Source: Nanobdellota archaeon
GTDB taxonomy: Archaea > Nanobdellota > Nanobdellia > Pacearchaeales > GW2011-AR1
Direction of reading: 5' to 3'
DNA: 55,716 bases
Assembly (NCBI GenBank): GCA_030611805.1
Contig: JAUWPB010000004.1
Coordinates: 1 to 55,716, forward strand
Shown here one piece after another: positions 1 through 55,716 of this stretch. The notes beneath the pieces were generated by a model. It saw only the letters and a program-made list of their open reading frames with translations. It made no database searches and was not told where the DNA came from. Both the position numbers and the translations under genes were made by a program. How positions within the stretch are numbered: the stretch's first letter is position 1; every line of letters begins with the position of its first letter.

Positions 1-404
1 CCTTCTGTAACACATATCACAGCATGTTGGGGATCACGACCAGAAGCAAAAGCATTTATCTGGGAAGATTTCATAATATAAAGTTTAGGCATTGGCATAC
101 CCGACGCTAAAATTAAACCTTCCACAACATTATAATATTGTTTGTAATTGTTTCTGTTCGCTTTTTTAGCACCAACACTTGCAATAGCGATTTTGTCTGA
201 CTTATAAAAACTAATTAAAATATAACTTAAAGAAAAAACAATTGCAATCATCATAATAATAAAGAAGTAACCTTCTCCCATTGCTAAATTAATAATGTAG
301 CCAAACAAAATAAACACTGCAAAAATTATTGCCATTAAAAAAAATGATTTCCATTTGTTTCTTGAAATCTGGTCACGAAAATCTATGTGTTTGTATTTGT
401 CCAT
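1..404 (-). CDS. htpX: HtpX-like M48 membrane protease, N-terminal part (truncated by window edge; not in ORF track)
   Basis: Minus translation [22 protein letters not shown]...[36 protein letters not shown], typical HtpX N-terminus preceding HExxH. Confidence 0.85.
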   Translation of the reverse strand, partial: [134 protein letters not shown]

Positions 405-478
405 GAAGTAATAAGATTGAGAAGAGTTTTTAAAAGTTCTGAGGATAAATAAAAGGAAGAGGGTTTATGGTTAAGAAG

Positions 479-928
479 TTAATTAACTAAAGATTTTCTA
501 AATTCCTTTTCTTCTCTTTCATCTTCTGCCCAACCTTTAACCCATTTAATATATTTTGACTTTCTATTTTCTATTTCTTTATCTATGAAAATAATTTTGA
601 TAGGGACAATAATTTTAATTATTATAAGGAGACCTGCTAAAGAAAGAATAATCATAGCAAATAAGCTAATTTTACTGTTACTGCTTAACCCATATTCTGC
701 AAATTGAAAAAATAATGCTAAAAGAGCTAAAAAAATTCCTATTTTAAAAAAATGTTTATAAATAAAATATAAAGGTTTACCTAATCTATATCTCCTATAT
801 CTCTTCGTCGCATCATTAATTAATTTTTCTCCCCTTAATCCTTCTGCTTGAGTCGTATGCCTATGCTCCCAACAATATTTTCTCCCTGTTTTTAATGGTC
901 TCCCACAAACTTCACACGCTCTTGCCAT
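479..928 (-). CDS. Small membrane protein with N-terminal CxxC...CxxxH zinc-binding motif
   Basis: ORF MARACEVCGRPLKTGRKYCWEH plus two hydrophobic helices. Confidence 0.55.
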   Translation of the reverse strand: MARACEVCGRPLKTGRKYCWEHRHTTQAEGLRGEKLINDATKRYRRYRLGKPLYFIYKHFFKIGIFLALLALFFQFAEYGLSSNSKISLFAMIILSLAGLLIIIKIIVPIKIIFIDKEIENRKSKYIKWVKGWAEDEREEKEFRKSLVN

Positions 929-1050
929 ATTAATTAAATTTTACAATTTTTTTACTATAAGAAGATTGGGTTAATTTTCTTTCATAAGCTTTTGCCCTCT
1001 TACTTTTCTTTATTTCTTTTATTATATTTCTGGCAATTGAATTTTTCATT

Positions 1051-1602
1051 TTAAAACTCCACCTTCACATTCTTTTTCTCAGCCTCAGTAATCTTCAAAT
1101 ACTCCCTCTCTTTTTTCCCATAAAGTTTTGCAAAAAACGCTCCAGGCATTGTTGCACATAAATTATTATAACTTAATATAGAATCATTATAAAATTGGCG
1201 TGCATAGGCAACTTTGTCTTCTGTGGCTGAAAGTTCTCTTTGCAATTCAAGAAAATTTGTATTTGCCTTTAAATCAGGATAGCCCTCTGCAATAGCAAAG
1301 ATTGTTTTCAATGCTGATTCTAATTGATTATCTGCTTTAACTTTCTTTTCAATATTCTTAGCGCCAACAAGCGCTTTACGAGCATCTGTCACAGCTTTAA
1401 TCGCAGCTTTTTCATGCTTGGCAAAACCCTTGACAGTCTCGATTAAATTTGGAATCAAATCCGCCCGTCTCTTTAACTGAACATTAATTTGCGACAAAGA
1501 ATTATCAATCCTGTTTCCCAAAACAACAAACCTATTAAAATATATAAAAAATACAAATGCAATTAATACAACTGCTCCAATTAAAATCCATAATGATAGC
1601 AT
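1051..1602 (-). CDS. lemA: LemA family protein
   Basis: N-terminal TM then FNRFVVLGNRIDNSLSQINVQLKRRADLIPNLIETVKGFAKHE, classic LemA. Confidence 0.92.
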   Translation of the reverse strand: MLSLWILIGAVVLIAFVFFIYFNRFVVLGNRIDNSLSQINVQLKRRADLIPNLIETVKGFAKHEKAAIKAVTDARKALVGAKNIEKKVKADNQLESALKTIFAIAEGYPDLKANTNFLELQRELSATEDKVAYARQFYNDSILSYNNLCATMPGAFFAKLYGKKEREYLKITEAEKKNVKVEF

Positions 1603-1739
1603 TATAAAATCAAGCGATTAATATTTATAAAGTTACTCTTTCCTTAAATTTTTTAAGAAAATTACCCCAACGTTCACTATTTTTTTCCATGTATTTTACT
1701 GCATTGTTGCATCTACGGGACTTAGGTTAAGTAAAAAAA

Positions 1740-1886
1740 TTATTTCTTCTTTCTCGGTGGTTTATCCCATCTTGCAGATTTACATTTAGGACAGATTAAT
1801 GGCTTTTCTTTTTTTGAACGAGGTATCCATTCATTACCACAATTATTGCATTTGTATCCCTTTACTTTGATTTCTATTTCTGGCAT
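1740..1886 (-). CDS. 48-aa zinc-ribbon protein (not in ORF track)
   Basis: MPEIEIKVKGYKCNNCGNEWIPRSKKEKPLICPKCKSARWDKPPRKK*, two CxxC motifs. Confidence 0.65.
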   Translation of the reverse strand: MPEIEIKVKGYKCNNCGNEWIPRSKKEKPLICPKCKSARWDKPPRKKK

Positions 1887-2054
1887 AAGGTTATTTGTTA
1901 TTCAGATTATATAAATCTTACTATTTATAGTATTACTTTGGGAGTAGTTACTTTACAACCGAAAGGTTTATATAGAAGTATTACTTTCCATAGTCCTACT
2001 AATTAAAGTAAGGAGGTTCCGAAGAACCCCCAGATTCCAAACGTCGCTAAACAA

Positions 2055-2978
2055 ATGAAATCTAAATATATAATAGAAAGGAAGTATAAAAAAGTTTCTT
2101 GTATTTTTTGTAGTTCTAACAAGGTAATTAAGAGAGGAATTAGAAAAACTGAACACAGAGGCAAAGTTCAAAGAATTGGTTGTAAGGATTGTGGTAAGAG
2201 ATTTTCTATTGATAATGGTTTTTGGAAGATGAAAAACCATGAGAAGAAAATAACTCTTTGTATGGATTTGTATTATAACGGAATGTCATTTAGAAAAATT
2301 CAAGAACATTTAAAGGCATTCTACCCTAAAAATTGCCACTATTCAACTGCTTATCGTTGGATTGTTAAGTATTCAATGATGATAAGTGATCTAACAGATA
2401 ATTTACAAATTAAATCTGGAATTGAGTTACAAAGTGATGAAATGGAATATCATAGAAGAATAAGTAAATATGAAAAAGGAAGAGAACAGAATTGGTTTGT
2501 TGATGTGATGGACACAACGACAAGGTTTATGGTTTCATCTGGATACATGAAAAGTAGAACAATAGACGGTATGGTTGAAGTTTTGAAAAGAGGAAAGTTT
2601 GCGACAGGTAATCAAGTTAAGATTATTACAACTGATGGATTGAAAGGTTATCCTAAAATGTTGAAAAAGAGTTTTGGATTAAAAACTCATTGGAATCATA
2701 AAAGCCCAATAATTCATAATGTTGTTATTGCTTCAGAAAGAGGATTTAATCATCCTATTGAAAGGTTACACAATAGCATAAGAGAAAGAACAAAAGTCAT
2801 GAGAGGTTTTCATGGTTGTATTGAATCTGCTTCTGCTATTATGAAAGGATATAGAATCTATTATAATTTCATAAGAAAACATCAAGGAATAGGTTGCTGT
2901 CCTTACGAATTGGCTATTCCGGACTTAGAACTAGGTAAAAATAGATGGTTAGATTTGATTAAGATGAGTAAGGTATAA
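2055..2978 (+). mobile_element. DDE transposase with N-terminal zinc ribbon (IS6/IS240- or IS1-like)
   Basis: CxxC..CxxC zinc ribbon, HTH-like segment, D..D..E-like spacing (LQSDEMEYH; ITTDGLKGYP; NHPIERLHNSIRERTKVMRGF). No convincing TIRs found. Confidence 0.85.
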
Positions 2979-3000
2979 ATTTTTAACTTGAAGTAGATAT

Positions 3001-3957
3001 TTACTCCTCAAAAATTCCTTCCGGTGTATAATTTCCTTTTGATTCTTCTATAATAACATAAATATCATAAATCTTTATTATGCTTCCAAATTTTTCTCTT
3101 AATTCTAAAATAAACTCTCTTAAGTCTAAAGAATTTTTTACTATTATACCAACATCAATATCCCAGTTTTCATGACCTATATACTTATAGAAGTAAATAA
3201 TTTTTTTGTACTGTCGTAAAAACTCTTTTAGTTTAGAATCATCTTCATTTAATTTTAATTGCAAATTATACCACTCATAACCTAGTTTCCTCATATCAAT
3301 CGAAATAGTATAGCCTAAAATAATTCCAGACTCTTTTAAGTTATTTATTCTATACTTAATTGCATTTGCACTTAAGTTAACCTTTTTGGAAAGGTCTTTA
3401 TATTCAGCTCTTGAATTTTTTGATAATGCTTGCAGAATCTTCAAGTCTGTTTTATCTATTTTTATGCTTTTATTCTTTTTATTAAAAATCAGTTTTTTGT
3501 TAATACCTAACAATTTTGTTGGAAACATCTCTTGTTCTGTTCCAGTATTAATAATCAGATAATTGTCTAAATACGGATTTACGTTATCTTTAATTTCTTT
3601 AATGATCTTTTCTAAATGAGTTCTATCCTTAGCTAAAATATCTAAAACTAAATTCCATTTGCCTATCACAGGAGCCATATAGGTTATAAAAGGATGTTTT
3701 GTTAATGCGTCAATTATAGTTTTTTCTTTATCTCTTGATATACCTTTTAATTGGAGGAAGCAGGTATATCTCAAAAATCCTAATTTTTCTGTATCTATTA
3801 TTGTATAAAAATTTAAGATGATTTTTTCTTTTATTAGTCTATTAATCCTATAATTAGCAACTTCCCTACTTACACCAACCTTTTTAGCCAATCTATTAAC
3901 TGGCATTCTTGAGTCTATTATAAGTTCTGCTAACAATTTATTATCTTTCTTATCCAT
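3001..3957 (-). CDS. Tandem (two-module) Lrp/AsnC-type transcriptional regulator
   Basis: Two HTH-AsnC modules (LLAELIIDSRMPVNRLAKKVGVS... and ILQALSKNSRAEYKDLSKKVNLS...), each followed by a RAM-like domain. Confidence 0.85.
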   Translation of the reverse strand: MDKKDNKLLAELIIDSRMPVNRLAKKVGVSREVANYRINRLIKEKIILNFYTIIDTEKLGFLRYTCFLQLKGISRDKEKTIIDALTKHPFITYMAPVIGKWNLVLDILAKDRTHLEKIIKEIKDNVNPYLDNYLIINTGTEQEMFPTKLLGINKKLIFNKKNKSIKIDKTDLKILQALSKNSRAEYKDLSKKVNLSANAIKYRINNLKESGIILGYTISIDMRKLGYEWYNLQLKLNEDDSKLKEFLRQYKKIIYFYKYIGHENWDIDVGIIVKNSLDLREFILELREKFGSIIKIYDIYVIIEESKGNYTPEGIFEE

Positions 3958-4058
3958 ATTTTACTATAATGCTTCTTATCTTTATAAACTTTGCGTTATT
4001 GTAAAAAATAAGATGAGAAGTTTTATAATAATGTATTTCTTACTAATAATAAAGAAAA

Positions 4059-4595
4059 ATGGCAACGAATAACAATTTAGAATTAGAAAAGCTAGTAGAA
4101 CAGGATATTAAAGTAATAGATAGAAATATGACTTTTGGTTCTGTTTTCAGGTCTATGATTCCTTCGATTATTGTAGGAACCGCAGCTTCTGCAGGATGTC
4201 AAGAAATTGCTTCTGAATATACTTCAAATCCCGAAGCAATGACTATCGCTGGAATGGTTGGTCAGTATGTTGGAGGTTTTAGCGCTTATCTCCCAATGCA
4301 CTATCATTATAATAGAGATAGACTAAAAGATGAGAATGGAAAGATTAAATGGAAACAATTTGCTCAGGATATTGGATCAATTTTAGCTTCTGATCAAATA
4401 GGGAATAAAGTATGGCTTGCTTCGTATGGACTTTCCAACGAAATGTCCTTAAGAAATGGTTTAGATCCTTCTACTGCAGGAATTGTTTCTGGAGCAACAT
4501 CAGGATTAGTTTATTCTGCATTTACAGCTTACGCAGCACCTAAAGTAAACTCATTTATCAATTATATTAAAAGAAAATTTAGGAGGAATAAATAA
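4059..4595 (+). CDS. Hypothetical membrane-associated protein
   Basis: ORF with hydrophobic Gly/Ala segments and basic C-terminus, 1 nt from next gene. Confidence 0.6.
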   Translation: MATNNNLELEKLVEQDIKVIDRNMTFGSVFRSMIPSIIVGTAASAGCQEIASEYTSNPEAMTIAGMVGQYVGGFSAYLPMHYHYNRDRLKDENGKIKWKQFAQDIGSILASDQIGNKVWLASYGLSNEMSLRNGLDPSTAGIVSGATSGLVYSAFTAYAAPKVNSFINYIKRKFRRNK

Positions 4596-4596
4596 A

Positions 4597-5358
4597 ATGA
4601 ACCAAGCATCAAGCTGGAGAGCAGCAATGTTAGCCATGAGAAATGCCCATATTAGAAAAAGTTCAGAATCTTTAGATAAAGTTGTAGAATCTCTTGGAGA
4701 GGATGTTTCGCTTTTTGAAATGTCTGTGGAATCTGGTGAAAAGAAAGTCCCATTAGACTTATATCTTGCAACAGTAAAACAGGTTACCGAAGTAGATCAA
4801 TTTTTTACTGGTGCTCCACTATTTAATATTTGGACACACCTTCCTTTAAGATTAACGAGTTATTATGAAAGTCTTGGAATTTCTCACGATATGGCTCAGA
4901 AATTATTAGAAAGATTTAACGCTTATACCTGGGATGAGCATAGTCCTGAATTAAGAGAGAAATATGTGGGGGCTTTAAGAAAAACTCTTTGGATTGCTGA
5001 TGAAAGAGAACTTAATGGCTGGAGAGCATATACTGATGTAAAACCGGGATTAACTAAAACAATTGAATTAGTTGCAGGAGATCTAGAGTTTTCACAGTTA
5101 AATGGAGCCTATGCATTAAGAGAAAGAAGAGAAAAAGTAAAAGAAGTTGAAGATGAAGTTGACCAAATACCTCCGGAGAGAATTTTAGATATTTTTACTC
5201 CTAGTGGTTGGAAAAGAATGAATAAAAGAGAAAGGATGATAAAATATTTGGAATCAAGGTTAAAACATGAAGCACAGAAAGTTGTTGAACCATTAACTAA
5301 ACTGGGAAATGAGTATGGGAGAGTCCATGTAAGTAGATATTATCCTCACCTACTTTGA
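4597..5358 (+). CDS. Hypothetical protein
   Basis: 253-aa ORF in a probable operon with the preceding gene. Confidence 0.6.
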   Translation: MNQASSWRAAMLAMRNAHIRKSSESLDKVVESLGEDVSLFEMSVESGEKKVPLDLYLATVKQVTEVDQFFTGAPLFNIWTHLPLRLTSYYESLGISHDMAQKLLERFNAYTWDEHSPELREKYVGALRKTLWIADERELNGWRAYTDVKPGLTKTIELVAGDLEFSQLNGAYALRERREKVKEVEDEVDQIPPERILDIFTPSGWKRMNKRERMIKYLESRLKHEAQKVVEPLTKLGNEYGRVHVSRYYPHLL

Positions 5359-5866
5359 TGAAGTTATAGAGTAAACAATTTCCTATAATCAAAAGTCCCG
5401 ACAACGCAACAATACAGTATTTTACAAGCATATTAAAAGATTCCTCTTTATAAATGCCATGTTCAATTTTTGACCATTTCTTAGTATACCACTCGCCAAT
5501 TTTAGAAGGATTTAATTTTGTTGCTCCTCCAATTGGATCAGGGCAGGCATACACAATTCTATCAAGTCTGTTCATTCGTGAGATTGATAAACACATTAAA
5601 CAAGGTTCCCAAGTAGTATAAAGTGTAGAAACAGAAGATTTCTCTTTATTTTTGAGTGTTCTTGAAAACATATCAAGAACAATAAATTCTGCATGAGAAG
5701 ACCATTTATCTAAAGTATTCGCGCAATTCCCTCCCCTTCCAATAAGTTTTTCATCAATTGTTAAAACTGCTCCAACAGGAAGGTCTCCTCTTTGAAAAGA
5801 AATTTTTGCTTCTCCCAATGCCATTTTCATATATTTAAAATCAGATTCATTAAACATGAAACTCAA
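5297..5866 (-). CDS. Cytidine/deoxycytidylate-type nucleoside deaminase with atypical C-terminal extension
   Basis: HAEF ... PCLMC zinc motif; C-terminus overlaps the convergent gene by about 60 bp. Confidence 0.8.
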   Translation of the reverse strand: MSFMFNESDFKYMKMALGEAKISFQRGDLPVGAVLTIDEKLIGRGGNCANTLDKWSSHAEFIVLDMFSRTLKNKEKSSVSTLYTTWEPCLMCLSISRMNRLDRIVYACPDPIGGATKLNPSKIGEWYTKKWSKIEHGIYKEESFNMLVKYCIVALSGLLIIGNCLLYNFIKVGEDNIYLHGLSHTHFPV

Positions 5867-5918
5867 ATAAGAAAATCATATAAAAAGATTATTAAACTAA
5901 AATATCTATTTTAAAAAT

Positions 5919-6194
5919 ATGGTAAAAATTGACAAAGAAAAATGCATTGGATTATGTGCTTCTGTTTGTGGAGAAGTTTTTGAAATGGCTGACAATGGAA
6001 AGGCAAAAATCAAAGCCCAAAAAAATATACCTTGTGTAAAAGAAGCAATTGATAGTTGTCCTGTTCTGGAAATATTATGGGGGGAAGGTGCAAACCTATT
6101 AAAATATATAAAAAATACAAATGCAATTAATACAACTGCGCCAATTAAAATCCATAATACTAATATGAACAAACTAAATAAAATATGTTTATAA
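5919..6194 (+). pseudogene. Chimeric ferredoxin fragment (fdx 5' part + ppsA fragment + antisense lemA 5' end)
   Basis: MVKIDKEKCIGLCASVCGEVFEMADNGKAKIKAQKN... matches the intact ferredoxin at 7085, then WGEGANL (ppsA VGGKGANL), then reverse complement of lemA N-terminus. Confidence 0.85.
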
Positions 6195-6196
6195 AT

Positions 6197-7003
6197 TTAT
6201 GGAACAAATTCCGGGAACTCCAAAAAAGACCTGTTTAATTTTTTAAGTTTTCTATTTAAAAAAATTTTTCCAAAAAACACTTTTTCTTCTAACTTGTTTT
6301 CAACATTTCTTTTTTCTTGTAAAAGGTCAAGGATTTTTTCTACTTGTTGATTCCAGGAAGAATATTTTTTATAAAAATCTTCAGAACTTAAATTAAGAAA
6401 AGTTTGTTTCATAAAATAAAGTTTTCTGGTTTGGAAATGAATCTGCCTAACCAATAGAAATTCATAGTCTGTTAGTTGGCATTGTTTATCACTATATTTT
6501 GTTAAATGTTTCCTTGCTTTTTCTAATTCATTTTGTTCAAGTAAATTATTTATTTGTTTTATATCTTTAATTACTGAATCAGAGATAGACATATGGCTTC
6601 TCCCTTTTTCTGCATCCTGGATTCTTTTTATTATTTCAGCAGAACCCCCTGATTCTGATTTAGATAGAAAATATCTTGATAAATCAGTTAAATTTTCAAA
6701 ATAATTTGGAATATTTTCTCTAATAATTGTATCTGATAAGTCAGAAAGATATTTTCTTCCCATATTATCTCCTTTTTTTCTTTCTAAATTTTCAATATCC
6801 GGGATTATAATTTTAACAAAAAGATTTTTGCCAATTTCATTAGAAACATCAATCCCATAAGATGTTCTGGAAAGATTAAACCAATCTCTAAAAGATTTTG
6901 AAGAAGAAATTTTATCGTTATAATTAAACGATTTTGGAAATTTGGATGAAAGAATTTCAATAACTTCTTTTTGAAAAGGATTAAAATTTAACTTATTAAT
7001 CAT
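6197..7003 (-). CDS. Hypothetical protein
   Basis: 268-aa ORF, no recognised domain; lies between the two ferredoxin copies. Confidence 0.6.
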   Translation of the reverse strand: MINKLNFNPFQKEVIEILSSKFPKSFNYNDKISSSKSFRDWFNLSRTSYGIDVSNEIGKNLFVKIIIPDIENLERKKGDNMGRKYLSDLSDTIIRENIPNYFENLTDLSRYFLSKSESGGSAEIIKRIQDAEKGRSHMSISDSVIKDIKQINNLLEQNELEKARKHLTKYSDKQCQLTDYEFLLVRQIHFQTRKLYFMKQTFLNLSSEDFYKKYSSWNQQVEKILDLLQEKRNVENKLEEKVFFGKIFLNRKLKKLNRSFLEFPEFVP

Positions 7004-7084
7004 TTAATTAGGGGATTAGTTTGATTTAAATATTTTTGTATACTTCATCAAAACATTCTTAAACTCTTTTTCATGATTTAAAAT

Positions 7085-7255
7085 ATGGTAAAAATTGACA
7101 AAAAAAAATGCATTGGATGTGGATTATGTGCTTCTGTTTGTGGAGAAGTTTTTGAAATGGCTGACAATGGAAAGGCAAGAGTTAAAGCCCAAAAAAACGC
7201 GTCTTGCATAAAAGAAGCAATTGATAGTTGTCCTGTTGATGCAATTAGTAAGTAA
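7085..7255 (+). CDS. 4Fe-4S-type ferredoxin, 56 aa (not in ORF track)
   Basis: MVKIDKKKCIGCGLCASVCGEVFEMADNGKARVKAQKNASCIKEAIDSCPVDAISK*, CxxCxxC...CP motif. Confidence 0.9.
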   Translation: MVKIDKKKCIGCGLCASVCGEVFEMADNGKARVKAQKNASCIKEAIDSCPVDAISK

Positions 7256-7268
7256 AAAAGGAAAGGTT

Positions 7269-7682
7269 TTATGCTGATGCTGAAATACTATATTTGTTCT
7301 CTCTTTTTTGCTGAAAATTTTCAATATTTTTAACAGCTTTTTTTGTGAGTTTAGCAGATAAACCCATTAATGCTAAAAGAGATACTTCTGTTCCAAAGTC
7401 CATTAGCATTGCTCCCAAATCTCCAAAATGAGAAACCATGTCTGCTATTTCATAAACAGCTAAAAAACCAGAAGCAACCGCTGTTGTTCCCATCCCAATT
7501 CCCATAAGAGCATATGTTTGACCTGCTCTATGATTTCTTTTCCAATCATAGTCTGTTGATAAAGGAATATCTGGATTTAAATCATCTTCATTTATTTTGA
7601 GAAGATAACGATTATTTAAATCGCAAATTTTCCCTGCGATATTTTCTAATCCTTTTTCTACTGAAAATTTTCTTAATTTCAT
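7269..7682 (-). CDS. Hypothetical membrane protein
   Basis: Two hydrophobic segments, ORF 137 aa. Confidence 0.55.
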   Translation of the reverse strand: MKLRKFSVEKGLENIAGKICDLNNRYLLKINEDDLNPDIPLSTDYDWKRNHRAGQTYALMGIGMGTTAVASGFLAVYEIADMVSHFGDLGAMLMDFGTEVSLLALMGLSAKLTKKAVKNIENFQQKRENKYSISASA

Positions 7683-7943
7683 AGTATTTTAGAATTTAAT
7701 CCAATTTAAAAACCTTTTGTTTATGTTACTATTATTAAGTTAGAAAGAACACTTTTTTCCCAACACAAAATAGCAATCGCTACTTTCTCCGATTTTATTC
7801 AACAATTTTGATGATTTATTAAAAAAGGTTTTAACAGGGCTTAAAGAATTCCAGTTTGAGGTGCTGTAGCTCCTCACCTTCCCCTAAATATCATTTTCTT
7901 CTTCAACAAAAAACTTTATTAACTTCTTAATTTTTCATATCCT

Positions 7944-10769
7944 ATGCAAGAACAAAAAGAGGATAAAAACATAGAATTCATCAAATGGTTTTCTGAATTA
8001 AATAAAGATTCTGGAAATATTGTAGGGGGGAAAGGTGCAAACCTTGCTGAAATATATAATCTTGGGATTCCAGTGCCGGCAGGATTTATTGTCACAGCTC
8101 AAGCTTATGAATATTTCATAAAAAAAGCAGGGCTTAAAGAAAAAATAAAAAATCTTCTCGAAAAAATAGATTATCAGGATACAAAACAATTAGAAGAAAT
8201 TACAAAAGAAATTCGTGAACTGATTGTCAACCCAAAATTACCGAAAGAAATAGAAGAAGAGATAAGTGAAGCATATGAAAATTTAGGTGCTAAAGAAATT
8301 GGAGAGGGGACAGCACATGATATTCTTAAGAGTGCTTCAGAGCCAATATTTGTTGCTGTCAGAAGCTCAGCGACGGCAGAAGACCTGGCAGAGGCAAGTT
8401 TTGCAGGACAACAGGATTCTTTTGTAAATGTTAAAGGAGAATATGAGTTGTTAAAACATGTAAAAAAATGCTTTGCTTCATTATATACTGCAAGAGCAAC
8501 ATACTATCGGGATAAAAAAGGATTCAAACATGAACAAGTAAGTTTGGCAGTTGTAGTGCAAAAAATGGTTGACTCTGATAAATCCGGTGTTATTTTTTCA
8601 AAAGACCCTTCGCACAAAAATGATAATATAATAATGGAAGCTGTTTGGGGGTTAGGAGAAGGAATTGTGTCCGGGCAAATTACTCCTGATAAATATGTTG
8701 TTTCAAAAGATTTGGAAATTTTAGACAAGAAAATGTCTGAGAAAAAAATTGCAATAACAAGAGGTTCTGGAGGGGAGAGAAAAATAGTCAAATTAATGGA
8801 GGAAAAATCTAAACACCAGGTTTTGAGAAACCATGAAATAAAAAGACTCACAGAATTTGCAATAAAATTAGAAGAGCATTATCAAAAACCGCAAGATATA
8901 GAATTTGCAATTGAAGGTGGGGAAATTTATATTGTTCAGACAAGACCAATAACAACAATTGAAAAAAGATTTGAAACTTCGAAAGAAATTAAAGGAGAAG
9001 TGATATTGACTGGAATTGCAGCCTCGCCAGGAATTGCTTTTGGGAAAATAAAAATAATAGAAAATTTAGAAGATTTGCATAAGATAAACTCGGGAGATGT
9101 TTTGGTAACAAAAATGACAAATCCGGATATGGTTGTTACAATGCAAAAATCAGTCGCAATTGTGACAGATGAAGGAGGATTAACTGCTCATGCTGCGATA
9201 GTTTCAAGAGAGATGGGGATTCCTGCTATTGTTGGAACCAAAGAAGCAACAACAAAATTAAAAGAAGGAGAAATAATTACTGTGGATGGTTCTACGGGAA
9301 AAATATACAAGGGCAAAATCTCAGAGACAATCAAAAAAGAAATTCTTCCAGTAACTGTTCAAACAAAAACAAAAATAAAGGTCATGGTTGATTTGCCAAA
9401 TTTTGCAGAACGTGCAGCTAAAACAAAAATAAGACAAGCTGGTTTAGTAAGGATGGAAGGGATAATCTCAGAATCAGGAAAACACCCTGATTACTTTTTA
9501 AAACAAAACAAAATTAATGAATATGAAGAAATAATTTTTAAAGGAGTTGAAAAAATATCGCAATATTTTGATGAACTTTGGGTTAGAACGTCTGATATTA
9601 GAAGTGACGAATTTCAAAATTTAAAGGGGGCTCCTAAAGAAAAAGAAGCCAACCCGATGTTAGGAATGCATGGAATAAGATATGGAATTAAAAATCCAGA
9701 AGTGTTAAAAGCAGAACTCAAGGCATTAAAAAGGATTGCAGAGGAAGGAAAGGTAATTGGGTTGTTGTTGCCTCAAATAATTTCCGTAGAAGAAGTTCAA
9801 AAAGTTAAAGAATTTTTAAAAGAAATAAATTTCATTAAAGTAAAAGTGGGAGTAATGGTTGAAACACCTTCGGCAGTTCAGTTGATAAGAGAGTTATGCG
9901 AGGAAGGGCTGGATTTTATTTCTTTTGGCACTAATGATTTGACCCAATATATTTTGGCGATAGACAGAGGAAATGAGCAAGTCCAGCATCTTTATAATGA
10001 AATGCATCCGGCAATATTACATCAATTAGAATATGTAATTAGAGTTTGCAAAAGAAACAATGTTGAAACAAGCATTTGTGGACAAGCAGGAAGCAAAAAA
10101 GAGATGGTCAAATTTTTAGTTGAAAAAGGTATTGATAGCATAAGTGTAAATGCTGATGTCGCAAGTGAAATAGCAAATTATGTTTTAGAAATTGAAAAAG
10201 AACAGGTAAGAGGTACAGACAAAGAACCTCGGCAGTACCAACCAGAAAAGAAAAAAGAATATGAAGAATTTGTAAAACCTCAAGGAGAGGTGAGAATATC
10301 TAACCAAGTAGATTCAGAGGAGAATGTTGAAGAAGGTTTAGGCAACTTTGCAGAAACAAAAAAGGCAAAGTTGAATCCTGAAAAAGCAACAGAAGATTTC
10401 AGGAGAGAACAACCAAATTATCCAAAGTTCTCTTTAGAAGATGTTAAAGAAATTGTTGAAGAGGTTATTGAAGATAAAAGAGGGGAGGTTCCAATAATTC
10501 CAGGAGTAGAGAACTTTCAGCAGTTTAAAGAAGATGATGGATTAGTGAGTAGTGAAGAGTCAGGAGTAGGTAGTCAAGAAGAAGAACCAAGAACTACAAA
10601 CCAAGAACTACCAACCAAGATAGTAAGTAATGAAGAAGAAGTACTGCAAACTAACAACCAAGAACTACCGACTAATAACCACGAACTGCAAACTAATCCA
10701 GAAGAGGAATTTGACCATGAGCCAGAATTCAAAGAAAAACAAGATGATAAGATTTTAGATATTTTTTGA
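7944..10769 (+). CDS. ppsA: Phosphoenolpyruvate synthase with acidic, repeat-derived C-terminal extension
   Basis: GGKGANLAEI start; GGLTAHAAIVSREMGIPAIVGT phosphohistidine domain; SFGTNDLTQYILAIDRGN; about 180 aa low-complexity tail. Confidence 0.95.
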   Translation: MQEQKEDKNIEFIKWFSELNKDSGNIVGGKGANLAEIYNLGIPVPAGFIVTAQAYEYFIKKAGLKEKIKNLLEKIDYQDTKQLEEITKEIRELIVNPKLPKEIEEEISEAYENLGAKEIGEGTAHDILKSASEPIFVAVRSSATAEDLAEASFAGQQDSFVNVKGEYELLKHVKKCFASLYTARATYYRDKKGFKHEQVSLAVVVQKMVDSDKSGVIFSKDPSHKNDNIIMEAVWGLGEGIVSGQITPDKYVVSKDLEILDKKMSEKKIAITRGSGGERKIVKLMEEKSKHQVLRNHEIKRLTEFAIKLEEHYQKPQDIEFAIEGGEIYIVQTRPITTIEKRFETSKEIKGEVILTGIAASPGIAFGKIKIIENLEDLHKINSGDVLVTKMTNPDMVVTMQKSVAIVTDEGGLTAHAAIVSREMGIPAIVGTKEATTKLKEGEIITVDGSTGKIYKGKISETIKKEILPVTVQTKTKIKVMVDLPNFAERAAKTKIRQAGLVRMEGIISESGKHPDYFLKQNKINEYEEIIFKGVEKISQYFDELWVRTSDIRSDEFQNLKGAPKEKEANPMLGMHGIRYGIKNPEVLKAELKALKRIAEEGKVIGLLLPQIISVEEVQKVKEFLKEINFIKVKVGVMVETPSAVQLIRELCEEGLDFISFGTNDLTQYILAIDRGNEQVQHLYNEMHPAILHQLEYVIRVCKRNNVETSICGQAGSKKEMVKFLVEKGIDSISVNADVASEIANYVLEIEKEQVRGTDKEPRQYQPEKKKEYEEFVKPQGEVRISNQVDSEENVEEGLGNFAETKKAKLNPEKATEDFRREQPNYPKFSLEDVKEIVEEVIEDKRGEVPIIPGVENFQQFKEDDGLVSSEESGVGSQEEEPRTTNQELPTKIVSNEEEVLQTNNQELPTNNHELQTNPEEEFDHEPEFKEKQDDKILDIF
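10541..10699 (+). repeat. Heptanucleotide-phased repeat region within ppsA coding sequence
   Basis: ACTACAA ACCAAGA ACTACCA ACCAAGA ... ACTGCAA ACTAACA ACCAAGA ACTACCG ACTAATA ACCACGA ACTGCAA. Confidence 0.8.
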
Positions 10770-10804
10770 AATAGTTTTATAAACATGAAAACCCTATATA
10801 AAAC

Positions 10805-11356
10805 ATGGTAAAAAAAGCAATGGCAACAAAAAAAAAGAGTGTTGTGAAATCTAAAATTTCTAAAAGCAAAATTCACAAATTACCAATTACACAAACTTCT
10901 AATGAAGTAAAAGTAGAAAAAATATTAGTAGAGAATTTTGTCTCCTTACAAAAAGTTATGACAAACTTGTCTGTAAAATTTGATAATCTTACTAATCAAA
11001 TATCGAAGTTATTAGAGTTATTTGAGATATCTGCTAAGGCATTGGCTGAAAAAGAATTTGATTTGGGGAAAGGCGATAAAGATAATAAAAAGATAATTGA
11101 AAAAATAGATAATTTGGCTGAGCAAAATAAAATAATTGCAAAGGGCCTGACTTTATTGCATGAACCTGGTTTTGGGCAAGCACCTCCTGTTCCTGTTCAA
11201 AGACCAATCCAAATTCAAAAACCGATTCAACCTCCAATGCTAAAACCAGAACAAAGTTCAGGACAAGCCATAAATATTGAAGAGTATCAAAAATCAATTT
11301 CTTCTGCATCTGCAGATTCTAAACCTTCAAAATTTAAACCCCTGCCAAAAAATTAA
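10805..11356 (+). CDS. Hypothetical coiled-coil/Pro-rich protein
   Basis: ORF directly downstream of ppsA; coiled-coil-like centre and PVPVQRPIQIQKPIQPP segment. Confidence 0.6.
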   Translation: MVKKAMATKKKSVVKSKISKSKIHKLPITQTSNEVKVEKILVENFVSLQKVMTNLSVKFDNLTNQISKLLELFEISAKALAEKEFDLGKGDKDNKKIIEKIDNLAEQNKIIAKGLTLLHEPGFGQAPPVPVQRPIQIQKPIQPPMLKPEQSSGQAINIEEYQKSISSASADSKPSKFKPLPKN

Positions 11357-11358
11357 AA

Positions 11359-12048
11359 ATGTCTCCTCAAACTTCAAAATCAGTTTTGAGAGGAGGGCAC
11401 AGGAAGTTTGGTTCTTCTGCATTTAGAGCATTTTTTCTATTGCAATTTACAAGAGAATTAATTAAACAATCAGGACCAACAGATGTTTTTGAATTAGAAA
11501 ATATCTTGAAAAAAGAAGATAAAGAATTGCCCCAGATTATTAAAAAGAAAATTCATGAAAAAAAAAAATTATCTCTTATTACAAAAAGAGAGGTTATTTT
11601 TCAAGGAGAATCAGATCTAAATCAAATTCAAAGACCTCTGATGCAGAGGAGAAGTTTTCCTCGTGTCCTGAGAATTCCTGAGCCAAAACTTCCTCCAAGG
11701 TTTCAATATCTAAGACCAACTCCAACTAGTGTGCAGATAGATTTAAACAAATTAAATCCATTGATAAAAGACCCCATGGTAAACTCAATAGAGTGTAATG
11801 GAGCAGATGAGAATATTGTGGTTAAAGGAAATATGGGGGCAAAAAAGACAGATATAATTTTGGATAAACAAGAGATAAATGATGTAATAAAAAGATTTTC
11901 AGAGGGAACAAAAATTCCGATTCAAGAAGGAATATTTAAAGTAGCCATAGGAAAATTAATTCTTTCAGCAATAATTTCTGATGTAATCAGTTCAAAATTT
12001 ATAATAAAAAAAATGAAGTATGCTCCAAGAGAAGTTTTTGGGAGATGA
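11359..12048 (+). CDS. Protein resembling the N-terminal domain of VirB11/TadA-type ATPases, without the ATPase domain
   Basis: PLIKDPMVNSIECNGADENIVV...SSKFIIKK aligns by eye to PLLRDYFVEDIECNGSNSPVYIV...GPTFTIRK in the ATPase at 44937-46490. Confidence 0.55.
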   Translation: MSPQTSKSVLRGGHRKFGSSAFRAFFLLQFTRELIKQSGPTDVFELENILKKEDKELPQIIKKKIHEKKKLSLITKREVIFQGESDLNQIQRPLMQRRSFPRVLRIPEPKLPPRFQYLRPTPTSVQIDLNKLNPLIKDPMVNSIECNGADENIVVKGNMGAKKTDIILDKQEINDVIKRFSEGTKIPIQEGIFKVAIGKLILSAIISDVISSKFIIKKMKYAPREVFGR

Positions 12049-12072
12049 ATTTTAAATAATAAATAATTTAAC

Positions 12073-12354
12073 ATGAAAAACACAATCTCAAATCAAAAAA
12101 TAACTAAGTATCATAATTTAACCAGCAAGGCGTTGAAGATTGCAAAAAAATCAATTGCCCAAGGAAAAGAAAATTATGCAAAAGAAATAATTGAAATGGT
12201 TGAGAATTATCTTTCAGATGCAAAACATTTTGAGGAGAAACAGGATTTTGTGAATTCATTTGCTGCGATTAATTATGCTCATGGGTGGCTTGATGCTGGT
12301 GTTCGGTTAGATGTTTTTGATGTAAAGGATAATAAACTATTTACTATTAAATAG
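12073..12354 (+). CDS. DUF357-like protein
   Basis: Helical 93-aa ORF ...MVENYLSDAKHFEEKQDFVNSFAAINYAHGWLDAGVRL. Confidence 0.75.
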   Translation: MKNTISNQKITKYHNLTSKALKIAKKSIAQGKENYAKEIIEMVENYLSDAKHFEEKQDFVNSFAAINYAHGWLDAGVRLDVFDVKDNKLFTIK

Positions 12355-12402
12355 ATTTTTTATAATACAAAATCTTAAATAAGCAGGGGTTTTAAAGAAA
12401 TC

Positions 12403-13002
12403 ATGTCAAGAGATTCTTATCCATTTTCAATTCTTGAAGATCCAGAATTCCGGGAAGATTTTGGACAATGTGTTTATGAGTTTGTTCAAGCATCGAGGGC
12501 AAGAGATAAAAAAGTTAAAGAGGATGCTGAAATATCCCAAAAAAAATATGGAATAAAATATTGTCCTTTTCATAGACTTGGTTTAATAGGAGAGGTTGAG
12601 CCTGATGTCGCAACAATTGAATTTTATAGGCAAAATTATAAATTTACAAGTGTTGAATGTGCTACTGACACATTATGTCATAGTAATATTAGTTTTGATA
12701 AAGGATTAATAGAAAAAATCAAAAGCGAAGAACAATTAATTGAGATGCAAACAGAAGATTTTACAAGATGTGTCACTTGTGGAAGTGATAAAGGAAGAAC
12801 ATATTTTACAGGATTTCATATTTCAATTAGTAGGATTGGAAACAGAAAAGGTAAAGCTATTAAATTAGAACACAGAGGGATATTTTTAGGTAAAGAGAAA
12901 TTATATCTTTTTGAAAGACCTTGTCATACATATCTGGTTGCAAATTTTGGCGGATTAAATTTAAAGACAAAAAAGTTTTCAGAACAAAAACTAAAATTAT
13001 AA
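12403..13002 (+). CDS. Hypothetical protein with CxxC
   Basis: 199-aa ORF, CVTCGSDKGR motif. Confidence 0.55.
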   Translation: MSRDSYPFSILEDPEFREDFGQCVYEFVQASRARDKKVKEDAEISQKKYGIKYCPFHRLGLIGEVEPDVATIEFYRQNYKFTSVECATDTLCHSNISFDKGLIEKIKSEEQLIEMQTEDFTRCVTCGSDKGRTYFTGFHISISRIGNRKGKAIKLEHRGIFLGKEKLYLFERPCHTYLVANFGGLNLKTKKFSEQKLKL

Positions 13003-13026
13003 AAACTAATTTCTCTTCTTCTCTTT

Positions 13027-13716
13027 ATGAAAAAGAAAGTGATTGTTTTAAGTTTAGGAGGGAGTTTGATTATTCCAAATGAAATTAATATTAAATTCCT
13101 TAAGGAGTTTAAAAAAATAATTCTAAAGAATTCAAAAAAATACAAATTCATTGTTGTTTGTGGAGGAGGAAGTGTTGCGAGAAAATATATTTCTGGATTA
13201 AAAGATTTAAACATAAATGAAAAACTTCAGAGTTTTGCAGGAATTTCAGTAACAAGAATGAATGCAAGATTTATGAATTATATTTTTAATATAAATCCTG
13301 AAAAAGGGATGCCCCACAAAATCAAAGTTTTAAAAAAGTATATTAAAAAACAAGATGTAGTTTTTTGCGGAGCACTGGAATATAAACCAGACCAGACATC
13401 TGATTCAACATCAGCAGAAATTGCAACATACTTTAAAACAAATTTTATTAATCTTACAAATGTTCAGGGTTTGTATGACAAGAATCCTGTTAAATATAAA
13501 AATGCAAAGTTTATTTCAAAAATTTCCTGGAAAGATTTTGACAAGATGGCAAATAAAATAAAGTTCAAACCAGGACAGCATTTTGTTTTAGACCAGACAG
13601 CTTCAAAGATAATTCTCAAAAATAAAATTACAACTTATATTATAGGAAAAAACCTAAAGCAGCTTGATAATATTTTAAATAATAAAAAGTTTATAGGGAC
13701 AAGGATTAAAGATTAA
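13027..13716 (+). CDS. pyrH: Archaeal-type UMP kinase
   Basis: VIVLSLGGSLI...VVCGGGSVARKY...QTSDSTSAEIA...GLYDKNP, amino-acid kinase family. Confidence 0.88.
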   Translation: MKKKVIVLSLGGSLIIPNEINIKFLKEFKKIILKNSKKYKFIVVCGGGSVARKYISGLKDLNINEKLQSFAGISVTRMNARFMNYIFNINPEKGMPHKIKVLKKYIKKQDVVFCGALEYKPDQTSDSTSAEIATYFKTNFINLTNVQGLYDKNPVKYKNAKFISKISWKDFDKMANKIKFKPGQHFVLDQTASKIILKNKITTYIIGKNLKQLDNILNNKKFIGTRIKD

Positions 13717-14027
13717 TTTATTGTTCTTGGGTTTTCCCCAACATATTCAGAACGACCATCACAATCAGGGCAAATATTATCTATTAAATATCCTTTACGT
13801 GTTGGAGCCGTACACATTTTACATCGTTTAGAATCGCCACTTAATAACAATGCAATATCATCTGTCATAGGATTCCCAATTCCAAATCGTGATTCAGAGT
13901 ATTTGTTATAAGGTTTATAAGGATACATTTCCCTAGCTTCTGTTTCTGTTAAAGATGTCCTCACAACAGTAACTTCCTTTCTTTCTTCTCCAATAATTCT
14001 TTTTTCAATTTTATCTATTAATTCCAT
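13713..14027 (-). CDS. Hypothetical zinc-ribbon protein
   Basis: C-terminal CKMC...CPDC. Confidence 0.5.
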   Translation of the reverse strand: MELIDKIEKRIIGEERKEVTVVRTSLTETEAREMYPYKPYNKYSESRFGIGNPMTDDIALLLSGDSKRCKMCTAPTRKGYLIDNICPDCDGRSEYVGENPRTIN

Positions 14028-14038
14028 AATTTTATTGG

Positions 14039-14581
14039 ATGTTTAATCTTTATAATAATTATTGTTCTCTGGGACATACAACATCTAACATAGTGCGAAC
14101 TAAATTTTATAAACCTTTATTACCTTTTAATACAATGATAATTCAGGGAAATAATTTTAACAAAATAAGAAAAGAAATAAAAGAAGCGGAGGTAAACAAT
14201 AAAAAAATAATTTTTGCTTCAGATAATGATGAATTAAACAGAAAAGTTCTTGAGAAAGAATCAATTGATATTTTACTTTTAAGTCAATCAAAAAGAAAAG
14301 ATTTCTTAAAACAAAGAAATTCCGGATTAAATCATGTTCTCGCAAAAATAGCAAAGAAAAATGATGTTATAATTGGAATAAATCTGGATGAGATAATTGA
14401 AGCAAAATCAAAAACCAAGGCAGAGATTTTAGCGAGAATAAAACAAAATATAAAGTTATGCAATAAGGATAAATTAAAAATGAAATTTTATGGAAAAAGT
14501 AAAAGAGATAATCATGATTTAAAAGCACTGGGATTAGTTTTAGGAATGCCAACTTGGATGGTAAAAAACCTCAATCAATAA
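14039..14581 (+). CDS. rnp3: RNase P protein component 3 (Rpp30-like, PHP fold); start more likely ATG at about 14132
   Basis: IDILLLSQSKRKDFLKQRNSGLNHVLAKIAKKNDVIIGINL...RDNHDLKALGLVLGM. Confidence 0.8.
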   Translation: MFNLYNNYCSLGHTTSNIVRTKFYKPLLPFNTMIIQGNNFNKIRKEIKEAEVNNKKIIFASDNDELNRKVLEKESIDILLLSQSKRKDFLKQRNSGLNHVLAKIAKKNDVIIGINLDEIIEAKSKTKAEILARIKQNIKLCNKDKLKMKFYGKSKRDNHDLKALGLVLGMPTWMVKNLNQ

Positions 14582-14747
14582 GCGTTCCGTTTGCGATTTC
14601 GCAAAGGACAAATTAAATTAACCAATACCGAGCGAGGCTGGGAGCAGAAAAGTTTGTAGGAAACATTTTTAAAGAGTTGAAATAAATAAATTCTATGACA
14701 AGTAAAGATTGTAGTACAATAGAGAATTTCTTTAAGTTTAGCTGTGC

Positions 14748-16433
14748 TTGTCGAATATTTTGCGCATGAATTCTTTAATCCCTGAGGGGGGGATTATGCA
14801 AAATAGATTAAATTCTTCTACAGACACAATGATTTCTATACAGGATTTATCTAAGGGCTTTGAAAGAGAAAATTTGTTTGAAAATGTTAACTTAGTTATT
14901 CATACAAAAGACAAAATTGCTTTTGTTGGAAAAAACGGTTCTGGAAAGACGACATTTTTTAATTGCTTAGCAGGCAAAGAAAATTTTAATGGAAGGATTC
15001 TTGTTTCTGAAATAAAAATAAGTTTAATGGAGCAAGAACAAAATTTTGCAAATCTAAATAAAACTTTTGAAGAATATCTAAATGAGAAGAAAAAGAAATT
15101 AGAAGGAAGAAAAAAAGATTTAGAAAAAGAAATCGGCAACCCTGAGATTTATGAGGATGAGGAAAAGTTTAATTCTTTAATGGATAAATATAATCTTCTC
15201 TTAACAGACCCTTCTTCTAATGCTGAACAAGAAAGTACAAAGGAAATCCTTAAGGAATTGGGAATTGGTAAGGAATTATTGAACCAAAAAATTAAAAATC
15301 TTAGTGGGGGGCAAAAAACAAAATTAAGATTGGCGGAATGCTTATCTAAAAAAGCAAATCTTTATTTGTTGGATGAACCGACAAACAATCTTGATTTAAT
15401 GACAAGAGAATGGCTTGAAAATTATTTAAATGAAAATACTGAGAACTTAATTGTAATTTCACACGATAGATATTTCTTAAATAAAGTTGTTGGAAAAGTT
15501 TGGGATTTAGAAAATAAACAAATAAAGGAATGGCATTATAGATTTAAAGAATACTTAATTATGAAGAAAAAACATATAGAAAATTTAGAAAGGACATACA
15601 TAGATACTACAAAAAGGAAAAATAAAATGCTTGAATCTGCTAAAGACAAAAGACAATGGGCAATGCAAAAAGGAAGCAGGAAATTAAGAATTTTAGCAGA
15701 CAGACTAGAGAGAGATGCAAAAAAATTAGAAGATGTAGAAAATCCTTTTGACTTTTTAAAAGATATAAATATTAATTTTAATAGCAAGAGTTTGCATAAT
15801 TGCGCGATTTTTAGATTAGAAGAAGTTGAAAAGAAATTTGAAAAAGTGCTATTTAAAGATGTGAATCAGGAAATTAATTTTGGAGAGAAAGTTTGTATTG
15901 TGGGGGCAAATGGAACAGGAAAATCCACTTTCTTAAAAATGTTAATTGGAGGAGTTCAGCCGTCAAAAGGAAATTTGTACAGAAGAAAAGATATTAAAAT
16001 TGGTTACTTTGACCAGGAACTTGAGAATTTAGATAGAGAACAAACAATTATGGACTTTGTTGTTAATGAAACCGGAAAAGATGAATATCAATTAATTTCC
16101 ATTCTTTTAAAATATGGTTTTGAAAAAGAAAGTTTTCAGAAAAAGATAAAGCATCTTTCTGGAGGAGAAAAAGGAAGATTAAATATTTTAAGAATTACTT
16201 TAGAAAAGAATAATATTTTAGTCTTAGACGAACCCACAAATAATTTAGATATTTATCTGATTGAGTCTCTTGAAAAAGCATTAAAGAAATTTGAAGGGAC
16301 AATTGTTTTTGTATCACATGACAGGACATTTGTTGATAAGGTAGCAACAAGAATTTTAGAAATTAAAGGTAGAAAGGTAAAAAGTTTTATGGGGAACTAT
16401 TCTGAGTATGTTAATATTAAGACAATCTACTGA
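14748..16433 (+). CDS. ABC-F family ATP-binding protein (start uncertain; likely an internal ATG)
   Basis: Two Walker A (GKNGSGKTT, GANGTGKST), two LSGG signatures, Walker B LDEPTNNLD twice. Confidence 0.92.
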   Translation: MSNILRMNSLIPEGGIMQNRLNSSTDTMISIQDLSKGFERENLFENVNLVIHTKDKIAFVGKNGSGKTTFFNCLAGKENFNGRILVSEIKISLMEQEQNFANLNKTFEEYLNEKKKKLEGRKKDLEKEIGNPEIYEDEEKFNSLMDKYNLLLTDPSSNAEQESTKEILKELGIGKELLNQKIKNLSGGQKTKLRLAECLSKKANLYLLDEPTNNLDLMTREWLENYLNENTENLIVISHDRYFLNKVVGKVWDLENKQIKEWHYRFKEYLIMKKKHIENLERTYIDTTKRKNKMLESAKDKRQWAMQKGSRKLRILADRLERDAKKLEDVENPFDFLKDININFNSKSLHNCAIFRLEEVEKKFEKVLFKDVNQEINFGEKVCIVGANGTGKSTFLKMLIGGVQPSKGNLYRRKDIKIGYFDQELENLDREQTIMDFVVNETGKDEYQLISILLKYGFEKESFQKKIKHLSGGEKGRLNILRITLEKNNILVLDEPTNNLDIYLIESLEKALKKFEGTIVFVSHDRTFVDKVATRILEIKGRKVKSFMGNYSEYVNIKTIY

Positions 16434-16489
16434 AAAGACAATCTTCCTAATACACAATCTTTTTAATCTCTTCTAACTAACCATTTGTC

Positions 16490-18004
16490 ATGGAAATAAA
16501 AAAACTAATAGAATCTCTCAGCCCAAATGAAGTAAAAATTCTCCCGCATTTAGAAGAAAACAACATTATAGAAATCTGCAAAAAGTCAAACTTAGATAAA
16601 GTTTCTGTCTTAAGATCTTTAGAATATTTGCAAAATAAAAAAATAGTGCGGCTCTCTTCTGAAAAAAAGAAAATAGTTGAAATAGGAGTTAATGGAGCAT
16701 TGTATCGAAAAAAAGGTCTTCCAGAGAGGAGACTTTTGAATCTTTTGGACGAAAAAAGAATTGTGGAATTTAAAGAAGCCCAAAAAGAAAGTAATTTGTC
16801 TGATGATGAATTTAAAGTATCTATTGGAGTATTAAAGAAAAAAGCCATGATTGAATTGAAAAATAGGAAGATAATTTTTAGTGCGAACAAAGAAGAGATG
16901 TCCAAAAAAACTCTTGAAGAATCTTTTATTGAACTTCTTCCCTTAGAATATGATGTTTTATCTCCTGAACAGCTTTACGCATTAAAATCGCTGCAAAGTA
17001 GAAAAGACATAATTCAAATTAGAGAAGAAAAAACAATCAATATTGAAATTACTGATTTAGGTAAAAAAATAATTGATTCTAAAATAAAAACCCAAAATTT
17101 AATTGAGCAGATAACTCCTGAAATTTTAAAAAAAGATTCTCAATGGAAAGGAAAAAAATTCAGACGATATGACATTACTTCGTCTGTTCCGGCAATCAGC
17201 GGGGGGAAAAGGCATTTTGTTAATCAGGCAATAGATTATGGGAGAAAGATTTGGACAGAAATGGGATTTAAAGAAATGACAGGCAATTTTGTTCAGAGTT
17301 CTTTTTGGAATTTTGACGCATTGTTTACTGCACAAGACCATCCGGTTAGAGAAATTCATGATACATTTTTTATAAACAAAAAAGTTGAACTTCCGGATAA
17401 GAAGATTGTAGAAGCTGTAAAAAAATCGCACGAAAAGGGTATAACTGGGAGTAAAGGATGGAGATATGATTGGGACAAAGAAGAAGCTAAACGTTTAGTT
17501 TTAAGGACGCATACGACCTGTTTGTCTGCTCAAACTCTTTCAAAATTAAAACCTAAAGATTTGCCTGCTAAGTTTTTTGCAATTGGAGCGAATTTTAGAA
17601 ATGAAACAATTGACTGGAACCACGGATTTGAACTTTTGCAAACAGAAGGAATCGTTGTTGATCCAAATGCAAACTTTAGACACTTATTGGGTTATTTGAA
17701 ACAGTTTGCTAAGAAAATGGGTTTTGAAAAGATTCGATTCAGACCAGCATATTTTCCATATACAGAACCTTCTGTTGAAGGAGATGTCTGGAATGAAGAA
17801 AGAAAAGAATGGGTTGAATATATTGCAGCAGGGATTTTTAGACCTGAAGTAACAGAACCTTTGCTCGGAAAACCAATACCTGTTCTTGCATGGGGTCCGG
17901 GATTTGGAAGAATGATAATGAATTTATTTGATGTAAAGGATATTAGAGAATTAAACAAAAATGATTTAACTAAATTAAGAAAAATGAAATTTTTAATGAA
18001 ATAA
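16490..18004 (+). CDS. pheS: Phenylalanyl-tRNA synthetase alpha subunit
   Basis: HPVREIHDTFF, RTHTTCLSAQ, WVEYIAAGIFRPEV motifs. Confidence 0.95.
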   Translation: MEIKKLIESLSPNEVKILPHLEENNIIEICKKSNLDKVSVLRSLEYLQNKKIVRLSSEKKKIVEIGVNGALYRKKGLPERRLLNLLDEKRIVEFKEAQKESNLSDDEFKVSIGVLKKKAMIELKNRKIIFSANKEEMSKKTLEESFIELLPLEYDVLSPEQLYALKSLQSRKDIIQIREEKTINIEITDLGKKIIDSKIKTQNLIEQITPEILKKDSQWKGKKFRRYDITSSVPAISGGKRHFVNQAIDYGRKIWTEMGFKEMTGNFVQSSFWNFDALFTAQDHPVREIHDTFFINKKVELPDKKIVEAVKKSHEKGITGSKGWRYDWDKEEAKRLVLRTHTTCLSAQTLSKLKPKDLPAKFFAIGANFRNETIDWNHGFELLQTEGIVVDPNANFRHLLGYLKQFAKKMGFEKIRFRPAYFPYTEPSVEGDVWNEERKEWVEYIAAGIFRPEVTEPLLGKPIPVLAWGPGFGRMIMNLFDVKDIRELNKNDLTKLRKMKFLMK

Positions 18005-18005
18005 A

Positions 18006-18449
18006 ATGGCAAACATAAAATTTTCAAGAAAAATATTTGAAAAAGATATTATTAAAATAGGGACTACAAGTTTTGTTGAAGAAGGAAAAGAATATTTTAC
18101 AGAATTTAAGATTACTCCAAAAACTAAAAAGTATCTTGAAAATGAAAGAATCTCTTTGGCGTGTTTATTACCAGAAGCATGGGAATGGTATGAAGTGATA
18201 CTTTTTGACTTAATAGACGAAGACGTCGACGGCATTCCAGATAAAAAGTTTGGAAATAAATTTGAAGTTATATATTATGGGATAATTGAATCTAGAAATT
18301 ACACTGTAGAAGACATAATCGAGAAGGGTTTCGAAGAAGATATAAAAAAGTTGAAAGAAAAATCAATTTTAGAATCAGAAATGGAAGTAAAAAGTGTAAA
18401 AAACAAAGATAAAGAATTTTCAGTTAAATATATATTAATTAAAAAATAA
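18006..18449 (+). CDS. Hypothetical protein whose first 13 codons duplicate the pheT start
   Basis: MANIKFSRKIFEK identical to PheT N-terminus, rest unrelated. Confidence 0.6.
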   Translation: MANIKFSRKIFEKDIIKIGTTSFVEEGKEYFTEFKITPKTKKYLENERISLACLLPEAWEWYEVILFDLIDEDVDGIPDKKFGNKFEVIYYGIIESRNYTVEDIIEKGFEEDIKKLKEKSILESEMEVKSVKNKDKEFSVKYILIKK

Positions 18450-18450
18450 A

Positions 18451-18615
18451 ATGAAACAATCAATTAAATTAAATAATTCGTTTAACTTTCTGCACGCGAT
18501 TTTCAGCGGAGGCAATTTAAAAAATCGCCCAACCGCAATGGAAGGGAAGGTTACGCGAAGGAAAGCAAATCAAAAGATTTGCATGTTTCCCGACGAAACT
18601 TGGGAAAAACCGTAG
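18451..18615 (+). CDS. Possible 54-aa ORF, locally GC-richer than its surroundings (not in ORF track)
   Basis: MKQSIKLNNSFNFLHAIFSGGNLKNRPTAMEGKVTRRKANQKICMFPDETWEKP*. Confidence 0.4.
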   Translation: MKQSIKLNNSFNFLHAIFSGGNLKNRPTAMEGKVTRRKANQKICMFPDETWEKP

Positions 18616-18625
18616 GTGTCCTCGC

Positions 18626-20272
18626 ATGGCTAACATAAAATTTTCAAGAAAAATATTTGAAAAAGAAGTAGGAAAACTTGATGAGAAAATGCAGAATCGG
18701 ATTGCCATGTTTGGAACTACTTTGGAGAGTTTTAATGACAAGGAAATGGAACTTGAAATAAATCCAGATCGTCCTGATATTATTTCTTATCAGGGATTCA
18801 AAAGGTCTTTCCTTGCTTTTTTAGGGGAAAAAACAGGATTGAAAAAATATAAAATAAACAAACCAGAAAAAAATTACAAGGTAATTATAGATTCTTCTGT
18901 AAAGAATATCCGTCCTTATACTGCTTGCGCAATTGTCAAAGGATTAAGATTTAATGATGAAAAAATAAAAGAACTGGTTGAGATACAGGAAAAATTGCAT
19001 TTTACTATAGGAAGAAAAAGAAAAAAGCTTGCGATAGGGATTTATCCTTTGGAAAAAATTAAACTGCCAATAACTTTCAAGGCATTAGAGCCAGATAAAA
19101 TAAAGTTTATTCCTTTGGAATCAGAAAAGGAAATGTCCGGGCTTCAAATTCTTCAAAGACATCCTGCAGGAAGAGATTATGCCCATCTTTTAGCAGGGAA
19201 AGAAAAATTTCCGATATTTACTGATGCGGATAATAATATTTTAAGCATGCCTCCAATAATCAACTCTCAATTAACAGGAAAGATAACAGAAAAAACAAAA
19301 GATGTTTTCATAGAATGTTCTGGTTTTGATTTTGAAATTTTAAAAAAATGTCTCAACATAATCGTAACAAGTTTAGCAGATATGGGAGGGAATATTTATC
19401 AAATGGAATTAAAATATAAGAGAAAACAAATCACCCCGGATTTAACTCCGGAGAAAGCAAAAATATCTTTAGAAAATACAAACAAACTTTTGGGATTGAA
19501 TCTTAAAGAGAAAGAACTTAAACAATTAATCAAAAAGATGGGGCATGATTATAATAAAAGTTTTGTTGAAATTCCTGCATGGCGGACAGATATTCTGCAT
19601 GAGGTTGATTTAATTGAAGATGTTGCAATTGCTTATGGTTATGAAAACTTTGTTCCTGAAATTCCGGAGATAGCGACCATAGGACAGGAAGATACAAAAG
19701 AAATAATCAAAAGAAAACTTTCAGATATTTTTACCGGACTTGACATGCTGGAAGTTTCAAATTATCATTTAACAATTAAAAAAGATCAGTTTACAAAAAT
19801 GGGAGTTCAGGAAAAGCAAGAAAAGAACTTTGTGGAATTAGAAGAATCAAAAACAAATTATACAATTTTAAGAAAAGACATTGTACATTATTTGTTGAAA
19901 GTTTTTTCAGAGAATATAGATTCAGAATATCCTCAGGCGATTTTTGAGACAGGAAAAGTTTTTGTGTTGGAAAATGAAATACTTGAAAAAGAAAATCTTG
20001 CAGCAGCGATTGCTCCTGGAAACTTTACACAGGCAAAACAAGTTCTTGAATATTTATTTAGGATGATTGATATAAAAATAAGTTTGAAAGAACCAAAAGA
20101 ATGCCCTTTGCATTTTATTGAAGGCAGAGTTGCAGAGATAATTTTAAAAAATAAATCAATCGGATTTATTGGAGAGGTTCACCCTAAGATTTTAAAGAAC
20201 TGGAAAATAAAAATGCCTGTTGCATTGTTTGAGATTAATCTTGAAGAAGTTTTTGAGGCGTTGAAAGAGTAG
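18626..20272 (+). CDS. pheT: Phenylalanyl-tRNA synthetase beta subunit
   Basis: ELEINPDRPDIISYQGFKRSFLAF, WRTDILHEVDLIEDVAIAYGYENFVPE. Confidence 0.95.
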   Translation: MANIKFSRKIFEKEVGKLDEKMQNRIAMFGTTLESFNDKEMELEINPDRPDIISYQGFKRSFLAFLGEKTGLKKYKINKPEKNYKVIIDSSVKNIRPYTACAIVKGLRFNDEKIKELVEIQEKLHFTIGRKRKKLAIGIYPLEKIKLPITFKALEPDKIKFIPLESEKEMSGLQILQRHPAGRDYAHLLAGKEKFPIFTDADNNILSMPPIINSQLTGKITEKTKDVFIECSGFDFEILKKCLNIIVTSLADMGGNIYQMELKYKRKQITPDLTPEKAKISLENTNKLLGLNLKEKELKQLIKKMGHDYNKSFVEIPAWRTDILHEVDLIEDVAIAYGYENFVPEIPEIATIGQEDTKEIIKRKLSDIFTGLDMLEVSNYHLTIKKDQFTKMGVQEKQEKNFVELEESKTNYTILRKDIVHYLLKVFSENIDSEYPQAIFETGKVFVLENEILEKENLAAAIAPGNFTQAKQVLEYLFRMIDIKISLKEPKECPLHFIEGRVAEIILKNKSIGFIGEVHPKILKNWKIKMPVALFEINLEEVFEALKE

Positions 20273-20305
20273 GAGATTGGAATCAGAAAAAATAAAACTA
20301 AAGAA

Positions 20306-20935
20306 TTACTTGCCTACATAACCCTTAGCAATTCTTTCCACTAAAGAAATTTTATTGTCAGGTTCTCTTAATCCTTCTCCTAATTTTAGAGACATCTCCT
20401 GAATTTTATAATCATCTGTTTTTAATCTTTCAAGATAATCATCTAAGTTTAAGGAACTATTATGCATAAAACCAACTAATGAAATTTCTGAATTAGGTAA
20501 CTTGTATTCAAATACAATGTTTGGAAAATCGTGAAAACTTAATTGGTATCTATCACGATTATTTGGAACAACAATTAAAGGAAAATTCCACTTACTTTGT
20601 TTACTCTTTTTGGCATAAAGAATTCTTTTTTCAGGGCTAACAGATTGCTCAAAAATATTACTAATTTCATCTTCAAATTCTTTAATTGATCTTTGAAAAC
20701 TATCTATTTCAAAATCATTTGAGATATAATTAATTCCAAAATCATTTTTTAAAATTTCTTTATCTTTAATTGATACTTTCTGACAAGTGAAAAGATTATA
20801 TTCCTCTGTTCCTTGTAAAAGAACAGCATGGTCATCAATTTCAGATTGTGCAATCAAATTACCACAAAGCCCATTAGTTTTAGAATTTCTCCCTTTGAAT
20901 TCTTTTAAGATTCCAGTAATTTTATACTCGGTCAT
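20306..20935 (-). CDS. Hypothetical protein inserted between two pheT 3' ends
   Basis: 209-aa ORF, no recognised domain. Confidence 0.6.
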   Translation of the reverse strand: MTEYKITGILKEFKGRNSKTNGLCGNLIAQSEIDDHAVLLQGTEEYNLFTCQKVSIKDKEILKNDFGINYISNDFEIDSFQRSIKEFEDEISNIFEQSVSPEKRILYAKKSKQSKWNFPLIVVPNNRDRYQLSFHDFPNIVFEYKLPNSEISLVGFMHNSSLNLDDYLERLKTDDYKIQEMSLKLGEGLREPDNKISLVERIAKGYVGK

Positions 20936-20990
20936 GATAATAAAGTTGGAATATCATTTATAAACCTTTCTTTTATGATACTACTATAAA

Positions 20991-21029
20991 ATTAATTTGG
21001 AAGAAGTTTTTAGGGTGTTGGAAAATTAA
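20991..21029 (+). pseudogene. Second, diverged copy of the pheT 3' end
   Basis: Encodes INLEEVFRVLEN* versus PheT INLEEVFEALKE*; about 30/39 nt identical, same length. Confidence 0.75.
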
Positions 21030-21262
21030 ATTGTAAATGGTTCATTAAGAACTTCATAAAAACTATCCATTTCTGGAGGTGTTGCTCTACGTGAATAAAA
21101 TCTCCCACATTCTGCGCAATAACAATGTGCCTTAGTTTGAAAATGATAAATGAAAATTGATTGAACTTCTTCTCCAAGATGCCCTTTCTTAGCACATGCT
21201 TCTTGTTTTTGAGCGATTTTATTCAAACGATTCATTAAATTTTCAAATTTAGATTCATCCAT
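21026..21262 (-). CDS. Hypothetical CxxC protein
   Basis: 78-aa ORF with CYCAECG. Confidence 0.5.
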   Translation of the reverse strand: MDESKFENLMNRLNKIAQKQEACAKKGHLGEEVQSIFIYHFQTKAHCYCAECGRFYSRRATPPEMDSFYEVLNEPFTI

Positions 21263-21302
21263 CTTAAAAATATTAAGAATTACTTATTTAATAATATTTC
21301 CC

Positions 21303-21788
21303 CTATCCAAAATAACCTTTACCATTCACTTCAACTTTATTTCCTAAATTATTTTTCATCACATCAAGAACATCCAGCACATCTTTTTTTATTTCCTGCC
21401 ACATCTTATAAGATTCTTTCACAAAATCTGCTTCTTTTTCTTCTTCAAAATTAATATCTAATTCAATTAATCTAATTTCTGTTTTTGATAATTGGCCATA
21501 AATATTTGTCAGCTTCTTTTTTTCTTTAATTCCAATTGATTTAATAATAGAAAATATAAACATCGGAGCATTTACTGGATTTAAAATAGCTTCAACAAAT
21601 CTCAAATAATTTGAAAATTTATCTGCCAGGAATTTTCTTATTTCCCTTATTAAAAAATCTGTTTCAATTTCTGCAACTTTTTCTATCTGAAAATCTTTGT
21701 TCAAGTCATCAAAACTTGGTAAGTCATATTTCTTCTGAATCTTTTGATAATTTTTCTTTAAATTTTCTAAATTAGATTTTTCTTTCAT
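21303..21788 (-). CDS. Hypothetical protein
   Basis: 161-aa charged ORF. Confidence 0.5.
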   Translation of the reverse strand: MKEKSNLENLKKNYQKIQKKYDLPSFDDLNKDFQIEKVAEIETDFLIREIRKFLADKFSNYLRFVEAILNPVNAPMFIFSIIKSIGIKEKKKLTNIYGQLSKTEIRLIELDINFEEEKEADFVKESYKMWQEIKKDVLDVLDVMKNNLGNKVEVNGKGYFG

Positions 21789-21826
21789 ATAAAAAGTTAA
21801 GAATAAGGTTATTTAAAGTTGTTGGA

Positions 21827-21899
21827 AGCCTCAGCTGGGGATTGAACCCAGGACCTCTACATTACCGATGTAACACTCTACCAACTGAGCTACTGAGGC
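21827..21899 (-). tRNA. tRNA-Thr(GGT)
   Basis: Cloverleaf GCCTCAG TA GCTC...CGGTAAT anticodon loop, GGTTCAATC T-loop, CTGAGGC. Confidence 0.93.
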
Positions 21900-21955
21900 A
21901 TAGTTGATAATTTTTTTAGAACTATATAAAATTTAGGTTTGGACAACTTTGCAAA

Positions 21956-22267
21956 TTATTTTTTCATTGTCCTTAAAAAAAAGAATACTAAGAGAACTAT
22001 TAAAAATGCAAGTGAGACAAATCCAAAAATCATTGAAAGCAAAAAAAACAAATTGTTATAAATTTCGTTGTTTGAAACATTATAGATAACAAATGAAAGA
22101 ATAAATAAAATTGCGAACAAAATTAAATTTTTTAAAACAAGATTAATTTTTAGTCTATCTGAACGAACTAATTTTTTAGGTTTACGAACAACTTTTTTAG
22201 TTGTCTTCTTGGAAACTTTTCTTACAGATTTCTTTATAACTTTTTTCACCTTCTTTTTTACTACCAT
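21956..22267 (-). CDS. Lys-rich N-terminus, two-TM hypothetical protein
   Basis: KKKVKKVIKKSVRKVSKKTTKK followed by hydrophobic helices. Confidence 0.5.
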   Translation of the reverse strand: MVVKKKVKKVIKKSVRKVSKKTTKKVVRKPKKLVRSDRLKINLVLKNLILFAILFILSFVIYNVSNNEIYNNLFFLLSMIFGFVSLAFLIVLLVFFFLRTMKK

Positions 22268-22303
22268 CTTATAATATATATTAGAGAATATAGTTTATAA
22301 ATA

Positions 22304-22690
22304 TTACTCTAAAAATTGAAATTTTTCTCCTATATTAGTATTATTCCCTTTCCAATCCATTCGAATTGCATAAATTGTCATTGCCTTCATGTTTCCAAAA
22401 ATAGAGCCGAGCCAAGAAACATAAAGCTTTGTTGCAGTTAACATTCCTGGGATGGTTGCATAATCTATCTCTTGCCCTCTAAGAGTAACAGTAAAGCTAA
22501 CATAAGTAAATAATATTAATGCTATTAAAAATATTGCAAATAATTTATGTTTTAATCTTTTTATTTCGATTACCACCCATATGGCTATAATTAAAACAGC
22601 CATGACAAATAAAGTAATTCCGACCACCATTGAAATTAAAAGAACAAAGAGTATAAAAATATTTCGGAGAAAAGAATTTTGCACTTTCAA
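22304..22690 (-). CDS. Hypothetical membrane protein
   Basis: 128-aa hydrophobic ORF. Confidence 0.55.
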   Translation of the reverse strand: MKVQNSFLRNIFILFVLLISMVVGITLFVMAVLIIAIWVVIEIKRLKHKLFAIFLIALILFTYVSFTVTLRGQEIDYATIPGMLTATKLYVSWLGSIFGNMKAMTIYAIRMDWKGNNTNIGEKFQFLE

Positions 22691-22756
22691 AAGATATTAT
22701 CAAAGAATTATCTACAGAGCATAAATTTTAATACTCTTTTGACAAAAGAAATTCAT

Positions 22757-22829
22757 AGCCCTGTAGTACAGTGGTCAAGTATTTCGGACTCTGAATCCGG
22801 AGACCCAGGTTCGAATCCTGGCAGGGCTA
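22757..22829 (+). tRNA. tRNA-Gln(CTG)
   Basis: AGCCCTG...TTCGGACTCTGAATCCGG...GGTTCGAATCCTGGCAGGGCT. Confidence 0.92.
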
Positions 22830-22882
22830 TTGATTCAAACCAAGGTTCGATACCCAAAGAGGGCACGAGGACCTCTTCGAGG

Positions 22883-22898
22883 ATCCTGGCAGGGCTAT
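22883..22898 (+). repeat. Duplicate of tRNA-Gln 3' terminus
   Basis: atcctggcagggctat identical to 22815-22830. Confidence 0.8.
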
Positions 22899-22964
22899 AT
22901 TAAAAATAAATTCTGACAAAACTTTAATCAATAAATTTAAATAGATTATATTCATTAGTTATAT

Positions 22965-23216
22965 ATGGTAGAAAAAGAGGTCGGAAAAGTTTCCGGTTAC
23001 TTTAGCCATGTGGAAGTTGCTGCTATAAAGTTGTCAGCAGGATTGAAAGTTGGAGATAAAATACATATAAAGGGTCATACAACTGACATTGAACAAAATG
23101 TAGAGGGCATACAAATAGAAAAGAAAGAAGTGAAAAAAGCAAAAAAGGGCGACCACATTGGAATAAAAGTTTCTGAAAAAGTAAGACCACATGATAAGGT
23201 GTTTTTAGTGAAATAG
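22965..23216 (+). CDS. Elongation-factor domain-2-like small protein
   Basis: VGKVSGYFSHVEVAAIKLSAGLKVGDKIHIKGHTTDIEQNVEGIQIEKKEV. Confidence 0.75.
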   Translation: MVEKEVGKVSGYFSHVEVAAIKLSAGLKVGDKIHIKGHTTDIEQNVEGIQIEKKEVKKAKKGDHIGIKVSEKVRPHDKVFLVK

Positions 23217-23348
23217 ATTATTTTTAATTCATGTTTATGGACATAGAAGTAATTAATAAAAACTGAAACAAAAATATTAATTGGGCATTCATCTTGCGAG
23301 TTTAACGAGTGCAAATATTTTTAAATTAATTTGATCTCTTTTATTAAA

Positions 23349-23377
23349 GCCCCGATAGTTCAGATGCCAAGAATTCC
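23349..23377 (+). pseudogene. Orphan 5' segment of tRNA-Glu
   Basis: gccccgatagttcagatgccaagaattcc, 28/29 identical to the start of the tRNA at 23510. Confidence 0.8.
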
Positions 23378-23509
23378 TATTCCCAATTTACTCTTGCTTA
23401 TTAATATTGATTTTACTACAAGAGCAAATTACTCACCCTTTCACAGACGTCGGCATACTGAGTATTCTAAAAATTTATAAATAGAAATCTAATTAGTTTA
23501 GTAAGTTAT

Positions 23510-23686
23510 GCCCCGATAGTTCAGAGGCCAAGAATTCCGCCCTCTCAAGAAATGTTTTTGAATTTTTAAATAAATTTTAAAACTAGAGAGGTGATTTAGT
23601 CTCGATGAGAGGAAAAATCTATGCATCTCAATGCAACCTTCTCTTGGAGAACGGCGGTGACCCGAGTTCGAATCTCGGTCGGGGCG
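23510..23686 (+). tRNA. tRNA-Glu(CTC) with about 104-nt intron (about 23548-23651)
   Basis: Exon 1 GCCCCGATAGTTCAGAGGCCAAGAATTCCGCCCTCTCA; exon 2 CGGCGGTGACCCGAGTTCGAATCTCGGTCGGGGC; anticodon stem CCGCC/GGCGG. Confidence 0.88.
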
Positions 23687-23800
23687 TTTCAAATATTCCT
23701 TAGCCACTAATTCAAATAAAAAATACGAGCTTCGGACGAGCAGAGTGAGAATGTTGGCGGGGGCATATTATTTAATAAACTCTTGATTCTTTAACATTTT

Positions 23801-24613
23801 ATGGCAACAAAACACCAAATGCGTTCGGCGAAAAGATTAAAGAATCTTAAGAAGCAGCGAGGCAAGTATCCTTTGTTGTTGAATAAAATAATTGAAATTT
23901 CAGATATTATTTTGGAAATTCTTGATGCGAGGTTTCCGAAAGAGATGCAAAATAAAGAGATTGAAAAATTGGTTAAGGATAAAGGCAAGAAGATAATTTA
24001 TGTTTTAAATAAGTCTGATCTTACGAGGAAACGGGATAAAAGTTTTAACCCACGGGTTTTTGTTTCGTGTAAAAATAATAATGGGGTTAATGAACTGAGA
24101 AATAAAATTAAGCAGGAAGCAACAAAGATTAATAAGATAGGAGAATATAATCGTATTCAGGTAGGGGTTATCGGATATCCAAACACTGGAAAGAGTTCTT
24201 TGATTAATCTTTTAATTGGGAGAACTTCTGCGAAGACAGGAGCAGAGGCGGGCTTTACAAAAGGGATACAAAAATTGAGGCTGACTAAAGATATACTTTT
24301 ATTAGATTCTCCAGGGGTTATTCCTACTGAAGATTATTCTATGACAAGCGAGGAGAAAATTGCAAAGCAGGTGAAAGTTGGAGGGAGATCATATAATCAG
24401 GTTAAGAATCCGGAACTTGCGCTTAATGAAATTGTAAAGAGCAATAAAAAAGATTTGGAAAAATTTTATAAAATTAAATTCAGGGACGCAGAAGATTTAA
24501 TTGAAAAGATTGGCAGGAAAAAAGGTTTTTTGAAAAAACACAGCGAGGTTGATTCTGACAGGGCAGCAAGACTAGTTTTAAAAGATTGGCAGTTAGGAGA
24601 TATCAGAATATAA
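23801..24613 (+). CDS. Circularly permuted GTPase (YlqF/RbgA-like)
   Basis: NKSD (G4) before GYPNTGKSS (G1) and DSPGV (G3). Confidence 0.85.
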   Translation: MATKHQMRSAKRLKNLKKQRGKYPLLLNKIIEISDIILEILDARFPKEMQNKEIEKLVKDKGKKIIYVLNKSDLTRKRDKSFNPRVFVSCKNNNGVNELRNKIKQEATKINKIGEYNRIQVGVIGYPNTGKSSLINLLIGRTSAKTGAEAGFTKGIQKLRLTKDILLLDSPGVIPTEDYSMTSEEKIAKQVKVGGRSYNQVKNPELALNEIVKSNKKDLEKFYKIKFRDAEDLIEKIGRKKGFLKKHSEVDSDRAARLVLKDWQLGDIRI

Positions 24614-24635
24614 AACAGAATTAAATTTCACAATA

Positions 24636-26000
24636 TTATCTCCTTTTAGGCCTTTGAGAATGATTTCTTCCATGATTATAATCTGATTCTTTTCTGTTAT
24701 TTCCTCGCCATGTATTTGCCCTTTTTCTATTTGAGGTTTTGCTAGTCTGATTCCCATTGCTCCTTTCTCCACTAAAACTTCTGTTATTTCTTTGCCTGTT
24801 ATCCCGTCCTCTGCTAAAATTTCTTTCGCGTGAAACGCCATAACCCCTGTGTCTCCCGGAACTATTTCTATCAACGATTATTCTAACTCTTTTTAATAGC
24901 GGGGCTTTGACTTCTGTGATTTTTAATTTTTCATCTCTGGAAACATTTCCGAAATTTTCGTAATCTCTGCTGCATAAAATATTAATCGCGATTCCTTCTT
25001 TTCCTGCTCGTGCTGTTCTGCCAATTCTATGAATATATTCTTCGCTTGTTTTTGGGATGTCATAATTATAGACATGACTTACTCCCTGAATATCAAGCCC
25101 TCTCGCAGCAACATCTGTGCATACTAAAATATTTACCCCGCCCTTGCTGTTAAATTCATTCAAAACTCTGCTCCTTTTGTTTTGGTTTAATCCTCCATGG
25201 ATTGCTTTTACATTCATTCCAAAATTCTTCAAATTTTTAGTTACAAAATCAACATTTCTTCGGGTAGAACAAAATACCATGACTAATTTGGCCTTTTCTT
25301 TTTCCAACAAGTGAACAAACAAAGAAAATTTTAAACCATCGGGAATATCATAATAAATTTGTTTTAGTTTTGAAGCATCTATATGTGATTCAACAGAAAT
25401 TTCTTCTGGGGTTTTGGTGTATTTTCCGGCTAAATATCCCATCTCTGAGGAAATCGTTGCTGAGAAAAGCATGGTCTGTCTTTTCTCCGGGCATTTTTTT
25501 AAAATTTTTTTAACATCAAATTGAAAACCCATATCAAACATTCTGTCCACTTCATCTAAAACAAGAAATTTAACCTCACTTAAATCTAAAGTTCCGCGAC
25601 TCAAATGGTCCAAAATCCTTCCGGGAGTTCCGACAACTACATCTGTATTTTTTAAAAGTCTAATTTGATTCTCAATACTAACACCTCCATAAACTGACAA
25701 AACTTTTAACTTCTTGTGTTTTGAAAATTTTGCAATAGCGTTTGCAACCTGCTCAGCGAGTTCTCGTGTTGGCGTTAAAACTAAAGCCTGAACTTTTCCA
25801 TTTTTTTCTAAATTTTCTATAATGCCAGATGCAAATGCTATAGTTTTTCCAGAACCTGTTGCAGAACCGCCAATTACATCTTTTCCAGCTAACACTAGAG
25901 GAATTGTTTTTTCCTGAATTTCTGACGGAGTTGTGATGTTCGCTTTTTCAAGCACAGACACAAACTCACGACTTAGTCCGAGTTCTTCAAATGTTTTCAT
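24636..26000 (-). CDS. DEAD-box RNA helicase with RG/N-rich tail
   Basis: SATGSGKT, PTRELAEQ, DEVD, SAT, HRIGRTARAGKEG. Confidence 0.95.
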   Translation of the reverse strand: MKTFEELGLSREFVSVLEKANITTPSEIQEKTIPLVLAGKDVIGGSATGSGKTIAFASGIIENLEKNGKVQALVLTPTRELAEQVANAIAKFSKHKKLKVLSVYGGVSIENQIRLLKNTDVVVGTPGRILDHLSRGTLDLSEVKFLVLDEVDRMFDMGFQFDVKKILKKCPEKRQTMLFSATISSEMGYLAGKYTKTPEEISVESHIDASKLKQIYYDIPDGLKFSLFVHLLEKEKAKLVMVFCSTRRNVDFVTKNLKNFGMNVKAIHGGLNQNKRSRVLNEFNSKGGVNILVCTDVAARGLDIQGVSHVYNYDIPKTSEEYIHRIGRTARAGKEGIAINILCSRDYENFGNVSRDEKLKITEVKAPLLKRVRIIVDRNSSGRHRGYGVSRERNFSRGRDNRQRNNRSFSGERSNGNQTSKTSNRKRANTWRGNNRKESDYNHGRNHSQRPKRR

Positions 26001-26032
26001 TTTGTTAATATATTATTCTATCAAGAATTAAC

Positions 26033-26065
26033 TTGAACACAAAGCCCTTTGCAACTTGCGTTCAA
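26033..26065 (-). promoter_or_regulatory. Strong hairpin in the leader of the DEAD-box helicase gene
   Basis: TTGAACGCAAGTTGCAAAGGGCTTTGTGTTCAA on minus strand: near-perfect inverted repeat about 35 nt upstream of the start codon. Confidence 0.5.
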
Positions 26066-26209
26066 GGACTTTTCAACATATAATCATCTTAAAGGAAATT
26101 ATAGGTTTATAAGAGTATTGATTTTTGTTTTTTTGAAAGATTGGTTGTTGAGAGAAAGCATTATCCTCCAATTGTCAATATCTATAAACAATATTCTCCT
26201 AGATTTTAA

Positions 26210-26455
26210 ATGACAAAACAATGGTATGTATATATTCTTGAATGTCAGGATGGTTCGTTTTATACTGGTGTTACAAATGATATTGATGCTCGGATGAATG
26301 CACATGCAGAGGGAAAAGGAAGCAAGTATGTTTGCAAGAATGGTTTTAAGAAATTGCTTAAAGTTAAACTGTGCGAGGATAAATCAGATGCGTGCAAGTG
26401 CGAGTATGAAATTAAGAAACTCCCTCGGAATCAGAAGTTGAATTGGTTTAGTTGA
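26210..26455 (+). CDS. GIY-YIG endonuclease domain protein
   Basis: WYVYILECQDGSFYTGVTNDIDARMNAH. Confidence 0.9.
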   Translation: MTKQWYVYILECQDGSFYTGVTNDIDARMNAHAEGKGSKYVCKNGFKKLLKVKLCEDKSDACKCEYEIKKLPRNQKLNWFS

Positions 26456-26543
26456 TTTTTCTAAATAAACTTTTTAATCTTCGGCGAAGACATTTCAATA
26501 ATTTTATAAACATCATTCACTTGTATAAATTAAAGAGGTCAAA

Positions 26544-27440
26544 ATGAATTTCAAACATATTTTAATATTTTTATTTATCCTGGCAATTGTCCCGACAATA
26601 ACAGCGTTAGACAAGGGTTATTGTGTAATTGCAGAAGTTTCAGATATTAGTCCAAGTTCAATTGGAATTGGAGAGGAGTTCACAGTAGGTGTGCAAATTG
26701 AAAATTGCGGGGACCAAATGCCAGAATATGTTTATTTTGAATTACTAAATCCTCCAACAGACATTACAATTAAAGAACCGCTTGTCATGAATATTTCTAA
26801 ATTATATTATGGAAGCAGTGAAAGATTTATTACTTATCATATGAGAACAACTGAAGATGCCCAACCCGGAACCCATGTAATTAAAACTAAGTTAACTTAC
26901 GGGGGAAGAGGATTTTCAATGATGAGAAATTATGATATTACTTTTAGTGTTATAGGAGACAAAGCAGAGTTGAGCATTGCATCGCTTAAAACTTCACCTG
27001 TGCTCCCGCTTGAAAGAGAAACTGTTGAGCTAACTTTAAGAATAGAAAATACCGGAGATGGAACTGCAAAATCAGTAAGTGTTTACGCAGACCATCCGTT
27101 CCAGGGATTAAAGCAATCATTTCTTGGTGCACTTGATTCAGATGAGGACGGTCCGGCTGTCTTAACTTTTATTGTAAATGAAGCAGGAGAATTTGAATTT
27201 CCTGTCACTATTTCTTACAAAGATGATTTTGGAGAGAATGAAATAAAAACAATGATAAACATTAATGTGCTGGAAAAAAAATCAAATGCAGGAATGATTC
27301 TCTCTGCAATATTAATAGTCGCTGTTTTTGGAGGAGGAATATATTATTTTATTAAAACAAAAAAATCAAAAGATAAAATTATTCATCAACTTCTCAAGGG
27401 GCATGATTTAGGTAAGAAAAAATCCTTGAGGAGAAAATGA
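26544..27440 (+). CDS. Secreted/membrane-anchored CARDB/NEW3-like protein (COG1361-like)
   Basis: Signal peptide, Ig-like domains, C-terminal TM; upstream of ABC genes. Confidence 0.7.
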   Translation: MNFKHILIFLFILAIVPTITALDKGYCVIAEVSDISPSSIGIGEEFTVGVQIENCGDQMPEYVYFELLNPPTDITIKEPLVMNISKLYYGSSERFITYHMRTTEDAQPGTHVIKTKLTYGGRGFSMMRNYDITFSVIGDKAELSIASLKTSPVLPLERETVELTLRIENTGDGTAKSVSVYADHPFQGLKQSFLGALDSDEDGPAVLTFIVNEAGEFEFPVTISYKDDFGENEIKTMININVLEKKSNAGMILSAILIVAVFGGGIYYFIKTKKSKDKIIHQLLKGHDLGKKKSLRRK

Positions 27441-27447
27441 GGAAAAA

Positions 27448-28653
27448 ATGTTTAATGATATTAAAGTTGGATTTCTTAGCGCAACAAGTTCTATAAAAAG
27501 AGGGAACAAAAAAACTTTAGGATTTATTGTTTTTGTTTTGGCTCTTATTTTTATAAATTTAGTGTTTTTGCCTTCAATGATTGGAGGTCTGATGGGCATG
27601 ATGACTGGCTTCATGCAATATTCTTATGGAGATATTGTTATTGAACCGAGCATGGATAACGCTTATATTAATAATGCAGATAATGTTTTGCAAAAAGTGA
27701 GGGCGATTCCGGGTGTTACGTTTGCAACAAAAAGGTTAGATGCAGGAGCTTCCATTCAATACAAACAGAAAGTTGTTGGTTCATCTATAAAAGGAATCTT
27801 GCCCTCTGAAGAGCATGGCATTTCAAACTATCCATTTATTATAAGTGAGGGAGAATTCTTAGGCGGACTTTCACGAGCTGAAATTATCATCGGGGCTATG
27901 CTTGTAGAAGGTTATTTTGGTTCTGAAATTTATGATAATCTGGGCGGGGTAAGAGTGGGCTCTCATGTTGATGTAACCTACAGCAACGGTGTGGTGAGAA
28001 CCTACAAAGTCAAAGGAATAATGGAAGGAACATTTGAGCTTGTTGATTTAAACGCTTTAGTTCATTATAAAGAAATTGAAGATGTATTTGGTCTTGATGA
28101 AAGCAAGGCAACAAGCATTGTTGTAAGGGTGAGAAACCCTGATGTTTTAGCAAAGGTAAAAGAGAAAATAATTGCCGCAGGAGTCAATGAACCAGTTTTT
28201 ACAGCAGATGAGAAATCAGATGCATTAATGCGACAGGCAATGCAAAGTATAGACCTGATAAATGTTGTTTCTAAATATGTTAGTTTAATTGTCGGGGCAG
28301 CGTTAATTTTAATTATAATTTATATTAATGTCTTGAACAGAAAAAAAGAAATAGGTATTTTGAAAGCAGTTGGCATTTCTCCTGGTTCAATAGTAATATC
28401 TTACGCATTTATCAGCATGTTCTATGTTTCACTTGGAGTTTTAGCAGGATTGGTTTTGTATTTTCTTCTTATGTTTTATTTTACTGTAAACCCTGTAACA
28501 TTTTATGAAAATATAACAATTATTCCGGAGATTCAGGGAGAATTAGTAATTCAAAGTATTTTTACCATGCTTATCATGTCAGTTATTGCGGGGACGCTTC
28601 CTGCCTGGAGAGTTTCAAAAGAAAATATATTGGAGGCAATTTGGGGGAGATGA
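27448..28653 (+). CDS. MacB/FtsX-like ABC transporter permease
   Basis: N-terminal TM, periplasmic domain, YINVLNRKKEIGILKAVGISPGSIVISY. Confidence 0.88.
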   Translation: MFNDIKVGFLSATSSIKRGNKKTLGFIVFVLALIFINLVFLPSMIGGLMGMMTGFMQYSYGDIVIEPSMDNAYINNADNVLQKVRAIPGVTFATKRLDAGASIQYKQKVVGSSIKGILPSEEHGISNYPFIISEGEFLGGLSRAEIIIGAMLVEGYFGSEIYDNLGGVRVGSHVDVTYSNGVVRTYKVKGIMEGTFELVDLNALVHYKEIEDVFGLDESKATSIVVRVRNPDVLAKVKEKIIAAGVNEPVFTADEKSDALMRQAMQSIDLINVVSKYVSLIVGAALILIIIYINVLNRKKEIGILKAVGISPGSIVISYAFISMFYVSLGVLAGLVLYFLLMFYFTVNPVTFYENITIIPEIQGELVIQSIFTMLIMSVIAGTLPAWRVSKENILEAIWGR

Positions 28654-29090
28654 TGGAAACAAGAAAAGCAACTAAAAAAGATATTCCGAAGATGTTTAAA
28701 ATTTTAAAAACCAATAGCCCAAAATATCCTAAGAAATTAGCTTTGCAAGAGTTAAATGAAATGTTTTCTAAATCTTTTCTAAAACCGACTTATATTGTTG
28801 TGGAAGATAAAAAAGAAATTTTGGGCTTTGGAGGCTTTATTCCTTCATGGATAGATTATAGGGTATTCAATATTTTTTGGGTCAATATAAATCCAAAATA
28901 TAAAAATAGAGGAACTGGCTCTAAATTAATAAAAGAGATAATAAATCAAATAAAAAAGTATAAGAAACCAAAACCAAAAATGATTTTAATCTCAACAAAA
29001 ATTCCGAAATTCTATGAAAAATTTGGATTCAAAAAAACAACCTCAAAATATGATAGAAATTATATTTTAATGGAGAAAAAACTAAAATGA
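28641..29090 (+). CDS. GNAT N-acetyltransferase
   Basis: INPKYKNRGTGSKLIKEI acetyl-CoA motif. Confidence 0.85.
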   Translation: MGEMMETRKATKKDIPKMFKILKTNSPKYPKKLALQELNEMFSKSFLKPTYIVVEDKKEILGFGGFIPSWIDYRVFNIFWVNINPKYKNRGTGSKLIKEIINQIKKYKKPKPKMILISTKIPKFYEKFGFKKTTSKYDRNYILMEKKLK

Positions 29091-29785
29091 AAGATAAACC
29101 AATGATAAAAATAAAAAATATGAAAAGATATTATAAAACAGGAAGTGTAATAGTCAAAGCTCTTAATGGAGTTTCGTTTGAAATAAAACAAGGAGAGTTT
29201 ATTGCGATTATGGGGGCAAGTGGAAGCGGGAAGACCACGATGTTGAGAATTCTTGGATTGCTTGATAAACCAACAAAAGGAGAATATACAATTAATAATC
29301 TTAATGTTGTTGATTTGCCAGAAGAAGAAAAAGGGTATTACAGGTTGACACAATTAGGTTATGTGTTTCAGGATTATGCATTGATTAATGAAATGAGTGC
29401 CGAGGAGAATGTTTATATTTTATCTCTTATGGAAGGGAAATCAAAACAAGAATCTATTTCCACATCTAAGGAAGCTTTGGAGAAAGTTGGATTAGGAGAT
29501 AAATTAAACAGAGTTCCTGACCAGCTTTCTGGAGGGGAAAAGCAAAGAGTTGCTGTTGCAAGAGCCATAGCCAAAAAACCAAAGATATTATTTGCAGATG
29601 AACCTTGCGCTAATCTTGACACCCACACATCTGAACAAGTTTTAGAAGTTCTCAGAAATTTAAATAAAAATTTTAGACAGACAATTGTGATGGTTACACA
29701 CGAACCCTGGCATACAAAATATGTTTCAAGAATTATAAAGCTTAAAGATGGTTTGATTGTTAGTGATAAGAAGTTGCGGAAGTAG
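29087..29785 (+). CDS. MacB/LolD-like ABC ATP-binding protein
   Basis: GASGSGKTT, LSGGEKQRVAVARAI, ILFADEP. Confidence 0.95.
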   Translation: MKDKPMIKIKNMKRYYKTGSVIVKALNGVSFEIKQGEFIAIMGASGSGKTTMLRILGLLDKPTKGEYTINNLNVVDLPEEEKGYYRLTQLGYVFQDYALINEMSAEENVYILSLMEGKSKQESISTSKEALEKVGLGDKLNRVPDQLSGGEKQRVAVARAIAKKPKILFADEPCANLDTHTSEQVLEVLRNLNKNFRQTIVMVTHEPWHTKYVSRIIKLKDGLIVSDKKLRK

Positions 29786-29841
29786 ATTATCAAGAACATA
29801 ATTCTTTTTTAAGCAAAATTTAAAAACCTTTTAATTTTGTT

Positions 29842-30384
29842 TTGTTCATGAACAAATTAGCAATCTTTATAATTGCATTAATTTTGTTAATTGGGTTATG
29901 GGTTGGCGGAAAAATGACAGATACAAATACAAAAGTTAAATTAGAAACAAATCACGGCGATATAATTATTGAGTTTTATAGTGAGATGCCTGTCACAGCA
30001 GGAAATTTCAAAAAGCTTGTTGAACAGGGATTTTATGACGGAGTAATTTTTCATAGAGTGATTGACGGATTTATGCTTCAGGGCGGAGACCCTGCCGGAA
30101 CTGGAATGGGTGGTCCGGGATATACTATCAAAGATGAATTTACAAAAACAGATTTAGACAAAAATAATCGCGGAACAATTTCAATGGCAAATGCAGGACC
30201 AAACACTGGCGGGAGTCAGTTTTTTATAAATCTGGTTGATAATAATTTTTTAGATGGAAAACACCCTGTTTTTGGCAAAGTTGTGGAAGGTATGGATATC
30301 GTCGATAAAATCGCAAAAGTCCAGAAAAATTCACAAGATAAACCCTTGAAAGATGTTATAATTCTCAAGGCTTTTTTAATTTAA
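29842..30384 (+). CDS. Cyclophilin-type peptidyl-prolyl isomerase with N-terminal TM
   Basis: [34 protein letters not shown]. Confidence 0.95.
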
Positions 30385-30510
30385 ATCTATTTTCTAAAAA
30401 AGAGTATAAAAGCTTTATTGGTTACTAATAAGTGAAAAATTATGCCCACAAGCTTTAAAAGACAACATTTCTTTTTAGTTTGACTTAAATTAAATATTGA
30501 GGTTAAAAAA

Positions 30511-30753
30511 ATGACAGAAGAAAACGAAACTAATGAATCTGAGGAAGCAAAAGAAGAGACTTCAGAAGAACAAGTAGAAACTCCTTCAGAAACAACTGAA
30601 GAAGCTCCGGAAGTTACTGAAACAAGTGAAGAGTCTGCTGAAGAATCTGAAGAGCCTAAAAAAGAAGAAGAAAGTTCTGAAGAAGAAACTCCTTCAGAAG
30701 AACCAGAAGTTCCTGCTGAAACAGAAGAAAAAACACCAGAAGATTCTGAATAA
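30511..30753 (+). CDS. Highly acidic low-complexity protein
   Basis: 80 aa almost entirely E/S/T/P/V; preceded by TATA-like element and GAGG. Confidence 0.6.
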   Translation: MTEENETNESEEAKEETSEEQVETPSETTEEAPEVTETSEESAEESEEPKKEEESSEEETPSEEPEVPAETEEKTPEDSE

Positions 30754-30783
30754 ATTTATTTTTTATTTTATTTTATTTTATTT

Positions 30784-31053
30784 TTATTCTTCTTCTTTTT
30801 TGCAAAAACTTTTTGTTGTACTTACAATCCAGTCCAAATTTAATGTCAGATGTATTAATACTATAACTGCCATTACAACTCCACTCCAATCATGGAAATT
30901 TGAAATTAAAGGCATTGGAAGATCTCTGTAAGACAAACTTATTCCTAAAAATTCTCTAAATCCTGTAAATTTGAAAATCCCGGTTAAAGTAACTATTAAA
31001 AAACTTATGCCGAGACCAATATCTAAAATATATTTTATTGTGTTCTTTTCCAT
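30784..31053 (-). CDS. DUF4405-like small membrane protein
   Basis: Three TMs; HDWSGVVMAVIVLIHLTLNLDWI. Confidence 0.75.
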   Translation of the reverse strand: MEKNTIKYILDIGLGISFLIVTLTGIFKFTGFREFLGISLSYRDLPMPLISNFHDWSGVVMAVIVLIHLTLNLDWIVSTTKSFCKKEEE

Positions 31054-31170
31054 TTCACTTTTTTATTTTATATAAATCCTATAACATAATTTATCATTTC
31101 TAACTCGCACCCCTCTTAGTTTACTAAAGAAGCAAGGATATTTAATGGTTTTTGTTTTTGGAAGAGAACT

Positions 31171-31915
31171 TTATTTTAATGCTTCAATAATTAAAATATA
31201 TGGTTTATGAATATACTTTTTCCAATTGTATTTTGGATATTTTTTTATTCCTTCTTTTAGAATGCTTAATGAAGACCATTTTATATCTTTAAAACCAGCT
31301 TCCCTAAGACAGGTTTCATAAGTATTTTTTGACCAATGATATGTTTTGAAAGAACATACTTCTTTCATATTGTCATATAATCTTACTGTGAGTTCATCTC
31401 CTTCTTTAAGAGGCTCTAAACCTTCTACTTTTGCGCCAAACTCTTTAACATCCTTAATAGGATTTGTTGGGCTTTGATTTAGTGTGACAAACTTTCCACC
31501 TTTCTTTAGGTTCATATAAATATTTTTACACATTTGCAGAAGTTCTTCTTTTGTTTTTGAGTAATGCAATAAGAAAGCTGAAATAACTATATCAAATTCT
31601 TTTATCTCCCCCAATTTTATAACATCTCCTACAAGATATTTAATATCTAATTTTTCTTGTAGAGTTTTATTCTTAGCAAGTTTAATCATTTCTTCAGAAA
31701 GATCTATTCCTAGAACTTCTTTAGCACCTTTTTTTTTAAATTTCCTTGAGAAATTTCCATCTCCACAAGCTAAGTCAAGAATTGTTTTTCCACTAACATT
31801 TCCCACTAACATTTCCCACCTTCTTAATAAAACTTGGATTAATAATATAAACTCTCTCTAAACGGCTTTCTTCTGAATCAGTATATCCTTCAGCGATTTT
31901 GTCATATTCTGCCAT
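31171..31915 (-). pseudogene. Class I SAM methyltransferase, frameshifted near N-terminus
   Basis: ILDLACGDGNFSRKF motif; N-terminal MAEYDKIAEGYTDSEESRLERVYIINPSFIKKVGNVSGK in another frame; 13-bp tandem duplication at 31792-31817. Confidence 0.8.
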
Positions 31916-31955
31916 TAGGTTAAATAGGTTATTATTTTTATAAACTTAAGGGTTT

Positions 31956-32942
31956 TTGTTTTTAGAGGGTTTGAAAAACTATTTTTATTTTCAACAAATT
32001 TATATACTTTATTTACAATTTTTTATTATGGGGTGGAAAATATTTTTGAGTCTGGTTTTTATTATGTTTGCAGTTAGCACACTTGTCCTGTATTGGTTTG
32101 TCCCATTTAAAATAACTGAGTTTGGAATAAAACCCGGGAATTCTAATTTTAGTTTGAATAGTTATGAAGGAGAAAACATGCAGTTCTATGCAAACATGAG
32201 ATATCCTGATTCAAGAATTTCTTATAAAATTATTTCTTGTCCGTTGCAGAAGAAAGACGACATGGAAAGGGCGTTTGAGATAATTTCAAATAAGAGTGTG
32301 CTGGAATTTTATCCCTTAGAATATAATGAAGAAATTTCTGTGACTTGTGACAGCAGAAACAAAATTGAAGAGGGCTTATTTATTGCAGGTGAAGGGGGAC
32401 CGACGAATATAACTAAAGCCGGAGAATTTTATGTTATTTTTCACGGAAAGATTTTGTTGATAAAAGAATCCACATGCGAAAGACCAAACATTGCATTACA
32501 TGAACTTTTGCATGCCTTGGGGTTTAATCATTCTAAGAATTCTAATAATATTATGTATTATATTAGTAAATGCAAACAAACTATTGGTCAGGACCAAATA
32601 GATTTAATAAACAAACTTTATTCTATTCCAAGCTATCCTGACCTTGCTTTTGAAAATGTGTCTGCAATTATGCACGGAAGATATTTAGACACTAATATAA
32701 GTATTAAAAATAACGGACTTAAAGATGCCGAAGAAGTTAGAATATTAATTTATGCTGATGAAAAATTTGTAAAAGAAATTGATTTGGATGCTCTGAAAGT
32801 TGGACATGGAATAACAATAATTTTAAGCAATGTTTGGGTTAAAGAAATAAATGTTGGGGAATTGAAATTTTTTATAGATTCTAATTTTAGTGAATTGGAA
32901 AAAAATAATAATGTGATTGTTTTAGAGATAAAGAAGAATTAA
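31956..32942 (+). CDS. Membrane-anchored matrixin-like zinc metalloprotease with CARDB-like C-terminal domain
   Basis: HELLHALGFNHSKN (HExxHxxGxxH). Confidence 0.8.
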   Translation: MFLEGLKNYFYFQQIYILYLQFFIMGWKIFLSLVFIMFAVSTLVLYWFVPFKITEFGIKPGNSNFSLNSYEGENMQFYANMRYPDSRISYKIISCPLQKKDDMERAFEIISNKSVLEFYPLEYNEEISVTCDSRNKIEEGLFIAGEGGPTNITKAGEFYVIFHGKILLIKESTCERPNIALHELLHALGFNHSKNSNNIMYYISKCKQTIGQDQIDLINKLYSIPSYPDLAFENVSAIMHGRYLDTNISIKNNGLKDAEEVRILIYADEKFVKEIDLDALKVGHGITIILSNVWVKEINVGELKFFIDSNFSELEKNNNVIVLEIKKN

Positions 32943-33003
32943 TAGTTCTGGATTTTTAATCCTCTGAAAAAAAAGAAAAAAAAGAAATAGAAAACAAAAG
33001 GAA

Positions 33004-33093
33004 TTAGTCACCTAGTTCCATATCGTCGATATCCATATCAATATCGTCTTCAAAAAATTCTCCTTGAGAGATTTTGTTTGAGTTATCCTCCAT
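33004..33093 (-). CDS. Putative 29-aa acidic small protein (not in ORF track)
   Basis: MEDNSNKISQGEFFEDDIDMDIDDMELGD* with upstream GAGG. Confidence 0.4.
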   Translation of the reverse strand: MEDNSNKISQGEFFEDDIDMDIDDMELGD

Positions 33094-33327
33094 TTTAACC
33101 TCGTTTTTGTTGCTCCTTATAGAAAAAATTAGTTTTTAAATATTTCTATGATGGTGTGTGGAAGAGAATGTTTTGAGATTGGAAAATCCCTCCACTATAA
33201 CTCACTCCCAGAGAAGTCGTTATTAATCTTAAATGTTTGTCGCTTCTCTAAAAGTTCGGATTCGAATATTAAACTTTTTTGTGTTTAGCAAACCTGTGTA
33301 AAAAATGGGGCATAAAGCCCCATGTAA

Positions 33328-33529
33328 TCCCTCCACCCAGATTCGAACTGGGGATCTCCCGGGGTCTGTTGAACATTATGGCTTTTAGGGTTTCATTTAA
33401 TTTCCTTAACGGAATATCCACCTTAGATATCAGCCCTGAGCCTAAATTAATAGGAGGGGTTGATAAGGGGAACCTTGGTTCCCTTTATTTATCTACAGCC
33501 AGGCGCTCTAACCACTGAGCTATGGAGGG
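33328..33529 (-). tRNA. tRNA-Tyr(GTA) with about 129-nt intron (about 33364-33492)
   Basis: CCCTCCATAGCTCAGTGGTTAGAGCGCCTGGCTGTAG | intron | CCCGGGAGATCCCCAGTTCGAATCTGGGTGGAGGGA. Confidence 0.88.
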
Positions 33530-33682
33530 ATAATCTGTAACTCACCAAAAAAGATTGGCAAGATACATATTTTAGAGAGACATATTGAGTTTAAAAAAAC
33601 TTCTGTTAAACATAAGCCAAAGTTAAAAGAGATTTCTAAACAAAACATTTAAAAGTAATGTTTTGTTATAAAATATTATAAA

Positions 33683-33919
33683 ATGGTAAAAGCAATTTTT
33701 GAAATTCCTGAAAAAGAAAACAGAATATTAACAATTGTTAAAGGTCAGCATGGATTTAGCACTAAAGAACAAGCCTGTGTTTTTATTATAGGAGAGCATG
33801 AGCAGAGTTTAGAACCTCAATTAAGACCCGAATTTATTAAAAAGATGGAAAAAATAGAAAAAGAAAAAGGAATCCCTTTTAAGAATATAAAAGAGTTGAG
33901 AAAATTAACTGGGGAATAA
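33683..33919 (+). CDS. DUF2683-like antitoxin
   Basis: KGQHGFSTKEQACVFII..., adjacent to RelE-like ORF. Confidence 0.65.
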   Translation: MVKAIFEIPEKENRILTIVKGQHGFSTKEQACVFIIGEHEQSLEPQLRPEFIKKMEKIEKEKGIPFKNIKELRKLTGE

Positions 33920-33920
33920 A

Positions 33921-34190
33921 ATGTATCACTACATGATACAGCCAAATCTTCAAAAGATTATGCTTAAATTATTTAGAAAAGATAATCAAACAAGAGAGAG
34001 AATAATTAAAAAAATAAATGAGATTATTAATTCAGGAGATATTGAGCATTATAAAAATCTAAAAAAACCCCTGCAACATTTAAAGAGGGTTCAGATTAGA
34101 GAAAATGTTTTAGTTTTCAAATATGACAAAACAAATAAATTAATATCATTTGAGGACTTTGACCACCATAATAAAATCTATTTAAAATAA
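33921..34190 (+). CDS. RelE/ParE-superfamily-like toxin
   Basis: Size and pattern: LQHLKRVQIRENVLVFKYDKTNKLISFEDFDHHNKIY. Confidence 0.7.
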   Translation: MYHYMIQPNLQKIMLKLFRKDNQTRERIIKKINEIINSGDIEHYKNLKKPLQHLKRVQIRENVLVFKYDKTNKLISFEDFDHHNKIYLK

Positions 34191-34225
34191 GAGAGTTTAT
34201 GTTTTTAAAATTATTTGTTGGGGTA

Positions 34226-34699
34226 TTAGATATTCATAGCCATTGTAATGTCTGCAGAGATTAATCCTGATTTCTTATAAAATGCAATTGCTTTTTTATT
34301 CTTATAGGAAATATTTGCTTTAAGTCTTTTCAAATTTTTATTCTTGGCCCACTTTTTAAATTCAACTACTAACTTCTCTCCTAATCCCTTGCCTCTATGT
34401 TCTTTATCCACAAACATATGTTCTAATTCTGCATACCTTGATTCTTTTCTTCCTGTTTCATCTTCTAGAATTAATCCAATTAGGTATCCTACAACTTTAT
34501 TATCAATCTTAATTACAATTCCACAACTCTCTTTAGAAGTAATTCTTTCTTTGATTTCATTTATTCCTTCTTTACTGAAATTCCAATCTGGATTAATATT
34601 ATCATCGTATCCTTGTTTTATTTCATATAAAAAAAGTTTTTTATTTAATGCTTGGATAGAAGAAAAATCATCAAGTGTTGCTTTCTTTATTTCAACCAT
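34226..34699 (-). CDS. GNAT N-acetyltransferase
   Basis: MFVDKEHRGKGLGEKLVVEFKKWA. Confidence 0.88.
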   Translation of the reverse strand: MVEIKKATLDDFSSIQALNKKLFLYEIKQGYDDNINPDWNFSKEGINEIKERITSKESCGIVIKIDNKVVGYLIGLILEDETGRKESRYAELEHMFVDKEHRGKGLGEKLVVEFKKWAKNKNLKRLKANISYKNKKAIAFYKKSGLISADITMAMNI

Positions 34700-34711
34700 T
34701 TTTAAAAGTTT

Positions 34712-36094
34712 TTATTCTCCATCCTCTTCTCTCTTTCTCTGTTCTGCCACAAAAAAAGCCCTGTTTGATTCTGCCTCGTGAATCTCTCCATCCCTCTCAT
34801 AGATTGCAGTCGCTGTTGGCAAGGCAAATTTCCCTAACACTCCTATCTTAGAATAAATTATATACGAAAGCATTCTGGTTTCTCCTGCTTCTAATTTTTC
34901 AAATTCCCACTCTATTCTTTTATTTTTTTCATTTATCCTCAAAGGTTTTTCTCCCCCAAATTCTTTATAGACTTTCACCAATACAGGGAACCTGTCTATA
35001 ATACTTATTCTCTCAACATATTTTTTAGCATGCACAAAAATTGAAACTTTTAATGCAAACTCCCCGCCCTTAGCCTTTACAAAAGAAACCTTTTTTCTCA
35101 GAACCAAATTTGTTTTTGAATATTGTTTTGCCAGCACAACAATTGTAACAATAAAGAATATCACCAACAAAGGAAAGAGCCAGTTAGTTTTTACAACAAT
35201 CTCCAAAGTTTCATCGGGTTTTATTCCTCTGTTCCATGTATAAAATATAGTCATGCCTTGTCTTTCAACAATGTCTGGCTGAGGACTAAAACTTGTAAAC
35301 AGCCTCGAAATAATATTCTTTTTCAGGACTGTTTCTGATTTAGCCAAAACATTTCCTTCATTTGTCTTAGACACTATCTGTGTATTTATAATAAAACCAT
35401 AATCATTTTTTGTGGTTGTCAAAAGGCTTTTTTCAACAAATTTTATAATTCCTTCCACATTTGCTTTTTCATTCTCAACGCTGATTTCTGCATTCAAAGT
35501 ATAAAACCCTGCCATTAACTTTTTGAAATCATCTTTATTTAATTCTATATGAAAATCTTTTCTTTGGTTTGGGCCGAGAGAAAAACTTTCTTCAAATTCA
35601 AAAAAAGCAGAAGAGAATTTTGTATTAATTTCTCCGAAATCAAAATTTAATTTATTATGAATATAAATTTCAAGGGAATTTGAGTCAGAATCAACTTCAC
35701 CGGAACCAATTTCAAAAGCATCTTTTAAATCTATTATTTTAAATGTCAGTTCTTCTTTTGTTTCTGAAGTGTCCTGACTCCTGATAAAATATGAAAAAGT
35801 ATAAGCTCCCCTGTGGGTGAAATCCCCTATTGGAGAAATCTTCAACTGAACATCTTTTGTCTGGAATTCGGCTATGAAAACTGTGCCAACAGGAAACATG
35901 CTAAATCCCAAAAGATTGTAAAATTCAAAATTATCTGCTACTCCAAAATTAGTTATTTCCAGTTCAAAAACAACAGGTTTCTTTAACCCGGCAATCATAA
36001 CCTCATTTGAACTCTGTTTTTCAACATTTATATTTATTGCCAAAACCGACGGCAAGACCAATAGTGCAATTAGTAAGATAAATATTTTTTTCAT
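34712..36094 (-). CDS. Secreted/membrane COG1361-like protein
   Basis: Signal peptide, beta-rich domains, TM near residue 300. Confidence 0.65.
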   Translation of the reverse strand: MKKIFILLIALLVLPSVLAININVEKQSSNEVMIAGLKKPVVFELEITNFGVADNFEFYNLLGFSMFPVGTVFIAEFQTKDVQLKISPIGDFTHRGAYTFSYFIRSQDTSETKEELTFKIIDLKDAFEIGSGEVDSDSNSLEIYIHNKLNFDFGEINTKFSSAFFEFEESFSLGPNQRKDFHIELNKDDFKKLMAGFYTLNAEISVENEKANVEGIIKFVEKSLLTTTKNDYGFIINTQIVSKTNEGNVLAKSETVLKKNIISRLFTSFSPQPDIVERQGMTIFYTWNRGIKPDETLEIVVKTNWLFPLLVIFFIVTIVVLAKQYSKTNLVLRKKVSFVKAKGGEFALKVSIFVHAKKYVERISIIDRFPVLVKVYKEFGGEKPLRINEKNKRIEWEFEKLEAGETRMLSYIIYSKIGVLGKFALPTATAIYERDGEIHEAESNRAFFVAEQRKREEDGE

Positions 36095-36137
36095 GTTAAA
36101 ATCAAAAGTAAATTATATATAAGGATTTCGGTAGTGA

Positions 36138-36488
36138 TTACAATAGGTCTCCTGTAGGAAGATTATATCTGTGGGCAAAAGAATGCAATGTTTCTCTTGA
36201 CAATCTCTTCACTTTTTTGTTTTCGCTGTATATTGCTCCATCCAGTCCACCATTTCCTCCTTTTTTTATTGAAGCAATAATTGAACTACCACCTCTTTGT
36301 TTTCTTAATGTAAAAGTATCTGAAATTATTTGTATAAGTTCCTCATGACCATTAAATTCTTCTAATCCAGGTATCAAAGTATGGTATTCTTTTTTTCTTA
36401 AACTATCTAACCAATTCAAATTATTATTTAAGTTATCAACAATTCCTGAAAGTTTTTTCTCAAGATAATTATAAATCTCCTTTTCCAT
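36138..36488 (-). CDS. Hypothetical protein
   Basis: 116-aa ORF. Confidence 0.5.
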   Translation of the reverse strand: MEKEIYNYLEKKLSGIVDNLNNNLNWLDSLRKKEYHTLIPGLEEFNGHEELIQIISDTFTLRKQRGGSSIIASIKKGGNGGLDGAIYSENKKVKRLSRETLHSFAHRYNLPTGDLL

Positions 36489-36537
36489 AGAAATATATTG
36501 CTAATTAATTTAAAAAGATTATTGTGATAAAAGAAGA

Positions 36538-37041
36538 TTACCGCTTCCCCTCTAAATCCAAATAAGCTTTTGCCTGCCCCAAAAAATCATCACAGGTTCC
36601 ACCTAATTCTTCTTCCATTTGGTCTATCCTTGAAGTTATTATCCATTTCTCATAAATACCCCTCAAAAATTTCCTAATAGCATCTCTTTCAAATTTTCCA
36701 TCATAATCTCTTATAAGGGTGCCCTTGACACTTACTTTAACCGCACCTTTATTTGTTTTTACTTTAGCATTATTTTGAGTTATCTCAACTTTTGTCAAAT
36801 CAGTTATTTCAAATCCAACTTTAATTTCAAACTTAAAATAATCAGTAACTTTTTTTGTCCCGGTCCATTCAACATCTATATTTTTTGAATCCCCTGTTAA
36901 TTTTTCTACATATTTATCTTCAGAAATATCTAATCCTGTTTCTTCTGTAAGCCATTCGTGGCAAAATTTATAAAAATCCTTGAATGAAAAAATCCCTTTA
37001 TACTTTAAACTGCTTGAAAATATTGTATCTTTTTCTGCCAT
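36538..37041 (-). CDS. Hypothetical protein
   Basis: 167-aa ORF. Confidence 0.6.
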   Translation of the reverse strand: MAEKDTIFSSSLKYKGIFSFKDFYKFCHEWLTEETGLDISEDKYVEKLTGDSKNIDVEWTGTKKVTDYFKFEIKVGFEITDLTKVEITQNNAKVKTNKGAVKVSVKGTLIRDYDGKFERDAIRKFLRGIYEKWIITSRIDQMEEELGGTCDDFLGQAKAYLDLEGKR

Positions 37042-37135
37042 CTTTTATATATCAATAAAAGTTTATTTAAATATTCTTCGGAAATCGTAAATTAATAAAC
37101 AAAATATTTATAAGATTAAGATTCCTTGATAAATA

Positions 37136-37615
37136 ATGTCAAGAGAAAAAGAGAAAACCAAAAAATATTTTATGAAGGTCAGTAATTCAAGAAAACTATA
37201 TTTGCCTATTTATCTTATGATTCTTGTCTTGATTGCGGTTATTATTTTTATAAAATATAATGATTTGAACTTAAGCACTCCTGCTCTTGTTTTAGTTGTG
37301 TTATTTATTTTATTGTCAATAAAATTTACTGAATTGCATAGATGGAGTAATTCTTATAAGATTACCAGAGATTCATTTGTTCATACTAAAGGAATTTTAA
37401 ACAGAAAAACCAGAAGCATGGATTTTCTTGCTATAAGTGATATTGAACTTAGACAAAATTTTTGGCAGAGATTACTTAATTATGGAGATGTTAGTGTTCG
37501 TTTATATTCCGGGGAAAGTGATAATCCCGCTAAAAATATTAGTAATCCTAAAAAATTTGCAGATTGTTTAGAAAAAATGATACATATTAAAAGAAGGGAG
37601 AGCTCAAATTGGTAA
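37136..37615 (+). CDS. bPH2 (YdbS/YdbT-like) membrane protein
   Basis: Two TMs then KITRDSFVHTKGILNRKTRSMDFLAISDIELRQNFWQRLLNYGDV. Confidence 0.75.
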   Translation: MSREKEKTKKYFMKVSNSRKLYLPIYLMILVLIAVIIFIKYNDLNLSTPALVLVVLFILLSIKFTELHRWSNSYKITRDSFVHTKGILNRKTRSMDFLAISDIELRQNFWQRLLNYGDVSVRLYSGESDNPAKNISNPKKFADCLEKMIHIKRRESSNW

Positions 37616-38295
37616 TGGAATATCCAGAAGAACCTATTCACAAAAAACACAGAACAAAAATAATTGTATTTGGAATTTTCTTGATTATTTTATTTGTTCT
37701 TGTTTACACATCTTTTTACGGATTGCCCTTGACAGGGAGCATTATTAAGAGTAATCCTGATCCAAATAACAGTATTTTCATCTCAGCAGATTTAACTGTG
37801 CCTGTTTTATCCCTGGACGGAAAGTTTGAAAAAGTAAATATTGGAGGAAGTTCAGAATCTTTTCTTTATGTGGGAGATAAAAAATTCCCGTTGTCAAACT
37901 CAGAAGAGAATTACATTGTTTTAACAGATTATGAGGGAGTAATATCTTTTGATGAGAAGGTTATATCAAACTTAAAGGGCAATGCAATGAGAGTTTCTGT
38001 TAACGGGGTTCCAATGATTTCAAAGTCTGACAATAAAATGAAGATTTATTTTGATACTGATTTTAATTATAATGTTTTGGAGATTAAAGAAGGAGCGTCT
38101 ATTAAAAAATTAGATTATGAAACTTCAGGGACAGTGAAGTTGGACGAAAAAACAACAATAGATTTAGAAGAGGATAATCTTATAATTGAAAAATTTTATG
38201 GAGATGTAAAAATAGAAAACAAACATTTTAAACTCAATGGTTATCTAAAAAGTTTAAATGTTAAAGGAAACCAGCAAATTTCTATTTCTGCTTAA
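37609..38295 (+). CDS. Hypothetical single-TM protein
   Basis: N-terminal TM, beta-rich ectodomain. Confidence 0.6.
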   Translation: MVMEYPEEPIHKKHRTKIIVFGIFLIILFVLVYTSFYGLPLTGSIIKSNPDPNNSIFISADLTVPVLSLDGKFEKVNIGGSSESFLYVGDKKFPLSNSEENYIVLTDYEGVISFDEKVISNLKGNAMRVSVNGVPMISKSDNKMKIYFDTDFNYNVLEIKEGASIKKLDYETSGTVKLDEKTTIDLEEDNLIIEKFYGDVKIENKHFKLNGYLKSLNVKGNQQISISA

Positions 38296-38311
38296 GACAA
38301 GAATTTTATAA

Positions 38312-38875
38312 TTAAGTCGCATCCCTGCACGACTCGCACATTAACATTCCATTAAAATTATGAAGAATATCGTGGTTCCCGCATCCTTCACAAACTCCTT
38401 CACGTATACTTGATGCCTTTTTTACTCTTTTTAATTTTTCTGTTTCCTCTCTGATTTGTGCAAATTCATCAATTTCTGGATAGAATTCCGGATGAAAATT
38501 CAAAATATCTTTTACAGTAACTACCCCTACGAGATCTCCCTGGTGAATTACAGGAAGCTTTTCAAATTTCAGTTTTTTCATTTTACTCATAATTTCTTCA
38601 ACTGTACGCGAAGGTTTTATTTTTGCTATTTTTTTAGGAGAAATATCAATTGCTTTAATTGTTGCTAAATCTTTTTTTGATTTTTTTATTAAAGCCCATA
38701 GAATATCCTGCTGAGAAATAAAACCAACAAGCTTTTTTTTGCTTTGTCTGCTTACAATAAGCAAACTCCCAACTTTTTTTCTGACCATTTTTTTTGCACA
38801 CTCTAACAGCGTTGCATCTGATTTAATCGTCACGGGTTCCCTTGTCATGATGTCTGCAACTAATATGTTTTTCAT
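38312..38875 (-). CDS. CBS-pair protein with C-terminal zinc ribbon
   Basis: Two CBS motifs; CEGCGNHDILHNFNGMLMCESC; start set at MKNILVADIMT. Confidence 0.85.
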   Translation of the reverse strand: MKNILVADIMTREPVTIKSDATLLECAKKMVRKKVGSLLIVSRQSKKKLVGFISQQDILWALIKKSKKDLATIKAIDISPKKIAKIKPSRTVEEIMSKMKKLKFEKLPVIHQGDLVGVVTVKDILNFHPEFYPEIDEFAQIREETEKLKRVKKASSIREGVCEGCGNHDILHNFNGMLMCESCRDAT

Positions 38876-38964
38876 GCCTATACAAGAAGTCTTTAACTTA
38901 TAAATTTTACTTATGTTTGCTCTACTATAACAATACTTAAAAATGTAAATTTGAGAGAGATAGT

Positions 38965-39336
38965 ATGACAGACAGGCCAAGAATTATTCTACCAAAAGTA
39001 AACACAGAATCTGGAAATAAATTTGTTCAATTATATATTGAAGGAGAACCTTATTTTAGATGGAGTTTTATGGAAGGGCATACAACTATTTTGGGAAATG
39101 CTTTAGAGGAGTTTGGTTTGGAATTTGATTTAATGAGAAATAGAAATAGAGACCTTATTCCTAAACATTGGAAGGCAGGAGAATATACTGCTGTTGGAAT
39201 GGGTTATATTAAATTTGGTGAAAGATTTTACGAACTTTATAAAAAGAGTATTGATTATGAATTAAAATCTAATCAAAAACATGCAGGTGATATGTTGATA
39301 TATTTACCTAAAGGAAAGGAGTTTGTGATAAGATGA
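38965..39336 (+). CDS. Hypothetical protein with thermosome-like N-terminus
   Basis: MTDRPRIILPK versus thermosome [11 protein letters not shown]; overlaps the thermosome start (ATGA). Confidence 0.6.
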   Translation: MTDRPRIILPKVNTESGNKFVQLYIEGEPYFRWSFMEGHTTILGNALEEFGLEFDLMRNRNRDLIPKHWKAGEYTAVGMGYIKFGERFYELYKKSIDYELKSNQKHAGDMLIYLPKGKEFVIR

Positions 39337-40940
39337 CAGAAAAACCAGTTGTTCTATTGCCAGAAGATATTCAGAGAATTATGGGAAAAGATGCCCAGAG
39401 AAATAATATTATGGCTGCAAAGATGGTTGCAGAAATTGTGAAGACGACTTTAGGTCCGAAGGGAATGGACAAGATGCTTGTTTCTCCAACAAATGATATT
39501 ATTATTACAAATGACGGCGTTACTATTTTAAATGAAATGCAGATTGAGCATCCTGCTGCAAAGATGATGGTAGAAATTGCCAAGACTCAGGAAAGTGAAG
39601 TTGGCGACGGGACCACAACAGCAGTTATGATTGCCGGAAAACTTTTGGAAAATGCTGAAAAACTTTTAGATAGAAAAATTCACCCGACTGTTATCACAAA
39701 AGGTTATAGGATTGCAGCAGAAAAAGCTCAGGAGATTTTAAAAGAGATTTCCCTGAAAATTACTCCGGACGATGAAGATATTTTGAAACAAATTGCTATG
39801 ACAGCAATGACTGGCAAGGGTGCAGAGGGTGCAAAGGAAAAATTTGCAGAGATTATTGTTAAAGCCGTTAAGCAAATCCAAACCAACGGAAAGATTGATT
39901 TAAATGATATTAAAATAGAAAAATCACAAGGCAATAGTATTAAAGATACAGAATTGATTTCAGGGATTGTTTTAGATAAAGAAAAAGTGTCAGCGGACAT
40001 GCCTGGTATTGTTAATGACGCAAAAATTGCTTTGGTTGATTTTGCTTTGGAATTAAAAAATCCAGAGATAGATACAAAAATTTCAATTTCCTCTCCTGAA
40101 CAATTACAGAGTTTTATTTCTCAGGAAGAAAAAACAATAAAAGAAATGATTGAGAAAGTTAAAGCGTCAGGGACAAATGTTATTTTTTGCCAGAAAGGGA
40201 TTGATGATTTTGCGCAGTATTTGTTATCTAAAGAAAATATTTATGCGTGCAGAAGAGTTGCAAAAAGTGACATGGAAAAAATATCCAAAGCAACCGGAGG
40301 CAAGATTGTGAGTAACTTGGGGGAGCTTGGTTCGTCAGAATTAGGATATGCTCAAATCGTTGAAGAGGTAAAACATGGCGAGGATAATTTAACTTATATA
40401 AAAGGTTGTCAAAATCCCAAAGCATTAACAATTTTAATTCATGGGGGCACAGGACATGTTATGGATGAAACCGAGAGAGCCTTAAAAGACGGGTTGGGAG
40501 ATATTGTTTCTTCTTTGAAGTTTGGTTTAGTTGTTCCTGGAGGAGGAGCCATAGAAATTGAACTTGCACGAAGATTGAGAGAATTTGGACAGTCATTGAG
40601 CGGAAGAGAGCAACTTGCTGTTGAGGAATTTGCATCTGCTTTGGAATTTATTCCAACAACTCTTGCAGAAAATGCAGGAATGGATCCAATAGATATTTTA
40701 ACAGAATTAAAATCAAGGCATGATTCTGGAGAGAGGAATGCCGGATTGAATTTGTTTACTAATAAGATTGAAAATGTTTTGGAGGCAAGAATTATTGAGC
40801 CATACAAAATTAAGAGTCAGGCAATAAATTCTGCAAGTGAAGTTGCAATTATGATTTTAAGGGTAGATGATGTTATTGCCAGTTCTGAAACAAGTGGTGG
40901 AATGTCAGGTATGCCTCCTGGGATGAGAGGGATGGATTAA
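39333..40940 (+). CDS. thsA: Thermosome subunit (group II chaperonin)
   Basis: [58 protein letters not shown] tail. Confidence 0.97.
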
Positions 40941-40948
40941 GAATCTAA

Positions 40949-41806
40949 TCAACCCAAAATCCCATACAACACACAACTGATTATAACCAGAGCAGAGACT
41001 ATATTTTTCCAGTTTAGTTTTTCTTTAAGAAATTTCCATGCAAAGATATAAATGAAAATAGGTCCAAGCATTATCATCAGGGTTGTGAAAATGACCCCCA
41101 AATTCAGGTAACCATAATATACAATAACCCGGTAAATAACCCAGATAATTCCTACTAATAAAATTTCAAGCCTGACTTTTTTATTTAGTTTGCTGAATTT
41201 TGGTCTGAATATAGCGAGACTAATTAAAAATATCGCAAAGCATCTTAAAAAGTAAAAACTCATTGGAGAATAAAAATTCAGGATTAATTTTGAGATAACT
41301 AATTCAAGTGCAAAAAAGAAACTTCCAAGCATTGCTGCGATAAAATATTTATTAAATCTCAAATGATTTTTTTTAATGTGTGGGAAGACTATTGCTATTC
41401 CGGCAATTATGGCAGGGATAATGATTTTAAGATTTCTATCATATAATTGTTCCCCGAAGATATAACTAAACCAGATTACTAAAATTATAATAAATAAGGG
41501 CTCAAGAATTCTTGCTGGTTCTATCTTAGTAACTTTTTCCCATTTCAAAGAGTAAAAGGCAAACAAGTTTGCTGCAATTGAAAAAATAATTACCAAAGAA
41601 AAAATTAGCAGGTTTTTTAATTCAAATGCTTCAGGAGTCATTTTCCAGAAAAAGTAAATAAAAGGAAGCATCACCAAAACAATTGCAAGAAATCCCGCGG
41701 TTTGGTAAAGTTTAATATTAACTTTTCTTTTTCTTAAAACAATTTTCTCTCTGATTGTTCCTATTGCTAATGCCAATGCTCCTATGATTGGATAATAAAA
41801 TGTCAT
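40949..41806 (-). CDS. EamA/DMT-type transporter
   Basis: About ten hydrophobic helices, drug/metabolite transporter pattern. Confidence 0.75.
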   Translation of the reverse strand: MTFYYPIIGALALAIGTIREKIVLRKRKVNIKLYQTAGFLAIVLVMLPFIYFFWKMTPEAFELKNLLIFSLVIIFSIAANLFAFYSLKWEKVTKIEPARILEPLFIIILVIWFSYIFGEQLYDRNLKIIIPAIIAGIAIVFPHIKKNHLRFNKYFIAAMLGSFFFALELVISKLILNFYSPMSFYFLRCFAIFLISLAIFRPKFSKLNKKVRLEILLVGIIWVIYRVIVYYGYLNLGVIFTTLMIMLGPIFIYIFAWKFLKEKLNWKNIVSALVIISCVLYGILG

Positions 41807-41856
41807 GTCCCACCTTATTTATTATTAAGAAACATGTGTTTATAAAATTTAAGAAA

Positions 41857-41927
41857 TGCGCGGTCTGGGAATCGAACCCAGCTCACCTCGTTGGCAACGA
41901 GATATTCTACCAATAAACTAACCACGC
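41857..41927 (-). tRNA. tRNA-Gly(GCC)
   Basis: GCGTGGT...CTCGTTGCCAACGAG...GGTTCGATTCCCAGACCGCGC. Confidence 0.92.
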
Positions 41928-41962
41928 TTGAAATTATTAATAATAATTAGTTTAAAAAAATA

Positions 41963-42033
41963 TGGTCCGTGGAGGGATCGAACCTCCGCCTTCTCGGTGT
42001 AAACGAGAGGGTCTACCATTAGCCTAACGGACC
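41963..42033 (-). tRNA. tRNA-Val(TAC)
   Basis: GGTCCGTTAGGCTAATGGTAGACCC TCTCGTTTACACCGAGA ... GGTTCGATCCC. Confidence 0.92.
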
Positions 42034-42123
42034 TTTTAGATTATTATTAATAACCTTAAAATTATAATAAGTTTATGGCTTTTAAGTTTTTGGATTTGAT
42101 TAATAAATAAATTGTTGTAAGTT

Positions 42124-43965
42124 TTGAGTAGTAAGATTTATAAGGTTAAAAGAATATTTTTCATTATGGAACCAAATAATCAAGACATTCCTGAAATGAA
42201 TTTAGATAAAAAGTACTCCACTGAAAAACCTATTACTGAAAATCCTGCTAAAATAAAAAAAGAAATGGAGAAAACAAAAAAAGAACTTGAAAGATTAAAG
42301 TCTTTTATTATTAAAAAATATTCCTACACTCAGTCAATAAGTGTTTTGCCCCCGCAAGCAATTAAAAGATTTATCGAAGAAGAAGAGATTCCAAAAGAAA
42401 CTGAAAAACATATTCAACTTTATGTGATTGTGCCTGAAAACAAACTCAAGGAAACTTCCAAAATAACTCAGGGAATAGTTAAACAAATAGAATCTTTGAA
42501 ATACCCTGTAGGGCATAAACAAAAAATTTGGGTTCAGGTTAAAACTCCGATAGATGTTTGGGAGAATTGTCTGGATTCTAAGTTTGACCTGACAAGTGCC
42601 ATTGCAATGTCTTTTCCTCTTTATGACAAAGGAATTTTGGGAGCGTTAAGAGTTGCTGAAATCCACAAATCTTTGGTTTTGCAAAAGTTTGAAAAATATG
42701 TTGTGAGTTATGTTATCGGTGGAAGTTTAGTAAGAGGAGAAGCAATTGAAACTTCTGATGTTGATGTTTTTGTTATTATTAATGATACAGATGTTAAACG
42801 CATGCCAAGACTTGAATTAAAAGAAAGACTCAGGGGAATAATTTACCAGTATGTTGCTGAGGCCTCTGCTCTTGCCGGAGTAAAGAACAAACTTTCTCCA
42901 CAAATTTATTTATTGACTGACTTCTGGGAATCTGTAAAAGATGCTCATCCTGTTATTTTTACTTTTATCAGGGACGGGATTCCACTTTATGATAGAGGAA
43001 CATTTATGCCATGGAAAGCATTGTTGAAAATGGGAAAGCTAAAACCTTCCCCAGAAGCAATTGATATGTATATGTCTATGGGAGATAACACCATGAAGAG
43101 GGCTAAACGGGCTTTACTTGATATAGTTATCCAGGATATTTTTTATGGAGTCAGCACTCCAAGCCAGGCGTTGCTTATGCTTTATGGTTTACCTCCTCCA
43201 AATATTAAAGAAACAGTTAAAGAAATGAGGCGGGTTTTTGTTGATAAAGAAAAAATGCTCGAGAAGAAATATATAGATATACTTGAAGAAATTATGATTA
43301 AATATTATAAAGGTTATGAACATGAAAAAGTTAAAGAAGTTTCCGGAAAAGAAGTGGATAAACTTTTGAAAAATGCTGAAGATTATATGAAAAGATTAAA
43401 AGAACTGAGAGAGCAAATTGAAAAAAGGGCTCAGGAGAAAACAATAGAGCAAATATACAAAGATATTTTTGATTTGCTGAAATCAATACTTGGGAAAAAA
43501 TCTCAGGAGAAAATTATTCAGGAGTTTGAAAAAGATTTTGTTAAGACAGGGAAGTTTACACCTCAACATTTGAGAATTTTAAAAGGTGTTGTTAGTGCAA
43601 GAAAGGAATTTAAAAAAGGAAAATCAAATCCTCATAAAGTTGATGAAGCAAGAAAAAATGCAGCAATTTTAATTAATGATTTAATTGAATATTCTCAGAG
43701 AAAAGATTTAATTTCTCTTGAGAGAGGGAGAATGAGGCTAAAATATGGTAAAAATCAAATAGCAGAGTTATTAATTTGTGATGAAAAAAGTTTTTTATTC
43801 CAGGATAAAATTATCAAAAAATTAACAGACAAAATTGAAGATTCAGATATGAAAGAGGTTTCTGACGCTGTTGAAAAACAAAAATTAAAACAAACTGTTG
43901 AAATTAACCCTAAAGTTTTTGTGTTATTGAAAAAAGAACTTGGGGAATTTGAAATTGTTTTGTAA
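42124..43965 (+). CDS. MNT-type nucleotidyltransferase domain protein with helical, possibly HEPN-like C-terminus
   Basis: IGGSLVRGEAIETSDVDVFVII (GSxxRG...SDxD); helix-rich C-terminal half. Confidence 0.7.
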   Translation: MSSKIYKVKRIFFIMEPNNQDIPEMNLDKKYSTEKPITENPAKIKKEMEKTKKELERLKSFIIKKYSYTQSISVLPPQAIKRFIEEEEIPKETEKHIQLYVIVPENKLKETSKITQGIVKQIESLKYPVGHKQKIWVQVKTPIDVWENCLDSKFDLTSAIAMSFPLYDKGILGALRVAEIHKSLVLQKFEKYVVSYVIGGSLVRGEAIETSDVDVFVIINDTDVKRMPRLELKERLRGIIYQYVAEASALAGVKNKLSPQIYLLTDFWESVKDAHPVIFTFIRDGIPLYDRGTFMPWKALLKMGKLKPSPEAIDMYMSMGDNTMKRAKRALLDIVIQDIFYGVSTPSQALLMLYGLPPPNIKETVKEMRRVFVDKEKMLEKKYIDILEEIMIKYYKGYEHEKVKEVSGKEVDKLLKNAEDYMKRLKELREQIEKRAQEKTIEQIYKDIFDLLKSILGKKSQEKIIQEFEKDFVKTGKFTPQHLRILKGVVSARKEFKKGKSNPHKVDEARKNAAILINDLIEYSQRKDLISLERGRMRLKYGKNQIAELLICDEKSFLFQDKIIKKLTDKIEDSDMKEVSDAVEKQKLKQTVEINPKVFVLLKKELGEFEIVL

Positions 43966-44004
43966 TGCAATAATCTTTAAATATAGTTAATTCTAAAAAA
44001 TAAA

Positions 44005-44421
44005 ATGATTGAAAAAAATTTATCAGATGAATTAACTGGTCCAAAAGTAAAACCTGGATTAATGCTCAAATGGGGAGGACATCCAAATGGAACTTTAATA
44101 ATCTATGGAGAATCTCTTTCCCAAAATGGAGTAAGAGAATATTCAGGAATAGCATTAATAACCACAAATTTTTTTAATAAAATCAGACCAAAAAAACAAT
44201 TTGATTATGGTTGGCAAAATTATTTTACAATTGATTTTTTAAAGCAGTGGAGGGGAGGAAAAATGTTAAACAAAGATGAGTTCTATAAAAAGAGAACTTT
44301 ACTTTTTCATAACCCCATATTAATATCTTGTATTAGTGGTTTAATCAAACAACATGAAGAAGGTAATCAACTTTATTATCAACATCCTGATTTTGAAAAA
44401 ATCCTGCATTCTCCTTTTTAA
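44005..44421 (+). CDS. Hypothetical protein
   Basis: 138-aa ORF just upstream of eS6. Confidence 0.55.
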   Translation: MIEKNLSDELTGPKVKPGLMLKWGGHPNGTLIIYGESLSQNGVREYSGIALITTNFFNKIRPKKQFDYGWQNYFTIDFLKQWRGGKMLNKDEFYKKRTLLFHNPILISCISGLIKQHEEGNQLYYQHPDFEKILHSPF

Positions 44422-44465
44422 TTTTTACAAGAAAGTTTTATAAACCAAATCCTCAATTAATTCTT

Positions 44466-44909
44466 ATGGCATTTAAAATAAACATCTCAGAAAAAACCGG
44501 AAAAACTTTTAATTTGGAATCAGAGGGTGAGGAATTAGTCGGAAAAGAACTTCATGATAAAGTAGATGGAAAAGATATTCTTCCGGACTTAGCTGGTTAT
44601 GAATTTGAAATCACAGGAGCAAGTGATAAAGCAGGGTTTACAGCAATGAAAAATGTTGAAGGAATTGGTCTGAACAGAGTTTTGTTGAGTTATGGAAAAG
44701 GCATGAAAAAAAAGCCGAGAAAAGAAGGTAAAAAGAAATCATCAAAAAACAAGCCAAAAGGATTAAGATTAAGAAAAACAGTTCGGGGTAAAGTTATCTC
44801 GAAAGAAATTTCTCAAATCAATCTTAAAGTTCTAAAAGAAGGGAGCAAAAAACTTGCAGAAATCTTTTCTAAAGGTGAAGAAAAAGTTAAAGAAGAAAAG
44901 AGTGAATAA
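44466..44909 (+). CDS. rps6e: Ribosomal protein eS6
   Basis: FKINISEKTGKTFNLE...LVGKELHDKVDGKDI...GYEFEITGASDKAGFTAMKNVEG. Confidence 0.95.
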   Translation: MAFKINISEKTGKTFNLESEGEELVGKELHDKVDGKDILPDLAGYEFEITGASDKAGFTAMKNVEGIGLNRVLLSYGKGMKKKPRKEGKKKSSKNKPKGLRLRKTVRGKVISKEISQINLKVLKEGSKKLAEIFSKGEEKVKEEKSE

Positions 44910-44936
44910 ATTATAAAAAAAATTAAAGAATAGACT

Positions 44937-46490
44937 TCACTGAATTCCAAACTTCCTTAAAACTTCTTCAGGATTTTTGTAATACTGATTAATTATATCC
45001 TGAACTTTCTTAAAACCAAAAATTTTATTTTGATATAATTTGTAAATTAACTGCACTCTTTTTCTAAATTCCAAATCAAGTTCTTCTGTTTTCATTCCAT
45101 ATCTCTTTGCTATTTTTTCAAATATTTTACTATTCTTTTTAAAATAAAACTGGTCGTCGGAAGGGTTCCAGACAAAAGGAGTATTTGTCAAAGCAATCCC
45201 ATCACTTGTTACATTTATTATCTCTACAATTTCTCTGAGTTTTCTTGTTTCTTGTTTCTTTACAATAGCATGAGTCATAATACAAACACAATCAAGAACA
45301 TTTAATAAAGTTGGAGAAAGTTCAATTGGGGGCGTTTCTAATCTTTTTATAACAGTATCAACAGATTCTGCGTGTATCGTGCTTATAGAAGAATGCCCCG
45401 ACGCCATACCCTGAAATAAAACATATGCTTCTTTACCTCTTACTTCACCAACAATTACATAATCAGGATTCTGTCTAAAAGAACTTTTTAACAAAGTGAA
45501 CAAATCTACTTCCCCGATGTTTCCCAATCCCGTAGCACCCCTCACAACACTTGGAAGCCAGTTTTCCCGGGGGAGATTTAGCTCACGCGTGTCTTCAATT
45601 GAAACAACTCTTGCTTCAGGAGGAATGAAAAAAGCCATGGCATTTAACAAAGTAGTTTTTCCTGAAGCAGTTCCTCCTGTAATCAAAATGTTCATCTTGT
45701 GTTCAACTAATAACCAAATATATGCTAACATTTCCGGACTTAAAGTATCAAAAGATATTAATTGAATAGGTGTCCAGGGAGTTTTTGTGAACTTTCTTAT
45801 TGTGAATGTAGGTCCCTTGCTTGTGATATCTTGTGTATATGTTGCATTTACTCTGCTTCCATCAGGCAAACTTCCGTCTAAAATAGGCTTTGCATAAGAA
45901 ATATATTTTCCACACCTTTGAGCAAGTTTTTCAACAAAACTCCCAAGTTCATCTAAATCTTTAAACACAAGATTTGTTTTAATGTTTCTGTATATTCGAT
46001 GAACAATATAAACAGGACTATTACTTCCGTTGCACTCAATATCTTCTACAAAATAATCTCTTAATAACGGCTCTGTTTCATTAAACCCTATGAAATCTCT
46101 GCAAAGATAATAAAATATTTTTTTATAGCTTTCATAAGAAATATTTATTCCAAGTTCAATTGCCAAAAGTTTGAATCTCTTATCAATATATTCTAATAAT
46201 TTTTCCTTGCTTTTTTCAACAACACCTTCAAAGTTAATCATATTTCGCATTGCCAAAATTATTTGTTCTTTATGTTTTATCTCTTCTTTGTTCAATAACG
46301 GCTCTTCAATTTCATATTTTAATTCATGAATTTTTGAATCCCAATAAATATGTGCATAAGTAAATGGAGAAATTAGACAATATCTTACATTAATTTTTGT
46401 TTTGTCTTTTATTTTTTTCAATGGAGGAATCACTGGAGAAAAGTTTATCGGAACTCGCGGGTAATTTTGAATGTTTATTTGTTCTGCCAT
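44937..46490 (-). CDS. Type IV pilus/secretion ATPase (VirB11/TadA/ArlI family)
   Basis: ITGGTASGKTTLLNAMAFFIPPEARVVSIEDTRELNLP...GEVRGKEAYVLFQGMASGHSSISTIHAES. Confidence 0.95.
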   Translation of the reverse strand: MAEQINIQNYPRVPINFSPVIPPLKKIKDKTKINVRYCLISPFTYAHIYWDSKIHELKYEIEEPLLNKEEIKHKEQIILAMRNMINFEGVVEKSKEKLLEYIDKRFKLLAIELGINISYESYKKIFYYLCRDFIGFNETEPLLRDYFVEDIECNGSNSPVYIVHRIYRNIKTNLVFKDLDELGSFVEKLAQRCGKYISYAKPILDGSLPDGSRVNATYTQDITSKGPTFTIRKFTKTPWTPIQLISFDTLSPEMLAYIWLLVEHKMNILITGGTASGKTTLLNAMAFFIPPEARVVSIEDTRELNLPRENWLPSVVRGATGLGNIGEVDLFTLLKSSFRQNPDYVIVGEVRGKEAYVLFQGMASGHSSISTIHAESVDTVIKRLETPPIELSPTLLNVLDCVCIMTHAIVKKQETRKLREIVEIINVTSDGIALTNTPFVWNPSDDQFYFKKNSKIFEKIAKRYGMKTEELDLEFRKRVQLIYKLYQNKIFGFKKVQDIINQYYKNPEEVLRKFGIQ

Positions 46491-46503
46491 TTTTTATTTA
46501 ATA

Positions 46504-47031
46504 TTAACTAACCTCAAAATCAATTACTGTATTATTTCCAATTTTACCTTTATTTGAGATAAGTAATTTATAAGATGTTGAAGACTTGCTTATTAATTTT
46601 AATTTGTCTTCATCCTGATAAGTTATATTATATTTTTTACCATAATCTTGTGTTAAAGTTACTAAATTAAATTTTCCTCTTTTTTCAGTTCGTGCAATCA
46701 TGTCACCAATACTAATATTTTCCCCTGGTTGACTATAAGTATACTTACCTTCTATTTCAAAAATAATCTTATCACCTACTCCATCTATTTTTAAAGCTCC
46801 TTTTTTTATTTCTAATTCAATTAATCTTGTATTTCCTGCACCCCCTTGAGAAATTGATAAAATAACACTGCTAATATCTTTAATTATTCCAATAGATTGT
46901 TCAATAATTATTTTATCCTGGAGTTCCTCTATTTTTGGTTTTGCATAAGAAAGAACTAACCCAATCATAACAAAAGCAATTAAAGTATAAATTACTGTTT
47001 CAATCCAGACTTGTCCTCTCTTTTTTTCCAT
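46504..47031 (-). CDS. Type IV pilin-like protein (class III signal peptide)
   Basis: MEKKRGQVWIETVIYTLIAFVMIGLVLSYA. Confidence 0.78.
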   Translation of the reverse strand: MEKKRGQVWIETVIYTLIAFVMIGLVLSYAKPKIEELQDKIIIEQSIGIIKDISSVILSISQGGAGNTRLIELEIKKGALKIDGVGDKIIFEIEGKYTYSQPGENISIGDMIARTEKRGKFNLVTLTQDYGKKYNITYQDEDKLKLISKSSTSYKLLISNKGKIGNNTVIDFEVS

Positions 47032-47070
47032 AATATAAAAACAGAAATAGAGTTAATAAATTTAACTAAC
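47021..47070 (-). repeat. 50-bp promoter/start duplication, copy 1 (partner 48162-48211)
   Basis: tttttttccataatataaaaacagaaatagagttaataaatttaactaac identical in both copies. Confidence 0.9.
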
Positions 47071-47095
47071 CAAACCCTTGATTATCATAAGCAAT

Positions 47096-48172
47096 TTACA
47101 CCACATCAATACCTATTGCATAATCTAATCTTAAATCACTGCCAGTTGTTCCAACAATCGTTGGAGAAGAGGGAGTAGAAATATCTACGATTGTTAGACT
47201 GTCGGCATGAGTTGCAGCAACATAAGCATAATTGCCAATTACTTGAACACCAAACACTCCATCTAATCTTAAATCACTGCCAGTTGTTCCAACAATCGTT
47301 GGAGAAGAGGGAGTAGAAATATCTACGATTGTTAGACTGTCGGCAATATATGCAGTAACATAAGCATAAATATCACTAACTCCTTCTATTTCACAACTTG
47401 CATTAATACATGTTCCTGATTCGCAATTTGTTCCAGAAGGACAACTTCCACAATTATTTTGGTCAATTATTGTTTCTCCACAAACAACACCAGAAGGATC
47501 TGCACAATCAGGAATGCAATCTTCTTCAACACAAATTCCCTCAACGCAACTATATCCCTCTTCACAATCACCGCAGTTAATTTCTTCGTTACAATTATTT
47601 ATTTTAGTTCCACAAACCCATGTCTCACAAGTAGTTTCAGTAGATTCAGCGACGCAATCGTCATCTCCCGCTAATCCTCCTTCAATCTCATACATATATA
47701 ATGCATCACAAACTTCACATTGTTTTCCATTTATAATTGGTGAGATTTCTATTAAATCTGGTTTTCCAGAAAAATTACTCATATCATAAACATAAGTTAA
47801 ACCCTCATTTTTCGCAGGAAGTTTTATTCCAGAAGAACCATCTGGATAATTTGTTAAGCCATTAATTATCTTTTCTTCATTAGTTATTATCAAACTTTTT
47901 GTTACACCCCCGCCAGATATTAAAATAAGAATGTTATCAACTTCTATATCTTTAAGGTTTATTGAAAATTGAAGTTTGTTTGAAATAGGATCATATAAAG
48001 TATATTTATTATTAATTTTTATTTTTCCAAGAACATCAAAACAAGATTCAGTGCTGCTAATATTTTCTTCTATGGTGTTTTTTACAACAACCCAAACAAT
48101 TGCAATCGCTGAAATAACCAAAGCAATTAAAATTAATGTAGTGATAACTGCTGAAAGACCTTTTTTTTCCAT
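47096..48172 (-). CDS. Pilin-like protein + Cys-rich segment + LVIVD-like repeats (truncated?)
   Basis: MEKKGLSAVITTLILIALVISAIAIVWVVV; many CxxC; two SLTIVDISTPSSPTIVGTTGSDLRLD blades. Confidence 0.8.
   Translation of the reverse strand: MEKKGLSAVITTLILIALVISAIAIVWVVVKNTIEENISSTESCFDVLGKIKINNKYTLYDPISNKLQFSINLKDIEVDNILILISGGGVTKSLIITNEEKIINGLTNYPDGSSGIKLPAKNEGLTYVYDMSNFSGKPDLIEISPIINGKQCEVCDALYMYEIEGGLAGDDDCVAESTETTCETWVCGTKINNCNEEINCGDCEEGYSCVEGICVEEDCIPDCADPSGVVCGETIIDQNNCGSCPSGTNCESGTCINASCEIEGVSDIYAYVTAYIADSLTIVDISTPSSPTIVGTTGSDLRLDGVFGVQVIGNYAYVAATHADSLTIVDISTPSSPTIVGTTGSDLRLDYAIGIDVV
47124..47345 (-). repeat. Two exact 84-bp direct repeats (47124-47207, 47262-47345) encoding LVIVD blades
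   Basis: tctaatcttaaatcactgcc...gttagactgtcggca read identical in both, spacing 138 bp. Confidence 0.92.
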
Positions 48173-48211
48173 AATATAAAAACAGAAATAGAGTTAATAA
48201 ATTTAACTAAC
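48162..48211 (-). repeat. 50-bp promoter/start duplication, copy 2
   Basis: Identical to 47021-47070. Confidence 0.9.
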
Positions 48212-48238
48212 AATTGAATTGGATTTTAATATCAAAGT

Positions 48239-48802
48239 TTATGCCAGTGATAAACAATTATCAATTTCAGATAATGAATCAGAAACATCGCATTGTTTTC
48301 CATTTATAATTGGTGCGATTTCTATTGAATCCGGAGCATTGGAAAAAGCATCTGTCACATAAGTTAAACCTGCATTTTTTCCAGGGAGTTTTATCTGGTC
48401 TGTGCCAAAACCAGTGCTTTTATAATTTGCCAAATTTGCAATTTGTTGGTCTTCATTTGTTATTGTAAAACTTTTTACTGCTCCGTCTCCGGAAATTGAA
48501 ATAAGAATGTTACCAACTTCTATATCTTTAAGGTTTATTGAAAATTGAAATTCATTTGAAATAGAATCATAACAAGTGTATCTGCTGTTGATTGTAACTT
48601 CTCCAAAGACTCCGAAACAAGACTCCACATCTTCAAGCTCACTCTGTATTAGATTATTTACAACTACCCAAACAATTGAAACTAATGCAAATACTAATGC
48701 AATCAAAATTACAACAGTAATAACTCCTGATAAACCCCTTTTTAGATTTGGAAAAATTCTGGATTTGGAAAAATTCATTTTTGTTTTTTTGTTGGTTTCC
48801 AT
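48239..48802 (-). CDS. Type IV pilin-like protein, paralogous to the N-terminal half of 47096-48172
   Basis: KRGLSGVITVVILIALVFALVSIVWVVV; shares FSINLKDIEV, IIITNE/TITNE and PIINGKQC with the neighbour. Confidence 0.82.
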   Translation of the reverse strand: METNKKTKMNFSKSRIFPNLKRGLSGVITVVILIALVFALVSIVWVVVNNLIQSELEDVESCFGVFGEVTINSRYTCYDSISNEFQFSINLKDIEVGNILISISGDGAVKSFTITNEDQQIANLANYKSTGFGTDQIKLPGKNAGLTYVTDAFSNAPDSIEIAPIINGKQCDVSDSLSEIDNCLSLA

Positions 48803-48871
48803 TGATTGTTTTATTTACTCATTAGGGCTGATACCTCTTAAGTATGAAATTGTGTTTTTTAATATTTTGAT

Positions 48872-49342
48872 TTATATAATAATTTCGTATCCATATTGTT
48901 TTTCATTGCACATAAAAGTTTTTTCACCTTTTTTAGAACTTCCTATTAAAATAGGAATTAATATTATTTCATTTGCATTACTCACATCACCACTTATCTC
49001 TCCTGAAAAAGTTCCCCCTTGATTTAAACTATTAAAGTTACTTAAATCTTTTGTTTCGTGACTTCCTTCTTTGAGAATTTTTATTTGCATACCAAAAATA
49101 GGCACATTTCCCAAATTTGAAATATATAAAACCCCCTCAGAATAACTTGCATCAAAATCCACGTCAGCACAAACAAGTTCTATATTTTTTCCGAATTTTT
49201 CCCCATAGTCAACCATCACTCCTCTAAACCATAAAAAAATAACCAAGCCAATAATTATGACCATAGCAATTAATAATACTGTTGCAATAACCGGGGAAAT
49301 TCCTCTTTTATTAAAATTCATCTCTTTCATTTTATCAATCAA
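48872..49342 (-). CDS. Type IV pilin-like protein
   Basis: NKRGISPVIATVLLIAMVIIIGLVIFLWFRG. Confidence 0.85.
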   Translation of the reverse strand: MIDKMKEMNFNKRGISPVIATVLLIAMVIIIGLVIFLWFRGVMVDYGEKFGKNIELVCADVDFDASYSEGVLYISNLGNVPIFGMQIKILKEGSHETKDLSNFNSLNQGGTFSGEISGDVSNANEIILIPILIGSSKKGEKTFMCNEKQYGYEIII

Positions 49343-49399
49343 GCAATTTATAGTTTATAAATATTAAGATTTTACATCTATTAAAAATATATGCTTCTA

Positions 49400-49921
49400 T
49401 TAAGTTATGGTCTCTTTAATTTTTGCATCTTTGCAACTTACAAATCTTATTTTATTTTCTTCTTCCTGAAATCTAACAGGAGTAATTTCAATTGAATAAA
49501 CTTTTCCAATTTCTGAGGAACTTAAATTAAATATATTTTTTATTTTATCATTTGGTTTCATAGAATTTTTATTTAATGAATCAAATATAACTGCATTAGA
49601 CACCTTAGTTCCTCCTTTAATAAGATTTTGTGATAAATCTATTATTGCTAATTTTTGTTCAGAACTATTTGTTGCATGTATAAAATATCCTGCAATATCA
49701 AACCTCCCATTATTTCTTATTGTCACATTTAATAGATTTCCCTCTTCATAGTGAGCGTCTTCTACAAATATAGAAACTCCATCAGGGCAGTTTAAAGCAT
49801 CTTTTGGCACATATGTTTTCATCCATTGATAAACAAGAGAGCCCATAATTACTGCAAAAGTTATTAGCAAAACATAACCAATCATAATGCTTATTCCTTT
49901 TTTATTTTTTTTTATTTTCAT
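49400..49921 (-). CDS. Type IV pilin-like protein
   Basis: NKKGISIMIGYVLLITFAVIMGSLVYQWMKTYVP. Confidence 0.8.
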   Translation of the reverse strand: MKIKKNKKGISIMIGYVLLITFAVIMGSLVYQWMKTYVPKDALNCPDGVSIFVEDAHYEEGNLLNVTIRNNGRFDIAGYFIHATNSSEQKLAIIDLSQNLIKGGTKVSNAVIFDSLNKNSMKPNDKIKNIFNLSSSEIGKVYSIEITPVRFQEEENKIRFVSCKDAKIKETIT

Positions 49922-49936
49922 CTTTTAGTTTATCTC

Positions 49937-50023
49937 AGTTTGTAGTTCTTGGTTGTTAGTTTGTAGTATTTAGTTCTTGGTTTGTAGTTTCCCTTCTTCA
50001 CTACTAACTACTTACTAACCCCC
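49937..50023 (-). repeat. Heptanucleotide-phased intergenic repeat
   Basis: TTGTAGT TCTTGGT TGTTAGT TTGTAGT ATTTAGT TCTTGGT TTGTAGT. Confidence 0.8.
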
Positions 50024-50554
50024 CTATTCATCGCTAACATAAATCTGTGTTTCACCTTCATCTGTTAAACTAATTATAAAATAAAAGTTTTCTCCAGGTT
50101 TTAAGTCAAAAGAATATTCAATATCGTTGATTATGATTGTGATTTTATTACCCGGAAAAAAGAATTCTTTGCTGGAAGGTGTTGCCGCTTTGACATTAAA
50201 TTTGCTTGCAACTTCAGCATCAGTTATTACAACAATTTCACTTTCTAATTCCTGATATCCCATAACAATTATGCTTTCTAGATTCCCAAAAATAAAATAT
50301 AAACTTTCTATTTCTCCATATTCTGAGTATGCCTCAATAAAACCTTCTAAAAGACTAACCATTTGCTCTTCATCAAGCCCGCTATAAGTCCCATAATCTA
50401 AAATTTCTGCACTTTCAATTTTTAATTCTTCTCCTAAATCATAAACTTTTGTAGAAGTCCCTATTTTGGAATAATTTGAAACTGTAACAAATCCAATAAT
50501 TACTCCAATTATAATTATCGCAGCAATCAAATAAAATTGTCCTCTTTTTTTCAT
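50024..50554 (-). CDS. Type IV pilin-like protein (class III signal peptide)
   Basis: MKKRGQFYLIAAIIIIGVIIGFVTV. Confidence 0.75.
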   Translation of the reverse strand: MKKRGQFYLIAAIIIIGVIIGFVTVSNYSKIGTSTKVYDLGEELKIESAEILDYGTYSGLDEEQMVSLLEGFIEAYSEYGEIESLYFIFGNLESIIVMGYQELESEIVVITDAEVASKFNVKAATPSSKEFFFPGNKITIIINDIEYSFDLKPGENFYFIISLTDEGETQIYVSDE

Positions 50555-50590
50555 ATAAAAAATATTACAAAGGTGTTTATTAATGTTTTG

Positions 50591-50703
50591 GAGATTAGTT
50601 TTTAGTTCTTGGTTTGTAGTTATTAGTTTCTATTCTTCACTAAAGCTATCCAGAGTCATCCCTTAGGACCCACTACCAACTCCTCACTATCTACTAACTA
50701 AAG
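50591..50703 (-). repeat. Second heptanucleotide-phased intergenic repeat, abutting SRP RNA
   Basis: GATTAGT TTTTAGT TCTTGGT TTGTAGT TATTAGT. Confidence 0.75.
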
Positions 50704-50961
50704 TAGACTCAGAGGTTTGCTCATAGGTAATTAAAAAGCTACCCTTGTTCTCCCTCGGCCTTGCGACCTGTCAAGCATCTTAACAAATGTTTAGGGCTGC
50801 TCCGATCAAGGTCTGACCCAGTTCGCATCTGCAAGATCAAAACAGACAAAGCGTCAACGTCGGAACAAAGACTTTTCAACGCACTAATCACGCCCCTCCT
50901 TGCAGTCTGCCATAAAGCCCGTTTGCAAGCGGCAGAGGGCTAACCTGCCAAACCTAGTCTA
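50704..50961 (-). ncRNA. SRP (7S) RNA
   Basis: Minus strand carries GCGAACTGGGTCAGACCTTGATCGGAGCAGCCC (helix 8); ends TAGACTaGGTTTG / CAAACCtctgAGTCTA pair; strongly GC-enriched. Confidence 0.88.
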
Positions 50962-50986
50962 CGAGAATATAAAAGAATTATAGTAT

Positions 50987-51322
50987 TTAAGATTGTTGGT
51001 TTGTGAGAATTTTGATTTCTTTAAACAAATCTTTTTTAGTCAATGCCCAGGCAATTTTAATAATATTTTTAACAAATTCATTTTCCATATTAAACTTATA
51101 ATAATCTGACTTTCCAACTCTTCGCGATTTAATTAAAATTTCTCTTTCAAGAAGTTTTGGAAGAACAGCTTTCAAAGAATTATAACTAACTTCAGACTCT
51201 CTTGCAATTTCAGTGAGAGGGAAATCAAAAAAATAATTACCAATAAAAAAATCCAGAATTCTTAACTGGGGAGTATCTCCAACATATTCCAAAAATGCAG
51301 ATTTATTTTCTTTTTGTTTCAT
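50987..51322 (-). CDS. Winged-HTH transcriptional regulator
   Basis: TPQLRILDFFIGNYFFDFPLTEIARESEVSYNSLKAVLPKLLEREIL. Confidence 0.8.
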   Translation of the reverse strand: MKQKENKSAFLEYVGDTPQLRILDFFIGNYFFDFPLTEIARESEVSYNSLKAVLPKLLEREILIKSRRVGKSDYYKFNMENEFVKNIIKIAWALTKKDLFKEIKILTNQQS

Positions 51323-51431
51323 TGTTTTACTTTATTATTTTACAACATTGTAAATTTATAAATGTTTCTATGTATGCAATACTACTATCAAAGATAACAA
51401 CATTTAAATAAGAAAGAATTTTTAAGATTAT

Positions 51432-51689
51432 ATGGAAAAAGAAAAAGCCCAATTAATGTTTAAATTAGCATTTAGTAAAAAAAATTGGGGGGCTAAATAT
51501 GAACGGCTTGAACATTTTAAGAAGTTTTCAAATTTAGACAAAGTAATAAAAGAACTTCTTAAGTTAAAATGGATACTCTTTTATAAAAAATCAAACTACA
51601 AAGCCATGTCTCTAAATCCAAAATATAAAAAAGAAATCATAGAATTCATAGAATCACAACTTCCAGAAATTAAAGGAATGATTAAATAA
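51432..51689 (+). CDS. Small hypothetical protein
   Basis: 85-aa ORF. Confidence 0.5.
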   Translation: MEKEKAQLMFKLAFSKKNWGAKYERLEHFKKFSNLDKVIKELLKLKWILFYKKSNYKAMSLNPKYKKEIIEFIESQLPEIKGMIK

Positions 51690-52010
51690 TCAGTGAATAA
51701 TTCTCTTTTTTTTGTATTTTGGATGACTTGATATTTCAAGAATATTTTCAAGATTAAATTGCGTTATCTTTATTGTAGTTTCCATATTTTCCAATCTTTT
51801 TATTAATTTTTTTTCTTCCTCTTCCAATTGTGCTGAAACTATTTGTTTATTTAAATAAATAATTTTATTTTGTTCATGTCTTTGAATAGTTTCATCAACT
51901 AAATTATAAAGATTATTTTTTATGTCTTCAGAAATATCTAAACGTTGTATTTCTTTTTTCTTTTGTTCTATTAGTTTATAAAATTCTTTTTGTTTTTTTA
52001 AAGTGTACAT
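51690..52010 (-). CDS. Coiled-coil hypothetical protein
   Basis: 106-aa charged helical ORF. Confidence 0.5.
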   Translation of the reverse strand: MYTLKKQKEFYKLIEQKKKEIQRLDISEDIKNNLYNLVDETIQRHEQNKIIYLNKQIVSAQLEEEEKKLIKRLENMETTIKITQFNLENILEISSHPKYKKKRIIH

Positions 52011-52011
52011 T

Positions 52012-52749
52012 TTAGGGGGATTTTGCTTTACTTCTTGACATAAAAATTGCCCCTATTCCCAAAGCAACAATTAAAAATGCGATTATCAAACCAATTCCCT
52101 TGCCTGTTTTTGCAAAATCAGTCACCCCTGTAACTGCACCTGTTATAAAATTTGTTGAAGAAGATTCTTGGTTGGGTGATTCTGTTTCATTTTCTTTATT
52201 TGTTTCATAATCCAAAGGAACAAAATCAGGAAAACAATCTTTTGTTTCTGTTCTGTTTGGTAGATTGTCGCTGATATCTTCGCAAATTCTTATTTGAGTT
52301 CCATTTATACATTCTTCCCATTCTCCACACTGCCAGTAAGAAATATCATCAGAACCACTGCTTCCTCCTCCACCAGAAGGAGGGGTTACTCCATTTTCTT
52401 CAGGAGCAGAGATAGTAATTGAATTAGAAGTCCCATTTCCTTCATGTCCTGCCAAGTCAAATGCATAGATTATATAAATATAAGTTCCATCCTCTAATCC
52501 AATATCTAAATAATTTGTTTCTTCAACCGAAGTCAAAAAAGCAGAATTTTTGAAAATATTATAATAATCAATCCCGCTACAAGAAGGAGTGTCTGTTGCA
52601 GAAATCCATGTTAATTGAATCTCATTTCCTGATGCAGTTAAAATTAAATTTGATGGGTGTGTTGGAGGGTCGTGGTCTACACAAATTATTGCTGCACTTG
52701 TTAGATTAATTAAAAAAATTCCCAAAATTATTAAAGATATCTTTTTCAT
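52012..52749 (-). CDS. Surface protein with fibronectin-III-like domain and C-terminal TM anchor
   Basis: Signal peptide; DHDPPTHPSNLILTASGNEIQLTWISATD; C-terminal TM + RSKAK. Confidence 0.7.
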   Translation of the reverse strand: MKKISLIILGIFLINLTSAAIICVDHDPPTHPSNLILTASGNEIQLTWISATDTPSCSGIDYYNIFKNSAFLTSVEETNYLDIGLEDGTYIYIIYAFDLAGHEGNGTSNSITISAPEENGVTPPSGGGGSSGSDDISYWQCGEWEECINGTQIRICEDISDNLPNRTETKDCFPDFVPLDYETNKENETESPNQESSSTNFITGAVTGVTDFAKTGKGIGLIIAFLIVALGIGAIFMSRSKAKSP

Positions 52750-53930
52750 TATAAAACTCCTTCATTTCCCAATATGTCTTTTGCTTTTGCTTCAAACCAG
52801 TATTCTCCGCTGTTTATTAATGTTGCATTAAAGTCATCTTCATAATTGCCAGAGGTGTTTAGGTTAATAGATATCCATCCACTATTATAACAACTGAAAT
52901 TGCCAAAAATAACTCCTGTGCCTGGACAAAATGTTCCATCAACTATTTCACTAATTCTATAATAAACACTTGAATTATCTACTCCTGCTTTTTCATCTGT
53001 TACATCTAATTCTATTGGAATAATCTCATCATAAATAGAACCATTTGGTTGAATTAAATTAATTACTGGACCTGTTAAATCAATCATAAGAGTTGTGTTG
53101 TCTTCTCCGATATTTCCGTTTGTGTCTTCGGCAAATATCTTCAAGGTGTAATTTCCTTCAGGAATATTTGTAGGAACTGAATAAGGAAAATAATAAAATC
53201 CGCTCTGTTCCTGACCATTAAATCTAAATAATTCTTCTGAATAAGTAGAAACTATTGCACCATAACCATTCTCTTTTATTCCAACATTATCATCAATGGT
53301 TGCTTCAACTGTGAAGGCATTTCCATTTGCGAAATAAGTTGTTTCAAAATAATTCTTATTTAGAATATTTACCGAAGGTGCGAGGGTATCTTCAAGGTAA
53401 TATATCATCGCCGAAAGAGTGTACTGCCCGGGCCATAATGCGGGATGAGAACTAATCGTCAAATAAACTTCGTCGTGCTTGTCTAAATTATCAATTGCTT
53501 TGCTTGTTTCGTTATAGCAATAAAAAGTTCCATTTGGAACATCTAAAGTATTTAGCCCAAGAGGATGATTAATTGTGAGAAGAGGTTCTTCACTGCATTT
53601 TAATCCTATATTTTCGTGAAACATTCCTAAAAAATAATATTTTTTTACATATCCACTTAACTCAAAGTCCCCTTTCCAAACTGGATAAGCTGTTTGATTT
53701 TCAGATGTTATATTTATTCGCAGGATATGAGGGTATTGTTTATCTCCATAAAAATCCAGATAATTATAACTAAAACTTGCGGTTGTTGTGCTACCTGCTA
53801 TAAAGTTATCTATGTGAATCCCACTTATATTATTTAAAACTCCTGCATATTCTTCTTCTGCAGAAACAAATCCTAAAATTCCAATTATTAAAATCATTGC
53901 TGTGATAATTGTTAGTGTTTTTTGTTTCAT
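52749..53930 (-). CDS. Surface protein with Ig-like domains
   Basis: Signal peptide; DLTGPVINLIQPNGSIYDE, repeated cadherin/Ig-like motifs. Confidence 0.7.
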   Translation of the reverse strand: MKQKTLTIITAMILIIGILGFVSAEEEYAGVLNNISGIHIDNFIAGSTTTASFSYNYLDFYGDKQYPHILRINITSENQTAYPVWKGDFELSGYVKKYYFLGMFHENIGLKCSEEPLLTINHPLGLNTLDVPNGTFYCYNETSKAIDNLDKHDEVYLTISSHPALWPGQYTLSAMIYYLEDTLAPSVNILNKNYFETTYFANGNAFTVEATIDDNVGIKENGYGAIVSTYSEELFRFNGQEQSGFYYFPYSVPTNIPEGNYTLKIFAEDTNGNIGEDNTTLMIDLTGPVINLIQPNGSIYDEIIPIELDVTDEKAGVDNSSVYYRISEIVDGTFCPGTGVIFGNFSCYNSGWISINLNTSGNYEDDFNATLINSGEYWFEAKAKDILGNEGVL

Positions 53931-53932
53931 TT

Positions 53933-54532
53933 TTATATTGCAGATATTTCTATTCTATTATAGACAGGATTTCCTCCACTCGTATATTTAGCACCCGGAC
54001 TCATCCAAAATATATCACTCTCACTAGTTTCTAATCCTTTAATTTCTAAACCAAATCTATCTTCTAACTTCATTAGTATTTCTCCATCTGAAGTACAGGA
54101 AATTTCTTTATGTGTTTTTATGGAAGAATTTATTAATTCAGAATTAGTGCAAATAATATCTTCGGTTTTATCTTCATTAATCCTCATCATGTTTAGCTGA
54201 ATTAAGTTTCCACTTGCATTATTCGTTTTAATCCAAATATGAATATCAAATTTTGCTTTATAAAATCCATCAACATTTAAAGGTTCTGTTCTAAAAACAA
54301 TCCTGTGACCATCACTCCAATTAATTTCAATTTCGTCTTCTGGATTTGGAATTTCATTTGTCAGAAGTTTATGGTAAACTCCGTCATCTATCTGCCCATC
54401 CAAATAAAAAACAGGACCCTCAACCTCAACACTTCCAGTAATCTTTCCAAAGTAATCAAGCAAACCAGCAGACACAACTCCGATTAATAAAACTCCTAAT
54501 AAAATTCCTATTGTGATTGTTTTTGTTTTCAT
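53933..54532 (-). CDS. Secreted hypothetical protein
   Basis: Signal peptide, 199-aa ORF. Confidence 0.6.
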   Translation of the reverse strand: MKTKTITIGILLGVLLIGVVSAGLLDYFGKITGSVEVEGPVFYLDGQIDDGVYHKLLTNEIPNPEDEIEINWSDGHRIVFRTEPLNVDGFYKAKFDIHIWIKTNNASGNLIQLNMMRINEDKTEDIICTNSELINSSIKTHKEISCTSDGEILMKLEDRFGLEIKGLETSESDIFWMSPGAKYTSGGNPVYNRIEISAI

Positions 54533-54723
54533 TGATTTAGTTCGCCCCTTTTTTCCATCTCATAATATGTTTCTTCTCTGGCAAGTTCAAAATCCGGCTT
54601 TACATAATTTATTTTATGACTCCCACACCACTCCCTATCATAAAGATTGCCCATTAAAACTTTGTTAAACTTTCTTCCATCTAATTCATTTAATTCTCCG
54701 ATTTTTTCATCTATTGCTTTCAT
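54529..54723 (-). CDS. Small hypothetical protein
   Basis: 64-aa ORF overlapping the next start. Confidence 0.45.
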   Translation of the reverse strand: MKAIDEKIGELNELDGRKFNKVLMGNLYDREWCGSHKINYVKPDFELAREETYYEMEKRGELNQ

Positions 54724-54849
54724 TTGATTTTTTCTCCTGTTTGTTTGCCTTTTGGCGTGATTATGAACCCTCAGAAAGAGGGCATCATTTTTCTCCTCTT
54801 GTTTTTTCCTTAAAAAATAAATAGGAAAAATAAAAAATAAATTATTTGT

Positions 54850-55716
54850 TTATGCTACATTTACAGTTGTAGTTATTGTGTAAGTATCTGGAACTAACAT
54901 CTTTGGAAAGTAGTTTACAATTGCAAAACCAACTGATTCTCCTGATGGAACCGTTACTTCAAATGGACTTTCTAATTCTTCTGTAAGTAACATTGTTTGT
55001 AGAACTTCGCTTGTTACTTCTGTATTTTCTGGGTCATTCCAACCACCTTCAGTAAGTTGCACACTTACAAGCCATATTGCACCATTAACTGCTTCTGTCA
55101 TTTTTCCAACACTCATTAAAGCTATAATAGCATATGCTGTTGCCTGGACATCATTTGTTGTTATATTCCCTTGATTATCTGTTTCTATTTCTGTCCAACG
55201 CCAATCTCCTTGTTGGGCACCAGTAAGGATTACCTTAAGTTCATCTACCTTTTCTAAGTGTACTCCTGCTGTATTAAATGAATTTAATGCGCCTGAAACT
55301 CCCAAAATATAATTATCTTGGTCCCCCTCATTTATTGGGTCAAAGTTTTGGTTATTTCCATACATAACATCATAAATAACTTCTGTCATTGCATCTGCAT
55401 CTAAATCATAGTTGTTTTCAGGATAATACCTATCAAGAGCCAATGCTCCTCTAACACATAAATCTATATCCCAAGGAATGATCCCTCCAGTTCCTCTACT
55501 GGTTCTTATTAATTCAGCCCATTGTGTTGCGCTACCAACTGATGCTTTTTTATTATCATATCTTGCTTTTGCTAAAACTGCATATTTACCCTCACCAGTT
55601 ATTTCAGATAATTCAACTAAAAAAGTAAAATCTGGGCAACTATCAACACCTTTAACTGTTTCTGTTGTTCCATCATATGTTGGAACTGTTACTAATGCAT
55701 AATTATATGCATCAAT
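54850..55716 (-). CDS. Large surface/secreted protein with alpha/alpha-toroid (prenyltransferase/squalene-oxidase-like) repeats, runs off window edge
   Basis: Continuous frame to 55716: ...AELIRTSRGTGGIIPWDIDLCVRGALALDRYYP...TTNDVQATAYAIIALMSVGKMTEAVNGAIWLVSVQLTEGGWND. Confidence 0.6.
   Translation of the reverse strand: MDAYNYALVTVPTYDGTTETVKGVDSCPDFTFLVELSEITGEGKYAVLAKARYDNKKASVGSATQWAELIRTSRGTGGIIPWDIDLCVRGALALDRYYPENNYDLDADAMTEVIYDVMYGNNQNFDPINEGDQDNYILGVSGALNSFNTAGVHLEKVDELKVILTGAQQGDWRWTEIETDNQGNITTNDVQATAYAIIALMSVGKMTEAVNGAIWLVSVQLTEGGWNDPENTEVTSEVLQTMLLTEELESPFEVTVPSGESVGFAIVNYFPKMLVPDTYTITTTVNVA

Follow-up and report, generated by a model that had tools for sequence, protein, structure and literature searches.

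Displaced copies of pheT gene ends and their accompanying genes at the phenylalanyl-tRNA synthetase locus of Pacearchaeota

Organization of the pheST locus

The window, that is, the whole stretch of 55,716 nucleotides analyzed here, is one complete contig of a draft genome in 33 contigs, and the relatives of its pheT gene are found in Pacearchaeota/Nanoarchaeota assemblies. The features surrounding pheS and pheT are listed in Table 1. The 78-aa ORF was not encountered near pheT in the relatives; the second copy of the pheT 3' end overlaps the end of this convergent ORF by 4 nt.

Table 1. Features of the pheST locus in the window
Feature	Coordinates	Strand	Basis
pheS, encoding the alpha subunit of PheRS; anchors the ancestral operon on its upstream side	16490..18004	+	PF01409 E=4.4e-73
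Probable old 5' end of pheT, displaced; 40 of its 41 nt identical to the present start	18006..18046	+	sequence comparison
5'-side cargo ORF, 147 aa, first 14 codons corresponding to the probable old pheT start	18006..18449	+	
Structured element immediately before the pheT ATG	18496..18625	+	GCGATTTTC..CGGAGGCAA..AAAATCGC
pheT, PheRS beta subunit, intact, 548 aa	18626..20272	+	PF17759, PF03484, PF03483
Present 3' end of pheT, INLEEVFEALKE-stop	20234..20272	+	
3'-side cargo ORF, 209 aa, orphan	20306..20935	-	
Putative promoter for the 209-aa ORF, archaeal BRE/TATA-like box AAAGGTTTATAAA lying 22-34 nt upstream of the ATG	20957..20969	-	read from sequence
Probable displaced old 3' end of pheT, INLEEVFRVLEN-stop, 30/39	20991..21029	+	sequence comparison
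78-aa ORF, paired cysteines, convergent with the displaced pheT 3' end	21026..21262	-	
161-aa conserved convergent neighbor of pheT, GYFG C-terminus	21303..21788	-	

A structured element of approximately 95 nt, longer in the window, precedes pheT in several genomes, often directly before the start codon, and in the genome of the window a second copy is found before the eL39 gene (L218, G000 C33:22263-22284 minus). It was recognized in the window, L218, L008, L009, L012, L056, L126 and L135. Its first stem of 8 bp, which was drawn by hand, can pair fully in every one of the eight sequences, and at six of the eight positions the base pair has changed. No Rfam family was matched at the gathering score.

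Second copies of the pheT ends in the window

The sequence-only reading proposed that a second, diverged pheT 3' end lies beyond the 209-aa minus-strand ORF, and both features are present as claimed. Nucleotides 20991-21029 are identical to the last 39 nt of pheT at 30 positions, with the stop codon in register and a spacing of 757 nt from start to start. As a control for chance at the DNA level we considered 657 gene ends from the window and 20 stretches of the same genome. Only four ends stood out, the head of pheT at 39/40 and three with 30/40, one of which is the pheT tail of the window; the other two are real duplications, namely the tail of a HerA-like gene and the start of an apparent neighboring paralogue.

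One might nevertheless suppose that an AT-rich stretch rich in lysine and glutamate codons has come to resemble the pheT tail by chance, since in a plain ungapped-type DNA local alignment the tail reaches a borderline score of 22, inside the control range (maximum 24, n=798). A test at the amino-acid level, in which the stop is kept in register and the cut-off is set at 35, gave the copy a score of 39 against 30 or less for chance matches among control ends, which places the similarity above random expectation. What makes this copy secure is not the DNA score alone but that its codons are in register and that it ends at the stop. Given also the copy at the other end of pheT and the recurrence in relatives described below, we regard chance resemblance as very unlikely.

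The copy of the pheT head (18006-18046) differs from the present start by a single nucleotide, begins 1 nt after the pheS stop codon and is spaced 620 nt from its counterpart; the suggestion that pheT carries insertions at both ends is supported. In the 147-aa ORF the probable old pheT start runs in frame into another gene, homologues of which begin with their own ATG near the fusion joint. A search for duplicates of the pheS tail in the same interval revealed none that was convincing.

Recurrence at pheT in relatives

The comparison set comprised 138 distinct Pacearchaeota pheT loci, giving 266 pheT ends, together with 2116 ends of other genes. Displaced copies with an amino-acid score of at least 35 were found at 8 of the 266 pheT ends (the next best scoring 24) and at 5 of the 2116 control ends, an enrichment at pheT with a Fisher p of approximately 2e-5. 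Tandem paralogues can account for three of these five control ends; the other two are the tails of the HerA-like gene and of the convergent neighbor in L006. The remaining control ends scored 30 or less.

Displaced heads occur in the window, L117 (identical to L013) and L088, and displaced tails in the window, L093, L038, L077 and L080. To these may be added, as seen at the DNA level, a tail in L117 and the case of L194, which was recognized at that level only. Scars on both sides of pheT are thus present in the window and L117. In L077, L080 and L194 the copies are spaced by 46-117 nt and enclose no cargo; at L067, L022 and other loci cassettes are present and a scar was not detectable.

Misassembly of the metagenome contig, for which one could cite the draft state of the genome (33 contigs), is extremely improbable since the repeats are only about 40 nt long and diverged, and since the same architecture appears in the independent assemblies L117, L093, L088 and L038.

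Similar arrangements were seen at other genes. The tail of the HerA-like ATPase gene of the same genome (L203, G000 C7, reverse-complement coordinates 5509-6813) is duplicated, the copies reading EAPTAVKVEKKL-stop and EAPTAVNVEKKL-stop with a spacing of 128, so that displaced ends are not confined to pheT. In L006 the tail of the convergent 161-aa gene is apparently duplicated too (GKNYFG-stop, spacing 109), in mirror image to the pheT tail scars. Tandem ferredoxin-like genes in the window (5919-6194 and 7085 onward) share a start region, with 34 of the first 40 nt identical.

Which copy is the older

In 41 of 130 loci pheS and pheT are separated by 20 nt or less, and in the rest by inserts of up to approximately 2.5 kb. 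Downstream, the convergent 161-aa gene is present in 89 loci and abuts pheT (-16 to +12 nt) in about 30; where the genes around pheT are not tightly packed, inserts reach 3.6 kb. The displaced heads sit at real translation starts: in the window the pheS stop and the head read TAA-A-ATG, in L117 the head overlaps the stop of a NUDIX gene (ATGA), and in L088 it overlaps that of a preceding 144-aa ORF (GTGA).

Because the old starts directly follow the stop of the upstream gene, and the old tails are placed toward the conserved convergent neighbor, the distal copy is most simply taken as the displaced old end, the copy within pheT being newer and having arrived with the cargo. In all cases the intact pheT adjoins the old end, in agreement with the earlier proposal of a replacement gene end. 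The phylogeny of the 39-nt tail which had been suggested as a check cannot decide between the copies, their mean identities to 56 relatives being 22.9 and 23.1 of 39. Target-site duplication by a transposon was also considered, and is unlikely since the heads begin at the start codon and not at a random point.

Divergence of the copies and their joints

The sequence-only reading also suggested that the second tail had diverged as coding sequence. For the 39-nt pair of the window this cannot be said, its differences (4/2/3 by codon position) being uninformative; it does stand across the cases, where the summed differences are 36/16/38, or 29/10/32 if L194 is omitted. Second codon positions are depleted, with 10 of 71 differences (L194 omitted; binomial p approximately 0.0002). 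This pattern suggests that the two versions of each pheT end had evolved apart, each in its own lineage and in functional use, and were then placed side by side.

L038 is instructive in this regard. Its cargo, a gene designated vWA-like from its sequence, is 91-98% identical to a copy situated 2.3 kb away, and the joint contains a microhomology. This speaks for a tandem duplication of local sequence, broken within pheT and later reduced by deletion and decay, in which no incoming DNA would be required, and the short-spaced scars of L077, L080, L194 and the HerA-like gene likewise resemble small tandem duplications. Yet the non-coding flank of the vWA-like gene is 98% identical to the nearby copy whereas the two pheT tails are approximately 77% identical, 12 of their 19 differences falling at third codon positions, and for these reasons the divergence of the tails is probably older than their present proximity. 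Moreover, no neighboring duplicate was found for the cargo of the window, L093 or L088, and the module of L117 has relatives in other genomes. We therefore think it improbable that local duplication accounts for the scars.

At the scar joints with a visible cargo source we found the microhomologies CCAAAA (L038) and CAAAA (L117), that is, of 5-6 nt. The copies range in length from 36 to 84 nt and differ in their inner boundaries, with no constant attachment core.

The distances of pheT and pheS across the loci are congruent (Spearman 0.85). This agreement gives no support to the idea that the whole of pheT was replaced from a distant donor, and the donors, if any, would be close relatives or sources of ends only.

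Cargo genes and the pheS-pheT interval

The cargos are varied. Between the tail copies of L093 lies a VapBC-like pair; L088 carries a ParE-like toxin gene, preceded by a 65-aa ORF which matched no family, and one further ORF; and L117 carries DUF2283 and BrnT-like ORFs plus a two-gene module. None of the cargo ORFs compared with Pfam, NCBIfam and PADLOC was recognized as an integrase or recombinase gene.

This bears on the idea, put forward in the sequence-only reading, of an integrative element. In the usual sense of the term the idea is not supported, given the absence of an integrase from the cassettes examined, copies of 36-84 nt and the microhomology joints of 5-6 nt. One could still imagine site-specific cassettes mobilized by a recombinase acting in trans, with the pheT ends as attachment sites and an att core which restores the gene, as in elements targeting tRNA genes or rlmH. 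The copies are indeed bounded by the gene end, the gene end is replaced, the cargo is small and varied and includes toxin-antitoxin genes, and the same gene is used repeatedly. Against this, besides the features just named, the inner boundaries of the copies are variable, both ends of pheT are used although their sequences are unrelated, and in L067 the module described next stands just before pheT with no scar. We judge such cassettes to be unlikely.

The two-gene module, designated c91-c118, consists of a gene with a weak Arc-like repressor match and an ORF to which no family was assigned (L117 4900-5536, L067 4341-4986, and in genomes G008, G088 and G164). It is possibly an undescribed toxin-antitoxin pair, and in several genomes it immediately precedes pheT. 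In 4 of the 12 genomes with close copies it lies between pheS and pheT, and the pheT genes there differ widely; in the remaining eight it lies elsewhere, as far as the short loci show.

The pheS-pheT interval is an insertion hotspot in 89 of 130 loci, with varied single genes. These were named mostly from sequence motifs and include HIT, NUDIX, MazG-like, ASCH-GNAT, NYN and toxin-antitoxin-like ORFs. Many of the junctions in this interval are of the form stop-A-ATG (TAAAATGG). Upstream of pheT in L022 (G008 C18) are found, in order, c91, c118, a MazG-like ORF and an NYN-domain-like ORF, an array which looks like stacked insertions.

The 209-aa ORF

The cargo ORF on the 3' side of pheT in the window had no relatives beyond weak matches in 187 genomes of the family and 383 of the class, nor anything beyond such matches in viral contigs, phages and plasmids or in PDB, Pfam, NCBIfam, PADLOC and PHROGs. 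It is thus an orphan, and no donor locus was found for the cargo of the window. The idea that the cargo or pheT itself came from a virus or plasmid was dropped, no matches having been found.

A weak resemblance to the apical region of archaeal thermosomes extends over residues 3-93, with 16.2 bits where 5000 shuffles gave 8.9 at most, and the thermosome of the window itself gave 26.9 bits; this comparison was chosen after the fact and the likeness may serve as a lead only. A PDB search with this part of the protein did not retrieve thermosomes. A structure model from the single sequence had a mean pLDDT of 34 and yielded no usable structure. By comparison with the cargos of the other loci, the ORF would most probably be an accessory or selfish gene which travelled with the new pheT end.

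A proposed model for gene capture at pheT

We consider it probable that 20991-21029 is the former 3' end of pheT, pushed downstream by approximately 0.75 kb through the capture of DNA anchored in pheT, and that 18006-18046 is the matching 5' end. The starting points of this model are observations, namely the copies, their register, their recurrence, the enrichment at pheT, the ancestral spacing, two microhomology joints and the coding-type differences across cases.

The donor DNA, the order of events and the recombination route we infer as follows. The captured DNA would have comprised an alternative pheT end and a one-gene cargo, in the window the 209-aa ORF with its promoter. It would pair with the resident pheT by homology, and its non-homologous cargo end would join the resident gene through a microhomology of a few bases, a few dozen bases inside the gene, in the manner of homology-facilitated illegitimate recombination (HFIR). 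Alternatively, a small circle bearing the cargo and a short pheT end might integrate by a single crossover. By either route pheT would thereafter use the end that came with the cargo, while its old end would remain past the cargo as a non-functional scar. Since pheS, pheT and the convergent gene are arranged nearly without spacers, an insertion inside pheT would presumably survive only if it brought a spare end; the tight packing and the need for a spare end may explain why the scars are seen at pheT.

Several points speak against this model: a donor locus for the cargo of the window was not found; the congruent pheT and pheS distances show no sign of pheT bodies from distant donors; HFIR usually deletes resident DNA and permits long duplications, whereas all copies found here are of only 36-84 nt; L038 would require a later gene conversion between its two vWA copies; the scars of L077, L080 and L194 enclose no cargo; and the cassettes at L067, L022 and other loci have no detectable scar. 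On balance the data suggest that recombination anchored in pheT has captured new genes around it, and that these genes needed no integrase of their own. A broader proposition, that small integrase-less cassettes, often toxin-antitoxin-like, spread in Pacearchaeota by carrying a spare pheT start or end, with pheT as the landing site on both sides and arrays building up between pheS, pheT and the convergent neighbor, we put forward as a rather doubtful one.

The ways in which DPANN archaea, with their tiny genomes, gain new genes are poorly understood. Displaced gene ends are scars that can be read: they would indicate the site and the side of entry of foreign DNA, and that an essential gene can provide the homology for anchoring it. 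They make homology-anchored capture testable by comparative genomics, and they single out pheST as a hotspot at which varied cargo, toxin-antitoxin-like genes included, is inserted.

Comparison with known systems

Integrative elements of the SCC type and those which target tRNA genes restore the gene end at the point of insertion and leave a copy beyond it, using a fixed att core and a recombinase. The restored end of the target gene is shared by the cases described here; unlike these elements, neither a fixed att core nor a recombinase is seen around pheT.

In HFIR, incoming DNA pairs homologously at one end and is joined at the other through a microhomology of 3-10 bp, with inserts of about 1 kb (PMC3240628). 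The two microhomologies at the illegitimate joints of L038 and L117 fall inside this range. The deletion of resident DNA which is usual in HFIR was not encountered, the pheT ends being retained with a short duplication instead. Furthermore, HFIR is known from experiments on bacterial transformation and conjugation, whereas here the events recur at one essential archaeal gene.

There are parallels also with toxin genes. In the sequential displacement of T6SS effector genes of Vibrio cholerae a new module comes in at the end of the gene, leaving the old 3' end displaced downstream, for which HFIR was proposed (PMC5361080). In the displacement of Rhs tips the old C-terminal piece, with a fragment of the conserved core, lies downstream of the intact gene, and homologous recombination with a circular intermediate was proposed (PMC2935791). 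As in both of these, the old gene end is kept downstream of the new one in the window (20991-21029), L093, L038 and L117. The gene concerned, however, is no polymorphic toxin with an exchanged C-terminal domain but that of the phenylalanyl-tRNA synthetase beta subunit. In the V. cholerae system it is the end of a toxin gene that changes, and exchanged Rhs tips alter the protein, whereas the two pheT ends are equivalent, pheT stays a functional synthetase gene, and the cargo is unrelated to it and lies outside the gene.
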